Positions 1 to 64,000 of a stretch of 64,000 bases of DNA are shown here, one piece after another (position 1 is the stretch's first letter; every line of letters begins with the position of its first letter). The stretch is taken from contig NZ_OMPC01000009.1 of the NCBI RefSeq assembly GCF_900312675.1, positions 1 through 64,000 of the forward strand. Reading direction: 5' to 3'. Below the pieces are notes generated by a model. That model did no database searches and was not told the origin of the DNA. It was given only the letters and a program-made list of their open reading frames with translations. Made by a program: the position numbers and the translations under genes. The DNA is from Aliivibrio sp. EL58. GTDB taxonomy: Bacteria; Pseudomonadota; Gammaproteobacteria; Enterobacterales; Vibrionaceae.

Positions 1-3000
1 CTATTGTTAGTCCTGCAAAGTCACTGTCATTATCATTATCATTATCATCTAGTAGATTTTCATTGCTTGGTTGTGAAAAATCAACAGCACTGTTTTCTAA
101 GAAGTCATCTAAAGAAAAAGCATTTTCGTCGTCTTCATCTTCTACTTTATCTAAAGGCTCATCATTTTCAACGTCTAGCTCTTCAGTTTCAGCAAACAGA
201 TCATCTAACTCATCGTCAGTTTCTGACTCTAACTCTGACTCTTGAGCTTGTTCTGTCGTATCTGTACTTGGTATATCCAGTTCTACTGGCTCTTCAAGGT
301 CAGACGACGCATCATCTTGCTCAGTTTCTAATTCAACTTCAGATTCAAGAAAATCATCAAGCTCATCGTCAACTTCTGACTCTTGAGCTTGTTCTGTCGC
401 ATCAATACTTTGTGTACCCAGTTCTACTGGCTCTTCAAGTTCAGACAATGCATCATCTTGCTCAGTTTCTAATTCAACTTCAGGTTCAAGAAGATCATCA
501 AGCTCAAACGAAATTTCATCTTCTGCTTCCTCTTCTACCTCAGCTAAAGGCTCATCATTTTCAACGTCTAGCTCTTCAGTTTCAGCAAACAGATCATCTA
601 ACTCATCGTTAGTTTCTGGCTCTAACTCTGACTCTTGAGCTTGTTCTGTCGCATCAGCACTTGGTGTACCCAGTTCTACTGGCTCTTCAAGTTCAGACAA
701 TGCATCATCTTGCTCAGTTTCTAATTTAACTTCTGGCTCAAGAAGATCATCAAGCTCAAATGAGATGTCGTCTTCTGCTTCCTCTTCTACTTCAGCTAAA
801 GGCTCATCATTTTCAACATCTAGCTCTTCAGTTTCAGCAAACAGATCATCTAACTCATCGTTAGTTTCTGACTCTGGTTCTTGAGCTTGTTCTATCGCAT
901 CTGTATTTGGTGTATCCAGTACTACTGGCTCTTCAAGTTCAGACAACGCATCATCTTGTTCAGTTTCTAATTCAACTTCTGGTTCAAGAAGATCATCAAG
1001 CTCAAATGAAGCATCTTCTTTTTCTGTATCAGATTCAAATAATGAAATATCATCATCTTCGTCTTCATCAGCTTCAACTAACCAATCTTCATCACGAGGT
1101 GTGTCTTCTGAAAGTGCCTCTGATACTGCTACACCTTCTACTTCAGTATCATCGCCACGCTTTCCCGGAGTAGTTTCTTCCTCTTCAACATCATCACCAA
1201 GTAACTCATCTAAAAGTACGGTGCTGTCTTCATCTAGCTCAATTGTATCGTCTTCGTCTTCATCATCTAAAAACTCATCCAGAAGGGCTGTGCTATCTTC
1301 ATCGATTTCTACACTGTCGTCTTCTTCACTCAGCTCTTCGTCATCACCAAGTAATTCATCAAGTAATGCCGTACTGTCATCTTCGATATCTAAGTCAATG
1401 CTCTCTTCTTCATCATCAGACTCGCCCAATAACTCATCAAGTAGCGCCGTATTGTCATCTTCGATATCTAAATCAATACTCTCTTCATCATCAGATTCAT
1501 TAAGCAACTCATCTAGTAACGCTGTACTCTCTTTATCAGATTCTAAATCAATACCCTCTTCATCAAGCTCTCCAAATAAAGCATCATCATTATCTAGTTC
1601 GATACTCTCTTCTTTATTAGAACCTTCAGTCGTTTCATTTGTATTTTCCATCTCTGATAATAAAGCATCAAAGTCCAATTCATCTTCTACTGAATTTGAA
1701 ACCGACTCTGGAGCAAGTTTGGTTTCTTCTTTTTCGTCCAGATCCCAACCTTGGTCTAGCTCAGACTCTTCTGAGTCATCTTCCATATCCATTGATGAGA
1801 ACAGATCATCTAGCATTGATTGATCAAGTTCTCCACCTTCAAGATCTTCGTTATCATCAAGTTCTGGCGCTGATTTATCTAACGCTGATAGATCTGAATC
1901 ATCAATAAGTGATAGATCAAAGTCGTCATCTTCTTCTTCTAAATCGCTTGCTGAGAATAAATCACTGTCGAAATCATTCAGTGCTTTTTCCATCTCCTCA
2001 AGACCTAGTGCTTTTTCTTCCGCATCAACGGTTAGTGCACTTGAGGACATATCAATGTCATCATCTAAACCATCAAGGTCTAAATCAAGATCTCCATCAG
2101 ACAACATTAAATCTAAATCATCGTTTTCTTCACCGTCTAATGAAGCAAATGGGTCATCATTATCTGAACTGTTATTTTCGGTTTCAAACTCAGCGAATAA
2201 ATCATCATTTGAATCTGAATTATCGTCACCAAATAAGAATTCGTCATCATTTAGATCACCTAAAAGGTCATCATCGTCATCTAAACTAATTTCTGGAATG
2301 TCATCATCCATATTGAAATTATTTTCTGGCATAACTAGCGGTGAAGGCTGAGTTTCTGACGTATTTTCTGCGTCTTCCTCTTCCTCTTTCTTACGACGGA
2401 ATAAGAAGAATGCAATTAAGCCTGCAATTAAGGCGCCTGGAATTAAAGCAAGTAATGCGATTAGACCTGGGCTTGATGCTAAATTATCCATTGCACTTGG
2501 TTCTGCTTTTTTCTCAGCAGCCGCAAGTTGTTTCTGTTCATTAATGAATTTTTCGACTTCATTACGAATTCGGTCTTCATCACCTAATGAATTTTTTAGA
2601 TTGTCGACTTCATTTTGAACTTCTGCTAATCGAACACGCAGTTGGTGGTTATTTTCTTGTAATGCTGAAAATTCTTGTTCTGTGGTATCTAATTCAGATT
2701 TCAGCTCAATAACTGAAGCAGGAGCAACAGCTTTACTCACCTCTTTAGCTGGTGATTTATTAACAACCGATGCTTTTTCTTTACTTGGAGATAACGCTGT
2801 TTCTTTTGACGCTGGCGTTGATTTACGCTCTGATACAACTGTACTTGTCGTTTTGGTACTCACTGATTTTTGCGCGTTCTGTTTATTTTTATGGGCAATA
2901 AGCAGTTGTTTAGCATCATCAGTATTTTCACGACGAACTTGTTCTAACGTCGGTAATCGCAAACGGCTATTTGGCTCTAATCCATGAATATTATTATTTT

Positions 3001-3337
3001 CAAAGGCGTGTGGATTTAAGCGATAAATAGCAATTAAGGTTTGCTGTACCGAGGTCGTATTTGATGGGTTCACACGACTTGCAATTGACCACAGAGTTTC
3101 ATCTTCTTTTGTTGGGCCATACATTTTTGTCGGTGTTTTTGCTTTTTGCACAACAGCAGTAGTCGAGGCTCTCTCTGGTTGTGATTGAACAACAGCTTGC
3201 GAACTGACAGTTTGATCCTTTCCCTCAGGCCCCACAATTTGAATTGTTCCTGCTGCGTTTGCAACGGAACATTGTGATGCAATGAATAGCGCCAAAGGAG
3301 TTAGCGTTTTTAACAATTTGTTGGATGCGTCAGACAC
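1..3337 (-). CDS. fimV: FimV-like polar hub / pilus assembly protein (C-terminus outside window)
   Basis: FimV is an inner-membrane, peptidoglycan-binding protein that organises the cell pole and supports type IV pili and type II secretion in gamma-proteobacteria. Seen here: a GTG start preceded by AAGAGG, an in-frame stop just upstream, a signal-like N-terminus (about residues 8-29), a LysM-type segment (about 70-130, with 'DETLWSIA'), a predicted coiled coil (about 215-260), one membrane helix (about 290-312) followed by RRKK, then about 800 residues of extremely acidic Asp/Glu/Ser/Leu sequence containing two sets of internal repeats. The conserved C-terminal TPR/FimV domain would lie beyond position 1. 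Its place next to asd and pdxB matches Vibrio gene order. The serine-rich plus-strand frames over this region are antisense shadows of the acidic codons. Confidence 0.9.
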   Translation of the reverse strand, partial: MSDASNKLLKTLTPLALFIASQCSVANAAGTIQIVGPEGKDQTVSSQAVVQSQPERASTTAVVQKAKTPTKMYGPTKEDETLWSIASRVNPSNTTSVQQTLIAIYRLNPHAFENNNIHGLEPNSRLRLPTLEQVRRENTDDAKQLLIAHKNKQNAQKSVSTKTTSTVVSERKSTPASKETALSPSKEKASVVNKSPAKEVSKAVAPASVIELKSELDTTEQEFSALQENNHQLRVRLAEVQNEVDNLKNSLGDEDRIRNEVEKFINEQKQLAAAEKKAEPSAMDNLASSPGLIALLALIPGALIAGLIAFFLFRRKKEEEEDAENTSETQPSPLVMPENNFNMDDDIPEISLDDDDDLLGDLNDDEFLFGDDNSDSNDDLFAEFETENNSSDNDDPFASLDGEENDDLDLMLSDGDLDLDLDGLDDDIDMSSSALTVDAEEKALGLEEMEKALNDFDSDLFSASDLEEEDDDFDLSLIDDSDLSALDKSAPELDDNEDLEGGELDQSMLDDLFSSMDMEDDSEESELDQGWDLDEKEETKLAPESVSNSVEDELDFDALLSEMENTNETTEGSNKEESIELDNDDALFGELDEEGIDLESDKESTALLDELLNESDDEESIDLDIEDDNTALLDELLGESDDEEESIDLDIEDDSTALLDELLGDDEELSEEDDSVEIDEDSTALLDEFLDDEDEDDTIELDEDSTVLLDELLGDDVEEEETTPGKRGDDTEVEGVAVSEALSEDTPRDEDWLVEADEDEDDDISLFESDTEKEDASFELDDLLEPEVELETEQDDALSELEEPVVLDTPNTDAIEQAQEPESETNDELDDLFAETEELDVENDEPLAEVEEEAEDDISFELDDLLEPEVKLETEQDDALSELEEPVELGTPSADATEQAQESELEPETNDELDDLFAETEELDVENDEPLAEVEEEAEDEISFELDDLLEPEVELETEQDDALSELEEPVELGTQSIDATEQAQESEVDDELDDFLESEVELETEQDDASSDLEEPVELDIPSTDTTEQAQESELESETDDELDDLFAETEELDVENDEPLDKVEDEDDENAFSLDDFLENSAVDFSQPSNENLLDDNDNDNDSDFAGLTI
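246..1020 (-). repeat. Tandem acidic repeats inside fimV (about 240 bp unit)
   Basis: A unit of about 240 bp recurs within fimV, encoding an ELDDLLEPEVELETEQDD / LSELEEPVELG / EQAQESE / DELDDLFAETEELDVENDE series. The marker string gagcttgttctgtcg (or a one-base variant) appears near 244, 385, 637 and 877, so the spacings are about 141, 250 and 240 bp; one unit is therefore internally shortened. Copies are near-identical at DNA level, which suggests recent expansion or contraction by recombination. Confidence 0.8.
1200..1560 (-). repeat. Five-copy 'TALLDELL' repeat array inside fimV
   Basis: Five imperfect copies of about 70-80 bp encode (D/E)xxTALLDELLxxxDDEE with variable acidic linkers. 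They start near 1204, 1273, 1351, 1430 and 1505 on the plus strand. This family is distinct from the 240-bp units downstream in the protein and has diverged more. Confidence 0.75.
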
Positions 3338-3445
3338 TAGAGATGCCTCTTAAATAAATGAAAAAATGATATCTATGTAACTATATCGGATAATAATAAA
3401 AAAACTGTAGCGATTTAGCAAAAACTGTGGGGTTAATGGAAGAAA

Positions 3446-3471
3446 AAAGCCTTAGCTTTCACTAAGGCTTT
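3446..3471 (-). terminator. Rho-independent terminator after asd
   Basis: AAAGCCTTAG and CTAAGGCTTT form a 10-bp stem with a 6-nt loop. On the minus strand the stem runs into a T-rich tract, so it should end the pdxB-asd transcript before fimV. Confidence 0.85.
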
Positions 3472-3528
3472 CTTTTTTATGGCTAATATGCGTATTTGTT
3501 ATAAACAATTCTGCATATATATTATCTA

Positions 3529-4542
3529 TTAATAATAATCGCGAATTAATACTTCTGCGATTTGTACTGCGTTGGTTGCAGCACCCTTACGTACATTATC
3601 TGCAACAACCCACATATTTAGCCCCATTGAGTGACTAATATCCTCACGAATACGAGCAACCATTACATGGTCTTTACCTGTAGCATCACTCACTTGTGTT
3701 GGGTAATCATTACCGTGGAATACTTCAATTCCATCTGTCTCTTCAAGTAAACGAGTTGCTTCTGCTGCATCAATTGGAGCACGAGTTTCAATATGAACCG
3801 ATTCAGCATGGCCATAAAAAACAGGGACACGCACACACGTTGCATTCACTGTGATGCTTTCATCTGCAAAGATTTTTTGCGTTTCCCACACCATTTTCAT
3901 TTCTTCTTTGGTGTAGCCATTGTCCATGAACTCATCAATGTGAGGTAGGCAGTTAAATGCAATTTGCTTATCGTATGCTTTGTTCTCTGCTGGTAAGCCA
4001 TTTAATAGCTTAGCCGTTTGACCTGCTAATTCATCAATACCCGCTTTACCAGAACCTGACACTGACTGGTACGTTGATACGTTAATACGATCAATACCTA
4101 CAGCATCATGAATTGGTTTTAACGCAACTAACATTTGAATCGTTGAACAGTTAGGGTTCGCAATGATATTGCGGTTACGAAAATCAGCAAGGGCCTCAGG
4201 ATTTACTTCTGGGATCACTAATGGAATATCCTGATCGTAACGGAAGTGCGAGGTATTATCGATAACAACAACACCAGACTCTGCTGCAATTGGAGCCCAT
4301 TTAGCTGAAAGTTCACCACCCGCAGAAAATAGACCTATTTGCACTTGGCTCCAATCAAACTCTTCTACATTTTCAACAGTTAATGTCTTATTATTAAAAC
4401 GAACTGTTTTACCTTCACTACGCTCGGAAGCTAAAAGGTATAAATTGCGAACAGGAAACTTACGCTCTTGCAATACTTCTATGATTGTTTCGCCAACGGC
4501 ACCAGTTGCGCCAAGAATGGCAACATCAAATTCTTGAGTCAT
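3529..4542 (-). CDS. asd: Aspartate-semialdehyde dehydrogenase (second isoform, usg position)
   Basis: Reduces L-aspartyl-4-phosphate to the semialdehyde with NADPH, at the branch to lysine/DAP, threonine and methionine. Seen: N-terminal Rossmann motif GATGAVG (residues 10-16), the nucleophile in NPNCST (about residue 132), the STYQSVSGSG substrate loop with the conserved Gln, and the HSMGLNMW stretch near the C-terminus carrying the general-base His region. At 337 residues it matches the shorter ASADH class known as the second isoform in Vibrio, not the ~370-residue enterobacterial Asd. It occupies the slot of E. coli usg (pdxB-usg-truA). Its ATG overlaps the pdxB stop as TAATG, implying translational coupling. 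Whether it is the main housekeeping enzyme cannot be decided from this window. Confidence 0.9.
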   Translation of the reverse strand: MTQEFDVAILGATGAVGETIIEVLQERKFPVRNLYLLASERSEGKTVRFNNKTLTVENVEEFDWSQVQIGLFSAGGELSAKWAPIAAESGVVVIDNTSHFRYDQDIPLVIPEVNPEALADFRNRNIIANPNCSTIQMLVALKPIHDAVGIDRINVSTYQSVSGSGKAGIDELAGQTAKLLNGLPAENKAYDKQIAFNCLPHIDEFMDNGYTKEEMKMVWETQKIFADESITVNATCVRVPVFYGHAESVHIETRAPIDAAEATRLLEETDGIEVFHGNDYPTQVSDATGKDHVMVARIREDISHSMGLNMWVVADNVRKGAATNAVQIAEVLIRDYY

Positions 4543-5672
4543 TAGACTTCCTCGATTGTAAATCCAAGTTGTTGTAACGGGGTAAGACCACAGTTTTTAT
4601 CACCTGTGATTGTGATTGCACTGTATTCTCTTCTATCCCAATAATCTTTGCGCATTTTGTCAAATGCACCAACTGTTGAGATTTCGGTTCTGAATATGGC
4701 ATCATCTTTTCGCACATCATAGACTAACTGAATCAAATTGTGCAGTGTTGAATGATCCCATTGCTGATTTAGTGTCACATTAGGGATTGGCGCGATAGGT
4801 AATAGAGCCTGAGGATCAGCTCGTTCTTCACGATTTAATAACTCACAATAAGAGTTAAAGATCATGGTTGTTCCACGTGCTTTGCCTTCTAGTCCATACC
4901 CTGCAATATGAGGAGTGGCGAAAGAGAGTAAAGGCAATAATTCCATATCAACTTCTGGCTCAAACTCAAACACATCTAATACCGCTTTAAAGCCATCTTG
5001 TTTTAATAAGCGTTGTTTTAATGCTTGATTATCAACCACAGGACCACGCGCAGCATTGATCACTATTTGGTCATTACGCAGCGCTGTTAATCTTTTTTCA
5101 TTCATCAGATGATGAGTTGGAAATTCACCATTGCGGGTGATCGGCGTATGGAAACTAATAACATCTGATTTTTCTAACAATTCTTCTAGCGGCACGAATG
5201 CGCGTTGATCGCCTTCTTGCTCTTTGATTGGGTCATTAAGTAAGTATGGAATAGCTAACGCATCAAGACATTTAGCTAAATAAGAACCAACTTGACCTGC
5301 ACCCACAATACCAAACGTTTTATCAAAGATAGAAAAACCGTGTTGTTGAGCCAATACCATGACACAACTTAATACGTATTCAGCAACACCCACTTTATTA
5401 CAACCAGGAGCTGCCGTGAAAAATATCCCTTTTTCTTTCAATAAAGTTTGATCAACATGGTCCATACCTGCTGTTGCTGTGCCTACAAACTTAAGTTTAT
5501 TGGCTTTTGAGATCAGCTCAGCATTCACTTTGGTTACAGATCGAATCATTAATGCATCAACATCAATTAAATCATCTGCTGTTAGTGTTCTTCCTGATTT
5601 AGCAACAACTTCGCCTAGCTCACTAAATAGTTCAGCAGCATAAGGCATATTTTCATCAATCAATATTTTCAT
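4542..5672 (-). CDS. pdxB: Erythronate-4-phosphate dehydrogenase
   Basis: Second step of DXP-dependent pyridoxal 5'-phosphate synthesis: NAD-linked oxidation of 4-phosphoerythronate. Seen: D-2-hydroxyacid dehydrogenase fold, N-terminal [17 protein letters not shown]-binding [16 protein letters not shown] (about residues 122-137), NAARGPVVD (catalytic Arg region), and [16 protein letters not shown] with the catalytic His and the PdxB-specific tail. Length (376) is normal for the family. It is first in an operon with asd, with a one-base stop/start overlap. Confidence 0.96.
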
Positions 5673-5746
5673 TTTTTAATCAGTTATCCTTTTCGATTTA
5701 TGAATTCAGTTTATCACTCACTTCCGTGATAGAAAACAGGCATAAA

Positions 5747-5777
5747 AAAACCCAGCCAATTTAAGTGACTGGGTTTT
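5747..5777 (-). terminator. Terminator after fabB
   Basis: AAAACCCAG (5747-5755) pairs with CTGGGTTTT (5769-5777). A run of T follows on the minus strand (the A-run at 5744-5750), placing it as the fabB terminator. Confidence 0.88.
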
Positions 5778-5803
5778 ACTATCTTTTTTTAGTGGTTACG
5801 CGA

Positions 5804-7015
5804 TTACGCTTCGTATTTCTTAATTACTAGCGTTGCGTTTGTACCACCAAAACCAAAGCTGTTAGACATAACTGTTGTTAGTTTTTGATCGCGTTTTTCA
5901 GTAACGATATCAAGACCTTCAGCTGCTGGATCTAGTGTTTCAACGTTGATACTTGGCGCGATAAAACCGTGCTCTAGCATTAGCGTTGAGTAGATAGCCT
6001 CATGAACACCGGCTGCACCTAGTGCGTGACCAGTCATTGCTTTAGTTGCAGAGATTGCAGGGCTGTTCGCACCAAATACTTCTTGGATAGCGCCTAACTC
6101 TTTTGCATCACCAACAGGTGTAGATGTACCGTGAGTGTTCACGTAATCTACGCTGTCTACGTTTTGCATTGCCATTTTCATACAACGAACTGCGCCTTCG
6201 CCTGATGGTGCTACCATGTCGTAGCCATCAGATGTTGCACCGTAACCTACGATTTCACCGTAAATTTTAGCGCCACGAGCAAGTGCATGTTCAAGTTCTT
6301 CGATAACAACCATACCGCCGCCACCAGAGATAACGAAACCGTCACGATCTGCATCGTAAGTACGAGATGCTTTTTCTGGTGTGTCATTGTATTTTGATGA
6401 TAGTGCGCCCATCGCATCAAACATCATCGTTAGAGACCAATCTAGCTCTTCACCACCACCAGCAAACATTACGTCTTGTTTGCCAAGTTGAATAAGCTCT
6501 ACCGCGTGACCAATACAGTGCGCAGAAGTTGCACATGCAGAACTCATTGAGTAGTTAACACCACGAATTTTAAACGGTGTTGCAAGACATGCAGAAACCG
6601 TTGACGCCATTGTACGTGGAACCATGTATGGACCAACACGCTTAACGCCTTTCTCACGCAAGATATCCACTGCATTTACTTGGTTTAGTGATGATGCACC
6701 ACCAGAACCTGCAACAATACCTGTGCGGTCATTTGAAACTTGATCTTCTGTTAAGCCAGAATCTGCTACTGCTTGCTCCATTGAGATGTAAGCAAATGCA
6801 GCCGCATCACCCATGAAACGCATTTTTTTGCGATCGATGTGGTCAGCAGGGTTCATTTTCAAATCGCCCCAAACATTACTGCGCAGACCCTTTTCAGCGA
6901 ACTGCTCAGAGAAGTTAATGCCTGATTTACCAGCTTTCAGAGACTCTAATACTTCTTCTGCATTGTTACCGATACTTGATACAATGCCCATGCCTGTAAT
7001 TACGGCTCTTTTCAT
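5804..7015 (-). CDS. fabB: 3-oxoacyl-ACP synthase I (FabB)
   Basis: Elongating ketosynthase of type II fatty acid synthesis, required in gamma-proteobacteria for unsaturated fatty acids. Seen: [18 protein letters not shown] start, nucleophile in [10 protein letters not shown] (about residue 163), catalytic His in [11 protein letters not shown] (about 298) and in [12 protein letters not shown] (about 333), and the C-terminal [12 protein letters not shown] loop. The 403-residue length and FabB-type sequence around the Cys separate it from the FabF at 52.2-53.5 kb. Monocistronic and divergent from mnmC; a FadR-like half-site lies in the shared upstream region. Confidence 0.97.
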
Positions 7016-7135
7016 GATTCTTTCCTAATAAGTCATAAATCTTGGTAGATAATAGCGAAGATAGCACAACAAAGTGGTCAGCTTTCCTATAAGTCGTTAA
7101 AATCCGACGTAGATTATCTTTAATGGTTCTAATTT

Positions 7136-9178
7136 ATGTCACGAAATCACATTTTACCACAAAACAGCATCACTAATGCAATCCTTGATTGGAATGAGTC
7201 TGGAACTCCTGTCTCAAATGACTTTGATGATGTCTATTTTTCTAATGATAATGGATTAGAAGAGACACGATACGTCTTCTTACAGCAAAATCATCTGCCT
7301 CAAAGATGGCAAGATTATGACCAACGTCGTTTTGTAATCGGTGAAACAGGATTTGGTACTGGGTTAAACTTCCTTGCTGTGTGGCAATGGTTTAAAACAT
7401 TTAGAGAACAAAACCCAGATGCTGCACTTAAAGAGCTTCATTTTGTTAGTTTTGAAAAATTCCCTGTCACTAAGGCCGATCTCATTAAGGCCCACCAAGC
7501 ATGGCCTGAATTAGCAGAGCTAGCTGAGCAACTGCAAGAACATTATCCTGCTGCCGTTCCAGATTGTCACCGACTGGTATTAGAAGATGGCATGATAACA
7601 CTCGACCTTTGGTTCGGTGATATCAAAGACTGTATGCCACAAATTTGGATGGATGATTCAGGAGTTATCGACGCTTGGTTTTTAGATGGTTTTGCACCAA
7701 GTAAAAACCCTGAAATGTGGAATCAAAATCTATTTAATAATATGGCCAGCCTTGCTAAAAAAGGCTGTACTTGCGCTACTTTCACAGCAGCAGGTTTTGT
7801 TCGTCGAGGCTTGATTGAAGCAGGCTTTGATATGAAAAAAGTCAAAGGTTTCGCTCATAAAAGAGACATGATCGCTGGTACATTAACGGAACGTAAAACC
7901 AAGGCGAATCATGCGGTTTGGTATGCACGCTCGACACCAGAAAATATCACAGATGTGGCTATTATTGGTGGAGGTGTTGCCAGTGCATCATTGGCGACAA
8001 CACTGCTTCGTCGCGGTGTAAATGTCACTGTTTACTGTAAAGATGATAAAGCCGCACAAGGCGCTTCTGGTAATCAGCAAGGCGCTGTATATCCTCTACT
8101 GAATGAGAAGTTTAACTCACTGTCACGATTCTTTGCTCCCGGCTTTATTTTTGCTCGTCAGTTCATCGACCAAGCAGCCAAAGACGTGGAATTTGATCAC
8201 GATTGGTGCGGCGTAACCCAACTCAAATGGGATGATAAATCAGAAAATAAATTAAATAAAATGCTAACCGCTCAGTTTCCCAATGAACTCGTCACCGCAT
8301 TTAGCAAAGAAGAAACAAACCACCATGTTGGCCTACCAATCAATATGGAGAGCGTTCATTACCCTCTTGGGGGCTGGTTATGTCCAAAACAGTTAACTCG
8401 TGGGATCTTTACTCATTTATCAGAAAACCCACTATTTACGTTGCATAATAACGCTGAAGTGACGCAATTAACTCAAACTGACGATAAGCAATGGAACGTT
8501 ATTCTTGGTGAAAAAATAAATCGACATCAAGCCGTTGTGGTTGCTAATGGCCATAAATTTACTGATTTCGAACAGACCAAAGATATTCCAGCAACACCGG
8601 TTCGAGGCCAAGTGAGTCATATTCCTACCACGGAATCACTAAAAAAACTGAAAACAGTGTTGTGTTATGACGGTTATTTAACCCCTGAAAATACCAAGAA
8701 TCAAAGCCATTGTATTGGCGCAAGTTACGATCGCCGTGATTTAGATTTAGCGTTTAAAGAATCAGATCAAATAGAAAATGGTGAACGATTACAGAAATGT
8801 ATTCCTAATGAAGCTTGGGTGAAAGAGGCAGATACGTCTGACAATCACGCTCGTGTCGGCATTCGCTGCGCCAGTCGTGATCATCTGCCATTTCTTGGCA
8901 ATGTGGTTCGTTTTGAGGATATGCAAGAAGAGTACAAGTATATCTATAAAAAACGCCACTGGTTACGTGAAGCAAAAGAGATTCCTGTCTATGAAGGTTT
9001 ATTCTGTATGCTGACATTAGGTTCAAGAGGATTAAGCTCTGCACCACTATTGGCAGAAACCTTAGCATCACAGATCATGGGAGATCCAATTCCGCTACCA
9101 AATTCAGTACTTGAAGGATTGCACCCAGGAAGATTATGGGTGAGAAGGTTGTTGAAAGGAAAGCCGTTGGATATTTAA
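7136..9178 (+). CDS. mnmC: Bifunctional tRNA cmnm5s2U34 oxidoreductase / methyltransferase MnmC
   Basis: Carries out the last two steps of mnm5s2U34 formation in tRNA wobble uridines. Seen: an N-terminal SAM-dependent methyltransferase domain (about residues 1-245) with [12 protein letters not shown] and the [17 protein letters not shown] block; then a FAD-dependent oxidoreductase domain (about 265-660) starting with [20 protein letters not shown]. Length of 680 residues is typical of the fused enzyme. It is convergent with mltB; the intergenic gap is filled by a long hairpin. Confidence 0.96.
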
Positions 9179-9188
9179 GAGCTAGAGC

Positions 9189-9298
9189 AGAGTTCAGATC
9201 GCTTCGCTTAAAGAATTCAGAGGTGTTCGTTGTAAGTATACAACTAACAACACTAACCTCTGAATTCTGCTAGGGAGCTTGCGACCGATCTGAACTCT
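9189..9298. repeat. Long imperfect hairpin between convergent mnmC and mltB
   Basis: Two exact 13-bp arms on each side: AGAGTTCAGATCG (9189-9201) with CGATCTGAACTCT (9286-9298), and AGAATTCAGAGGT (9212-9224) with ACCTCTGAATTCT (9256-9268), plus a looser inner pairing GTTCGTTGT/ACAACTAAC. The whole element could fold into one ~110-nt stem-loop with internal loops. It lacks a clear T-run, so it is unlike the ordinary terminators in this window and resembles a dispersed intergenic palindrome or MITE-like unit. No other copy was noticed here. Confidence 0.75.
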
Positions 9299-9303
9299 AT
9301 AAT

Positions 9304-10278
9304 TTACTTAATCGAATCAGCCAAATGGCTCACCGCTAGCGCAAAGTAATGCGAACGGTTCCAATCCATTAAGACTTGGTAATTATTGTAAACAAGGTAC
9401 GCACGACCATCGTTATCATCAGGTTGCACTAACCACGCTTCAATATCGACGTCAGGTAATGCTTTACCCGTTAAACGACGAACACCAAGGTCTTGCCATT
9501 GAGCTAGCGACTTATCTTTTTCTTCCGATAGCCCTTTTAGGCTTTCAGCATCTAATGATTCAGGTAATTGTACTTGACGTCCCCACGTATAAGTATCGTC
9601 CCAACCCACTTGCTTTAAGTAGTTTGCTGCTGATGCGAATACATCCGCGTGAGTGGTCCAAATATCTTTACGACCATCACCATTGCCATCAACGGCATAA
9701 GCTAAGAATGACGTTGGCATGAACTGACATTGTCCCATCGCCCCTGCCCATGAACCTTTCATGTTTTCTGGAGTAATGTGACCTTGCTGTAAAATGGTTA
9801 ATGCAGCCATGGTTTGTTTTTTGAAGAATTCTTCACGACGGCCGTCATAAGCTAACGTCGTCAATGCTTCAATCACATTATAACCACCGGTCAGCTTACC
9901 AAAGTTACTTTCAACGCCCCATAACGCAACAATAAAACGAGGCTGAACCCCATATTCATTACCAATTCGGGTCAATTCTTTATAGTGTTTTTGGTATAAA
10001 TCGTTTGCTTGTTTGATTTTCCATTTCGGCACTGCGCGTGGAATATACTCATCTAGCGTTAATTTTTTTTCTGGCTGGTTACGATCTGATTTGACCGCTT
10101 TTTCTTTAAAGGCAATATCTTTAAATGCACGCTCAAGAATAGGTTCTGAAATACCTATCTCTCTCGCTTCATTTTTTAATTCTACAATATAGTCCTGAAA
10201 TTCCCCTTCAGGAGTATTTGCTGTAACAGATGTTGCCATGAGCAGACTGACTATCCCTAGCAGTAATTTTTTCTTCAT
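9304..10278 (-). CDS. mltB: Lytic murein transglycosylase B family
   Basis: Cleaves the MurNAc-GlcNAc bond of peptidoglycan with formation of anhydro-MurNAc. Seen: signal peptide [20 protein letters not shown], then the SLT_2 domain with the catalytic Glu in ALWGVESNFG, followed by EALTTLAYDGRR and the GSWAGAMGQCQFMP block characteristic of MltB. There is no lipobox Cys at the end of the signal, so it is probably periplasmic and soluble instead of an outer-membrane lipoprotein as in E. coli MltB. The start codon overlaps the ycgL stop (TAATG). Confidence 0.92.
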   Translation of the reverse strand: MKKKLLLGIVSLLMATSVTANTPEGEFQDYIVELKNEAREIGISEPILERAFKDIAFKEKAVKSDRNQPEKKLTLDEYIPRAVPKWKIKQANDLYQKHYKELTRIGNEYGVQPRFIVALWGVESNFGKLTGGYNVIEALTTLAYDGRREEFFKKQTMAALTILQQGHITPENMKGSWAGAMGQCQFMPTSFLAYAVDGNGDGRKDIWTTHADVFASAANYLKQVGWDDTYTWGRQVQLPESLDAESLKGLSEEKDKSLAQWQDLGVRRLTGKALPDVDIEAWLVQPDDNDGRAYLVYNNYQVLMDWNRSHYFALAVSHLADSIK

Positions 10279-10562
10279 TATTCACTCTCTTTTCTTGCTG
10301 CTTTATCTTTTTTATATTTTTCAAGCAAATTTTCTGGTGGTGGCGGAAGTTGTAAAAAGAAACCTTCATTTTTAATTGATGTCTTTACTGTTTCTACATC
10401 AACTGAAGCTAGCGTTCTTCCTGCTAAGTTTACTACCATTACCATGGTTGGCGTTCCAAACATCGCCATCAGTTCTTTAGGAACTGGTGTAAAGTCATCT
10501 TTTTTCTCTATATAAAGATAAGCACCTTGTTTTTTGGTACTTTTATAAACTGAACAGAACAT
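10278..10562 (-). CDS. ycgL: YcgL domain protein
   Basis: Small conserved gamma-proteobacterial protein of unclear function, commonly next to minCDE and rnd. The start is placed at [11 protein letters not shown] because it aligns with the family and has AGG eight bases upstream; a longer frame exists upstream but adds 13 unconserved residues. Seen: [19 protein letters not shown] at the N-terminus and [17 protein letters not shown] near the end, both hallmarks of the family. 94 residues. Overlaps mltB by one base and is divergent from minC. Confidence 0.9.
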
Positions 10563-10745
10563 TTTATAACCTATTTTGAAAAGGGTTGATCTTGCTCTCA
10601 ACTTCTAACATGTAAACAATGTCTATTTGATGAGAGCCTTACTAAAAAGTACACTTAAGACAAGAAGATAACTTGCTGTGCAGTCAAACTGACTATAACA
10701 TGGTATCAGATTTGTGGTATTAAATTTATCAAGATACAGAATAGT

Positions 10746-11411
10746 ATGACAAAAACAGCCGATTTAAAGGGCAGTAATTTCACCCTTTCAGTATTACATT
10801 TACCTAATGATGACGTACATCAGGCATTAGCTATGCTTGAAGAAAAAGTGGCAAAAGCGCCTTCTTTTTTTGCTTCTGCGCCTGTTGTTGTAAACATTGA
10901 AAATGTATCAAATGAAATTAACTTTGTTGAGCTAAAATCTGGTGTCGAACGCACTGGTATGATCCCTGTCGGGATCACTGGCTGCAAAGATAAAGAAAAA
11001 CAAGCTCAGGCCACTGCAGCAGGGTTTGCTGTTATGACCTCATTTACACCTCAACAAGTAACACAAAAAGCCAATATGCAACCAACGAAAGTGGTTAGAA
11101 CCCCTATTCGTTCTGGTCAGCAAGTGTATGCAAAAGATGCCGACCTTGTGATATTAAATCACGTAAGCCCAGGCGCTGAGGTCATTGCTGATGGCAGTAT
11201 ACATATACATGGAACCTTGCGAGGCAGAGCAATTGCTGGTGCGAGTGGCCAAACAGAAGCAAAAGTTTTCTGTAAGAATTTACAAGCTGAACTGATTTCC
11301 ATTGCGGGTAATTATTGGTTAAGCGACCAAATTGACAAAGAGTATTGGCATCAAAATGTCATGATCACTATGGTTGAAGACCGTATTCAGATCGATACCC
11401 TAACGTTATAG
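10746..11411 (+). CDS. minC: Septum site-determining protein MinC
   Basis: FtsZ polymerisation inhibitor of the Min system; with MinD it blocks division at the poles. Seen: N-terminal MinC_N domain (about residues 1-100), a linker, and the C-terminal beta-helix domain with [39 protein letters not shown] and [13 protein letters not shown]. 221 residues, normal length. First gene of minCDE; minD follows after 24 bases. Confidence 0.97.
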
Positions 11412-11435
11412 CACAACATAAAAGGAATAATAAAA

Positions 11436-12248
11436 ATGGCACGTATTGTCGTTGTGACTTCAGGCAAGGGCGGTGTAGGTAAAACTACGTCGAGTTCTGC
11501 TATTGCATCAGGTCTTGCGCTGGCTGGCAAGAAAACAGCAGTTATCGATTTTGATATAGGCTTACGTAACCTTGATTTAATCATGGGTTGTGAACGTCGT
11601 GTAGTTTACGATTTTGTAAACGTGATTAATGGCGAAGCCACTCTAAATCAAGCACTAATCAAAGATAAGCGCGTAGGTAACTTGTTTATCCTACCGGCTT
11701 CTCAAACTCGCGATAAAGACGCACTAACCAAAGAAGGTGTACGCCGAGTTCTTGATGACCTTATTGAAATGAATTTTGACTTCATTATTTGTGACTCTCC
11801 TGCGGGTATCGAAGCTGGTGCATTAATGGCACTATACTTTGCTGATGAGGCAATTATTACGACGAACCCTGAAGTTTCTTCAGTTCGAGATTCAGACCGA
11901 ATTCTAGGGATTTTAGATTCTAAATCACGTCGTTCAGAAGAGTCATTAGAACCAGTTAAGCAACATTTACTACTTACTCGTTATTGCCCTGCTCGTGTAA
12001 ATCAAGGCGAAATGTTAAGCGTAGAAGATGTTGAAGAAATCTTGAATATTCCACTATTGGGAGTTATTCCAGAGAGTCAATCAGTACTAAATGCATCTAA
12101 CAAAGGTGTTCCAGTAATTTTTGACGAAGAATCAAACGCAGGCTCTGCATACCAAGATGCAGTAGACCGTCTGTTAGGCAAGGAAGTTTCATTCCGCTTC
12201 TTAGAAGAAGAGAAGAAAGGTATCTTTAAACGACTATTTGGAGGTTAA
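11436..12248 (+). CDS. minD: Septum site-determining ATPase MinD
   Basis: Membrane-associated ATPase that recruits MinC and oscillates with MinE. Seen: deviant Walker [12 protein letters not shown] (residues 10-20), [10 protein letters not shown], the Walker B/CDSPAGIE block, and a C-terminal amphipathic membrane-targeting sequence ([11 protein letters not shown]). The Shine-Dalgarno AAAGGA precedes the ATG. 270 residues. Confidence 0.98.
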
Positions 12249-12250
12249 GC

Positions 12251-12511
12251 ATGGCATTGCTTGAGTTTTTTAGACCACAGAAAAAAGCCACTGCTAACAT
12301 AGCTAAGGAAAGGCTACAGATCATCGTTGCAGAACGTCGCAATGGCGGTCCTGCTCCTTCATATTTACCACAGCTAAAAGAAGATATTCTTAAAGTGATC
12401 AGTAAATATGTAAACGTAAGTCCTGAAATGGTAACCGTGTCTCTTGAACAAAAAGAAGAAGACCTATCAGTTTTAGAACTAAACGTGACGCTTCCAGAAG
12501 ACGACCATTAA
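12251..12511 (+). CDS. minE: Cell division topological specificity factor MinE
   Basis: Stimulates MinD ATPase and restricts MinCD to the poles. Seen: [23 protein letters not shown] at the N-terminus, where the membrane-binding and MinD-contact (anti-MinCD) helix lies, then the dimerising topological specificity domain. 86 residues. Its ribosome binding site GGAGG is embedded in the final Gly-Gly codons of minD, two bases separating the genes, so translation is probably coupled. Confidence 0.98.
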
Positions 12512-12543
12512 TCTTTAGGTTAAACACTGCGCTTATAATATTA

Positions 12544-12573
12544 AAAAAGGTGACTATTAATAGTCACCTTTTT
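12544..12573. terminator. Bidirectional terminator between minE and rnd
   Basis: Near-perfect 30-bp palindrome AAAAAGGTGACTA / TAGTCACCTTTTT with A-run and T-run on the two sides, suited to ending both minCDE (+) and rnd (-). Confidence 0.92.
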
Positions 12574-12627
12574 AGTAAGCAAGCAATAATACCAATTCAA
12601 GTAATTACCTAATTAATTACATTGATA

Positions 12628-13749
12628 TTACTTTTCAAGCACAGACATAAATCGAGCTTCTAATAAGTCACCACGCCAACCGTTTAATGTTTCCGGTTTG
12701 AATTCTGGCGCAGAATTTTTCTTCCACTTCCAAGAAAGTAACTGATTTAACTGCTTTTTAGACGACAGAAATTCAGGCATTAATCCAGACTGATCTGAAG
12801 CTAATTTCACTTCATCTTTCAACAGCTTAAAAATCTGCTTATAGCCTGGGTAATCCATTAATCGAGAGATCTCTTTTGGGTATTCTGCTGGATCTAAATC
12901 ATCCGCTAAATAAGTAAAGCGTAACAGCTTACCACCATGACGTTGAACTTCTCTTGGGTCAAAACCCTCTTTTAGCATTTGCTCTTTGCTGCGCAAACCA
13001 AAACGCGCTAACTTCCATAAACTTAATTCATGAACAACAAAGTTAACCGCTAAATCACGCTTTCTAGCTTCTTCTAAACGCCATTTCGCGGCCATTTTCA
13101 ATATTGCTAATTGCTTAGGGTTTAATTGCCATGCATTTTTAATATCTAAATACGCTTTCTCAGCATCTGGCTGCTTTTCACGTTTTTTTACCGCTAATTC
13201 AGATTCTTCATAGGCTGCTGCTTCCCACTGTGTTTCTGCTAATTCTGCTTTTAGCTTTTCAAACATAGGCAGTAAGTAATGCACATCTGCTGCGGCATAG
13301 TTAAGCTGTTTTTCAGACAATGGACGCGCCATCCAATCTGTTCGAGCCTCACCTTTATCTAGATCTACACCTAAATAATCCGACACCAATTTCGCAAAGC
13401 CCGTGGATAAACCATAACCCAAGAATGCAGCCATAATTTGAGTGTCTATCATCGGCGTAGGCATACAACCTGCGTAGTGTTGGAACACTTCTAAATCTTC
13501 ACCACAAGCATGAAGTACCTTAGTGACTGATTCATTTTTTAATAAATCCCAAAGCGGAGTTAAATCATCTATTTCAACCGGATCAACCAATGCTAACGTT
13601 TCACCATCAAACATTTGAATCAAACCTAAACGTGCATATAACGTTCTTGTGCGTACAAATTCAGTATCTAACATTAGAAATGGTTTATGACTTGCTTGCT
13701 GACAGATCTCAGCTAAACGTTGACTCTGTTTAACGATTTCAAATTCCAC
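12628..13749 (-). CDS. rnd: Ribonuclease D
   Basis: 3'-5' exoribonuclease that trims tRNA and other stable-RNA 3' ends. Seen: DEDD exonuclease domain with DTEFVR (residues 28-33), the GEDLEVF block and YAAADVHYLL near 170-180, followed by an HRDC domain (about 208-290). 373 residues. The start is GTG with AAGGAA five bases upstream. Immediately upstream of the Shine-Dalgarno there is a U6 tract and farther up a 12-bp dyad, an arrangement reminiscent of the U-rich translation-enhancing leader described for E. coli rnd. Confidence 0.95.
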   Translation of the reverse strand: MEFEIVKQSQRLAEICQQASHKPFLMLDTEFVRTRTLYARLGLIQMFDGETLALVDPVEIDDLTPLWDLLKNESVTKVLHACGEDLEVFQHYAGCMPTPMIDTQIMAAFLGYGLSTGFAKLVSDYLGVDLDKGEARTDWMARPLSEKQLNYAAADVHYLLPMFEKLKAELAETQWEAAAYEESELAVKKREKQPDAEKAYLDIKNAWQLNPKQLAILKMAAKWRLEEARKRDLAVNFVVHELSLWKLARFGLRSKEQMLKEGFDPREVQRHGGKLLRFTYLADDLDPAEYPKEISRLMDYPGYKQIFKLLKDEVKLASDQSGLMPEFLSSKKQLNQLLSWKWKKNSAPEFKPETLNGWRGDLLEARFMSVLEK

Positions 13750-13759
13750 AGTTCTTCCT

Positions 13760-13813
13760 TAAAAAATCGGTAAGGCAAGATAGCTTAACCTCAATAAAAA
13801 CTAAGCTATCTTG
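13760..13813 (-). promoter_or_regulatory. rnd leader: U-run and 12-bp dyad
   Basis: On the minus strand CAAGATAGCTTA (complement of 13802-13813) and TAAGCTATCTTG (13776-13787) can pair around a 14-nt U-rich loop, and a TTTTTT tract (13761-13766) directly precedes the AAGGAA Shine-Dalgarno of rnd. E. coli rnd is known to need a U-rich tract upstream of its ribosome site for translation; equivalence here is inference. Confidence 0.5.
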
Positions 13814-13840
13814 TCTCTATTATTTATATTTATTATAAAA

Positions 13841-13868
13841 ATAATGCCAGCGATTAAGCTGGCATTAT
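13841..13868 (-). terminator. Terminator after fadD
   Basis: ATAATGCCAG pairs with CTGGCATTAT around an 8-nt loop; on the minus strand it is followed by TTTT, 24 bases past the fadD stop. Confidence 0.88.
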
Positions 13869-13891
13869 CGTGTTTTTACATTGTAACCAAA

Positions 13892-15574
13892 TTACGCGTT
13901 TTCTTCTGCTTTATATTCATCTCGCAGTTCACGACGCAAAATTTTACCTACGTTTGTTTTTGGAAGATCGTCTCTAAACTCAACAATACGTGGGATTTTA
14001 TAACCAGTTAAATGCTTGCGGCAGTGAGCAATAAGTTCATCTTTAGTAAGGCTAGGATCGCGCTTAACAACACAAATACGAACCACTTCACCCGATGTTG
14101 GATGAGGTTTACCAACAGCTGCAACTTCTAACACTTTCCCATGAAGCGCAACTACATCTTCAATCTCATTTGGATACACGTTAAAACCTGAAACTAAGAT
14201 CATGTCTTTTTTACGGTCAACAATGTGTAGGAAGCCTTCATCATCAAATTTAACGATATCACCAGTGCTTACCCAACCATCATCAGTGATCATATCTTTC
14301 GTTGCTTCAGCACGGTTCCAATAGCCTTTCATCACTTGAGGACCACGGACTTGAAGCTCACCAATTTGATCATTAGCAACGACATTGCCCTCTTCATCAA
14401 CCATACGAACTTCAGTTGATGGGACAGGTAAACCAATAGACCCATTGTATGAGGTTAGGTTATGTGGATAAGCTGCAACCAATGGAGAACACTCTGTTAA
14501 GCCATAGCCTTCCAGTAAGTAACAACCTGTATGTTGCTGCCATTTTTCAGCAACTGCACGTTGCACAGCCATACCACCACCTACAGATAAGCGAAGATTG
14601 CTAAAATCTAACTCATGGAAATCTTCATTGTTTACTAACGCATTAAAGAGTGTATTAACCCCTGTAATTGCCGTAAATGGATATTTTTGCAGTTCTTTTA
14701 TAAAACCAGGAATATCACGGGGGTTAGTAATAAGTAAGTTGCGACCACCCATTTCAACAAATAGTAAGCAGTTTACGGTTAATGCAAAGACATGATACAG
14801 AGGCAATGCGGTAACAATAAGCTCGCGACCTTCTGTCAACACAGGACCGTAAGCCCCTTTTGCCTGCATTACGTTAGCAATCATATTACGATGAGTCAGC
14901 ATTGCGCCTTTTGCTACGCCTGTAGTACCACCAGTGTATTGTAGGAAGGCTAAGTCCTGACTATCAATAAATGGCTTGATATATTGCATTCTACGGCCTT
15001 TACGCAATGCATTACGCATAGAAGTCGCATGAGGAAGATCGTACTTTGGTACCATTTTCTTCACGTACTTAACAACGAAGTTTACAATAGTGCCTTTCGC
15101 ACGAGGTAATTGCTCACCTAGATTCGTTAAGATCACGTGTTTAACTGGCGTATTATCTACCACTTCTTCTAGCGTACTAGCAAAGTTTGAAACAATCACG
15201 ATTGCCGCCGCACCAGAATCATTCAACTGATGCTCTAATTCACGTGGTGTATAAAGTGGATTAACGTTTACCGCTACCATACCTGCACGTAATACACCAA
15301 ACAACGCAATAGGATATTGCAATAAGTTCGGCATCATTAAAGCAACTCGGTCGCCTTTTTTCAGTTTAAGTTCATTTTGTAAGTAAGCAGCGAAAGCACG
15401 ACTGCGCTCTTCTAACTTACGAAATGTCATTACTGAACCCATATTGATAAATGCAGGCTGATCGGCATATTTATGAACCGATTGCTCAAACATATCAACC
15501 AATGAACTGTATTGGTCTGGGTTTATTTCTGCTGGTACGTCTTCTGGGTAACGTGAAAGCCAAACTTTATCCAC
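13892..15574 (-). CDS. fadD: Long-chain fatty acid-CoA ligase
   Basis: Activates imported long-chain fatty acids to acyl-CoA via an acyl-adenylate at the inner membrane, feeding beta-oxidation. Seen: AMP-binding P-loop [18 protein letters not shown] (about residues 211-228), the YGLTECSP motif (about 360), [19 protein letters not shown], and the C-terminal [10 protein letters not shown] with the catalytic-Lys region near [12 protein letters not shown]. 560 residues, close to E. coli FadD. GTG start with GGAG six bases upstream. A CRP-like palindrome lies about 55 bp upstream of the start. Confidence 0.96.
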
Positions 15575-15629
15575 GCTTTTCTCCTATTCTATATACGATT
15601 CATTGCTCTTTTAGCAATAACTCAATAAC

Positions 15630-15645
15630 AGTGATCAGTATCACT
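15630..15645. promoter_or_regulatory. CRP-like site upstream of fadD
   Basis: AGTGA-TCAGTA-TCACT is a symmetric 5-6-5 arrangement matching TGTGA-N6-TCACA at four of five bases in each half. Position 56-71 bases upstream of the fadD GTG suits an activator site. fad genes are cAMP-CRP dependent in enteric bacteria; binding here is inferred. Confidence 0.5.
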
Positions 15646-15758
15646 TTTGATGAGTAGACTATTTACTCTACAATTATAGTCAACTATTTTTATTATCAAT
15701 TATTTATTCGTTGCTTATTTGACCATAAACATGGCTTTTTTTTAAATATGTGAAGCAG

Positions 15759-16628
15759 TTATGTGGTTATTTTGTTAACCAGAACACCAATATAATAGCT
15801 CACTTGATCTGGGTGCTCTAAATGGCAGTGGTGACCACCCTCTATTTTAAAACATTCAAAATTGGAAATATGACGATATCGATGGGTTTTCTGCTTTAAA
15901 TGCCCATAACCTTCACTGCCAATAACAGCAACAACTGGGCATTCAATCTTCGAAAGTAACGATAAAGCATGAGCTTCACTCATTCGATAGAGAGAATCAC
16001 ATTTCACTTTCGCATCAGTTGTCCATTGCACATGTTCAGATGATGTTGTTAATGAACGAGTGACCATTGGTTCTATTAGTAACTCAGGTAATTGATTCAC
16101 TTTTGATCGCAACTCAATCGCCGCTTGCTTATCTTTTAATGTTCGTTGAGGCTTATTCCGATAGCGTTGGCGACTTAGGATCCCTTGGCGTAACCGTTCA
16201 GTGATCTTATCTTCTTCTTCACTCAATGGGCCTAATGCTTCAATCATCATAAGTGCGGACACTTTTTCAGGAAAAACAGCACAATAAGCACTCGCAATTA
16301 AAGCGCCTAGTGAATGCCCAACTAATACTACATTTTCTAATTTTGTTTGAAGTATTATCTGATGAAGATCGTCAATATAGTCAAAGAAGTGATAAAAATT
16401 ATCATCCCCTTTATGGCTTGATAACCCGTGACCAAACCAATCTATCGCAATTAAATGATGAAATGGGTGATGCTTTTTGTAAGCTTCCATCGTTGTTTTA
16501 AACGTGGCCGCATTATCTTGCCAACCATGTAAAAATAATATCGTTTGATGGATCTCTTTTGGTTTAATTTCCATCACGGCTACTGTGCCATGGTGAAGGT
16601 CAATACTTAATTGTTGAAATAAACTCAT
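15759..16628 (-). CDS. Alpha/beta hydrolase
   Basis: Alpha/beta-hydrolase fold protein of unknown substrate. Seen: oxyanion region LHGWQDN (about residue 33-39), the IDWFGHGLSSH strand-loop, the nucleophile elbow VGHSLGALIAS (Ser about residue 105), and a C-terminal EGGHHCHLEHPDQV carrying the probable catalytic His. 289 residues, no signal peptide. It follows slp by five bases on the same strand and is probably co-transcribed with it. It could be an esterase, lipase-like or C-C hydrolase; the sequence does not decide. Confidence 0.8.
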   Translation of the reverse strand: MSLFQQLSIDLHHGTVAVMEIKPKEIHQTILFLHGWQDNAATFKTTMEAYKKHHPFHHLIAIDWFGHGLSSHKGDDNFYHFFDYIDDLHQIILQTKLENVVLVGHSLGALIASAYCAVFPEKVSALMMIEALGPLSEEEDKITERLRQGILSRQRYRNKPQRTLKDKQAAIELRSKVNQLPELLIEPMVTRSLTTSSEHVQWTTDAKVKCDSLYRMSEAHALSLLSKIECPVVAVIGSEGYGHLKQKTHRYRHISNFECFKIEGGHHCHLEHPDQVSYYIGVLVNKITT

Positions 16629-16633
16629 ACTGG

Positions 16634-17182
16634 TTATTTTACTTCCTGTACGACTTTCCCACGTCGGCTTTCAATACTGCGCTGATGTAAACATCGACTG
16701 CCAGTACACGGCATATAGCTCATATTGAAATCATTGGTCACGACGTATTCTTGCACTTGCCATAAATGAATAGCAGTACCCGTTATAACAGGAAAAGAGT
16801 AAAGAAAATCACCGACATTGGCCTTTTCAATTCCATTTGATTGCCCTAAGACCGTAATTAATCGACCTTTTGCATAAGTCACCGGATCGATAAACCCATC
16901 AAAATATACCACAAATCGGCCATTAGGCTCTTGAGCTATATCTGGTTTTCCAGCAGAAGAAATAGGTAGGTTAACCACTTCAATGCGAGTGGTCGTTTTT
17001 AAGTTATCAATACGAGCAACAACCCCACCTAAACGTACTTCGCTTGGTCGGCTATGTTCAGCAGCTGCTGAAAAAGCACTGTATTCAGTAATCACTGCCG
17101 CTTGAGATGATTCTAATTCTGTAGGAAGTGAGCTACAACCTGCAAGTAATAACGCAAATAGAAAGCACAATGTCTGTTTCAT
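16634..17182 (-). CDS. slp: Slp family outer-membrane lipoprotein
   Basis: Outer-membrane lipoprotein of the Slp/YeaY family; enteric Slp is starvation- and acid-induced. Seen: lipoprotein signal MKQTLCFLFALLLAGC with lipobox LLAGC, then a single domain with VRLGGVVARIDN, GRFVVYFDGFIDPVTYAKGRLITVLG and PVITGTAIHLW, which are Slp hallmarks. The ATG at 17182 is preferred over the one at 17197 because AAAGGA sits six bases before it and the signal peptide then has a normal N-region. In many gamma-proteobacteria a yeaY-type gene neighbours tsaB/yoaA, as it does here. Confidence 0.85.
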   Translation of the reverse strand: MKQTLCFLFALLLAGCSSLPTELESSQAAVITEYSAFSAAAEHSRPSEVRLGGVVARIDNLKTTTRIEVVNLPISSAGKPDIAQEPNGRFVVYFDGFIDPVTYAKGRLITVLGQSNGIEKANVGDFLYSFPVITGTAIHLWQVQEYVVTNDFNMSYMPCTGSRCLHQRSIESRRGKVVQEVK

Positions 17183-17205
17183 ATTAATCCTTTTCATAAC
17201 TGAAG

Positions 17206-17520
17206 CTAGATATAGAGATCGACACCGACGAGCTGAGCAAGTTCCTCTCTACGCTTTTGCAGCATAATATCCATATACTCTTCCATTGCTTTACGATTCC
17301 CCCCTTCAGGCAAATCGTATTGCAATCGAGAGTTAGCATACTCTGAAGCATTAAGCTGCTTTACTTGATTAGTAACTGCTGTAGCCACTTTGGACGGCTG
17401 AGCAACCATGGCTTTACTGCCATTAGCTTTCTTAACCTGATTATTCTTTCCAACGGCTTGCTGCTTTTGTACTTTCTGATTCTGTACTAATGCAGGCGGT
17501 AGCCCATGAATTGATACCAT
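17206..17520 (-). CDS. Conserved small protein of unknown function
   Basis: 104 residues, not recognised. The N-terminal half (to about residue 60) is low-complexity, rich in Gln, Lys, Asn, Val and Ala; the C-terminal half is more ordered, with YANSRLQYDLPEGGNRKAMEEY and a probable helix MLQKRREELAQLVGVD. No signal peptide or membrane segment. AAAGG lies before the ATG. It lies between tsaB and slp on the same strand, 23 bases from slp and 56 from tsaB, so it is probably part of the same transcript. Confidence 0.65.
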   Translation of the reverse strand: MVSIHGLPPALVQNQKVQKQQAVGKNNQVKKANGSKAMVAQPSKVATAVTNQVKQLNASEYANSRLQYDLPEGGNRKAMEEYMDIMLQKRREELAQLVGVDLYI

Positions 17521-17576
17521 AGTGACCTTTCTTAATTGATTAATAAACGGAACTCATCACTCCGCTAATTTAAAAA

Positions 17577-18278
17577 TTATTCACGACCTGGTAGCTTTTT
17601 CCAAGTAACCGTATCACGAACATAAACAGGGGCAGATTCTTCTGCTGGCAACGCCAATCCTTGCTCAAATTTTTGTTGCGCTAAAAACGCGATATCTTCC
17701 GCATCAGGATAAAGTACTTCTGATGCTTTGCGCTCTAATGGTAATTCCACTAACGCTTCCGTATACGCATCCCAGCCGGTACCTACGGTTAACCACTCAC
17801 CTGATTGTTCTGGTAAATACGTTAACAAGGCTTCTGGCTTAAACACAGATTCAGCAACGTTATAAGTCCAGGTTGCATCATCATTACGTTGATACATACC
17901 AAAGTAGACTTCCCCCATGCGAGCATCAATCGCTGCGGCTACTTGCGTCGCCCCATGAACTCGGTAGCCCGCTTGCGCCATTGCTTCTAATGTTGAAATA
18001 CCTATCATAGGTAAATCGGCACCAAATGCTAAACCTTGAGCAATACCAATACCGATACGAACACCAGTAAAGCTACCTGGCCCTTGACCAAATGCAAGAG
18101 CATCTAAATCTTGTAAGCGCACACCCGCTTCTTTTAATACTTCATCGACAAATGGAAGTACTTTAATCGTGTGTTCACGCGGTGCCACTGCACGTCGAGA
18201 ATAGACTTTTCCGTCAGCAATCAGTGTGACAGAACAGTTTTCAGTGGCGGTATCTACCGCTAAAATATTTGCGCTCAT
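17577..18278 (-). CDS. tsaB: tRNA t6A37 biosynthesis protein TsaB
   Basis: Partner of TsaD in the TsaBDE complex that transfers threonylcarbamoyl to A37 of ANN-decoding tRNAs. Seen: ASKHA fold start [30 protein letters not shown], and the family-diagnostic [24 protein letters not shown] (about residues 63-86). 233 residues. It follows yoaA by seven bases. Confidence 0.96.
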
Positions 18279-18285
18279 TAATGCC

Positions 18286-20247
18286 TCAATTTTCTAAAAT
18301 GGCTTCTTGTTTTTCTGATTCATTTTCATTGGTCTGATTGGCTTTTGCCAAAAATTCAGACACATTACGTAAATCTCGTGTGCGCGGTATCGGTGGTAAA
18401 CTTTGCAAGAACGTAGAACCATAAGGTCGAGTGACCAAACGATTATCACAAATAACCAATACCCCTTTATCTTTAGTATCTCGAATAAGACGACCAACAC
18501 CTTGCTTTAAGGTGATCACAGCATCTGGTATTTGTACTTGCGAGAATCCATCACCACCACTCAATTGACAATCTTCAATTCGAGCTTTTAGCAATGGATC
18601 ATCAGGTGCTGTAAAAGGAAGTTTGTCTATGATAACACAGCTTAGCGCGTCACCTCTAACATCGATACCTTCCCAAAAAGCCCCTGTCGCAACCAATAAT
18701 GCATTACCCAGTTCCATAAACTCAGACAATAATTTCTGCTTTGTCGTTTCACCTTGAACTAACACTGGTAAATCGAGAGTTTGTCTAAATTGCTCCGCCA
18801 GATCTCGCATCATTTGGTGCGAAGTACACAAGAAAAAACAACGGCCATTATTTTGTTTAATCACGGGTTGTAATAATTCAACTAACTTATCCGCAATGCC
18901 ATAACTGTTTGGTTCAGGCAAAAAGCGAGGAACACACAGTAATGCTTGGGTTTGATAATCAAACGGGCTCGGCAGAGAAAATTGTTTTGTCGGCTCTAAC
19001 CCTAAGCGTTGTGTAAAATGAGAGAAATCATCATTTACCGCTAACGTTGCAGACGTAAAAATCCAAGCACCTTCTTTATCTGCCACTTGCTCTTTAAATT
19101 TATCAGCCACAGATAATGGCGTAATATTCAAACTAAAATGACGTGGCGTACATTCATACCAATAGGAATAACCACCAATAGTGGTATCACAAACACGCTC
19201 AAGACGGTTCTTCAATAAAGCACAACGATCAAAAGCCGCATCCAATAATTGACTGCGTCCTAGTGCTAGCTTTAATACATCATGAGCTAATTCAAACGCA
19301 TCATTGATTCGAACTATTTCGCGCTGAACCGCTTGTGATTTAATCGCTTCTCGCCAGTTACCCCTAAAATTGGTATCACCTAGAATAATACGAAGATCCA
19401 TCGCGGCACCCGCTAGACGCTCTGCTACTTTTTGTAACTGACGCATGTCTTTCGCTTCAGTGCGATAACCGATCTCTATATCTTTTGCTAATTCAGTTAA
19501 CTGGCGACTAGATAGATTTTGACCAAAATATTGACTCGCAATATCTGGTAACTGATGCGCTTCATCAAAAATAAAAATGTCAGCTTCTGGGATTAATTCA
19601 CCAAACCCTGTTTCTTTAATCGCTAAGTCTGCAAGAAATAGATGATGGTTAACGACCACGACATCTGCATCCATCGCTTTTTTACGTGCTTTAACCACAA
19701 AACACTCATCAAAGCTTGGGCAATCCTTACCTAAACAGTTGTCATTAGTAGAGGTTATTGAAGGAATAATTGGGCTATCTTCTGCAATCGCTGTGCAATC
19801 GCCTAGATCACCCGTTTTGGTTTCAGATGACCAAGCCCGTACTTTAACCAATTGGGTTAATAATTCAGGATCAGCTTGCGGAGTATGGCTTTCTACCAGT
19901 TGTTGATTTAACCGTTCAGGGCATAAATAATTTGAACGCCCTTTTAATAACGCAACTTGGCCATAAAAGCCCAACGACGACGTCATCAAAGGCAGATCAC
20001 GATGAAATAACTGCTCTTGTAAGTTTTTAGAGCCAGTGCTGATAATGGTTTTTTTACCACTCACAAGAGCAGGAGCAAGATAAGCAAAGGTTTTTCCTGT
20101 CCCTGTCCCTGCTTCTACTACAAGTTGTGTACCATTTTTAATAGCATCATGGACCGCATGAGCCATATCAAGCTGAGGTTGACGAGGTTGGAAACCAGGA
20201 ATGGCCTTACCTAACGCGCCTGAAGAAGAAAAAATCTTGGCAATCAT
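18286..20247 (-). CDS. yoaA: ATP-dependent DNA helicase YoaA (DinG family, Fe-S)
   Basis: XPD/DinG-like superfamily 2 helicase; E. coli YoaA is a 5'-3' helicase that works with the HolC clamp-loader subunit in repair of stalled forks. Seen: Walker [16 protein letters not shown] (about residues 42-56), four Fe-S ligand cysteines (YLCPER, then [13 protein letters not shown]), Walker B DEAH (about 228), and motif VI near QGVGRLIRD. 653 residues. The tsaB gene follows directly, the same pairing as in E. coli. Confidence 0.93.
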
Positions 20248-20332
20248 ATCAACCTACATTCATCGTGATTATAAAATAGGAAGTGATTATGCCAAGATTT
20301 TCGAAGAAACTAAACGTTAAGTTTCTTGAGAA

Positions 20333-20521
20333 TTATTTATTAAGGTATCGATTTAACCAAGGACTTTGAATAGGGGAACTCAGTTCTTTTGCTGCTGTCA
20401 TTGGGGATGTATGATTTTCGAATAGTCCCAATAACTTACCATCATCAATATCATCTAAAGATGTTTTCATAATTGATGCTACACGTTCTTTATAAAGTTT
20501 ACTTGCTAACATTTTATCCAT
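20333..20521 (-). CDS. Small protein of unknown function (62 aa)
   Basis: Soluble, largely helical-looking 62-residue protein, not recognised. AAAGGCG precedes the ATG at a normal distance, and codon use is like that of its neighbours, which supports a real gene. Features: basic N-terminal helix (LASKLYKERVASIMKTS), an acidic DDIDDGK turn, and a C-terminal SPWLNRYLNK. It stands alone, downstream of the divergent purU promoter region and 85 bases upstream of yoaA. Confidence 0.5.
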   Translation of the reverse strand: MDKMLASKLYKERVASIMKTSLDDIDDGKLLGLFENHTSPMTAAKELSSPIQSPWLNRYLNK

Positions 20522-20686
20522 AACGGTCGCCTTTAAAAGAGAGCACGTATTCCTGTGCTATTTATAATTTAATTTTATTTCTGAATGAAAAACGCTTTAC
20601 GATTCATTCAATTGTAGGTACAAACAAGAGGTACGCTTTATATATATCAAATTTAAATAGAACACTTTGTGATCACGAGAGATAAA

Positions 20687-21520
20687 ATGGAAAAGAAAAT
20701 ACTACTAACGGATTGCCCTGATTCTCGTGGGCTAATAGCGAAAATAACCAACATTTGTTACAAGCATCAATTGAACATAGTTCACAATAATGAGTATGTT
20801 GATAATGTCACTGGTCAATTCTTTATGAGAACGGAGCTAGAAGGTATTTTCAATGACGAAACCTTCTTACTAGACATTGATCAAGCTTTACCAGCAGGTA
20901 GTCACCGTAAATTAGTCACTGAGCCGTGCAAAAAAGTGGTAATTCTAGTCACTAAAGAAGCACACTGCATTGGTGATATTCTGATCAAAGCTTATTCAGG
21001 TGCCATGAATATTGAGATTGCGGCAGTCATTGGCAACCACGATACCTTAGGTGGACTAATCGAAAAATTCGACATTCCATTCCATCATGTTTGTCATCAA
21101 GGCTTATCACGTGAAGAGCATGAAGAAAAAATGCTGGATGTGATTCACTCATACCAACCTGAATATGTTGTGCTAGCAAAGTACATGCGTGTATTAACCG
21201 CTAACTTTGTTGCCCAGTTCCCCAAAAAAATCATCAATATTCACCACAGCTTCTTACCGGCGTTTATTGGTGCAAAACCTTACCAACAAGCTTACGATCG
21301 TGGCGTCAAAATCATTGGTGCAACCGCGCATTTTGTAACGAATGATTTAGATGAAGGTCCAATTATTAAGCAAGATGTTATCCCTGTAGATCATAACTTC
21401 AGTGCAGAAGACATGGCGATGGCCGGTCGTGATGTGGAGAAATCAGTATTAAGTAAGGCGTTAACTAAAGTCTTAAATGATCACGTATTTGTATATGGTA
21501 ACAAAACCGTCATTCTTTAA
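20687..21520 (+). CDS. purU: Formyltetrahydrofolate deformylase
   Basis: Hydrolyses 10-formyl-THF to formate and THF, balancing one-carbon pools and supplying formate for PurT. Seen: N-terminal ACT domain (about residues 1-80), then the formyltransferase-fold domain with NIHHSFLPAFIGAKPY (catalytic Asn-His region) and GATAHFVTNDLDEGPII with the catalytic Asp. The ATG at 20687 is chosen (277 residues) because it matches the family N-terminus and has GAGAG upstream; an in-frame GTG at 20669 would add six residues. Confidence 0.96.
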   Translation: MEKKILLTDCPDSRGLIAKITNICYKHQLNIVHNNEYVDNVTGQFFMRTELEGIFNDETFLLDIDQALPAGSHRKLVTEPCKKVVILVTKEAHCIGDILIKAYSGAMNIEIAAVIGNHDTLGGLIEKFDIPFHHVCHQGLSREEHEEKMLDVIHSYQPEYVVLAKYMRVLTANFVAQFPKKIINIHHSFLPAFIGAKPYQQAYDRGVKIIGATAHFVTNDLDEGPIIKQDVIPVDHNFSAEDMAMAGRDVEKSVLSKALTKVLNDHVFVYGNKTVIL

Positions 21521-21545
21521 TTCAGAACATGAGTTAACGGATATA

Positions 21546-21574
21546 AAAACGGCGATCGTGATGATCGCCGTTTT
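21546..21574. terminator. Bidirectional terminator after purU
   Basis: AAAACGGCGATC pairs perfectly with GATCGCCGTTTT around a 5-nt loop. It serves purU (+) and the convergent hydrolase gene (-). Confidence 0.9.
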
Positions 21575-21597
21575 CTATTCAATTCTTATGTTGGTTT

Positions 21598-22410
21598 CTA
21601 TTGAGCTGCAATAAACTCTATCGCGTACTTATTGAATTCTTTTGGTCTATCAATATTACACACATGACCGCATTCGGGGATTTGCAATAACTGACTGTGT
21701 TCATGTACCGCTACCATCTCTTCTACTGGCTTCATAAATAAATAATCATTTGCTCCCATCACATACAGTGTAGGAATTGCTAATTCTTTATCTTTGAAAT
21801 AACGCATCAGTGGATTCACATCAGCGGCTAACTTAAACCAACGTTTAAACTCTTTCTGGCACAGTTTTTTAGCTTCACGGGTAAAGATATGACGTGATTC
21901 TTTTTGGCTTTTCTGTGGCATAACGACGTAAGAGAAAAGTTTATATAACCACATATAAGGCATGATATTTTTCGTCATATCTCCCATCTTAATTAAAAAT
22001 TGAGATCGAAAATTAAAACGCGTAATTGCCCCTGCCAACACCATAGAACTTACTCTATCTTGTGCTAACTCGGCTAAATTACGAATAATAATAGTGCCTA
22101 AAGACATACCCACAAAATGTGCAGATTTAATATTAAGATGATCAAGTACATCAATAATATCTTGGCTTACCACTTTAAAAGAGTATTGCTTGTTCATGAA
22201 TTCTTTAATTTTCGAGAAATTATTCGAACGTCCATGACCACGTAGATCAATTAGCAGAACATTAAAATTCTTCCTAAAAGCAGCTACTTGCTTAAACCAT
22301 GTTGTCGAACTTCCACCCGCACCATGAACAAAAACAACCCACTTAGAGCTTGATTCATGTTCATAAGCTCTGTGGAATAATAAAGAATCAGACATCCATT
22401 CAACTTTCAT
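21598..22410 (-). CDS. Alpha/beta hydrolase
   Basis: Second alpha/beta-hydrolase gene of the window, unrelated at sequence level to the one at 15.8 kb beyond the fold. Seen: FVHGAGGSSTTW (oxyanion loop, about residues 28-39), LLIDLRGHGRSNN, nucleophile elbow FVGMSLGTIIIRNLA (Ser about 123), an acid in YVMGANDYLF, and the catalytic His in IPECGHVCNIDRP. 270 residues, no export signal. It lies 113 bases downstream of the polyketide-like operon on the same strand with no obvious terminator between, so it might act with that pathway (for example as a thioesterase), but this is unproven. Confidence 0.8.
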   Translation of the reverse strand: MKVEWMSDSLLFHRAYEHESSSKWVVFVHGAGGSSTTWFKQVAAFRKNFNVLLIDLRGHGRSNNFSKIKEFMNKQYSFKVVSQDIIDVLDHLNIKSAHFVGMSLGTIIIRNLAELAQDRVSSMVLAGAITRFNFRSQFLIKMGDMTKNIMPYMWLYKLFSYVVMPQKSQKESRHIFTREAKKLCQKEFKRWFKLAADVNPLMRYFKDKELAIPTLYVMGANDYLFMKPVEEMVAVHEHSQLLQIPECGHVCNIDRPKEFNKYAIEFIAAQ

Positions 22411-22523
22411 AAAAAATATACATTGCGATGACTATATCACTTCAAGACAGTAATGAATATACATCACCTCATTTCCTGTCGTTGAGCTAACAAGATAAAA
22501 TAAAGACATCCTAACCCATTGAT

Positions 22524-23396
22524 TTATAGATCTAAGGTTAGGGTTATTACTCTATATCTCTCCTCAAAGCCATCAATGAACAGTAAGCGGCCTTGTTGTT
22601 CTTCTATAAATAGATTCAAAGCATACAATTGATTGGTTTCGTAGAAATCACAAACAGGTTGGCAATCAAATAAATCACTAGGCACAACGTCCATAACACA
22701 AGTTATTAGATCATTTGAAACTCGTTGACCAAATGCGACATGCGTTGCGAAAAAGGCTTGAGTCGTTAATAAGGAAGTCAGATATGCCAGTAACGATTGT
22801 TGGTTAAACTGTTGAGCTAATACATCAATTTTTGCTTTAGCGCCATTCTTACTTGCACTTAATAACATCCAATTTGATCCCTCGCCTATCACCGCATCTT
22901 CTGAAAGATCTAAATAACCATGAGGATCATTAGATTGATCTACTCGCTCATCCACCCCACCCAGCAATATATTCTGCTCTTGTTGTTTTTTTAGACTCGC
23001 ATCGGCTAGTAGTAATGCATTTTCAACCACAAATCCTTGCTGAGCTAAGTTTAGGTTTTTACTCTCAAGACCTAAAAACTTCGCAATATAAAACCCAGCC
23101 GTATTACTTAATGAGTTAATAAAATCGACGGGTTTAGGAGGCATATTTTCCACATAACGCTGCTGACACAATCGATTAAATACCGATAAGTTCCCCTGAC
23201 CAGAGACCATAAACAATGCGGTATTTTTATCTAATTCCTGTTGCTCTTTAATACCAGAGACACCTAACAAACTAAGTTGAATAAAACGATCAGTTCGACG
23301 AACAAAACCAGACGCCACTTTTTTGCATTCTGATTTTACATCAACATCTTGGTCTTGTTTAATATTCACACTAGCAACGCAATGCACATACATCAT
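22524..23396 (-). CDS. Ketosynthase-like protein lacking the active-site Cys (chain-length-factor-like)
   Basis: 290 residues. Weak resemblance to the thiolase fold: a MMYVHCVASVNI start, a central NAGFYIAKFLGL-type segment, then AQQGFVVENALLLADASL followed by ILLGGVDER, which lines up with the nucleophile helix and GMEM strand of the ketosynthase encoded next door. At the Cys position there is QQG, so no condensing nucleophile exists; the typical catalytic His motifs are also absent. Its ATG overlaps the 3' end of the ketosynthase gene by four bases (ATGA). The pairing suggests a KS/chain-length-factor-like heterodimer as in aryl polyene and type II polyketide systems; this is inference from position and a by-eye alignment. 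Confidence 0.55.
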   Translation of the reverse strand: MMYVHCVASVNIKQDQDVDVKSECKKVASGFVRRTDRFIQLSLLGVSGIKEQQELDKNTALFMVSGQGNLSVFNRLCQQRYVENMPPKPVDFINSLSNTAGFYIAKFLGLESKNLNLAQQGFVVENALLLADASLKKQQEQNILLGGVDERVDQSNDPHGYLDLSEDAVIGEGSNWMLLSASKNGAKAKIDVLAQQFNQQSLLAYLTSLLTTQAFFATHVAFGQRVSNDLITCVMDVVPSDLFDCQPVCDFYETNQLYALNLFIEEQQGRLLFIDGFEERYRVITLTLDL

Positions 23397-24535
23397 ACGA
23401 CGTCCTTCTTCACAACAAGTGCATTATTGTTACCACCAAAACCAAAACAGTTCAGTAAAAATACCCCAGAGTCACACGGGATACTTTCTTGTGTTGGAGT
23501 CCAGTTAATCTCATCATCTTGAATTTCAAAGTTTGGCGTTTTAGGTATGAACCCGTTGTTAATGGCCTGCATCATGATCACTAACTCACTCACACCGCAA
23601 CTGCCTAGCGTGTGACCAATATACGGCTTTAATGAAAATAACGAGGGCGTTTGAGAAAACACTTGTTTCATGCCATTTATCTCTGCTAAATCACTTAGAT
23701 TACTTGCGGTGCCGTGTGCCTTTACAGCGGTGATATCTTCTTCGCTCACATTACTGGCTTGCAGTGCATTCTTAATTACTTGAGCTATACCAGAACCATC
23801 CGGGTTTACGCCTGTCACACTGTGAGTCTCACACTGACTACTGCCACCACAAAACTGCCAAGGTGATAGTTTGACATCATCACGACTCATTAACAGTGCA
23901 CCTAAGGCTTCTCCCAATAGCAATCCATCTCTGTTTGCATCAAAAGGCTTAGTTTGCTGCTGAGCCAATAATTGCATGGATACGAATCCCTCAAAAGAGT
24001 GAGAGGCGAACATTTCCATCCCGATGACCAGTGCATAATCGATGACACCCGCCTCCAGCATCGTTGCCGCATCTAAAATGGCATTAGAGCTCGAAGTACA
24101 AGCGGTGTTGTAAGTTAAACTAAATGGATTTAAACCAAACTTAATCGTTAATCTATCGGCATACACACCATTTCCGACTCGACTACCTGAAAACTGAGGT
24201 GGATTATTTTCTTTAATACTCGAGCCAAGTGGGTGCATTAACGACATATCATTGGCGGCACAACCTAAAAACAGGCCACAACGTTGGCGATCTTGCTCTG
24301 ATATATTGTGCAGTTCAAACAAGTTGCTGATCAATGTGTCCAAATAAGGAATAGGATCAAACAGTTCCTCAAAATTACCATTATTCTGAATCGCGTAATA
24401 AGGCAACGTTTTGATCTGTTCAAATACATTCACTGATTTATCAACAGTAAGGTATTTGCCCGCTTTCATTAAATCCAATTGCTGTGTTTTATTGCCAAGT
24501 GCGCTTAACACGTCGCCACCAAGTATCGTAATCAT
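23393..24535 (-). CDS. Beta-ketoacyl-ACP synthase (FabF-like), biosynthetic cluster
   Basis: Elongating ketosynthase of a specialised pathway. Seen: full catalytic set with Cys146 in NTACTSSSN, His274 in VKAHGTASNLSD, Lys303 and His308 in LKPYIGHTLGS, and the C-terminal NCFGFGGNNNALVV loop. 380 residues, shorter and much more diverged than the housekeeping FabB and FabF in this window, with a trimmed N-terminus (MITILGGDVLSALGNK). Six bases downstream of the ACP gene; overlaps the Cys-less partner gene. Confidence 0.88.
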   Translation of the reverse strand: MITILGGDVLSALGNKTQQLDLMKAGKYLTVDKSVNVFEQIKTLPYYAIQNNGNFEELFDPIPYLDTLISNLFELHNISEQDRQRCGLFLGCAANDMSLMHPLGSSIKENNPPQFSGSRVGNGVYADRLTIKFGLNPFSLTYNTACTSSSNAILDAATMLEAGVIDYALVIGMEMFASHSFEGFVSMQLLAQQQTKPFDANRDGLLLGEALGALLMSRDDVKLSPWQFCGGSSQCETHSVTGVNPDGSGIAQVIKNALQASNVSEEDITAVKAHGTASNLSDLAEINGMKQVFSQTPSLFSLKPYIGHTLGSCGVSELVIMMQAINNGFIPKTPNFEIQDDEINWTPTQESIPCDSGVFLLNCFGFGGNNNALVVKKDVV

Positions 24536-24540
24536 CGTTA

Positions 24541-24810
24541 TTATTCTGGTTGTAGGTGATCAGCAAGGTGATTAATCGTCGTTACAATACGGCGAAACTC
24601 TTTTGGGTCTACCAAACGTAAATTAAAGTGACGCTGCAATAACATCGAAATTTGCAATCCATCTACTGAATCTAACTCTAAACCACTCTCATCAGAAAAT
24701 AGCTCTACATCATCTGCCAATTCATCTGCTGCGATTTCTTCTCTGTCACACTCTTCAAGGATCATATTTTTAAGTTTTATTTTGAATTCTGTATCTGACG
24801 ACCCTTTCAT
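24541..24810 (-). CDS. Acyl carrier protein, biosynthetic cluster
   Basis: 89-residue PP-binding protein. The phosphopantetheine site is Ser48 in LELDSVDGLQ, a good match to the DSxD consensus. It carries an acidic helix (ELADDVELFSDE) and a C-terminal region unlike AcpP. It overlaps the upstream permease gene by four bases and precedes the ketosynthase gene by five. It presumably carries the growing chain for this cluster, separate from AcpP at 53.6-53.8 kb. Confidence 0.88.
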   Translation of the reverse strand: MKGSSDTEFKIKLKNMILEECDREEIAADELADDVELFSDESGLELDSVDGLQISMLLQRHFNLRLVDPKEFRRIVTTINHLADHLQPE

Positions 24811-25973
24811 GAACTTTTCCTTTGTTTATAAGTAAATACAATACTGGCAATCAATAGTGAAACCACGCCAAATAACGTCAATGCCATGGCTTCATTAAGC
24901 ACATCCATTACGCTTCCTCGACGTAAGAAAATATCTAAAAAACCTTCTAAGCCCCACGACATCGGAGAAATATTGGAGAAGGTTTGCATCGCTTCTGGCA
25001 TCACAAATTTAGGCACCATGACGCCACCAATCGCCCCTAATAAAATATTAATAATGCCGCCAATCGTCGTTGCTTGTTCAATGCTATCAACCACGGTTGC
25101 AATCAAAATAGACAAACCAATTGCCGATAAACTGAGTGATAATGAAACCAATATCAAACCAAAAACCGAACCACCAATCGTTAATGGAGCCGCACCAAAT
25201 AGAGGAACGATATACATGCCAACGCCTATCATTAACCAGACTTGCACTTGATTTATCAGCATATAAGGTAATATTTTCCCACCAAACAAGGCCGCTAAGC
25301 TGAGATTCATAGTGCTTAATCTCATTAAGGTATTTTGTTTTCGCTCACTAATAAAAATAGTCGACATCGGAATAATGACAAAGAACAAACCAAACACGAT
25401 CCATGAAGGCACGCTTTGTTGAGTCGAGGTCGGTTTTTCATCTTGGGATAACTTGGCGTATTGAATCTCCATTAATGACGATTCATCAAAAGAATTATCA
25501 GCACTGTCATCATCCAAAAAATCAAAATTATCTTGATTGGCAGAGTTCACTTCATCAAGTTTATTTCCCATCCAACTCAAAGCTATTTGGTTCTTGAAAA
25601 TGGTCAGTAAAGAGGGAGAGGTATCTGCAGCTACACTAATTTTCAGTGGTCGCTCATCTTGATAAAAACCATCAGGAATATCGATAATAAACTGCACCCC
25701 CTCTTCTTCAGGTGAGAGGTAGTCATTCGAACTCAAAGGATACTGAGTTAATGTTTTAATAGTAGATAATTTAGTCGTTAACGCTTCACTAGCAGCGGTT
25801 GAATCTTGATCAATCACTACATAAGTCATTAATGATTTATCTTCGTTCATCACATCTTTAAGTGCCAATGACATGATCAAGATAAACACCGCAGGCATAA
25901 TAAACAATGCAGCTAACGCGTGTTTATCTCGGCCTACCAATAAGAATTCTTTTATCAACATGGCTTTAAACAT
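24807..25973 (-). CDS. ABC-2 type transporter permease, biosynthetic cluster
   Basis: 388 residues. Layout typical of the YhfS/NatB-like ABC-2 permeases: one N-terminal membrane helix (about residues 20-40), a large extracytoplasmic loop (about 45-175) rich in Ser/Asp, then five helices from about 185 to the C-terminus, including FGLFFVIIPMSTIFISERK. It overlaps the ATPase gene upstream by eight bases. Together they form an exporter, likely for the cluster product. Confidence 0.88.
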   Translation of the reverse strand: MFKAMLIKEFLLVGRDKHALAALFIMPAVFILIMSLALKDVMNEDKSLMTYVVIDQDSTAASEALTTKLSTIKTLTQYPLSSNDYLSPEEEGVQFIIDIPDGFYQDERPLKISVAADTSPSLLTIFKNQIALSWMGNKLDEVNSANQDNFDFLDDDSADNSFDESSLMEIQYAKLSQDEKPTSTQQSVPSWIVFGLFFVIIPMSTIFISERKQNTLMRLSTMNLSLAALFGGKILPYMLINQVQVWLMIGVGMYIVPLFGAAPLTIGGSVFGLILVSLSLSLSAIGLSILIATVVDSIEQATTIGGIINILLGAIGGVMVPKFVMPEAMQTFSNISPMSWGLEGFLDIFLRRGSVMDVLNEAMALTLFGVVSLLIASIVFTYKQRKSS

Positions 25974-26889
25974 CGGTTCTTCCTTTTGATGTTAGATTGA
26001 TAAATAGAGATTCAAGTGTGGTTGCACCATAGCGGATTTGTTTCACTTTGATGTGCTGTTGTTCTAATTCACTGATCACTTGAGCAACCAATGTGCTGCT
26101 TGAATGATCTAATAGTAAGGTCGTCGTATCAACTACGCTCACGGCCTCCATATTCATAATAGACAGAGATAGCGGTACCGATGAATGAGGATAAAGCTCT
26201 ACAATCACTTGCTGACTCTCTTGATTATTAATCAATGAGGATATTGAACCTTGCTTAACGATTTGACCCGCATTCATGATTGCCACGTCATCACAGATTT
26301 TTTCAATCTCTGGCATATAGTGAGATGTGTAAATCACGGTTTTATTGTCTGATTTATACGCCTTAATTGTATCCAAAATTTCATTGCGCGATTCAGGATC
26401 AATCCCCACTGTCGGCTCATCAAAAAATAGAACATCAGGGTTATTTAACAAACCAATCGCTATATTTAAACGGCGCTTTTGACCGCCAGATAAGGTTGAT
26501 GATTTTTGATCCATCATGGCTGCAAGGCGATTCGTTTCTACCGCATACGCTAAATTATCTTTTAAGATTTTGCCTTTTATTTTTTGCACACCAGCAAAGA
26601 AGTTTAAGTTCTCTTTTACACTTAAATTCTCATAAAAAGCCAAGCGTTGAGGGATCAAAGAGCAGCGCTGACGAATAACCTTTAGATTATTTTTTAGCGA
26701 TAAATCAAAAAAAGAGACCTCCCCAGAATCAAACGACACTAAGCCATTTAAAATGGAGATCAGCGTGGTTTTTCCTGCTCCGTTAGGACCGAGTAAACCA
26801 TAAATACTATTTGAGGGAATGGAGAGCGTTAAGTTATCTAACGCTTTCTTGTTACCATAGGATTTATTTAAGCCACTAATTTTGATCAT
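25966..26889 (-). CDS. ABC transporter ATP-binding protein, biosynthetic cluster
   Basis: 307 residues. Seen: Walker A GLLGPNGAGKTTL (about residues 33-45), Q-loop near LIPQRLAFYENL, signature LSGGQKRRL, Walker B VLFFDEPTVGIDP and the switch His in YTSHYM, followed by a ~90-residue C-terminal extension of the CcmA/DrrA type. Pairs with the adjacent permease; ATG/stop overlap with the upstream gene by one base. Confidence 0.92.
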   Translation of the reverse strand: MIKISGLNKSYGNKKALDNLTLSIPSNSIYGLLGPNGAGKTTLISILNGLVSFDSGEVSFFDLSLKNNLKVIRQRCSLIPQRLAFYENLSVKENLNFFAGVQKIKGKILKDNLAYAVETNRLAAMMDQKSSTLSGGQKRRLNIAIGLLNNPDVLFFDEPTVGIDPESRNEILDTIKAYKSDNKTVIYTSHYMPEIEKICDDVAIMNAGQIVKQGSISSLINNQESQQVIVELYPHSSVPLSLSIMNMEAVSVVDTTTLLLDHSSSTLVAQVISELEQQHIKVKQIRYGATTLESLFINLTSKGRTDV

Positions 26890-27905
26890 TAAAACGCTCG
26901 CATTAATGATAAGTACAATTGCTTTTCTTGCTCAGCAACTGATTCTAATTTTGCTGCAATAATATCAAATTCAATGGCTTTTTTATTTCGAGGGCGGATC
27001 GCTTTGGCTATTAATAATGCAAACTCACGCCACTCATCACCAATCGCCGTCATCTCAATAGAAGCGGTTTTTAGCTTTTCGTTATGAATCAACTCTGACG
27101 CTTCTTGTAAAAAAGAAGCGTAGATATAACGGAAACCGGCACCGCCAGTGCCAATCTCTTCTTGCATACGAATGATGTGACCTAAAAACAGTTTTGCGTA
27201 ATGCTCGTCTTTATTTTCTAATTGGCGAATATGCTTGGCTAAAAAATGCATCCCTTTTAAGCCTGCAATAGGCACAGGGGTTTTCAGCATCGTTTTAGCG
27301 GTTTTCTTAATGCTCTTTTCAATCACACTAGGGTAATCAATCGAACTTGGAATATGCGTTGGATAATACAATGACCCTTTTGGGGCCATAACACCTTTAA
27401 CAAAACGGGCTTTTTGTAGCGCTTTCTCTTCGGCTTCAACTAAGTGCTCAAAGACTGGGTCACTGATTTGATAGGTTTGATTTTTTTTATCAACAACAAT
27501 GAGGTTATGTGCATTAAAATGAAAACGCATCTCTTCTGGAAAATACGGCAACCAGAATACAGACGTTTGTGCGCCGACGATTTTACCTTGTTCAAGTAAC
27601 TCATCTAATCGCTTGGTGCCTTGCTCTGGCTTTGAAAACTTCTCTAATTTCATTTTCAAACCGATGCTTTTTTGCAATCCTTTCATTATGGATTTTGGCA
27701 TCGATCGATAGGCAATCAATGGCATGCCGCTGAGTTTCACAAACGGAAGATAAGCAAACACTAACGCGCTTGATAAACCAAACACCATTGGCTCTGATAA
27801 TGGCAAACCATGATGAGTAAGCATCGAAGACATGACACCACTCTCACAGTGTGCATAGTGTTTGTGTTGAAACTGAGTATTATTTTTTTTCAAGGTAGTG
27901 GTCAT
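26889..27905 (-). CDS. BtrH N-terminal domain protein, putative ACP-dependent acyltransferase
   Basis: 338 residues from the ATG at 27905; an in-frame GTG two codons upstream is also possible. Seen: HCESGVMSSMLTHHG followed by LSEPMVFGLSSALVFAY, the signature of the butirosin-biosynthesis BtrH N-terminal domain, in which the conserved Cys (here residue 20) is the presumed nucleophile. The middle contains FPEEMRFHFNAHNLIVVD and DPVFEHL, and the C-terminal third is helical. BtrH transfers an acyl group from an ACP to an amino acceptor. By analogy this protein could offload or conjugate the chain made by the cluster; the acceptor is unknown. Confidence 0.78.
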   Translation of the reverse strand: MTTTLKKNNTQFQHKHYAHCESGVMSSMLTHHGLPLSEPMVFGLSSALVFAYLPFVKLSGMPLIAYRSMPKSIMKGLQKSIGLKMKLEKFSKPEQGTKRLDELLEQGKIVGAQTSVFWLPYFPEEMRFHFNAHNLIVVDKKNQTYQISDPVFEHLVEAEEKALQKARFVKGVMAPKGSLYYPTHIPSSIDYPSVIEKSIKKTAKTMLKTPVPIAGLKGMHFLAKHIRQLENKDEHYAKLFLGHIIRMQEEIGTGGAGFRYIYASFLQEASELIHNEKLKTASIEMTAIGDEWREFALLIAKAIRPRNKKAIEFDIIAAKLESVAEQEKQLYLSLMRAF

Positions 27906-27918
27906 GAACACGCTTTAT

Positions 27919-28332
27919 TTATTTTTTATTCGAAAGGTTAGGTAATTTAGTTAATTGCTTAACTGAAATACCTAATGCATCACTGTAGGCCGAAAGCTTA
28001 GCTGGCGATAACTTAGCAAACACCGATGGTGAAAAATGACGTTTAACTCGCCATTGAAACCAACCAACAGATTGCGCTAACACCATTAGATCCATACGTT
28101 GAGCAAACATATGATAATACAAAGAGGACTTTTCCCCTGTTCTTACCAGGTCATACGCTACTTGTGCTTGTCGTTCAAATTCATTTAAGGCTTGCTTTGT
28201 GACTTCTTCTTCGACTTCCCAACCTGTAGACGCGACCACTGAGTACTCGCCATTTTCATCGGTGGCATACACGGCTTTCGCATTATTAGCGTAGGTTGAA
28301 ATATTATCTTGTGGGACTTTTTTAACTTCCAT
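27919..28332 (-). CDS. Unknown protein of the biosynthetic cluster (137 aa)
   Basis: Not recognised. The start is placed at the ATG overlapping the upstream stop as TAATG (MEVKKVPQDNIST); a longer frame runs back into the DarB-like gene and is not needed. Seen: an N-terminal beta-like segment (KAVYATDENGEYSVVASTGWE), a helical middle (EVTKQALNEFERQAQVAYDLVRTG) and a C-terminal region that looks like a small helical DNA- or protein-binding module (SPAKLSAYSDALGISVKQLTKLP). Sits between the BtrH-like and DarB-like genes with 13 and minus-one base spacing, so it is surely in the same operon. Confidence 0.7.
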   Translation of the reverse strand: MEVKKVPQDNISTYANNAKAVYATDENGEYSVVASTGWEVEEEVTKQALNEFERQAQVAYDLVRTGEKSSLYYHMFAQRMDLMVLAQSVGWFQWRVKRHFSPSVFAKLSPAKLSAYSDALGISVKQLTKLPNLSNKK

Positions 28333-29480
28333 TAGACCACCTTCAATTGCATAAAGGCGGTAGAGAATCGCCCACTCTCTGGTACGTAACACAATAATGT
28401 ATCACCCACTTTTAACTCACCAGAATGGAACAGCTCTTCTAACATGATATAAATCGAAGCTGAGCCTGTATTTCCTTTGCTTGGTAAATTAGTAAACCAG
28501 CGTTCTTGTGGAATATCACAGCCAGCTTCTAGCATGCCTTGATACAGACGATCACGGAAGTAACCTGATGAGTAATGAGGAACAAAATAGGTCACTTCAT
28601 CCGCGTTTACTTTACCTTGCTCAACTAACTCTTTTAGCGGCTTGGTTACTGTGTATTCAACAATATTATCGTTCAGTTGTTTTACGTCTTGCTTAACTGA
28701 AAATATAGATTGATCTAACCACTCTTGAGATCCATATTCACGCCAGCCTTTTAAGCTGCCATCTGCTTGTTTTTCAGCACCTGCATACATACAAGCATTA
28801 AGCTCGTTAGCGTATGATTTTTGCATCATCCATTCAATTTCAAGGGAGATTGAATCCGTATTAGGTTGAGACGTTAATAGTGCAGCACCCGCCCCATCAC
28901 TTAACATCCAACGTAAAAAGTCTTTTTCAAAAGCAATCTCAGGTTGACGCTCTAGTTCATCCACCACATTTTCAATTTCAGCTTCAAACTTATTGGCTCT
29001 CATCATCGCTGATGCATTTTCAGAACCTGTGACCACGGCATTATTACTTTGGCCACTTAGAATCGACATATAGCCATATTTTAATGACATGGTCCCCGAC
29101 AAACAGATCCCAGAGGTTGCCATCACTTCACAGCTAGGGATCCCTAGTTCACCGTGCACCATTAGGGCATGATTTGGTAAAATTTGATCCGCAATCGTCG
29201 TACCACAAGCTAACAACTCGGTAGTATTAATATCAAAGGAAGGTGACGATAATTTTCTAATCGCTTCTGCTGTAAGCTCAGTATTCGTATGCGTCGTTTC
29301 GCCGGTTGCAGGATTAATTGCATAATAGCGCTTCTTAATTTTATTGGATCGCAAAATGAGATTTTTTGCACGAGAGGGACGCGAACCAACTTGTCCAAGA
29401 ACGTTTTCGATTTCTTTATTACCAACGGCATCATTAGGCAAAAAAGCCTGAATGTCATTGATATATACTTTTTTATTCAT
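28332..29480 (-). CDS. darB: DarB/StlD-like ketosynthase (FabH-type), biosynthetic cluster
   Basis: KAS III-type enzyme of the family that fuses and cyclises two acyl chains in dialkylresorcinol, flexirubin and stilbene pathways. Seen: Cys126 in ATSGICLSGT, His302 in YFVPHYSSGYFRD, Asn337 in PSKGNTGSASIYIML, giving the complete Cys-His-Asn triad, and an N-terminal insert (NLILRSNKIKKRYYAI) typical of this subfamily compared with FabH. 382 residues versus 317 for the housekeeping FabH at 55.7-56.7 kb. It follows the darA-like gene by one base. Symbol assigned by family resemblance only. Confidence 0.8.
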   Translation of the reverse strand: MNKKVYINDIQAFLPNDAVGNKEIENVLGQVGSRPSRAKNLILRSNKIKKRYYAINPATGETTHTNTELTAEAIRKLSSPSFDINTTELLACGTTIADQILPNHALMVHGELGIPSCEVMATSGICLSGTMSLKYGYMSILSGQSNNAVVTGSENASAMMRANKFEAEIENVVDELERQPEIAFEKDFLRWMLSDGAGAALLTSQPNTDSISLEIEWMMQKSYANELNACMYAGAEKQADGSLKGWREYGSQEWLDQSIFSVKQDVKQLNDNIVEYTVTKPLKELVEQGKVNADEVTYFVPHYSSGYFRDRLYQGMLEAGCDIPQERWFTNLPSKGNTGSASIYIMLEELFHSGELKVGDTLLCYVPESGRFSTAFMQLKVV

Positions 29481-29481
29481 T

Positions 29482-30396
29482 CTAACGTCCTGACGGTTTT
29501 TCGTAATAGGTAATGCTTTCTTCTACTGCTTTCTTTCTAAAAGGTGAAATAAGTTTCTTTACTAATAAGTTTATCGGTACCAAAGTTAATACCATTAGTG
29601 CTAAAAATACGGCGTATATAGTAATCACTATTTTACGAGGAAAAGAACCTGGCTTACCTGACTTTTGAATTAGCTTGCCCCACACCATAAATGAGCGTGT
29701 GGCGATTTTTTCAGAACCGATCAGTTTTCCATTTACTGTCACTGCATTCAGATTTTTAAGTAATGGTTCTTTTTTCTTTTCTAAATCATTTTCTAATGCA
29801 CTAACAAGGCGATGACCAAAGCGCTCACTTTCTTGAAGATCTTGTTCAGATACCCCTGCGGCAGGGAAAATCCAAAATGGATCTTTTTTGCCAGTTAACA
29901 ACCAACGAGGAGTAGTAATAAATGCATAAATAGAACCCCCTTGATCGGTTAATACCGCATTATCAATCAATGTACCGCCTAACTCTGCAATAACCGCTTT
30001 CATCTTCTCTTGCGCCATTACCCACATATCACGACAAGCAATAAAAGTAATCACTGGCTTATCTTTAATTAAACGCTTTGCTTGCGCTGTTTTAAGAAAT
30101 CCAGTCATTGGAATCGAAGGAGATAAAAACCATACCGTATAACCGATAATAACTAGGTCATACTCTTCTTCTAAATTTTCTGCAGGCTTCACTTCACAGC
30201 CATTCATATAAATCGCTTCAGGAAAAGCATCAAAGAATGGGTAAAACGACCATGGATAAGGGTATTTATTGACAGGCTCAACACAGTGATAATCAACCTT
30301 TACTTCATCACTTTGACGTAAAGGTGCAGTTGCGAGCTCAACAAATTTTGCAAGCTGCCCACTTTGAGAGTGAGAAACGACTAAAACTTTTTTCAT
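29482..30396 (-). CDS. darA: DarA/StlC-like protein (dialkylresorcinol pathway), flavodoxin-like
   Basis: 304 residues. Seen: flavodoxin-type phosphate loop VVSHSQSGQLAKFV (residues 6-19), conserved NKYPYPWSFYPFFDAFPE, the IIGYTVWFLSPSIPM strand-loop, and a C-terminal hydrophobic segment (about 265-290) with basic flanks, suggesting membrane association. This is the protein family found beside DarB in dialkylresorcinol clusters, where it is thought to aromatise the cyclic intermediate. It is the first gene of the nine-gene operon; the Shine-Dalgarno before its ATG is poor. Symbol by family resemblance. Confidence 0.78.
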   Translation of the reverse strand: MKKVLVVSHSQSGQLAKFVELATAPLRQSDEVKVDYHCVEPVNKYPYPWSFYPFFDAFPEAIYMNGCEVKPAENLEEEYDLVIIGYTVWFLSPSIPMTGFLKTAQAKRLIKDKPVITFIACRDMWVMAQEKMKAVIAELGGTLIDNAVLTDQGGSIYAFITTPRWLLTGKKDPFWIFPAAGVSEQDLQESERFGHRLVSALENDLEKKKEPLLKNLNAVTVNGKLIGSEKIATRSFMVWGKLIQKSGKPGSFPRKIVITIYAVFLALMVLTLVPINLLVKKLISPFRKKAVEESITYYEKPSGR

Positions 30397-30595
30397 AGGC
30401 GAAGTAATTTCATTATTAATATGATTATTTTCAAACTATTTTATAGCATCCATAATTATTATAAATAGCTAATCAATATATTTAACAACTTCAAGCTTAA
30501 ATAGATAACCTCCTCGTTTAATTAATAAACTATTTGATATTAACTCCATAATAAATTAGCGTGAGCTCATAACTTCATTTTATTAAGGATAATAT

Positions 30596-30754
30596 ATGAA
30601 CAAGCTTGTTTTAATTATTTTATGTGTATTGCTTCCACCACTAGGTGTTTTCTTTGCAAAAGGGGTAGGAAAAGATCTCTTAATCAACATTGTACTGACT
30701 CTTTTCTTCTGGGTACCAGGAATGATCCACGCCCTTTGGGTAACGACTCGTTAA
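30596..30754 (+). CDS. yqaE: YqaE/Pmp3 family small membrane protein (52 aa)
   Basis: 52-codon gene with AAGGA eight bases before the ATG. The protein has two membrane helices (LVLIILCVLLPPLGVFFAKG and LLINIVLTLFFWVPGMIHALWV) and the family signature LPPLGVFF...LTLFFWVPGMIHA of UPF0057 (Pmp3). The family is linked to salt or membrane stress in other organisms. It is divergent from the biosynthetic operon and followed by a strong terminator. Confidence 0.9.
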   Translation: MNKLVLIILCVLLPPLGVFFAKGVGKDLLINIVLTLFFWVPGMIHALWVTTR

Positions 30755-30785
30755 GAAAGTAACTCATTAAAAAAACGTAAAATAA

Positions 30786-30820
30786 AAAAGCGAAACCCTA
30801 AATGAAGGTGTTTCGCTTTT
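30786..30820. terminator. Terminator between yqaE and metE
   Basis: AAAAGCGAAAC (30786-30796) pairs with GTTTCGCTTTT (30810-30820), with additional CC/GG pairing inside. A-run and T-run on both sides suit the convergent genes. Confidence 0.9.
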
Positions 30821-30873
30821 ATTTGGTTCCACGTAAATGAACGTTATTAACCAGTAATATTAGTTACTCTTAT

Positions 30874-33207
30874 CTAAGCTGCGTTAACTTGCCATTTCTT
30901 ACGCAGTGTTTTCGCCGCTTTTACCATGTTTTCAAGCGCCGCCTCTGTTTCTTTCCAGTTACGCGTTTTCAAACCACAATCTGGATTCACCCATAAACGC
31001 TCAACAGGCACTTTTGCTGCTGCGGTTTCAATTAAATCAACAATCCACTCTTCGTTTGGAATATTTGGTGAGTGAATATCATAAACACCCGGTCCAATCT
31101 CATTTGGATAATTAAAGTCTTCAAACGCTTTCAATAATTCCATGTTTGAACGAGACGTTTCTATCGTGATCACATCTGCATCTAACGCTGCCACTGATTC
31201 GATAATCTCATTGAACTCGCTGTAACACATGTGAGTATGAATTTGAGTTTCTGATTTCGCACTTGCTGCTGAGATCTTAAACGCTTCTACTGCCCACTCT
31301 AAATACGATTTTTGCTCGCTCTTTTTGATCGGCAATCCTTCACGAATAGCTGGCTCATCAATTTGAATAATATTAATGCCCACTTGTTGAAGATCAGAAA
31401 CTTCATCTCGTAAAACTAACGCTAACTGTTGTGCGATTTCTTTACGACTAATGTCTTCACGTGGGAACGTCCATCCAAGAATCGTTACTGGTCCGGTGAG
31501 CATCCCTTTCATTTGTTTAGTCGTTAACGATTGAGCATATTGCGTCCAATCAACCGTGATTGGAGCTTCACGCTCAATATCTGCCACCACGATAGCCGGT
31601 TTAACACAACGTGAGCCATAGCTTTGAACCCAACCAAATCGCGTTGCTTGAAATCCATTTAGATTCTCCGCAAAGTATTCAACCATGTCATTTCGTTCTG
31701 CTTCACCATGCACTAATACATCCAAATCTAAACGCTCTTGACGCTCAACTGCATCAGCAATATGACCTTTCATTGCCGCAACATAATCTTGTTCGTTTAA
31801 TTTACCTGCACGATACGCGCTGCGCTGTTGACGAATATCAGAGGTTTGTGGGAATGAACCAATCGTTGTTGTTGGCAATAATGGTAAACCCAATTTTTCA
31901 GCTTGGTGTTGTGCTCGAACTGAATATCCATCTGCTCGCTCTGCTAACGCAGGGGTAATTGCCGCTAAACGTTGCTGTACTGCAGGCTTATTAATGTGCT
32001 CTGCCGTCTCACGCTCACGCAGTGGCTGACTGTATTGATGGCAGGCTAAGATTGCGTTTTGGTTACCATCTAGTGCACCACCTAACAAAGTCACTTCTTT
32101 TAACTTTTGTTTTGCAAACGCAAACCATTGAGTAGTTTCTTGTGATAATTCCGTTTCTTGTTCTAAATCTACAGGGCTATGCAACAATGAACATGAGCTT
32201 GCAATCCATAACTTATCACCCAGCTTTTCTTTCACTGGTTGCAGTCTTTCATGCAAACGTTCTAAATCTGCTCGCCATACATTACGACCATTAATCGCAC
32301 CAACAGACAATACCCACTCTTTTGGCAATGCAGCTACAATCGTGTCTAATTGTTTAGGATCTGCTGATATATCAATATGTAAGCCATTTACCGCTAATTC
32401 AGTGATCTTATCTAAATGGTGTTCGACGCCATCAAAGTATGTTGTTAATAGTAACTTCACATCACTTTGGATTACTTGATAAGCCAATTTAAATGAATTT
32501 GCCCATGCTTTGGGTAACTCAAGCGCTAAAATTGGCTCATCAATTTGTACCCATTCAACACCAAGCGCAGATAACTTCGAAAAAATTGCCTGATAAGCGG
32601 TAAGTAAGCGAGGAAGAAGCGCTAAACGATCAAACCCTTGCTCTACTTCTTCATCATTCACTTCTTTGCCTAACCACAAATAACTTAATGGGCCAAGAAG
32701 TACTGGTTTAACGGTATGCCCTTGTTTTTGCGCTTCTGCAATTTCATCAAATAGCTGTGACCAACTAACGTTAAATTTATCGTCTTTAGAAAATTCCGGC
32801 ACAATATAGTGGTAATTAGTATTAAACCACTTAGTCATGTCTGAGGCCGCTTCACCACAACCACAGCTGTTTTGAGATTGACCACGACCCACTTTAAATA
32901 AGGTATCTAAATCTGGAAAACCGTTATTGTGACGAGCTGGTACATGACCTAATAGAAGACTCGTCGTTAATACATGATCGTACCAAGCAAAATCACCCGC
33001 GGTAACAAAATCAAGTCCCGATGTGGTTTGATCTTTCCAATGACGTTGACGTAATTCACTGCCAACTGCTAATAATTCTTTTTTCTCTATCTCACCACGC
33101 CAATATTTTTCTTGTGCAAATTTCAACTCTCGTTGAGCACCTACTCGTGGGTAGCCTAAAATATGAGTGACTGTTTTTCCTACTGTATTGTTTAATTCTG
33201 TTGTCAT
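30874..33207 (-). CDS. metE: Cobalamin-independent methionine synthase
   Basis: Transfers methyl from 5-methyl-THF-polyglutamate to homocysteine. Seen: N-terminal [15 protein letters not shown], the catalytic-domain blocks [38 protein letters not shown], and zinc ligands in HTHMCYSEF (His, Cys), VITIETSR (Glu) and [11 protein letters not shown] (Cys). The ATG at 33207 gives 777 residues; it has AAGGGA upstream, whereas the longer frame would need a TTG. A 16-nt hairpin lies just upstream of the ribosome site and MetR/MetJ operators lie in the divergent region to metR. Confidence 0.97.
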
Positions 33208-33226
33208 TGACTTAATTCCCTTAGCC

Positions 33227-33242
33227 GTTTGGATGGCCAAAC
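33227..33242 (-). promoter_or_regulatory. Hairpin in the metE leader
   Basis: GTTTGG-ATGG-CCAAAC is a perfect 6-bp stem with a 4-nt loop, ending four bases before the AAGGGA Shine-Dalgarno of metE. It could affect translation or mRNA stability; no known role. Confidence 0.45.
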
Positions 33243-33292
33243 AATGACGTTTTTTATCACTATCTACAACGTCGAATACTTCACTTTGATTA

Positions 33293-33305
33293 TGAATTTA
33301 TTTCA
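33293..33305. promoter_or_regulatory. MetR box
   Basis: TGAA-TTTAT-TTCA matches the MetR consensus TGAA-N5-TTCA exactly. It is 86 bases upstream of the metE start and 123 from metR, the expected place for activation of metE and autoregulation of metR with homocysteine as co-effector. Confidence 0.75.
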
Positions 33306-33343
33306 ACAACGCTTCTATATTATAAATTTCTTTATTTGGTTTT

Positions 33344-33359
33344 AGCCGTCTAGATGTTT
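33344..33359. promoter_or_regulatory. MetJ operator (two met boxes)
   Basis: AGCCGTCT AGATGTTT equals two adjacent met boxes: 13 of 16 positions match the tandem AGACGTCT consensus. MetJ with S-adenosylmethionine would repress metR and possibly metE from here. Confidence 0.7.
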
Positions 33360-33427
33360 ACTTTTCTGCATTTTCATTTTACTGTGAAGAGAATTAAACA
33401 AACTCAAACGGAACTTGAGGATTTATA

Positions 33428-34339
33428 ATGATTGAATTAAAACATCTAAAAACATTAACTACATTGCGGGATACTGGCTCATTAACAGCAACGGCTAATG
33501 CGCTCCATTTAACCCAGTCAGCCCTTTCTCACCAACTGAAAGATTTTGAAGCACGCCTTGGTAATCATGTTTTTTTACGTAAAACACGCCCGGTAAAATT
33601 CACCTCAGAAGGTGAGATCTTATTAAAACTGGCAGATGAAGTTTTGCCGAAAATGGCCAGAGCTGAATATGATATTGCCAGCCTAAAAGAAGATTTACAT
33701 GGTCGACTGCATATGGCTATAGAGTGTCACTCTTGCTTCCAATGGTTAATGCCTGCAATTAAAGAATATCAAGTTGGTTGGCCTGAAGTGGAATTGGATT
33801 TTTCATCAGGCTTTGGTTTTGAGCCTTTACCTGCATTAGTGAATGGCGATCTAGATTTAGTGATCACATCTGACATTCAACCTCGTGGAGAGATACATTA
33901 CGAGCCATTGTTTGATTTTGAAATGCGCCTTGTCATGGCAACAAACCATCCTCTCGCGAATAAAGAATGTATTGAACCTGAGGATTTGCTCGATCAAACC
34001 ATGCTAACTTATCCAGTCCAAAAACAGCGCTTAGATGTCGTAAAACATTTCCTATCGCCAAATCATGTTGAACCAGCCAAATGGAAACAAGCAGAAAATA
34101 CATTAATGTTGATACAAATGGTGTCGGCAGGTTTAGGAGTTGCAGCGCTACCTAATTGGGCAATCAGTGAATTTTCAAGACAAGGATTAATTGAGAGTAA
34201 ACCATTAGGGAAAGGATTATGGAGAAGATTGTTCGCTGCCGTTAGGGACAGCGAACATGATAAAAGATATGTACAAGCATTTTTCTCTACTGCGAAACAG
34301 CAGAGCCAGAGTCATTTAGATGGAATTAAAATGACTTAA
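33428..34339 (+). CDS. metR: LysR-type activator MetR
   Basis: Homocysteine-responsive activator of metE and other met genes. Seen: N-terminal winged helix-turn-helix MIELKHLKTLTTLRDTGSL with HLTQSALSHQLKDFE, and LysR substrate-binding domain from about residue 90 (LHMAIECHSCFQWL... MVSAGLGVAALPNWA). 303 residues. Divergent from metE with operators between, the conserved arrangement. Confidence 0.95.
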   Translation: MIELKHLKTLTTLRDTGSLTATANALHLTQSALSHQLKDFEARLGNHVFLRKTRPVKFTSEGEILLKLADEVLPKMARAEYDIASLKEDLHGRLHMAIECHSCFQWLMPAIKEYQVGWPEVELDFSSGFGFEPLPALVNGDLDLVITSDIQPRGEIHYEPLFDFEMRLVMATNHPLANKECIEPEDLLDQTMLTYPVQKQRLDVVKHFLSPNHVEPAKWKQAENTLMLIQMVSAGLGVAALPNWAISEFSRQGLIESKPLGKGLWRRLFAAVRDSEHDKRYVQAFFSTAKQQSQSHLDGIKMT

Positions 34340-34386
34340 ATCGAGGTATCTTCTATTGCTTTATTTCTATTGCGTTAATTTAAAAC

Positions 34387-34581
34387 TTAGCTATTTTTAA
34401 ATTGATTCGTTAATGGGTCATATTGATAACCCAATCCACTGAGCTTGTCTTGAACTCCTTGTGTATCAAGCTCATACACGCTGGACAATTCTTCTAGACT
34501 GTGACATTCCAATCGCAATTTTTCATTAATGATGCCGAGTAGAATTCCACTTTCTAGTCCGTGAGCATTACTTAAATCCAA
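34387..34581 (-). CDS. DUF4250 family protein (64 aa)
   Basis: 64 residues starting at TTG, with a strong GGAGGG seven bases upstream. Matches the pattern I recall for DUF4250: ILLGIINEKLRLECHSLEEL, then KLSGLGYQYDPLTNQFK at the end. Function unknown; the fold may be a small helical DNA-binding-like module. Transcribed convergently to metR. Confidence 0.75.
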   Translation of the reverse strand: MDLSNAHGLESGILLGIINEKLRLECHSLEELSSVYELDTQGVQDKLSGLGYQYDPLTNQFKNS

Positions 34582-34648
34582 TCTTCACCCTCCATGTTGC
34601 TTAAGAGACACACTTAGATTAGATCAGTTTTGAAAAGTAATGCGTGGC

Positions 34649-35356
34649 CTACATCACAAAAAACAACTGAAATTGATAATAACCAGAAATAGCCATAATA
34701 ACGCTTGAAACAAGCAATACTTGCCACTTCACAGCCTGTTGTTTAAATAAGTGAAAGCTCCACAGACCAATACTTAATAGCATCAAGCCTAATGCAATAC
34801 CCAATTTAACGGCCATCTTATCCAAGAATATTTCATGAATACTTAGCGTTTGACACAACAAAATAACAGCCATAACAATCCCACTCACTACCCCACTGAT
34901 TGGTAATAGTTTATGGAATGTTTGTAAACGAGTTCGTGCCAAGGTTAATAGTAAATGAGTTAACAAGGCACCAAATAAGAACGGACCTGTCACTGCAAAA
35001 AATAACTGGGTAAATGAACCTGAACCCAAGGCTAAATTAACAAAGCTTGCCGCAGCAAAACCATTCGCTAATGCCATCACAATTAACGGCCCTTTATCAC
35101 GAGTTTTGCCTGTTTTTACACTCAGATAAAAACCAGCAATGGCAATCGCAGGGACAAAATTAATTGCAAAAATAGAAGCATAAGTCATACCGATACCAGC
35201 AATGACACACCAACCAAGGATCAAGACAGGTAGCCATTTATGAATACGGCCACGTTGACCAGGGCAAATATCCCCTTTGTGTAGAATGATCGTTAATAGT
35301 ATTTGTGCACCTAAGAGTGCAGGAATAAGAATATATTGTAAGGTTTGAAAAAACAT
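34649..35356 (-). CDS. Multi-pass inner-membrane protein of unknown function
   Basis: 235 residues with about seven hydrophobic segments (near residues 5-25, 40-60, 65-80, 95-112, 118-140, 152-172, 183-203 and 210-232). Contains a short conserved-looking loop KGDICPGQRGRIHKW. No known transporter or enzyme motif. AT-rich upstream region contains no evident operator. Position next to metR/DUF4250 does not reveal a role. Confidence 0.7.
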   Translation of the reverse strand: MFFQTLQYILIPALLGAQILLTIILHKGDICPGQRGRIHKWLPVLILGWCVIAGIGMTYASIFAINFVPAIAIAGFYLSVKTGKTRDKGPLIVMALANGFAAASFVNLALGSGSFTQLFFAVTGPFLFGALLTHLLLTLARTRLQTFHKLLPISGVVSGIVMAVILLCQTLSIHEIFLDKMAVKLGIALGLMLLSIGLWSFHLFKQQAVKWQVLLVSSVIMAISGYYQFQLFFVM

Positions 35357-35680
35357 AACTACGCCACCTAATTAGAATGACGCTAGTATAAACCCTAATT
35401 TCACTTCGTCTAGTAACGGTTGAAAAACAATCAATTTCTATTAAGTTCTCAAAAATACAGGTAGCAAGTTTCAACTCATTAGCCTTTTACAGCAACAAGA
35501 ACAACAGTTGCGCATCATCTTATTAACAGAACTGTTTTTTATTTGTTTTAGATCATGATGAGGTTAAGTAGCAGATGTGCTACAGGTGAAAATTAGGTAA
35601 GTTTCTATTACGAAATGTGTAAGAATATGTATATAAGTTACACAATTTTTGTATTTTTGAAATCTTAAGGGGAAAATTCC
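35357..35680. other. Divergent promoter region of dcuC and the membrane protein gene
   Basis: No gene seen. Two symmetric elements: GTAGCA-GATG-TGCTAC (35568-35583) and TGTGTAA...TTACACA with a 15-nt spacer (35616-35644), the latter 37 bases upstream of the dcuC ATG. No clean FNR (TTGAT-N4-ATCAA) site was found although DcuC family genes are usually induced anaerobically. Confidence 0.5.
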
Positions 35681-37048
35681 ATGTTGGAGTTAATGATTGG
35701 TTTGGTGATCACCGTGTTGGTGGGTTACTTTATCGTAAAAGGATATAAGGCGGCAGGTGTACTACTGACCGCTGGTTTAGCATTACTTATTATTGCAGGC
35801 TTATTAGGGCACACCGTTTTACCTGCAAAAGTTACCGCTACAGGTAACTTATTAACAGATGCACTAGAATACGTGAAATACATGCTGCAATATCGTGGGG
35901 GCGGCCTAGGTATGCAAATCATGCTACTTTGTGGTTTTGCTTCTTACATGACTCACATTGGTGCAAACAATGTTGTTGTAAAGCAGTTCTCTAAACCATT
36001 AGCATTTATTAAATCACCTTACGTTTTACTTGTTGCGGCTTATATCGTAGCGTGTTTAATGTCTCTTGCAGTAAGTTCTGCAACAGGTCTTGGTGTGCTA
36101 TTGATGGCGACACTTTTCCCAATGATGACAGCGATGGGTATCTCTCGTCCTGCAGCCGTTGCCGTTTGTGCCTCTCCAGCAGCCATCATTCTTTCACCAA
36201 CTTCTGGTGACGTTATCGTTGCTGCAGAAAAATCAGGCCTTCCTCTACATACGTTCGCGGTTGAGACGGTATTACCTGTTTCTATCTGTGCAATCATCGT
36301 TATGGCAGCAGCGGCTTTCTTCTGGAATAAATACCTAGATAAGAAAGAAAATACGCCAATGGAAAAAGTTGATATTTCAGCAATGGAAGTTAACGCACCT
36401 TCTTACTACGCGATTTTACCTTTCTTACCAATCGTTGGTGTCTTTGTCTTCAATGGCGAAACTATCCCTGGTTTATCTCTAGATATTTATACTATCGTTG
36501 TTGGTTCAATCTTCATTGGTGCGGTCATTAACTTTATTACTAATAAACTAGACGGCAGAGCTACGCTAGAAGATTTAGAATCTTGCTACGCAGGTATGGC
36601 TGACGCGTTTAAAGGTGTTGTAATGCTATTAGTTGCAGCCGGTGTATTTGCACAAGGCTTAATGTCTGTTGGTGCAATTGATAACCTACTGCACCTTGCA
36701 GATTCTGCTGGTGCAGGTGGTATCGCATTAATGCTTCTTCTAACTGGCTTAACCGTAGCTGCAGCGATTGCAACAGGTTCTGGTAATGCTCCTTTCTATG
36801 CATTCGTAGAATTAGCACCACAACTGGCTGGTAAAATGGGTCTTAGCCCTGCATTCCTTATCATTCCTATGCTGCAAGCATCTAACCTTGGTCGTACTAT
36901 TTCACCAGTATCTGGCGTTATCGTTGCGACATCTGGTATGGCAAAAATCAGTCCATTTGAAGTGGTAAAACGTACATCTGTGCCTGTTATTTGTGGCTTA
37001 ATCACGGTAATTGCAGGAACGATGGTACTTGTTCCAATGTATGCATAA
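35681..37048 (+). CDS. dcuC: Anaerobic C4-dicarboxylate transporter DcuC
   Basis: Inner-membrane carrier for succinate efflux and C4-dicarboxylate exchange during fermentation. Seen: strong family similarity throughout, including RGGGLGMQIMLLCGFASYMTHIGAN, CLMSLAVSSATGLGVLLMATLFP, CASPAAIILSPTSGDV, and SGNAPFYAFVELAP with LQASNLGRTISPVSGV. 455 residues with about 12 helices. AAGGGGA precedes the ATG. Monocistronic. Confidence 0.95.
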   Translation: MLELMIGLVITVLVGYFIVKGYKAAGVLLTAGLALLIIAGLLGHTVLPAKVTATGNLLTDALEYVKYMLQYRGGGLGMQIMLLCGFASYMTHIGANNVVVKQFSKPLAFIKSPYVLLVAAYIVACLMSLAVSSATGLGVLLMATLFPMMTAMGISRPAAVAVCASPAAIILSPTSGDVIVAAEKSGLPLHTFAVETVLPVSICAIIVMAAAAFFWNKYLDKKENTPMEKVDISAMEVNAPSYYAILPFLPIVGVFVFNGETIPGLSLDIYTIVVGSIFIGAVINFITNKLDGRATLEDLESCYAGMADAFKGVVMLLVAAGVFAQGLMSVGAIDNLLHLADSAGAGGIALMLLLTGLTVAAAIATGSGNAPFYAFVELAPQLAGKMGLSPAFLIIPMLQASNLGRTISPVSGVIVATSGMAKISPFEVVKRTSVPVICGLITVIAGTMVLVPMYA

Positions 37049-37071
37049 TATGCTAAATAGATAACAATATT

Positions 37072-37106
37072 AACGCCAGTGGTTTAATTCGACTGGCGTT
37101 TTTTTT
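37072..37106 (+). terminator. Terminator after dcuC
   Basis: AACGCCAGT (37072-37080) pairs with ACTGGCGTT (37092-37100), followed by a run of T to 37106. Confidence 0.92.
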
Positions 37107-37442
37107 AATCTATAACCTATTTTCTATTAAATTTTGTGATACCCCATCAAATCAGCTCTTTCCTTACAAACAATTTACCTAATGCTCACGTAAAACTAAT
37201 TAATTGAAGATACATTTGTCCTATTCAATATTTCAATCAATACGAGCACATTCCCCATGATTAAAGACACGGCTATCATTTTTACCCTCTCTTTTTTAGC
37301 CATCTCTGTTACCTATTTATGCCGTTTATACATCTAGTTCCATCTTGCTATCAGACGCCCCTACTTATATTGAGGGCTTTATTTTCTGGTTAAATCACTC
37401 GCAAATCGGTATAATTCGGCCTCCAAATTCTGAGGTGAACTA
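37107..37442. other. Intergenic region upstream of ygiQ
   Basis: No established gene. It holds one hydrophobic 26-codon frame on the plus strand (37257-37337) with no Shine-Dalgarno, and a weak GCCC/GGGC pairing near 37360-37378. The ygiQ ATG at 37443 is preceded by GAGG. Confidence 0.4.
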
Positions 37443-39839
37443 ATGCACAACGTAACTCCAATAAACGAATACCCGAAATTCTGGGCAGAATGCTATGGAA
37501 CAGCCCCTTTCTTTCCTACTTCTCGTAAAGAAATGGACCAACTTGGTTGGGATAGCTGCGACATTATCATTGTAACTGGGGATGCGTACGTGGATCACCC
37601 AAGTTTTGGTATGGCGATCATCGGACGTTTGCTAGAAGCACAAGGCTTCCGCGTTGGTATCATTGCTCAACCAAAATGGGACAACAAAGACGAGTTCATG
37701 GCTCTTGGTCAACCAAATTTATTCTTTGGTATCACTGCTGGTAACATGGATTCAATGATCAACCGTTATACCTCAGATAGAAAACTTCGTCATGATGATG
37801 CCTATACCCCAAACAATGAAGGTGGTAAGCGCCCTGACCGTGCTGTACTGGTATATTCTCAACGTTGTCGTGAAGCGTTTAAAGATACGCCTATTGTTTT
37901 AGGTGGCATTGAAGCAAGTCTACGCCGTTTAGCGCATTACGATTACTGGTCTGATAAAGTTCGTCGCTCAGTACTGTTTGATGCTAAAGGTGACATACTT
38001 CTTTTTGGTAATGCTGAGCGTGCTTTAGTTGAAGTTGCCCATCGCCTTGCTAGTGGCGAAGATGTTAAAACAATGACCAATATTCGTGGTACTGCGGTGA
38101 ATCTACCTGCAGAACCTGAAGGCTTTAAAATCATTGACTCTTCTCGTATTGAAAAGCCAGGTAAAGCTGCTTTTGTTCCAATCAACCCATACGCAACGGA
38201 AGAGCAATGTGAAACCAACAAAGCTGAAGTAAAAGAAGAGCAGCCACAAGTTATTACGGTAACGGCCTCTCGCCATGATTCAAAAACAACAGCGATTCGT
38301 ATTCCACCGTATGAAAAACTAAACGGTGACCGTATTCTTTATGCTCACGCTAGTCGTATTATGCATTTAGAAACCAATCCATACTCTGGTCGTGCATTAA
38401 TCCAGCGTCATGGTGATCGCGAATTATGGGTAAACCAAGCACCAATTCCTCTGACAACAGAAGAAATGGATTTTGTGTTTGACTTGCCTTATGCGCGTGT
38501 TCCACACCCTATGTATGGCAAAGCTAAGATCCCTGCGTATGACATGATTAAAACATCAGTCAACATTATGCGTGGTTGTTTTGGTGGTTGTTCATTCTGT
38601 AGTATTACCGAACACGAAGGTCGTATTATTCAGAACCGCTCTAAAGAATCGATCATCAATGAACTAGAAGAAATTCGTGACAAAGTTCCTGGATTTACCG
38701 GCACGATCTCAGATCTTGGTGGTCCAACAGCGAACATGTATCGTTTAGGCTGTTCAATACCGAAAGCAGAAGCAACCTGTCGTCGTCCTTCTTGTGTTTT
38801 CCCTAAGATCTGTGACAAGCTAAATACTGATCACGTACATACGATTGATTTGTACCGTGAAGCTCGTAAAGTTAAAGGCGTTAAGAAAGTATTAATTGCT
38901 TCTGGTGTTCGTTACGATTTAGCAATTGAATCTCCAGAATACGTGCGTGAGTTAGTCACCCACCACGTTGGCGGTTATTTGAAAATTGCACCTGAACATA
39001 CCGAAAAAGGCCCATTAGATTTAATGATGAAGCCAGGTATGGGAACGTACGATCGCTTCAAGTCTATGTTTGAAAAATACAGCCAAGAAGCTGGTAAGAA
39101 GCAATATCTTATCCCTTACTTTATCTCTGCTCATCCGGGTACAGAAGATGAAGACATGCTGAACCTAGCGATGTGGCTGAAGAAAAACAACCTTGAGTGT
39201 GATCAGGTTCAGAACTTCTATCCATCACCAATGTGTAATGCAACCTCAATGTATTACTCAGAAACAAACCCACTGAAACGCGTGAAATATAAAAAACGTG
39301 AAGATGTGACGGTAGCTAAAGGTGAGCGTCAACGTCGACTACATAAAGGCTTATTGCGTTATCACGATCCTAAAAACTGGAAAATGATCCGTGAAGCATT
39401 AACAGAAATGGGCAAAAAACACCTTATTGGTGATAAGCCACACTGTTTAGTGCCTGAAGACGATATCGATACACAAACACCTGCTGAACGTCGCCAAACA
39501 GGACGTCACGGTGCGAAACGTTTTGCAACTAAGCATACTCAAGCACAGTTTGATGGTGATCCACGTAATAGTAATAATCGTGGTGGTCAAAATAAGAGTA
39601 ATCGCAACGGTAAGCCTAGCTCTCAAGGTCAAGGTCAAAACCGTAATGGTAACGGTGGAAAACCAACAGGACACGCAAGTTCGGATAAGCCTGCATCAAG
39701 CGGACAGAAGAATGGCGTTCGTAATGGTTATTCAAACAGTAAACCAAGTGGCAATGGTAAACCTAAAGCCACTGGTAATAAACCAACCGCCAATAAGCCA
39801 AGCGGTACAGGTGCTAAACGTAAACCAAAGCACCGTTAA
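37443..39839 (+). CDS. ygiQ: YgiQ family radical SAM protein
   Basis: Radical SAM protein (UPF0313) of unknown substrate. Seen: N-terminal cobalamin-binding-like region (residues 35-190, [17 protein letters not shown]...), the radical SAM CxxxCxxC in [12 protein letters not shown] (about residues 378-386), further Cys in [15 protein letters not shown], and HPGTEDEDM. From about residue 690 to the end (798) the sequence turns into a low-complexity tail rich in Asn, Gly, Lys, Ser and Pro, probably disordered and RNA- or nucleic-acid-binding. Monocistronic, convergent with tyrS. Confidence 0.92.
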
Positions 39840-39865
39840 GTAAATAGAAAAAATTAACAAGTATA

Positions 39866-39896
39866 AAAAAAGCGAACCAATGCGGTTCGCTTTTTT
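39866..39896. terminator. Bidirectional terminator between ygiQ and tyrS
   Basis: AAAAAAGCGAACC (39866-39878) pairs with GGTTCGCTTTTTT (39884-39896) around a 5-nt loop. Confidence 0.93.
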
Positions 39897-39956
39897 ATTG
39901 CCCGAATATAAAGTAATGAAACAGAGTTATCTACTCCACTCCATTACTAATTTATT

Positions 39957-41237
39957 CTATTTCCAAACGTATAAGTTAAACAGTTTTTTACCACGTTTGA
40001 TTACGCTGTATTTACCGAATAATGCGTCTTCTTTCTTAAGAACCACTTCAGAATCAGCTACTTTTTCGCCGTTTACTGAAACCGCACCATTACCAATAAA
40101 TTCACGCGCCATCTTATTCGATTTTGCTAGTTCAGATTGAGTCAGTACTTCAACAATAGTTTGCTCTGAAGCTTCAAGCTCAGTCGTTGGTAGACCATCT
40201 TGTGCTAGTTGTGCTAAATCAGTTTCAGTTAGCGATGCTAGATCACCAGAGAACAATGCTTCTGTAATACGGATAGAAGAAGCTAAGCCTTCCTCACCGT
40301 GAACCAAACGAGTCACTTCTTTAGCAAGTACGCCTTGACCAGCAGGACGGCCTTGAACACTCTTGTCACTTTCTTCAATTGCAGCAATTTCGTCTACAGA
40401 TAGGAAAGTGAAGAAACGTAGGAAGTTATATACGTCAGCATCCGCAGTACCCAACCAGAATTGGTAGAAAGCGTATGGTGATGTTTTGCTTGGGTCTAAC
40501 CAAATTGTACCTGATTCCGTCTTACCAAATTTAGTACCATCTGATTTAGTTACTAGCGGTAGCGTTAAACCAAATACTTTATTACGGTTCATACGACGAG
40601 TTAGATCGATACCACCAGTGATGTTACCCCACTGATCAGAACCACCAATTTGCAGCGTACATTCTTTTGCTTTGTTTAGCGCAGCAAAGTCATACGATTG
40701 AAGTAGCATGTAGCTGAACTCAGTAAATGAGATACCAGAACCTTCACGGTCGATACGTTGTTTTACTGATTCTTTTTGAATCATTGCATTTACGCTGAAA
40801 TGCTTACCGATATCACGCATGAATTCGATTACATTGATTTCACCAATCCAATCTAGGTTATTCACGACTTCTGCGCCATTTTTCTCTTCTGTAAACTCAA
40901 CAAAAGCAGAAACTTGAGCACGGATTTTATTAACCCAATCACCAACAACATCAGAGGTGTTCAATTGACGCTCTGCCGCTTTAAAGCTTGGATCACCAAT
41001 TAAACCAGTAGCGCCACCAACAAGTGCTAATGGCTTATGGCCCGCTTGTTGAAAACGCTTAAGAACTAACAAAGGTACTAGGCTACCAATATGTAGGCTG
41101 TCTGCTGTCGGATCGAAACCACAATAGAGAGTACGACAGTCAGTTGAAAGGTGCTCAGCTAATTCTTCGTCTGCTGTGCACTGTGCAATAAGCCCACGAG
41201 CTTTTAAATCCTGCAATAATTCATTTGTTGCTGTCAT
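39957..41237 (-). CDS. tyrS: Tyrosyl-tRNA synthetase
   Basis: Class I aminoacyl-tRNA synthetase. Seen: HIGH variant in [11 protein letters not shown] (about residues 47-57), tyrosine-binding QSYDFAAL and [16 protein letters not shown] variant KFGKTES (about 236-242), and a C-terminal S4-like RNA-binding domain (about 360-424, [18 protein letters not shown]). 426 residues. Monocistronic, divergent from relV. Confidence 0.97.
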
Positions 41238-41595
41238 AGATAACCTACTTGTACTCTAAATTTCGGTATAAAAAAGAAGATTCGATTTTACACATTTACC
41301 CGCTAAATAACAGACTTTGTGAGTAAAAAGCCACTTTGAACTAATATCTATTTTATCTCCCCATTTGATTAACCATTTTCTAGTTACAATTGCTTTCAAT
41401 TTCAAGAAGAAAAAGTTCAAAAATTGACCTTAATTTAACGTCAAGAATTGTAATTCTGTGATGCTTAACTCAAACCAAAACAATGATAATTTTCACCTCT
41501 TGAATCTGCTAAGTGTGCCCATATTTATTTAGTAGGTGTTGCTAAGATGCTGTCTACTTAGTTGCTATTTCTTTCTGTCTTGCTAAGGAAAAAGA
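41238..41595. other. Divergent tyrS/relV promoter region
   Basis: 358 bases without a gene. AT-rich; includes AGAATT-GT-AATTCT (about 41443-41456) as the only tidy palindrome, and GCTAAGGAAAAAGA as the relV ribosome site. A TGTAAA half-site 50 bases upstream of tyrS (minus strand) is not enough to call a TyrR box. Confidence 0.4.
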
Positions 41596-42366
41596 ATGAA
41601 AAAGTTTGCCCGTGCCGCAGTCCTAATGGTTTTAGTATTTGGACGTCCTCAAGCACAAGCTTCCTCATTAATTGAGTTTATTGAACCTGATTATCAAGAA
41701 GCAAACCAATCAGAGATCGATCATCAACATGTCCTTCACAGCCTAAATGGTCTACTTTCGATTCAAAGTTGGAACCATTTCTCACATCAACCTTATGATG
41801 ATTTTAATATTTTAAATTCTAAGGCTCATCAAGCTCAGAGAGAATTAGAAAATATCTGTAAAGAGACCGCATTAATGTCAAATGCCCAATCTCAATTTGC
41901 AGGTGTAAAAAGTACCGAACGAGCTTTATTAAAGATTGAACAAGAATTAAATGGTCAGGTAAATAAATTAACCGACATGGCAAGAGCTACGGTAGTTGCC
42001 GATTCAATACCTGATTTAGTAACCGCTTATGAATCAATAAATAGAGAAACAACTGTACTGAGTGTCACTAACCGTTTTGCAGAGCCAGCTAAATCAGGCT
42101 ATCGAGATATTAAGTTGTTGGTAGAGCTACCAAAAACAAAATTAGTTGCGGAAATACAGCTGCACTTAAAAGAGATTGCAACGGTAAAAAATGGAGCAGA
42201 ACATAAACTGTACGAAGAAATTCAAAATATCGAGCGTTTAACACTGATTGAAAATAGAGAGTTCACTGAATTTGAGCAAGCTCGTGTTGCTAAATTAAGA
42301 GCGTTATCTCAATCGCTATACGCTAATGCTTGGCAGGCCTATTTACCGACCCAAGCGCTAGCGTAA
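41596..42366 (+). CDS. relV: RelV-like single-domain (p)ppGpp synthetase
   Basis: Small alarmone synthetase of the RelA/SpoT fold, as known for V. cholerae RelV. Seen: Lys105 in GVKSTERALLK, Asp127 and Arg130 in KLTDMARATVV (DxxR), Tyr/Arg in SGYRDIKLLVEL, and Glu186 in VAEIQLHL (ExQ), which fit the (p)ppGpp synthetase active site. There is no hydrolase, TGS or ACT domain. 256 residues. As I recall the residues reported essential in V. cholerae RelV (K107, D129, R132, E188) line up here with a constant offset of two. Oddly the N-terminus (MKKFARAAVLMVLVFG... QAQASS) looks like a Sec signal peptide. Divergent from tyrS. Confidence 0.85.
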   Translation: MKKFARAAVLMVLVFGRPQAQASSLIEFIEPDYQEANQSEIDHQHVLHSLNGLLSIQSWNHFSHQPYDDFNILNSKAHQAQRELENICKETALMSNAQSQFAGVKSTERALLKIEQELNGQVNKLTDMARATVVADSIPDLVTAYESINRETTVLSVTNRFAEPAKSGYRDIKLLVELPKTKLVAEIQLHLKEIATVKNGAEHKLYEEIQNIERLTLIENREFTEFEQARVAKLRALSQSLYANAWQAYLPTQALA

Positions 42367-42417
42367 ATAACCTCTTTCTTTTAATCTATTGATTCTAGTC
42401 TACGGCATCAGAAACTA

Positions 42418-42452
42418 AAAAGAGCAACCAATAACCTATTGATTGCTCTTTT
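42418..42452. terminator. Bidirectional terminator between relV and ynhF
   Basis: AAAAGAGCAACCAATA pairs with TATTGATTGCTCTTTT (one mismatch) around a 3-nt loop; A- and T-runs on both sides. Confidence 0.88.
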
Positions 42453-42482
42453 CTTTTTATCTGCTTTTGCTTGTTTCGTATT

Positions 42483-42572
42483 TCATGCCATCAAAACCAA
42501 ACTTCCAAAAAAAGCTAATCCTGAAAAAACAGCTACAGTTGTAATAAGTGCAAATTTAAAATCACTGTCCAT
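42483..42572 (-). CDS. ynhF: YnhF family membrane protein (29 aa)
   Basis: 29-codon gene with an ideal AAGGAG seven bases before the ATG. The protein MDSDFKFALITTVAVFSGLA... has the same length and pattern as E. coli YnhF (MSTDLKFSLVTTIIV...): acidic start, Lys-Phe, Thr-Thr, then one membrane helix. E. coli YnhF is a small inner-membrane protein of unknown function. Monocistronic with its own terminator downstream. Confidence 0.85.
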   Translation of the reverse strand: MDSDFKFALITTVAVFSGLAFFGSLVLMA

Positions 42573-42769
42573 AACGACTCCTTGTTATTGTGATGTAACA
42601 AAAAATTAACACTACTTCGAGCTATCTTCAAGTAATCAAAAGAAGTAGACCACCAAGTTGGTATTGGTATCACAATGTCAGCATAATAAATCTAACATCA
42701 GCATAAAATTAACCGTTTTGTGACTAAATACAAGTTAATAAAATTACGAAACACTTTTGGGAGGAATAA

Positions 42770-43351
42770 ATGAAACGGACATCATTACTAGGGTCACTCA
42801 CGATTGTACCTCTACCACTATTTGCTCAAGTGTACATAACCCCTTCTATTGGTATTGCCTCGGGTGGTGAAGTAGAAAATAGCGCAGGTGAAACCTTCAA
42901 TATTAAAGGCGATAACGCACTCTCCCTCGCTATTGAAACAGATTTTGATACTGGTCGTATTGGATTATTTTATAGCACTCAAAGCAGTGAGGTAAAATCA
43001 CTGGGCAACAAAACACGATTTGATTATTTACACTTTCAAAGTGCATTAGATTACCCTCTCACCTCTCATTTAAGCTCTTTCTTTGGTTTAAGTCTTGGTG
43101 CTACTTATACCGATGTCGACTGGAGTGACGAAAGCCTACACTTCTCTGCCGGCGCTTTTACTGGGTTGCAGTACCACTTTACTGATAATCTCGCATTACA
43201 ACTCGAAGCGCGTTGGTTAGGGACCTCTGTTGATAGTAGTTTCGACAGTGCTTGTGTTTCTGGATCCACACAGAGCGGGTGTATCATTCGTTATGAAGGA
43301 AGCTGGATGAATCAATTTCAAGGTAACCTTGGCTTAAGATTCAGTTTTTAA
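42770..43351 (+). CDS. Outer membrane beta-barrel protein (8-stranded type)
   Basis: 193 residues. Seen: signal peptide ending at LPLFA-QVY, GGGAGG ribosome site, alternating hydrophobic beta-strand pattern (YITPSIGIASGGEV, RIGLFYSTQSS, LSSFFGLSLGATYTDV, FSAGAFTGLQYHF, LALQLEARWLG) and the terminal aromatic motif GLRFSF required for outer-membrane assembly. Two Cys near the C-terminus (ACVSGSTQSGC) may form a loop disulfide. Resembles OmpA/OmpW-like small barrels; ligand unknown. Confidence 0.82.
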   Translation: MKRTSLLGSLTIVPLPLFAQVYITPSIGIASGGEVENSAGETFNIKGDNALSLAIETDFDTGRIGLFYSTQSSEVKSLGNKTRFDYLHFQSALDYPLTSHLSSFFGLSLGATYTDVDWSDESLHFSAGAFTGLQYHFTDNLALQLEARWLGTSVDSSFDSACVSGSTQSGCIIRYEGSWMNQFQGNLGLRFSF

Positions 43352-43380
43352 CCCCTACATGATCCTACTTATCATTTTCT

Positions 43381-43426
43381 AAATTCCAATTGATATGGTT
43401 GTTTTCTCATCAATTGGAATTTTTTT
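43381..43426. terminator. Terminator after the outer-membrane protein gene
   Basis: AAATTCCAATTGAT pairs perfectly over 14 bp with ATCAATTGGAATTT, followed by T to 43426. Confidence 0.9.
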
Positions 43427-43713
43427 ATAAAAACACAATTAATCATTTAACCTTTAATTAACAACAATAGACTCTGCATAAGAAATTATCTTTAACACTA
43501 CCTGCCATAATATCAATCAAATTAAGAACAATTCACTACTAACGCTATATTTTGCTACCTTTATGTCATATTGCCTTAACAATCATAAATAGGTAATCTG
43601 CCTGTAATGCTTAGCTAATACCTCTAGTTTGAGCAAATTGATTTCAACTTAAATAGAGAATGATACTGAACAAGCTTCAGTTCTCAGGGAAAAGTTTTTT
43701 AAAGGAGTGTTTT
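43427..43713. other. Leader/promoter region of the NSS transporter gene
   Basis: AT-rich sequence without a gene; an upstream in-frame ATG at 43660 exists but lacks a ribosome site. Nothing else notable seen. Confidence 0.4.
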
Positions 43714-45180
43714 ATGAAGCGTGAACAATGGGGTTCTCGTGCAGGATTTATTCTTGCAGCAGTAGGATCTGCTATCGGTCTAGGTAATATTTGGCGTTTT
43801 CCATACATGGCGTATGAGAATGGCGGCGGTGCTTTCTTCATCCCTTATCTATTTGCAATGCTAACTGCTGGTATTCCATTTATGATCATGGAATTTGGTA
43901 TGGGCCATAAATTCAGAGGCTCTGCACCACGAACATTTGCAAAACTAAACAAAAAATACGAATGGCTTGGTTGGTTCCAAGTATTAATAGCTGCTGTAAT
44001 TGCAGTGTACTATGTTGCTGTTATTGGCTGGGCTATCTCTTACTTCAGTATGTCTTTTTCTCAAAGCTGGGGACAAGATACTAACGCGTATTTCTTTAGC
44101 GAGTACCTAAAGTTAGGTGACAACTCACCAACAAAACTTGGTAGTATTCAATGGCACATCGCTATTCCAATAGTTATTGCTTGGGCAATCACTTTTGCGG
44201 CTATTTTTGGTGGCGTAAAAAGTGGGATAGAACGTGCAAGTAAGATCATGATGCCGTTACTGTTTATTATGGTTATTGCTCTTATTGGTCGAATGATTTT
44301 CTTACCTGGTGCACTCGATGGGCTTAACTACCTATTCCAACCAGATTTTAGCAAGATCACAGATCCAAAAGTATGGTCAGCCGCTTATGGTCAAATCTTC
44401 TTTACCCTAAGTGTCGGCTTTGCCATCATGCTGGCTTATTCAAGTTACTTACCTGAAAAATCAGATGTGAATAATAACGCCTTTATGACGGTACTGATTA
44501 ACTGTGGTTTCTCTATTATCGCCGGTATTCTTATCTTTTCTATTTTAGGTAACATGGCACATGAGCAGAGTAAACCATTAACAGAAGTGGTTAGCGCTGG
44601 TGTTGGGCTTGCTTTTGTTACTATTCCGGCAGCAATTAACTTACTACCGGCGCCTTATATTCTTGGACCTCTATTCTTCTTTGCTTTAGTTGTGGCTGGG
44701 TTAAGTTCTCACATTTCAATCATTGAAGCGGTAACGTCTGCTTTCATTGACAAATTAAACTGGTCTCGTAAAAAAGCAGCGTCTGTTGTATGTAGTGTTG
44801 GTTTAGTGGTTTCAATGGCATTCGCAACTAATGGCGGTCTATTACTGCTTGATTTGGTTGACTACTTCATCAATAACATTGCGCTATTAACTAGTTGTTT
44901 AATCGAACTGTTTATTATGGGTTGGTTAGTGAAACTGGCTGATATCCGCTCGCACGTTAATAAAATATCTGAGTTTACGATTGGTAAATGGTTTGAGATC
45001 TGCTTACGCTTTGTCAGCCCTGCTTTCCTAGTGGTTATCTTAGGAACAAATATCGTTAATACGTTAACTGATGGTTATGGCGGTTATGCTCAATTCGATT
45101 TACTGCTACTTGGTTGGGGTCTTATTGCCGCAATGCTAGTGGTTGGTATCGTAATTAATAAATCAAGCAAGGAGGCTTAA
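43714..45180 (+). CDS. Sodium-dependent transporter, NSS (SNF) family
   Basis: Na+-coupled symporter of the LeuT fold. Seen: GSAIGLGNIWRFPYMAYENGGGAFFIPY (TM1, Na+/substrate site, cited in part), WAISYF, and about 11-12 helices. The ATG at 43714 is selected because AAAGGAG is right before it and MKREQWGSRAGFIL is the usual family N-terminus; 488 residues. It is followed one base later by a 31-codon gene of the MetS type, so it is probably a MetP-like methionine/alanine importer. Substrate not proven. Confidence 0.92.
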   Translation: MKREQWGSRAGFILAAVGSAIGLGNIWRFPYMAYENGGGAFFIPYLFAMLTAGIPFMIMEFGMGHKFRGSAPRTFAKLNKKYEWLGWFQVLIAAVIAVYYVAVIGWAISYFSMSFSQSWGQDTNAYFFSEYLKLGDNSPTKLGSIQWHIAIPIVIAWAITFAAIFGGVKSGIERASKIMMPLLFIMVIALIGRMIFLPGALDGLNYLFQPDFSKITDPKVWSAAYGQIFFTLSVGFAIMLAYSSYLPEKSDVNNNAFMTVLINCGFSIIAGILIFSILGNMAHEQSKPLTEVVSAGVGLAFVTIPAAINLLPAPYILGPLFFFALVVAGLSSHISIIEAVTSAFIDKLNWSRKKAASVVCSVGLVVSMAFATNGGLLLLDLVDYFINNIALLTSCLIELFIMGWLVKLADIRSHVNKISEFTIGKWFEICLRFVSPAFLVVILGTNIVNTLTDGYGGYAQFDLLLLGWGLIAAMLVVGIVINKSSKEA

Positions 45181-45181
45181 T

Positions 45182-45277
45182 ATGACAACTGGTGCAATCA
45201 TTATGATGGTTCTTGGCCTTGGGATCACTTGGGGAGGCGCAGCCTTCTGTATCCGTAAGGCGATGAACAGTAACTAG
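45182..45277 (+). CDS. metS: MetS-type small subunit of NSS transporter (31 aa)
   Basis: 31-residue single-helix protein (MTTGAIIMMVLGLGITWGG...) matching the MetS family of small subunits found after NSS transporter genes. GGAGG lies at the end of the transporter gene, eight bases before this ATG, and one base separates the genes, indicating coupled translation. The GLGITWGG helix and basic C-terminal CIRKAMN are typical. Confidence 0.88.
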   Translation: MTTGAIIMMVLGLGITWGGAAFCIRKAMNSN

Positions 45278-45305
45278 AAACTACTTTCTAGAAAATGTTA
45301 GTCTT

Positions 45306-45334
45306 AAAGCAGATCTTCGGATCTGCTTTTTTTT
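45306..45334 (+). terminator. Terminator after metS
   Basis: AAAGCAGATC-TTCG-GATCTGCTTT: perfect 10-bp stem closed by a stable UUCG tetraloop, followed by T8. Confidence 0.94.
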
Positions 45335-45369
45335 CGCTGTTTCATTTTAAATTAATTTAGAAGGTAAAA

Positions 45370-45996
45370 ATGATCATTCTCTATTCATTTCGCCGCTGCC
45401 CTTATGCTATGCGTGCACGGCTTGGGCTTGCTCTCTCTGAAAAATCGGTACAGCTTCGTGAAATCATATTGAAACATAAACCAGAAGCAATGATACAGGC
45501 ATCCCCTAAAGGCACTGTTCCTGTCTTAATTGAAAAAGATGGGCATGTGATAGATGAAAGCTTAGATATCATGAAATGGGCTTTAGAAGGCTCTCAACTG
45601 TTAAATTCAGCAACGAATACCATGCATTTATTAATAAAAGAAAATGATGAGGTATTTAAAGGCTGGTTAGATAAATACAAATACGCAGATCGCTACCCTG
45701 AACATTCAGAAGTTTACTACCGTGAGCAAGGTGAGATATTTTTAGAGAAACTAGAACGACAGTTAACTAATTCAAATAGATTATTTAGTGATGAATACAG
45801 TTTTGCTGATTTGGCCATTCTTCCTTTTATTCGCCAGTTTGCGTTTGTGGACATTGATTGGTTTAACCAAAGTAAATATCAACACGTACGTGATTGGCTT
45901 ACGAATTTCATTGATTCAGCGCTGTTTCTCAAAATCATGAAGAAATATCCGACTTGGTTAGAATCACATCAAGAAATCTCGTTCCCTGAAAAATAA
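45370..45996 (+). CDS. Glutathione S-transferase family protein
   Basis: 208 residues. Seen: N-terminal thioredoxin-fold domain with RRCPYAMRARLGL (residues 8-20), KGTVPVLIEKDGHVIDESLDIMKW (cis-Pro and Ser/Glu GSH contacts), and a C-terminal helical domain with SFADLAILPFIRQFA. The RCPYAMRAR motif resembles GrxB/omega-type GSTs, so thiol transferase activity is as likely as conjugation. Followed by a terminator. Confidence 0.88.
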   Translation: MIILYSFRRCPYAMRARLGLALSEKSVQLREIILKHKPEAMIQASPKGTVPVLIEKDGHVIDESLDIMKWALEGSQLLNSATNTMHLLIKENDEVFKGWLDKYKYADRYPEHSEVYYREQGEIFLEKLERQLTNSNRLFSDEYSFADLAILPFIRQFAFVDIDWFNQSKYQHVRDWLTNFIDSALFLKIMKKYPTWLESHQEISFPEK

Positions 45997-46031
45997 CCCT
46001 TTGTTTCTCTTCTTCTCAAACCAGAAAACAA

Positions 46032-46057
46032 AAAAGGAGACTCGAAAGTCTCCTTTT
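46032..46057. terminator. Bidirectional terminator between GST gene and ptsG
   Basis: AAAAGGAGACT (46032-46042) pairs with AGTCTCCTTTT (46047-46057). Confidence 0.92.
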
Positions 46058-46081
46058 ATTAATCATCGATAAAACCGATAA

Positions 46082-47912
<1,831 letters not shown>

Positions 47913-47938
47913 AAAAGAGAGACTAATGCCTCTCTTTT
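47913..47938 (-). terminator. Terminator after tatD
   Basis: AAAAGAGAG (47913-47921) pairs with CTCTCTTTT (47930-47938); on the minus strand the stem is followed by a run of T. Ends the long yceD-to-tatD gene run. Confidence 0.9.
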
Positions 47939-47962
47939 GATTGTTTTATCAACAAATTCAAA

Positions 47963-48733
47963 TTATTTGTTCAAAAAAAGTTTCTTGAAATTATTGGTGG
48001 TTACTTGAGCAACCTCTTCAAATGATTTTCCTTTTAATAAACCAATATACTCAGCAACATCCCTTACATAAGCAGGTTGGTTCTCTTTTCCTCGAAATGG
48101 TACTGGAGCTAAATAAGGAGAATCAGTCTCGACTAATAGACGATCTAAAGGTAAACGGCGAACCACATCTTTCAATTCAACGGCTTTATTAAACGTTACA
48201 ATTCCTGATATAGAAATGTAAAAACCTAAATCCATCGCTGCTTCTGCAAATTCCCAATCTTCAGTAAAACAGTGTATTACACCACCACATTTATCTGCTT
48301 GACCATTTTTTAGAATAGCTAAGGTATCTTCTCGAGCTTGTCTTGTATGAATAATTAATGGTTTATTATACTCAACCGCAACTTCTACTTGCTGCTCAAA
48401 TAAATCACGCTGACGAGGAGCACTTTCTGGTTGGTAAAAATAATCTAACCCCGTTTCACCTATCGCAATAACACGCTCATTTGCTGCATATTGACGAAAA
48501 ATAGACAAATCAAACTCAGAATCAACATCTAAAGGGTGGATCCCACAAGAGGCATGAACTTCAGGGTGATCCTTAATCATTTCCATCATATTTGGAAAAG
48601 CATCCAAGGTTACCCCTACAGTAAGAAACTGCTCTACTCCACGCTGTTTGGCTTTTTCAAGCACATCTTCAACACTAGTATGTAGATCACTGTAATTTAA
48701 TTTGTCTAAGTGACAGTGTGAATCAATTAACAC
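47963..48733 (-). CDS. ycfH: TatD family metal-dependent hydrolase (YcfH)
   Basis: TIM-barrel metal-dependent deoxyribonuclease-like hydrolase. Seen: metal ligands in IDSHCHLD, GETGLDYFY, IIHTRQA, IHCFTED and ETDSPYLAP. The GTG at 48733 is preferred: GGAG lies six bases upstream and it aligns with the usual family start; an ATG at 48754 lies inside the holB coding sequence and would add seven residues. Last gene of the run; holB stop is one base upstream. Confidence 0.9.
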   Translation of the reverse strand: MLIDSHCHLDKLNYSDLHTSVEDVLEKAKQRGVEQFLTVGVTLDAFPNMMEMIKDHPEVHASCGIHPLDVDSEFDLSIFRQYAANERVIAIGETGLDYFYQPESAPRQRDLFEQQVEVAVEYNKPLIIHTRQAREDTLAILKNGQADKCGGVIHCFTEDWEFAEAAMDLGFYISISGIVTFNKAVELKDVVRRLPLDRLLVETDSPYLAPVPFRGKENQPAYVRDVAEYIGLLKGKSFEEVAQVTTNNFKKLFLNK

Positions 48734-48734
48734 A

Positions 48735-49706
48735 TTACTCTCCAATAAACTCAAATAACCATTGAGTTAATAATAATTCTTTATTTAGCCCTGGATGAGC
48801 ATTCAACTGTTGTCGTAATTCATTCAAGCTTAAATATTGTTTATAAACTATATTGGTTGGGATACTTTTTGCTAAACGCTCAATACTCTCTTGCTCATCA
48901 CAGTGAACCCAACCTGTAACAACGCCTAATTGTCGCTTTTGAATATCGGACAGTAAGTAGCTTAACCAACAAAGACCTTCATCTTCTAGCTTAATTAAGC
49001 TTTTAACGACATCTGATGTCGCACAAAAAGACGATCCCACACAAGCGCTAAAATGAGAAAGAAGCTGTTGGTGACTCGCTTGTTTCTTATCTTGATAAAA
49101 GCTTTTAACAGCTAATGGTAAATAATTATTCAATCCTATTGATTGTGGACTAACTGTCAGTTTTTCTGTCTCAGCTAACCATTCAGTAATTACTTCTGCA
49201 CTAATCTCTGGTTGCAACCAAACTTGGCAACGACTGCGAATTGTTGGTAATAAATGGTGCGCAGAATTGGCTAACAGTACAAATTGACAGTTCTTAGGTG
49301 GCGCTTCTAATGTCTTAAGCAATGCATTGGCTGCAGACTCTGTCATTTTCTCAGCAGGCTCAATAATGATCATTCGTTTAGCATTAAACTGTGATGACTC
49401 TAATGCCCACGAATTACACTGCCGGATCTGGTCAACCGAAATAGATTTCCCTTCAACTTCGGGTCTAATCCAATGCAGATCAGGATGGTTTCCCGACTCA
49501 ACCAAACCACAACTATGACAAAAGCCACAAGGCTCGGTTCCTTGTGTTAAACACAGTAAGGTATCAGAAAAATACTGAACGAGAGCATCTCTACCTGTTC
49601 CATCTGGCATCGCACACAAGATGGCATGGGGCAATCGATCTGTCGCTATCAATTGCTGCCATTGCTGCCAAACACCTTGCTGCCAAGGATATAATTTAGT
49701 TGCCAT
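48735..49706 (-). CDS. holB: DNA polymerase III subunit delta'
   Basis: Clamp-loader subunit. Seen: AAA+ fold start [15 protein letters not shown], zinc cysteines in [52 protein letters not shown] and the SRCQ sensor. It lacks a functional P-loop, as is normal for delta'. 323 residues. Overlaps tmk by 11 bases. Confidence 0.95.
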
Positions 49707-50328
49707 TAGCCGCTAACCACGTTTCTAATGCACTAATAATTGACTGTGTTACTGTTTCTAAATCTTGTCCTGCATCAATAGTAATAATAGTTTCATCGCT
49801 ATTGGCAAACTCTAAGTAACGTTCACGACTGCGCTCAAAGAAATCCAGCTTCATCTGCTCAATTCGATCCAATTCTCCACGGGCTGATGCACGTTGAAGA
49901 CCTAATTTAGGATCAATGTCCATATAGATAGTGAAGTCTGGTTTGAAATCACCAAGAACAGTATTTCTCATTGTCGCCATTAAATCACGATCAAAACCAC
50001 GACCACCACCTTGATAGGCTTGTGAAGATAGGTCATGTCGATCACCAACAACCCACTCGCCTCTCGCTAATGCCGGCTTAATCACATTACCAACTAGCTG
50101 TGCTCGTGCTGCATACAGTAGTAATAACTCGGCCATATCCGTTAATGGCTCATCAGGATGACCTTGTTTAACCAACTCACGCATTTTTTCAGCTAATGGC
50201 GTACCGCCTGGCTCTCTTGTCGTCACAGGACTATCAATACCATGCTTAGCAAGGGTCGCTAATACATTTTTAATTGCGGTGCTTTTTCCTGCGCCTTCTA
50301 GGCCTTCAATTACAATAAATTTAGACAT
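49696..50328 (-). CDS. tmk: Thymidylate kinase
   Basis: dTMP to dTDP. Seen: P-loop [12 protein letters not shown] (residues 8-19), [15 protein letters not shown] (DR-type substrate loop), [17 protein letters not shown] and the lid arginines in [13 protein letters not shown]. 210 residues. Starts two bases after the mltG 3' boundary side and overlaps holB. Confidence 0.97.
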
Positions 50329-50330
50329 AA

Positions 50331-51341
50331 TTAATTTCTTAAGGTTCTTAGATAAGCTCTAACTGCTTTGTTATGCTCAACTAGTGATTTAGTGAATTTA
50401 TGACCGCCTGTACCATCTGCAACAAAATAAAGATAACGACTAGTTTCTGGGTGCAGAGCTGCTTTTATCGATGCAGGGCCCGCCATTGCAATCGGTGTTG
50501 GCGGTAGACCATTTATTGTGTACGTATTATAAGCTGTTGGCGTACGTAGATCTTTTTTACGAATATTACCATCGTATTTATCTCCCATTCCGTAAATTAC
50601 GGTTGGATCTGTTTGTAAACGCATCCCACGCTTTAAACGGTTAACAAATACAGAAGATACTCGTTCTCTTTCTGAATCAATCGCTGTTTCTTTTTCAATA
50701 ATAGAGGCTAAGATCAACGCTTCATAAGATGATTTTAAAGGTAGGTTTGCTGATTTAGTTTTCCACTCTGCATCCAGTAATGCCACTAATGCATTATGAG
50801 AGCGCTCTAGAATATCAAAGTCACTCATACCTGCCGTATAATGGTATGTTTCAGCTAAGAACAACCCTTCTAATTTAGAACGATCAACCCCTAATTTCTC
50901 CGCAATTTCTTTTTCTGAAAGATTGCTTAGTTCGTGATCTAAGTAAGGTGCTTGCTCTAATTGTTGCTGCCATTCAGAAAAACGACTTCCTTCAACAAAG
51001 GTAATCGAAAATTGATGCTCTTTACCTGTTTTTAATTGAGTTAATACTGTCGCTAAAGATTGGTTAGGTTCAACCCAATATGTGCCTGCTTTAATTTCAG
51101 TAAGCTCTGGAAACAATCGATGAGTAAAACGCGCCCATTTAGTCTCTGAGATCCATTGCTTCTGTTCAAATTGACGAACCAGTTTTCGATAACTAGTACC
51201 TGGTTTTACCTCAATTAGCTGAGCATCCTTTAATAAAACAGGCTGTTCTGTAAATTGAGTCGCTTGTTGATAGCCCCAAAAGCCAACACCAACCGCGCCT
51301 ATCGCGATGAGTAAAATAAGGAATAACAATTTCTTTAGCAC
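50331..51341 (-). CDS. mltG: Endolytic transglycosylase MltG
   Basis: Inner-membrane YceG-like transglycosylase that cuts nascent glycan strands. Seen: N-terminal membrane helix (residues 4-25), LysM-like segment [17 protein letters not shown], and the catalytic region [28 protein letters not shown] (Glu in IIEKE, cited in part), with [11 protein letters not shown]. 336 residues. Overlaps pabC by seven bases. Confidence 0.95.
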
Positions 51342-52144
51342 GAGTACAATTTCTCCTGAAATCTGTGTGTAAATTTATGTTGAGTGAATTTTGTATTAAC
51401 AATTGCATTGATTGGTACAATTTCAAATAAAGAATTAGTAATAAAAACTTCATCAGCATTTTCTAGCTCACACAGTTCTACACTAACTTCATTTAACTCT
51501 AATTGAGATTCTTCTATCAACTGTTGCAGGTGCTTTTTCATCACACCTTCTATACCTGAAAAAGATAAATCAGGAGTAAAGATTCTACCATCCTTAATCC
51601 AAAAGATATTACCTATCGAGGTTTCTATAACTTTGTTATTAAGATCAAGAACCACAACATCTGTTGTTTCTGTTTTTTCTATTTCATCTTTGATTAATAC
51701 TTGCTCTAATCGATTTAAATGCTTCATTCCAGCAAGCTGTGGAGATGATAAACCAAGCTTAATCGTAGAGACACCTAATTCAATGCCATTTTTTTGCCAT
51801 TGCTTATAATGGCTTGGATATTGAAAATCAGACACAATGACCTGAGTAGTCACACACCCTTCAGGTGAATAACCTCTGCCACCAGCACCCCGACTAATTA
51901 ATATTTTAATGCCACCAAGCGCCAGACTCTTCGCAACACTGCAAACCTGCGTTTCTAAATCATGCCAATTAGGAGGTATCATCATTAAACGTTTTGCAGA
52001 GGTTTTAAGACGTTCTAAATGAAAAGGCCATAAACATACCTCACCATTTTCAACTTTCATGGTGGTAAAGAAGCCATCTCCATATTGGGTACTTCGATCA
52101 TTAATCGGCAATGTTTCGGATTCAACACCATTAACCCAGTACAT
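51335..52144 (-). CDS. pabC: 4-amino-4-deoxychorismate lyase
   Basis: PLP enzyme releasing p-aminobenzoate for folate. Seen: class IV aminotransferase fold, MYWVNGVESETLPINDRSTQYGDG, RGAGGRGYSP, the PLP Lys in LAGMKHLNRLEQV (about residue 140) and VITNSLFEIVPI. 269 residues. The usual fabF-pabC-mltG-tmk-holB order. Confidence 0.95.
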   Translation of the reverse strand: MYWVNGVESETLPINDRSTQYGDGFFTTMKVENGEVCLWPFHLERLKTSAKRLMMIPPNWHDLETQVCSVAKSLALGGIKILISRGAGGRGYSPEGCVTTQVIVSDFQYPSHYKQWQKNGIELGVSTIKLGLSSPQLAGMKHLNRLEQVLIKDEIEKTETTDVVVLDLNNKVIETSIGNIFWIKDGRIFTPDLSFSGIEGVMKKHLQQLIEESQLELNEVSVELCELENADEVFITNSLFEIVPINAIVNTKFTQHKFTHRFQEKLYSC

Positions 52145-52160
52145 AGAAACTCCAGATAAT

Positions 52161-52196
52161 AAAAAAAGGCGATTTGATATAATATCAAACCGCCTT
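52161..52196 (-). terminator. Terminator after fabF
   Basis: AAGGCGATTTGATAT and ATATCAAACCGCCTT pair with one mismatch; minus-strand T-run at 52161-52166. It separates fabF from pabC, so pabC-mltG-tmk-holB may rely on readthrough or its own promoter. Confidence 0.82.
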
Positions 52197-52245
52197 CAAA
52201 ATATAACTAACTGAATGAAACTAATTAAGCTTCATAAACAAGTTA

Positions 52246-53490
52246 TTACATTTTCTTAAAGATTAGTGAACCGTTAGTACCACCGAAGCCGAACGAATTA
52301 CAAATAGCGTATTCCATGTTCGTTACTTTACGAGCAGTATGAGGAACTAGATCGATATCTAGGCCTTCTTCAGGATCATCAAGATTGATCGTTGGTGGAA
52401 CAATTTGATCAACCAAAGACAGTGCTGTGATAATTGCTTCAACAGAACCGGCAGCACCTAATAAGTGACCTGTCATTGATTTTGTTGATGATACTAATAC
52501 TTGCTTAGTACCCGCTTCACCAAGTGCACGTTTAATGCCCTTAACTTCAGCAACATCACCCGCAGGTGTTGAAGTACCATGAGCATTAACATAACCGATT
52601 TGTTCACCCGTTACGCCTGCATCACGCATTGCTGCTTCCATCGCTAGCGCACCACCAGAACCGTCTGGTGTTGGTGAAGTCATGTGATAAGCATCACCGC
52701 TCATACCAAAGCCAACTAGTTCACAGTAGATTTTTGCACCGCGAGCTTTTGCGTGTTCATATTCTTCAAGAACCATCATACCGGCACCATCACCTAGAAC
52801 AAAACCATCACGGTTTTTATCCCAAGGACGTGAAGCACCTTGTGGGTTCTCATTGTTTGTTGATAGTGCTTTAGCTGCACCAAAACCGCCCATACCTAGC
52901 TCAGTAGATGCTTTTTCAGCACCACCCGCTAGCATTGCATCAGCGTCACCATAAGCGATCATACGTGCAGCATGACCAATATTATGAAGACCTGTAGTAC
53001 AAGCCGTTGAAATTGCGATATTTGGACCACGTAGACCGCGCATAATCGACATATGACCAGCGATCATATTTACGATAGTTGAAGGCACGAAAAACGGACT
53101 GATCTTACGAGGGCCTTTTTCTTTAAATGCTTTGTAGCCAGCTTCGATTAAGCCAAGACCACCAATGCCTGAACCAATTGCAGCACCGATACGGTGAGCA
53201 TTTTCTTCAGTAACTTTAAAACCCGAGTCATCTAATGCCTGGATGCCAGCAGCTACGCCGTATTGGATAAATAAATCCATTTTACGAGCGTCTTTCTTAG
53301 ACATATACTCTTCAGCATTAAAGTCTTTAACTAGACCTGCAAAACGAGTAGTAAACTCAGTGGTATCAAAGTGTTCGATATTAACGATACCACTTTGGCC
53401 TGCTAGCAGCGCTTTCCAAGATGCTTCAACAGTGTTACCCACCGGTGTTAGCATACCCATGCCTGTAACAACTACACGACGTTTGGACAC
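52246..53490 (-). CDS. fabF: 3-oxoacyl-ACP synthase II (FabF)
   Basis: Elongating ketosynthase of fatty acid synthesis, important for temperature control of unsaturation. Seen: [16 protein letters not shown], Cys in [13 protein letters not shown] (about residue 164), His in [11 protein letters not shown] (about 304) and [13 protein letters not shown] (about 341). GTG start with GGAG nine bases upstream. 414 residues. Lies 96 bases after acpP with an intervening hairpin. Confidence 0.97.
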
Positions 53491-53547
53491 GATATATTTC
53501 TCCGGAATTAATTGATATTAGATAGGGATTGTAGCGTACTAAAAACT

Positions 53548-53570
53548 CAGGCGGTCAAGATGACCGCCTG
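53548..53570 (-). promoter_or_regulatory. Hairpin between acpP and fabF (attenuator-like)
   Basis: CAGGCGGTC pairs perfectly with GACCGCCTG around a 5-nt loop, followed on the minus strand by AGTTTTTAG. The GC-rich stem and short T-tract suit partial termination or a processing/stability element that lets acpP exceed fabF in expression. Confidence 0.65.
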
Positions 53571-53586
53571 GAAGGTATTTCTTTTA

Positions 53587-53820
53587 TTACTGTGCGCTAG
53601 TTACGTAGTCGATAGCAGCTTGAACAGTAGTGATTTTCTCAGCTTCTTCATCTGGAATCTCAGTGTCAAACTCTTCTTCTAGAGCCATAACTAGTTCAAC
53701 TGTATCTAGTGAATCTGCACCTAGGTCATCAACGAATGATGCTTCGTTTTTAACTTCAGCTTCACCAACACCTAGTTGCTCAATGATGATTTTCTTTACG
53801 CGTTCTTCAAGATTGCTCAT
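53587..53820 (-). CDS. acpP: Acyl carrier protein AcpP
   Basis: Central carrier of fatty acid synthesis. Seen: phosphopantetheine Ser in [39 protein letters not shown]. 77 residues; almost identical to other gamma-proteobacterial AcpP. Good ribosome site. It lies between fabG and fabF with a terminator upstream and a hairpin downstream, indicating its own strong promoter in 53821-53950. Confidence 0.98.
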
Positions 53821-53951
53821 TTTAATTTTCCTAATTACAGATTTCGCTGATTTGCGATACTTGCTGTATTTTATTCATTAATAAGAAAGTTGCAAGGCCA
53901 AGATTGCTGGTCAAACCACGAAAATCGTGATTTTTAGTGCAATTTTGACCC

Positions 53952-53984
53952 AAAATTGACTTAAGTCACCCTTAAGTCAATTTT
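53952..53984 (-). terminator. Terminator between fabG and acpP
   Basis: AAAATTGACTTAAG pairs perfectly over 14 bp with CTTAAGTCAATTTT around TCACC. On the minus strand it lies just past the fabG stop with a short T-tract. Confidence 0.8.
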
Positions 53985-53989
53985 ATAAA

Positions 53990-54727
53990 TTAAACCATGT
54001 ACATGCCGCCATTCACATGCAAAGTTTCGCCTGTGATGTAAGCTGCTTCTGGAGATGCTAAAAAGACAACTGCAGCAGCAATTTCTTTAGGATCACCTAA
54101 ACGACCAGCAGGTACAGATGATAGTGTTGCAGCTCGCTGCTCATCATTCAAGGCTTTTGTCATATCAGTTTCAATAAAACCTGGAGCAACTGTATTTACA
54201 GTTATGCCACGAGAAGCAACTTCACGAGCCATTGATTTAGTAAAACCGATAACACCAGCTTTCGCCGCTGCATAGTTTGTTTGTCCTGCATTACCCATAG
54301 TGCCAACTACTGAACCTACGTTGATAATACGACCATTGCGTTTTTTCATCATGCCACGAAGTACCGCTTTAGATAAGCGGAAAATAGACGTTAGGTTGGT
54401 ATCAATGATATCCATCCATTCATCATCTTTCATACGCATAAGTAAGTTATCACGAGTAATACCTGCATTGTTTACAAGAATATCTAATGCACCAAACTCA
54501 TCATTGATGGTTTTTAATACTTCGGCAACAGACTCTGCATCCGTTACGTTCAGAGCAAGACCTTTACCGTTCTCGCCTAGGTACTCACTGATTGCAGCAG
54601 CGCCATTTTCAGAAGTAGCTGTACCAATAACCGTTGCTCCGCGCGACACTAATTGCTCAGCAATTGCACGACCAATACCACGGCTAGCGCCAGTAACTAA
54701 GGCAATTTTGCCTTCTAAATTCATCAT
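53990..54727 (-). CDS. fabG: 3-oxoacyl-ACP reductase FabG
   Basis: NADPH-dependent reduction of 3-oxoacyl-ACP. Seen: TGASRGIGRAIAE (cofactor loop), NNAGITRDNLLMRM, catalytic Ser/Tyr/Lys in NVGSVVGTMGNAGQTNYAAAKAG, and C-terminal GETLHVNGGMYMV. Two ATG codons in a row can start it; the second gives the 244-residue protein like E. coli. GGGA lies upstream. 16 bases after fabD. Confidence 0.97.
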   Translation of the reverse strand: MMNLEGKIALVTGASRGIGRAIAEQLVSRGATVIGTATSENGAAAISEYLGENGKGLALNVTDAESVAEVLKTINDEFGALDILVNNAGITRDNLLMRMKDDEWMDIIDTNLTSIFRLSKAVLRGMMKKRNGRIINVGSVVGTMGNAGQTNYAAAKAGVIGFTKSMAREVASRGITVNTVAPGFIETDMTKALNDEQRAATLSSVPAGRLGDPKEIAAAVVFLASPEAAYITGETLHVNGGMYMV

Positions 54728-54743
54728 TTACTATTCCCTTTAA

Positions 54744-55667
54744 TTACTTAGCAGCTTCAAGAGAAGCAGCATCATTTACTGCTGCTGCGCTAAGTGATTT
54801 AACGATTCGTTTAGTTAAACCAGTAAGAACTTTACCTGGACCAACTTCATATAAGGTTTCAACACCTTGTTCAGCCATTGTTTCAACAACTTCCGTCCAA
54901 CGTACTGGGCAGTATAATTGACGAACAAGTGCATCTTTAATTTTTGCAGGATCAGTTTCAGCAATAACATCAACGTTATTAATAACTGGCAATGTTGGAG
55001 CAGAAAACTCAAGGCTCTCTAATGCTACCGCAAGCTTATCAGCCGCAGGTTTCATTAATGCACAATGCGATGGAACCGATACTGGTAAAGGAAGCGCACG
55101 TTTTGCACCCGCTTCTTTACATAATACACCAGCACGCTCAACAGCATCTTTATTACCAGCAATAACCACTTGGCCTGGTGAGTTAAAGTTTACAGGAGAA
55201 ACAACTTCACCTTGTGCAGCTTCTTCACATGCTTTAGCAATCGAGTCGTTATCCAAACCAATAATGGCATACATTGCGCCAACACCAGCTGGAACGGCTT
55301 CTTGCATTAATTGACCACGAAGCTCAACTAATTTAATCGCATCTTTAAAGTCCACTACTCCTGCACATACAAGCGCAGAATATTCACCAAGACTATGACC
55401 AGCTAAAACAGATGGTTGTGCTAAACCTTGCTCTTGCCATACACGCCATAATGCAACAGAGGTTGCTAATAATGCTGGCTGAGTACGAAAAGTTTGGTTT
55501 AAATCTTCTGCTGGGCCATTTTGAACAAGTGACCACAAGTCATAACCTAACGCTTCAGATGCTTCTGAAAAAGTTTGCGTTACAACTTCGTGTTGCTCAC
55601 CTAACTCAGCAAGCATGCCAACAGCTTGAGAGCCTTGACCTGGAAAAACGATAGCAAAATTGCTCAT
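54744..55667 (-). CDS. fabD: Malonyl-CoA:ACP transacylase FabD
   Basis: Loads malonyl onto AcpP. Seen: FPGQGSQAVGM, nucleophile in AGHSLGEYSALVCAG (Ser about residue 92), catalytic His in SVPSHCALMKPA. 307 residues. AAAGGAA ribosome site. Confidence 0.97.
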   Translation of the reverse strand: MSNFAIVFPGQGSQAVGMLAELGEQHEVVTQTFSEASEALGYDLWSLVQNGPAEDLNQTFRTQPALLATSVALWRVWQEQGLAQPSVLAGHSLGEYSALVCAGVVDFKDAIKLVELRGQLMQEAVPAGVGAMYAIIGLDNDSIAKACEEAAQGEVVSPVNFNSPGQVVIAGNKDAVERAGVLCKEAGAKRALPLPVSVPSHCALMKPAADKLAVALESLEFSAPTLPVINNVDVIAETDPAKIKDALVRQLYCPVRWTEVVETMAEQGVETLYEVGPGKVLTGLTKRIVKSLSAAAVNDAASLEAAK

Positions 55668-55731
55668 GAATATTATTTCCTTTAAATAAGCATATAAAGA
55701 AATTAGATCGCTACGATGATCTATTTCTCAC

Positions 55732-56685
55732 TTAAAACTTAACGAGTGCAGAACCCCAAGTAAAACCCCCACCAAATGCTTCAAGCAATAAAGTTTGGCC
55801 TCGTTGGATTCTGCCATCACGTACTGCTTCATCTAATGCCGTAGGCACCGTTGCTGCAGAAGTATTACCGTGACGATCGAGAGTAACAACAACTTGATCC
55901 ATCGACATCGACAGTTTCTTCGCTGTTGCTTTAATAATTCGTAAATTTGCCTGATGAGGTACTAACCAGTCTAACTCTGATTTATCCATTTGGTTTTTAT
56001 GAAGTGTTTCTTTCACCAAATTCGATAACTGAGTCACGGCAACTTTAAAGACTTCATTCCCAGCCATGTGTAGCCACTTATCTGCTTCTTCATTTTTACG
56101 AGAAGGAACAGGTAAAGAAAGTAATTCACCAAATTTACCATCAGCATGCAAATGCGTTGAGATAATACCTGGTTCTTCACTTTGACCAATAATCACAGCG
56201 CCAGCACCATCACCAAATAAGATAACAGTAGAGCGATCTTCTGGGTTACAGGTATGAGATACAGCATCAGATCCAATCACAAGCACATTTTTTGCCATGC
56301 CTGTCTTGATGTGCTGATCAGCCACACTCAATGCATAAACGAAACCAGAACAAGCTGCTGATAGATCAAACGCTGGACAGCCTTGGATTTCTAATAATCC
56401 TTGGACTTCACATGCAGCAGAAGGAAATGAGTACGTAGGTGTACTTGTTGCCAAGATAATCAGATCAATATCATGCTTATCTATTCCAGCCATTTCGATT
56501 GCATTTACAGAAGCCAAGTGCGCCATAGTAGCCACTGACTCATCTTTGCCAGCAATGCGACGTTCACTAATACCAGTACGAGCTAGGATCCACTCATCAC
56601 TTGTATCGACCATTTTTTCTAAATCCGCGTTAGAGCGAATTTGTGCTGGTAAATAGCTACCAGTACCTAAAATTTTGCTATACAT
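55732..56685 (-). CDS. fabH: 3-oxoacyl-ACP synthase III (FabH)
   Basis: Initiates fatty acid synthesis from acetyl-CoA and malonyl-ACP. Seen: Cys in [13 protein letters not shown] (about residue 112), His in [11 protein letters not shown] (about 244) and Asn in [12 protein letters not shown] (about 274). 317 residues. Begins just past the plsX stop with a weak Shine-Dalgarno, suggesting reinitiation. Confidence 0.97.
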
Positions 56686-56690
56686 GAAGA

Positions 56691-57716
56691 CTAATAATGC
56701 CTCTCGAGTAAAACTGCCTCCAAGCGATCACTAATACGATTAGGTATTTGACGCTTGACCTCATGAACCGCTTCCTTGATGGCATTGTTAAAGGCAGATA
56801 TATCTGCACTTCCATGACTTTTTACAACAATGCCGCGCAATCCTATCAGACTTGCGCCGTTATACTGGTCGGGGTTCAACTCTTTTAAGCTAGAAATGAC
56901 ATCACCAAAGAGCCATTTCGCTAAAATTTGTTTAAATTTTGATGTTACTAGATGTGATTTTAGTTGATCTAGAAATAAATGCGCAACGCCTTCGCTTGTT
57001 TTCAAGCAAACATTACCAACAAACCCATCACACACTACTACATCAGCAATGCCTTGATAAAGCTTATCACCTTCAATATAGCCAATATATTGAATATCTT
57101 GGCATTGATGTAACATTTCAGAGCAACGTTTTATTTGATCATTACCTTTTATTTCTTCTTCACCAATATTCAATAGAGCGACTTTTGCCTTACGCCCTAA
57201 TGATTGTTCTGCTAATTCAGCACCCATTACAGCAAATTGAAATAAGGTTTCAGCATCGCATGATACATTAGCGCCGAGATCTAGCATCCAAGTACGTTGG
57301 TTATTTTTCGTTGGTAATGGACTGATCAATGCAGGGCGTTCTACGCCAGGAAGAAGCTTTAAAGTAAAACGAGATAATCCCATTAATGCCCCAGTATTGC
57401 CTGCGCTAATACACGCTTGAGCATCTGAACTGGAAACTAAATCAAGGGCGACTCTCATTGAGCTACCACGACTATGTCGGAGAGCTTTTGAAGGCGGTGT
57501 GTTATTACCAATTACGCTGTCGCTATGGACAATTGATAATCTTGAGTTGGGGGTATAATTTAGGTGTGTTAATTGTGTAGAAATCGCATCACGATCTCCA
57601 ACAATAGTTATTTTTAGCTCTGGGAATTGCGACAATGCCTGCACGGCGGCAGGCACTGTAACTTGGGGACCGAAATCCCCACCCATCGCATCAATTGCAA
57701 TGGTTAGCTGCTGCAA
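56691..57716 (-). CDS. plsX: Phosphate acyltransferase PlsX
   Basis: Makes acyl-phosphate from acyl-ACP for phospholipid synthesis. Seen: [51 protein letters not shown]. 341 residues. The start is TTG; TAAGG overlapping the rpmF stop is its ribosome site, eight bases upstream, and the resulting N-terminus aligns with E. coli PlsX. Confidence 0.96.
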
Positions 57717-57726
57717 AGCGTCAACC

Positions 57727-57897
57727 TTACTTGTTGATTACCTTGCGGCCACGGTAAAAACCGTCAGCTGTAACGTTGTGACGAAGGTGAGTTTCGCCAC
57801 TAGTTGCGTCTACAGATAAAGCAGCTGTAGTTAGTGCATCATGTGAACGACGCATGCCACGCATTGAACGTGATTTTTTGCTCTTTTGTACGGCCAT
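57727..57897 (-). CDS. rpmF: 50S ribosomal protein L32
   Basis: 56-residue basic protein ([20 protein letters not shown]..., [17 protein letters not shown]). Lies between yceD and plsX as in other gamma-proteobacteria. The usual zinc-type Cys pairs of some L32 forms are absent (Cys-less form). GGAG precedes its ATG. Confidence 0.97.
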
Positions 57898-57913
57898 GGA
57901 CCCTACTCCTCAA

Positions 57914-58435
57914 TTACTGTTGTTTTAAAGATTTTAAAACATCAAACGGATTCGGTTTCTCTTCCTCTTCAGGAATTTCGCCAAATACCAAATTGTTAGA
58001 TTTGACCTGACAATCTTTAATGTCATGCATAGCGACTTGCGGCAACGCTAGAATAAACTCGTCAGTTACCAACTCAACGAGATCAACTTCACCTACTTCA
58101 TTTAAATCTACAAACTCATATTCCTCAGGAACTAGAGCTGCCTTTTCTTCGCTTAAAAAAGGCGTACACTTAAATGATACATTTAGGTGATGTTCAAAAT
58201 TTTTATTACAGCGTTGACATTCCAACAATACATTGACGCTAGCTTTACCAGAGATAACGGCTAATCGTTGTTCGTCAACTTTAAATGACATCGTGACTTC
58301 AGCATCACTTTTCACATCTTCAGTAGATTCAGCCAAACGCTTTAAAATATCAGATTGGATGATTCCATCGTAATCTAATCTTCGTTGAGCGTTTTGGATT
58401 GCATCAACTGTTCGTGGTATTTTTACCTTTTGCAT
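57914..58435 (-). CDS. yceD: 23S rRNA accumulation protein YceD (DUF177)
   Basis: Conserved partner of rpmF, linked to 23S rRNA accumulation. Seen: KIPRTVDAIQNAQRRLDYDG at the start, the CxxC in LLECQRCNKNF (about residues 75-78), EYEFVDLNEVGEVDLVELVTDEFILALP (cited in part), and a C-terminal NPFDVLKSLKQ. 173 residues. Starts the minus-strand run that reaches tatD. Confidence 0.94.
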   Translation of the reverse strand: MQKVKIPRTVDAIQNAQRRLDYDGIIQSDILKRLAESTEDVKSDAEVTMSFKVDEQRLAVISGKASVNVLLECQRCNKNFEHHLNVSFKCTPFLSEEKAALVPEEYEFVDLNEVGEVDLVELVTDEFILALPQVAMHDIKDCQVKSNNLVFGEIPEEEEKPNPFDVLKSLKQQ

Positions 58436-58568
58436 AGGGCGCGCATCTTATCTTTCTAAAGCCTTAGAGTCAAAGAAAAATGGCAAAAAATATGCTTTTT
58501 TTCTTCCCAGTTGCTATTTCAGCAGAGTTGCTAATAATAAACGAAAAGTTTAAGAAGAAGAACCCATT

Positions 58569-59150
58569 ATGCAACCAAAACTCATTCTAGCTTCAACATC
58601 GCCTTTTCGACGCTCGATCTTAGAGAAGATCCAAGTCCCTTTTGATGCAATTTCACCCAATTGCGATGAGACACCGTTGGAAAATGAATCACCTAGAGAT
58701 TTAGTCACTCGCTTAGCGGAGCAAAAAGCACTCTCTTGCGGCATTAAGGATCCTAACTACTTGATCATAGGATCCGACCAAGTCTGCAAGATTAATGATC
58801 GCATTGTAGGAAAGCCATTAACACGCGAAAAAGCCATTACTCAACTTCAGGAAGCCAGCGGGCAAATTATTACTTTCTATACGGGTTTATCGCTATTTAA
58901 TAGCACGACAATGGTGAGTGAAACCCTTTGTGAAGAGTTTAAGGTTCATTTCCGCCAGTTAACAAAAAAACAAATTGAAAATTATGTGGATAAAGAAATG
59001 CCATTGTATTGTGCTGGTAGTTTTAAGTGTGAGGGACTTGGTATTGCCTTATTTGAAAAACTAGAAGGAAAAGATCCAAATACTTTAATTGGTCTTCCCT
59101 TGATAACACTGATAGATATGCTGGAACGTCAACAATTCCAAGTTTTATAA
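58569..59150 (+). CDS. yceF: Maf family nucleoside triphosphate pyrophosphatase YceF
   Basis: House-cleaning pyrophosphatase; E. coli YceF prefers 7-methyl-GTP. Seen: [61 protein letters not shown], and [31 protein letters not shown] (cited in part). 193 residues. Divergent from yceD. Confidence 0.94.
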
Positions 59151-59177
59151 GCAATTTTTTGATCGAAAGATGTGAGT

Positions 59178-59214
59178 AAAAAAAAGCGATAAGTGCTAAA
59201 TAACACTTATCGCT
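59178..59214 (-). terminator. Terminator after rluC (also after yceF)
   Basis: AGCGATAAGTG (59185-59195) pairs with CACTTATCGCT (59204-59214); the minus-strand T-run (59178-59184) marks it for rluC. Confidence 0.9.
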
Positions 59215-59240
59215 AGAATAATAAAAAGAGTAACCACACG

Positions 59241-60188
59241 TTACTTTTTAGAACGTAATCCTTTTAAAACTCTTTCTAGTCGATTTTCCATTGGAGCGCT
59301 AATATCCATTAACTCTTCCGTACTTGGGTGAGTAAATTTGATATTCGCTGCATGTAAGAACAATCGGTCTAGACCAAACTTACCTGAATAAGCATCAAAT
59401 CGTCTATCTCCATAACGATCATCCCAACCAATTGGGTGACCAGTATATTGTGCATGTACACGAATTTGATGGGTACGCCCTGTAATTGGACTCGCCTGAA
59501 TCAATGTTGCTTGCTCAAATTTCTCTAAAATCTTAAAGCGTGTTTCAGAAGGCTTACCATTAGGGTTCACTCGAACAATACTGTTCACTTCATTTTTAAG
59601 CAAAGGAGCATTGACCACTTTACAGGTACTTTTCCATTCGCCCATAACTAAAGCAAAATAATACTTTTGAACCGTCTTATTTCGGAACTGTTCTTGCAAT
59701 CGACGTAATGCTGAACGCTTTTTAGCAATTAAAAGAATACCTGATGTATCTCTATCAATTCGGTGCACTAGTTCTAGAAAACGAGCCTCTGGACGTAACG
59801 CACGTAACGCTTCTATCGCCCCAAATTTTAAACCACTACCGCCGTGTACCGCAGTACCCGATGGCTTATTCAAAATAAGAAGATGATCATCTTCATAGAT
59901 AATGCAGCTTTCAAGCTCAGAGACTTTTGCCAATTTAACATTCGGCAACTCAGGAGCTGTTGATTCAGGTAACTTCACAGGAGGAACTCGAACTATATCC
60001 CCCTCTTGAATTTTATACTCTGGTTTAATGCGTTTTTTATTTACACGAACTTCGCCTTTACGCACAATTCGGTAAATCATACTTTTTGGTACATTTTTTA
60101 AGCGGGCAAGAAGAAAATTATCGATTCGTTGCCCTGCAAAATCGTCATCGATCTCGACGAATTGCACTTTAGGTTTATCTTCATTCAT
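59241..60188 (-). CDS. rluC: 23S rRNA pseudouridine synthase RluC
   Basis: Makes pseudouridine at 955, 2504 and 2580 of 23S rRNA. Seen: N-terminal S4 domain (about residues 15-75, RIDNFLLARLKNVPKSMIYRI), catalytic Asp in HRIDRDTSGILLIAKKR, and GRTHQIRVHAQYTGHPI. 315 residues. Divergent from rne, the conserved arrangement. Confidence 0.95.
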   Translation of the reverse strand: MNEDKPKVQFVEIDDDFAGQRIDNFLLARLKNVPKSMIYRIVRKGEVRVNKKRIKPEYKIQEGDIVRVPPVKLPESTAPELPNVKLAKVSELESCIIYEDDHLLILNKPSGTAVHGGSGLKFGAIEALRALRPEARFLELVHRIDRDTSGILLIAKKRSALRRLQEQFRNKTVQKYYFALVMGEWKSTCKVVNAPLLKNEVNSIVRVNPNGKPSETRFKILEKFEQATLIQASPITGRTHQIRVHAQYTGHPIGWDDRYGDRRFDAYSGKFGLDRLFLHAANIKFTHPSTEELMDISAPMENRLERVLKGLRSKK

Positions 60189-60632
60189 TTGTGTATTCTA
60201 CTGTCTTAATTCTAATTGATGAACCTTTTTTAGCTCACTTTCAAATATTGAAGATTGCTGAGGCTTGATCTGACTGTTATAGTGAGCATCTGAAATCAGC
60301 CCAGATGGCTATTTCTTCACCTTGGTGAGCATAAAAGCACCAACACGAACTAAAAATATACTGCTCGAATGCGGTGATGCAGCAATTGGCGTAAGACATC
60401 CGTACTGCTTTGAGTTTTTTTGCTTGATATGCCTCAACCATTTTTTATGTTTTAACGACCGCGAATTATTGCGGATCAGCACTATTTTATCGATAGTGTT
60501 GATGTGGATTGTGCCCTAGAGCATCCCTGAGTTCCAGCCGTGAGGCTGCACATGTAATCAGCCTTGGGATCTGGCACCATTTGAAATGGATGTGGACAAA
60601 CAAGCTCGACAATTTGTAATGAGTATTCCCTA
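60189..60632 (+). ncRNA. rne leader: structured 5' untranslated region (rne5-type)
   Basis: 444 bases between rluC and rne without a gene. From about 60450 on it holds consecutive hairpins: CCGC/GCGG (60459-60474), CACTAT/ATAGTG (60480-60498) and CAGCC-GTGA-GGCTG (60535-60548, GNRA loop), in a sequence like the known rne 5' UTR element through which RNase E cleaves its own mRNA. The exact 5' end is not visible. Confidence 0.65.
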
Positions 60633-63605
60633 ATGAAAAGAATGTTGATTAACGCAACCCAAAAGGAAGAGTTGCGCGTCGCATTAGTTGATGGCCAACG
60701 CCTTTTTGATCTAGATATCGAAAGCCCTGGTCACGAATCTAAGAAAGCTAATATTTATAAAGGCAAAATCACACGTATCGAACCAAGCTTGGAAGCAGCT
60801 TTTGTTGATTACGGCGCTGATCGCCACGGTTTCCTTCCCCTTAAGGAAATTGCAAAAGAATATTTCCCACAAGGTTACACTTATCAAGGCCGTCCAAATA
60901 TCAAGGACGTATTGAAAGAAGGCCAAGAAGTTATTGTACAAGTTGAGAAAGAAGAGCGTGGCAATAAAGGCGCAGCTTTAACAACATTTATATCTCTTGC
61001 CGGTAGCTACCTTGTTCTTATGCCTAATAACCCTCGTGCTGGCGGAATTTCTCGTCGTATCGAAGGTGAAGAACGTACCCAATTAAAAGCAGCACTAAGT
61101 ACATTAGAACTACCTCAAGGTATGGGTCTGATCGTACGTACTGCTGGTGTTGGTAAGTCTGCAGAAGAATTAGAATGGGATTTAAACGTACTCCTAAATC
61201 ATTGGGAAGCGGTTAAACACGCCTCAGAATCTAATCAAGCTCCTTTCCTAATTCACCAAGAAAGTAACGTAATTGTTCGCGCAATTCGTGATTACTTACG
61301 TCGTGATATTGGCGAAATCTTGATTGATAGCCCAACAATTTTTGATCGTGCTCGTCAGCACATCCAACTTATTCGCCCTGATTTCTTATCTCGCGTTAAG
61401 TTGTATGAAAGCGAAGTACCGCTATTTAGCCACTACCAAATTGAAAGCCAGATTGAATCTGCTTTTGAACGTGAAGTGCGCTTACCTTCTGGCGGCTCAA
61501 TTGTTATTGACCCAACAGAAGCACTGACTTCTATTGATATCAACTCAGCTCGTGCAACTAAAGGCGGCGATATCGAAGAAACAGCATTAAATACTAACCT
61601 AGAAGCAGCAGATGAAATTGCTCGTCAATTACGTTTACGTGATCTAGGTGGCCTAGTTGTTATCGACTTCATTGATATGACGCCTGTTCGTCACCAACGT
61701 GAAGTAGAAAACCGTATGCGTGAAGCTGTTCGTATGGACCGCGCTCGTGTTCAAATTGGTCGTATTTCTCGCTTTGGTTTATTAGAAATGTCTCGCCAAC
61801 GCTTAAGCCCGTCTTTAGCTGAAGCAAGCCATCACATTTGTCCTCGTTGTACGGGTACTGGTGTGGTTCGTGATAATGAATCTCTAGCACTGTCTGTTTT
61901 ACGTCTTATTGAAGAAGAATCTCTAAAAGACAATACAACACAAGTACTTGCTGTTGTTCCTGTCTCTATTGCTTCTTACTTGCTCAATGAAAAACGTCGT
62001 TCAGTTCAGCACATTGAAAAGTTCCATAACGTTCGCGTTATCATTGTTCCTAACTCTGACATGGAAACACCTCACTTTGAAGTGGTTCGTATCCGTGAAG
62101 GTGAAGAACAAGAAATGCTTTCTTATCTTCTGCCTAAGAAGCTAGATTCATTACGTGAAGCGGATGCGAAAGAAGCACCGGTTGCTAATACTGCACCAAG
62201 AAAACGTGAAGAACCTGTTCTTCAAGGTTTTAGTGCTCCTACTCAAGCTGCCCCAATGGCAAAAGCTCCAGAAGCAAAAGTAGCAGAAACTAAAGCTGTC
62301 GCTTCAACAGAAGAGAAACCAGGCATTATTAGCCGTTTCTTCTCTGCAATTGCGAACTTCTTCTCAACACCAGAAACAGCGCCTGTTGCTGAAGCTGAGA
62401 AAAAAGTAGAAGAAGAAAAACCAGCTCAACCTCAACGTCGTAACCAAAATCGTAATAACGATCGTCGTCGAAATGAGAATGGTCGCAATAATCGTAATCG
62501 CCGTAACGGTAATGAACCTCGCAATACCAACGAAAATCGTAACGATAATCGTCGTGGTAAAAAAGTTGAAGACACGCCAGTTGCTACTGCTAAACCAGTA
62601 AAAGCAGCTGATAATAAGCCAGCTAAACAGCCTAAAGTTCGCAAAGAAATTGTAGAGCAAGGCACTCAATTGGCAGCGGATGCACAACAAGCACCAGTTC
62701 AAACACCAGAAAAACCTGTAGAAAAACGCGAGAAAACGGTTCAAGTTAAACAACGCCGTCAACGTCGCCAATTACAGAAAAAGGTACGTACTGGTCAATC
62801 TGTTGAAGTTGAAACTAAAGTAGAAACTGAAGTAGTAACAGCAGTTGAAACTCAAGTTAAACCAGCAGTTCCTGTTGAAGCGAATACCGAGCGTAAAGAA
62901 GGTCAACGTCGTAACCGTCGTTCTCCACGTCATTTACGTGCAAGTGGTCAGCGTCGTCGTCGTCGTGATCGTCGTCCTTTCAACCCTTCTCGCTTATTTG
63001 CTGGTGTTGCATCACCAGAACTATCGATGGGTAAAGTTTGTCCTGATTACACTCGAATTTTAGAGCAGAAAAAAGCCAAGCTGCAACAAGAGAAATTCGT
63101 TGATAACGAAACTCAAAATGCACAGGATAAGGCAAAACAATCGACACCAGCGAAAGCAAACGTCGGCGGTGTCGCTTTCCCTGAAATGGCAATGGGTAAA
63201 GTACTACTTCCTTACATTGCAGCGCCTATTGTAGAAGCTGTCGTTACTGAAACTGTAATTACTGAAACACCAGTAATTGAAACTCCAACAATCAACGAAG
63301 CACCTGCGAAAGTAGAAGCACCTATTGTTGAACAAAAAGTTGAAGTTAAAGAAGAAGTAATTACTCCGGCTGTTATCGCAGTTGAAGAAACGCCAACTCC
63401 TGCTGTTAATGTTGTTGCTACAAAGCCTCAATATAAAGGTCAAGCATCTTCTGGTATGACAAAAGCAAGCGGTCCAACAGAGATTAAGGAAATCACTGTA
63501 ACTGCAGCGACATTCAGAACAGAACGCTTTGAACCAAAACAAGCGGGTAGCCAAACAGCCACTTCTCAAGCAAGTGCTGCAATGGCAAAAACTGCTGGTT
63601 TATAA
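60633..63605 (+). CDS. rne: Ribonuclease E
   Basis: Essential endonuclease and degradosome scaffold. Seen: N-terminal catalytic half with [22 protein letters not shown]1 domain (about 35-120), catalytic Asp residues in [12 protein letters not shown] and VVIDFIDM, and the zinc-link CPRCTGTG (about 405-412). The C-terminal half is disordered: a membrane-anchor-like [15 protein letters not shown] (about 567-581), Arg/Asn-rich RNA-binding stretches (about 595-650 and 755-786), then Val/Glu/Pro-rich sequence with two copies of a GVAxPExxMGKV microdomain and a C-terminal tail. 990 residues. The Shine-Dalgarno is weak, in line with leader-controlled expression. Confidence 0.96.
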
Positions 63606-63644
63606 CTTTTTAGGCTAACGCCTTCTAATAGATAAACCTGAATT

Positions 63645-63680
63645 AAAGCAAGTTACGTTTCGGCGTAACTTGCTTTTTTT
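63645..63680 (+). terminator. Terminator after rne
   Basis: AAAGCAAGTTACG (63645-63657) pairs perfectly with CGTAACTTGCTTT (63664-63676) around a 6-nt loop, followed by T to 63680. Confidence 0.94.
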
Positions 63681-63778
63681 ATATTGATAACCTGAATAAA
63701 TATTGAACTTCATCACGCTTTTCTGTACGATCCGCGGCATGAATGACTGAAAAACAACCAAGAAGATATCTAAAAAAC

Positions 63779-64000
63779 ATGTTTGAATTCCCAAAATTTT
63801 CTAATCATTCAGTAAAGAATGATGTTCTATCAGGATTAACCGTTGCGTTAGCTCTTGTTCCAGAAGCCGTAGCCTTTGCCTTTGTTGCCGGTGTTGACCC
63901 AATGGTTGGCCTTTATGCTGCCTTTATCGTTGGTCTAATTACTTCTATCATTGGCGGACGTCCAGGCATGATCTCTGGTGCTACAGGCGCTATGGCTGTA
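63779..64000 (+). CDS. SulP family anion transporter (5' end only)
   Basis: First 74 codons of a SLC26/SulP permease, cut by the window edge. Seen: [36 protein letters not shown], the typical SulP first two helices with the [16 protein letters not shown] motif (cited in part), and [16 protein letters not shown]. The ribosome site is poor (AAGAAG at some distance). Substrate (sulfate, bicarbonate or dicarboxylate) cannot be told from this part. Confidence 0.88.

Follow-up and report, generated by a model that had tools for sequence, protein, structure and literature searches.

A nine-gene dialkylresorcinol operon of the arcuflavin type in Aliivibrio, with a complete aryl polyene cluster about 1 Mb away

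The closest described counterpart of the locus studied here is the dialkylresorcinol (DAR) gene set of Azoarcus sp. BH72, azo0293-0283, which runs darA-B-D-E-F-(G-H)-I-C-J-K (PMC3949708, Table 1). Its product, arcuflavin, is an ester of a DAR with an aryl polyene, and the genes for the polyene lie in clusters at other genomic sites (PMC3949708). A DAR was obtained when the Azoarcus DAR proteins were expressed heterologously, and free DAR was not found in Azoarcus extracts even though the dar genes work (PMC3949708). The flexirubin clusters of Chitinophaga pinensis and Flavobacterium johnsoniae combine DarA and DarB with an aryl polyene pathway started by an ammonia-lyase, within a Bacteroidota flx gene set. 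Aryl polyene (APE) clusters as such, for example those of Vibrio fischeri, Escherichia coli, and Xenorhabdus, hold no dar genes, and that of V. fischeri is reported to contain every gene required for APE synthesis (PMC8253772). In the parts of the two pigment papers available to us, the step that esterifies polyene to DAR either has no enzyme assigned or only a proposed one, namely the ligase-like FlxW of C. pinensis, with no BtrH protein put forward. When the literature was searched for DAR genes of Vibrio or Aliivibrio, no report dealing with them directly came up.

We analyzed a window of 64,000 nucleotides from Aliivibrio sp. EL58, in which the ORF list contains nine minus-strand ORFs at 22524-30396. 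As the original prediction had described, they are separated by small gaps or overlaps, between +7 and -8 bp (from darA to darK: +1, -1, +7, -1, -8, -4, +5, and -4 bp); a 113-bp gap follows darK before the next gene. In the order of transcription, the genes are:

darA, 29482..30396, minus strand: 304 aa, flavodoxin-like DAR aromatase/condensing protein
darB, 28332..29480, minus strand: 382 aa, StlD/DarB ketosynthase (DAR cyclase), triad C126-H302-N337
darD, 27919..28332, minus strand: 137 aa, NCBIfam "DarG family", C-terminal helical domain resembling a Cro/C1 helix-turn-helix
darE, 26889..27911, minus strand: 340 aa, GTG start, NCBIfam "DarH", BtrH_N + DUF4872 acyltransferase
darF, 25966..26889, minus strand: ABC transporter ATPase, DrrA-like
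darI, 24807..25973, minus strand: ABC-2 permease
darC, 24541..24810, minus strand: acyl carrier protein (ACP), 89 aa, phosphopantetheine Ser48
darJ, 23393..24535, minus strand: 380 aa, ketosynthase, Cys146-His274-His308
darK, 22524..23396, minus strand: 290 aa, ApeC/chain-length-factor-like partner of DarJ

We follow the gene names of PMC3949708, whose darD and darE correspond to the NCBIfam families DarG and DarH. The darA and darB homologues are adjacent, and the order darA-darB-darD-darE-darF-darI-darC-darJ-darK shares all nine gene kinds and their succession with Azoarcus BH72, as compared by the published Table 1 and not by alignment. Azoarcus differs in an inserted toxin-antitoxin-like Phd/PIN-type pair (its own darG and darH), which is absent from Aliivibrio. 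The original prediction had called the pathway possibly uncharacterised and knew of no described compound, a view that this comparison does not support, since the DAR from the same kinds of genes is part of arcuflavin (PMC3949708).

DarB falls clearly into the StlD/DarB family (NF005293, 600 bits; cut-off 450) and matches the solved structure of its close homologue StlD over its full length (PDB 5gk0, E=1e-132). StlD belongs to the isopropylstilbene pathway of Photorhabdus, which is not known to include the BtrH-APE set. The complete Cys-His-Asn triad ascribed to DarB at the outset proved invariant, with Cys126, His302, and Asn337 present in 59 of 59 relatives. DarA is flavodoxin-like only at the profile level: Alone it matched no Pfam or NCBIfam family above threshold, while 12 of 22 relatives weakly matched Flavodoxin_4 (best 4.4e-4) and a DarA profile matched the solved flavoprotein 2mwm (E=3e-5). 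Syntenic darA genes outside Aliivibrio encode proteins of 41 to 83% identity.

The remaining accessory proteins were assigned with differing firmness. DarF matched PF00005 (103 bits), its best NCBIfam match being the DrrA subfamily, below cut-off; DarI matched PF12698 (121 bits). DarC scored just under cut-off for the PP-binding family and under cut-off for PRK09184, and its Ser48 is invariant in 52 of 52 sequences. In the family search proposed originally, DarB and BtrH_N/DarH exceeded their cut-offs, DarA alone did not, and the PP-binding match was weak; taken together, the family matches agree with a DarA/DarB dialkylresorcinol operon that has its own ACP and ABC exporter. DarD scored 172 bits against DarG_fam (NF053536, cut-off 70) and 126 bits against the flexirubin-specific DarG model (NF053545), i.e., below the cut-off of 170, which sets the operon apart from the flexirubin clusters. 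A search of DarD against the sequences of solved structures gave no match. Its AF2 model is confident over residues ~45-130, and the best solved Foldseek matches include Xre/Cro proteins at weak E values of 0.03 to 0.2; of 43 relatives, 11 matched HTH_26 (best 3.4e-4). The C terminus is probably a Cro/C1-type helix-turn-helix, which is a new annotation, and a regulatory role for DarD would be a guess.

DarE is the protein that most directly concerns the ester bond. It scored 506 bits against DarH_acyl (NF053550, cut-off 300), 167 bits against BtrH_N, and 191 bits against DUF4872; when compared with solved structures, it matched nothing but unrelated helical proteins, and these weakly. The BtrH_N domain is shared with BtrH of butirosin biosynthesis, which moves an aminoacyl group onto an aminoglycoside amine, whereas the acceptor expected for DarE is a phenol. 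All 60 relatives retain Cys22, His135, and Asp151, three residues that would fit the needs of a thiol acyltransferase and are the putative catalytic ones. Such a BtrH-like enzyme suits acyl transfer to a hydroxyl, in keeping with the acceptor transfer first suggested for it, and DarE is the best candidate for the ester-forming enzyme, though this assignment is unproven.

The second half of an arcuflavin-type pathway was found in the same genome. On the same contig, at a distance of ~1 Mb (G000:C12, ~1,019,000-1,037,000), lies a complete APE cluster that, with gene names assigned by position and family, encodes an aromatic ammonia-lyase, a thioesterase-like protein, LolA, an MMPL exporter, an AMP-ligase, two ACPs, an ApeO-type ketosynthase (KS) and a PRK09185 KS (573 bits), ApeC, a ketoreductase (KR), the ApeP dehydratase, a second dehydratase-like protein, and a glycosyl/acyltransferase. 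It is of the same kind as the APE clusters of V. fischeri, E. coli, and Xenorhabdus. As in Azoarcus, the polyene genes thus form a cluster of their own within one genome; the starter is supplied differently, by XanB2-type genes in Azoarcus versus the ammonia-lyase in Aliivibrio, which is the flexirubin arrangement. Adjoining the cluster (L034:8083-10428; C12 ~1,035,000-1,037,400) are genes for an O-methyltransferase and for a flavoprotein that resembles Trp halogenases and contains a WYWLIP stretch, and the head group of the polyene may carry a methyl group or a halogen. The nine-gene operon itself is distinct from the APE locus, because 22524-30396 contains no KR, dehydratase, AMP-ligase, or two-ACP set. 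The earlier remark that reduction genes are lacking therefore holds for the operon, but it missed the complete APE cluster of the same genome.

The two gene sets also travel together. When genomes were drawn by order (296 genomes), 14 carried DarH, and 13 of these had an APE ketosynthase over cut-off as compared with 131/296 overall (Fisher p=1.5e-4, a value that treats the genomes as independent and ignores the kinship among them). All 10 further DarH-bearing genomes had one as well, which brings the co-occurrence of DarH/BtrH and APE ketosynthase to 23 of 24 sampled genomes, against an APE background of 131/296. The exception, G111 (88% complete, 600 contigs), has DarH, with neither APE ketosynthase nor DarB detected. 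In a draw by phylum, DarB exceeded its cut-off in 13 genomes, every one of them with DarH and an APE ketosynthase, while none of the nine genomes (both draws) holding only sub-threshold DarB-like proteins had DarH. From their coordinates, dar and APE genes are at most 30 kb apart in 9 of the 23 genomes with both, and in Neisseria dentiae the dar genes are nested in the APE cluster, between LolA and MMPL. The reverse association is loose: APE without dar is common (118 of 282 DarH-negative genomes in the order draw), and APE would there be finished without DAR. Nearly all Aliivibrio genomes have the APE ketosynthase, whether dar is present or absent, and A. sifiae is one species that carries both clusters.

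This association bears on whether the operon instead makes a free dialkylresorcinol, which DarF-DarI would export as a signal or as an antibiotic/antioxidant independently of APE. Photorhabdus asymbiotica DARs signal via LuxR-type receptors, and published work connects DARs with LuxR-type signaling in Photorhabdus; darA and darB alone give free DAR in a heterologous host, and the exporter is within the operon. However, DarH travels with APE clusters and is often physically linked to them, and Azoarcus extracts yielded no free DAR despite working dar genes (PMC3949708). We consider a free-DAR product quite unlikely. In another alternative, DarE would attach an acyl chain made by DarJ-DarK-DarC to the resorcinol, yielding a DAR fatty-acid ester, with the APE product attached elsewhere. 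The presence of an ACP, a KS, and a chain-length-factor (CLF)-like subunit beside the acyltransferase would suit it, but both the co-occurrence with APE and the aryl-polyene ester made by the homologous Azoarcus operon (PMC3949708) speak against it, and we regard it as very unlikely.

DarJ and DarK, the most divergent genes of the operon, needed closer comparison. DarJ matches PF00109/PF02801 and aligns with Cys146, His274, Lys303, and His308 in place; DarK matched no Pfam or NCBIfam family and lacks the conserved active-site Cys in the alignment. A complete ketosynthase with a Cys-less partner, as originally read, is thus what the alignment gives. A DarK profile matches ApeC of the same genome (E=2e-9), a profile-level similarity between proteins of 290 and 242 aa, and it also matches the C terminus of natural DarJ-DarK fusions (E=4e-9 to 6e-9). 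These fusions, of 564 to 575 aa, occur in Uliginosibacterium and a soil genome (L076:14728-16452 and L077:9961-11652). For the AF2 model of DarK (pLDDT 94), the top three PDB folds are chain B, the chain-length-factor chain, of the ishigamide KS/CLF. Together with the Cys-His-His of DarJ and its absence from the thiolase-fold DarK, these matches and fusions make the two proteins most simply an ApeO-ApeC-like pair, resembling that of the V. fischeri, E. coli, and Xenorhabdus clusters (compare PMC8358021). The two may form a heterodimer, of which the gene overlap and the natural fusion are indirect signs.

In the fused proteins, we observed that the first catalytic His of the ketosynthase is gone (HGTA to QAAG). 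KS-like pairs can act as acyltransferases, and DarJ-DarK might accordingly form the ester, leaving DarE to another acyl transfer or to hydrolysis. The replacement of the catalytic His in four aligned DarJ rows, both fusions included, would agree with this, as would NCBIfam matches of DarJ that include, below cut-off, the cispentacin acyltransferase subunit AmcF. Aliivibrio DarJ, however, keeps its Cys-His-His, and the DarE triad never varies among the 60 relatives while DarJ and DarK diverge most, such that we judge this assignment unlikely.

The genomic setting of the operon is variable. It is flanked by metE on one side and, on the other, by a conserved hydrolase gene adjoining purU; its GC content (39.1%) is close to that of the window (39.5%), so that composition gives no sign of foreign origin. 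Promoter and terminator scans at both operon ends yielded nothing above shuffled sequence. We considered whether the alpha/beta hydrolase downstream (21598-22410) could be a tenth member or a thioesterase for release, and rejected this: It is ~95% conserved beside purU where Aliivibrio genomes lack the operon and thus belongs to the core genome, outside the operon. The closest named relatives place the host in the genus Aliivibrio, of which 6 of 14 genomes carry DarE. In this genus, the stretch that separates metE from the purU-linked hydrolase (22410-30874) is a site of variable insertions. In one operon-less genome (L093) it has no large ORF; in L094 it holds a ~600-aa membrane ORF, which also adjoins the dar operon in L096; in L095 and L098 it is filled by genes that resemble a PTS-like transporter, a LacI-type regulator, and an aminotransferase, products guessed from sequence only. 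An interval either empty or occupied by unrelated genes points to an insertion hotspot. At the far edge of the window (4-1823), long low-complexity plus-strand ORFs, Ser-rich and His/Leu-rich, probably just mirror a repetitive gene encoded by the opposite strand.

Beyond Aliivibrio, the nine genes were found together again, mostly in the same succession, in other Vibrionaceae, Psychromonas, Helicobacteraceae, Sulfurimonas, Desulfobulbaceae, Cellvibrionaceae, Uliginosibacterium, and Neisseria, and their arrangement is thus not due to chance; a check for co-occurrence across Vibrionaceae had been proposed originally. In several lineages (L030, L032, L066-L071, L079), the operon is split into the modules darABDE and darFICJK, which lie apart and face opposite directions, and the nine genes thereby act like two units. 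The DarE tree places Photobacterium indicum (L037) within Aliivibrio at ~93% identity, which suggests a recent transfer between genera within the family.

Because the gene kinds and their order match a known operon and the other half of the pathway lies 1 Mb away, the Aliivibrio locus is a good new example of a known pathway, in which such an operon provides the resorcinol part of a yellow pigment of the membrane. We hold with good confidence that it is an arcuflavin/flexirubin-type DAR operon whose product is joined to the aryl polyene as an APE-DAR ester pigment, and such an ester is the likely, predicted product in Aliivibrio. Counted in favor of this explanation were the Azoarcus order match, the APE cluster, the co-occurrence, the StlD-like DarB, the DarE residues, and the CLF-like DarK; counted against it were the unlinked clusters, the commonness of APE without dar, G111, the kinship of the genomes, and the FlxW proposal. 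In the proposed scheme, DarB would condense two fatty-acid-derived acyl intermediates and cyclize them, and the flavodoxin-like DarA would aromatize the ring to a 2,5-dialkylresorcinol, as both do in homologues. DarJ-DarK, acting as a KS/chain-length-factor pair on the dedicated ACP DarC, may supply one of the chains, while the aryl polyene carboxylate would be assembled by the distant cluster with ACPs of its own. DarE, the BtrH-related Cys-His-Asp acyltransferase, would then esterify a hydroxyl of the resorcinol with the polyenoyl chain, and DarF-DarI may carry the resorcinol or the finished pigment across the inner membrane. By analogy with what is known or proposed for relatives, the pigment would reside in the outer membrane and guard against oxidation.

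More tentatively, and at somewhat less than even confidence, some Aliivibrio, Vibrio, and Photobacterium may make an undescribed APE-DAR ester from two unlinked clusters, with DarE as the missing ester synthase of the entire arcuflavin class and DarJ-DarK as an additional KS-CLF pair, devoted to the resorcinol, that determines an alkyl chain. The new annotations of DarK and DarD extend to all dar operons of the arcuflavin type. APE clusters are very widespread, and the final attachment of APE acids varies between lineages. We see here a real, well-conserved operon of known kind, the value of which lies chiefly in making the ester-forming step testable: In a tractable marine host with two unlinked, complete half-pathways, the enzyme that joins polyene and resorcinol can be tested gene by gene.
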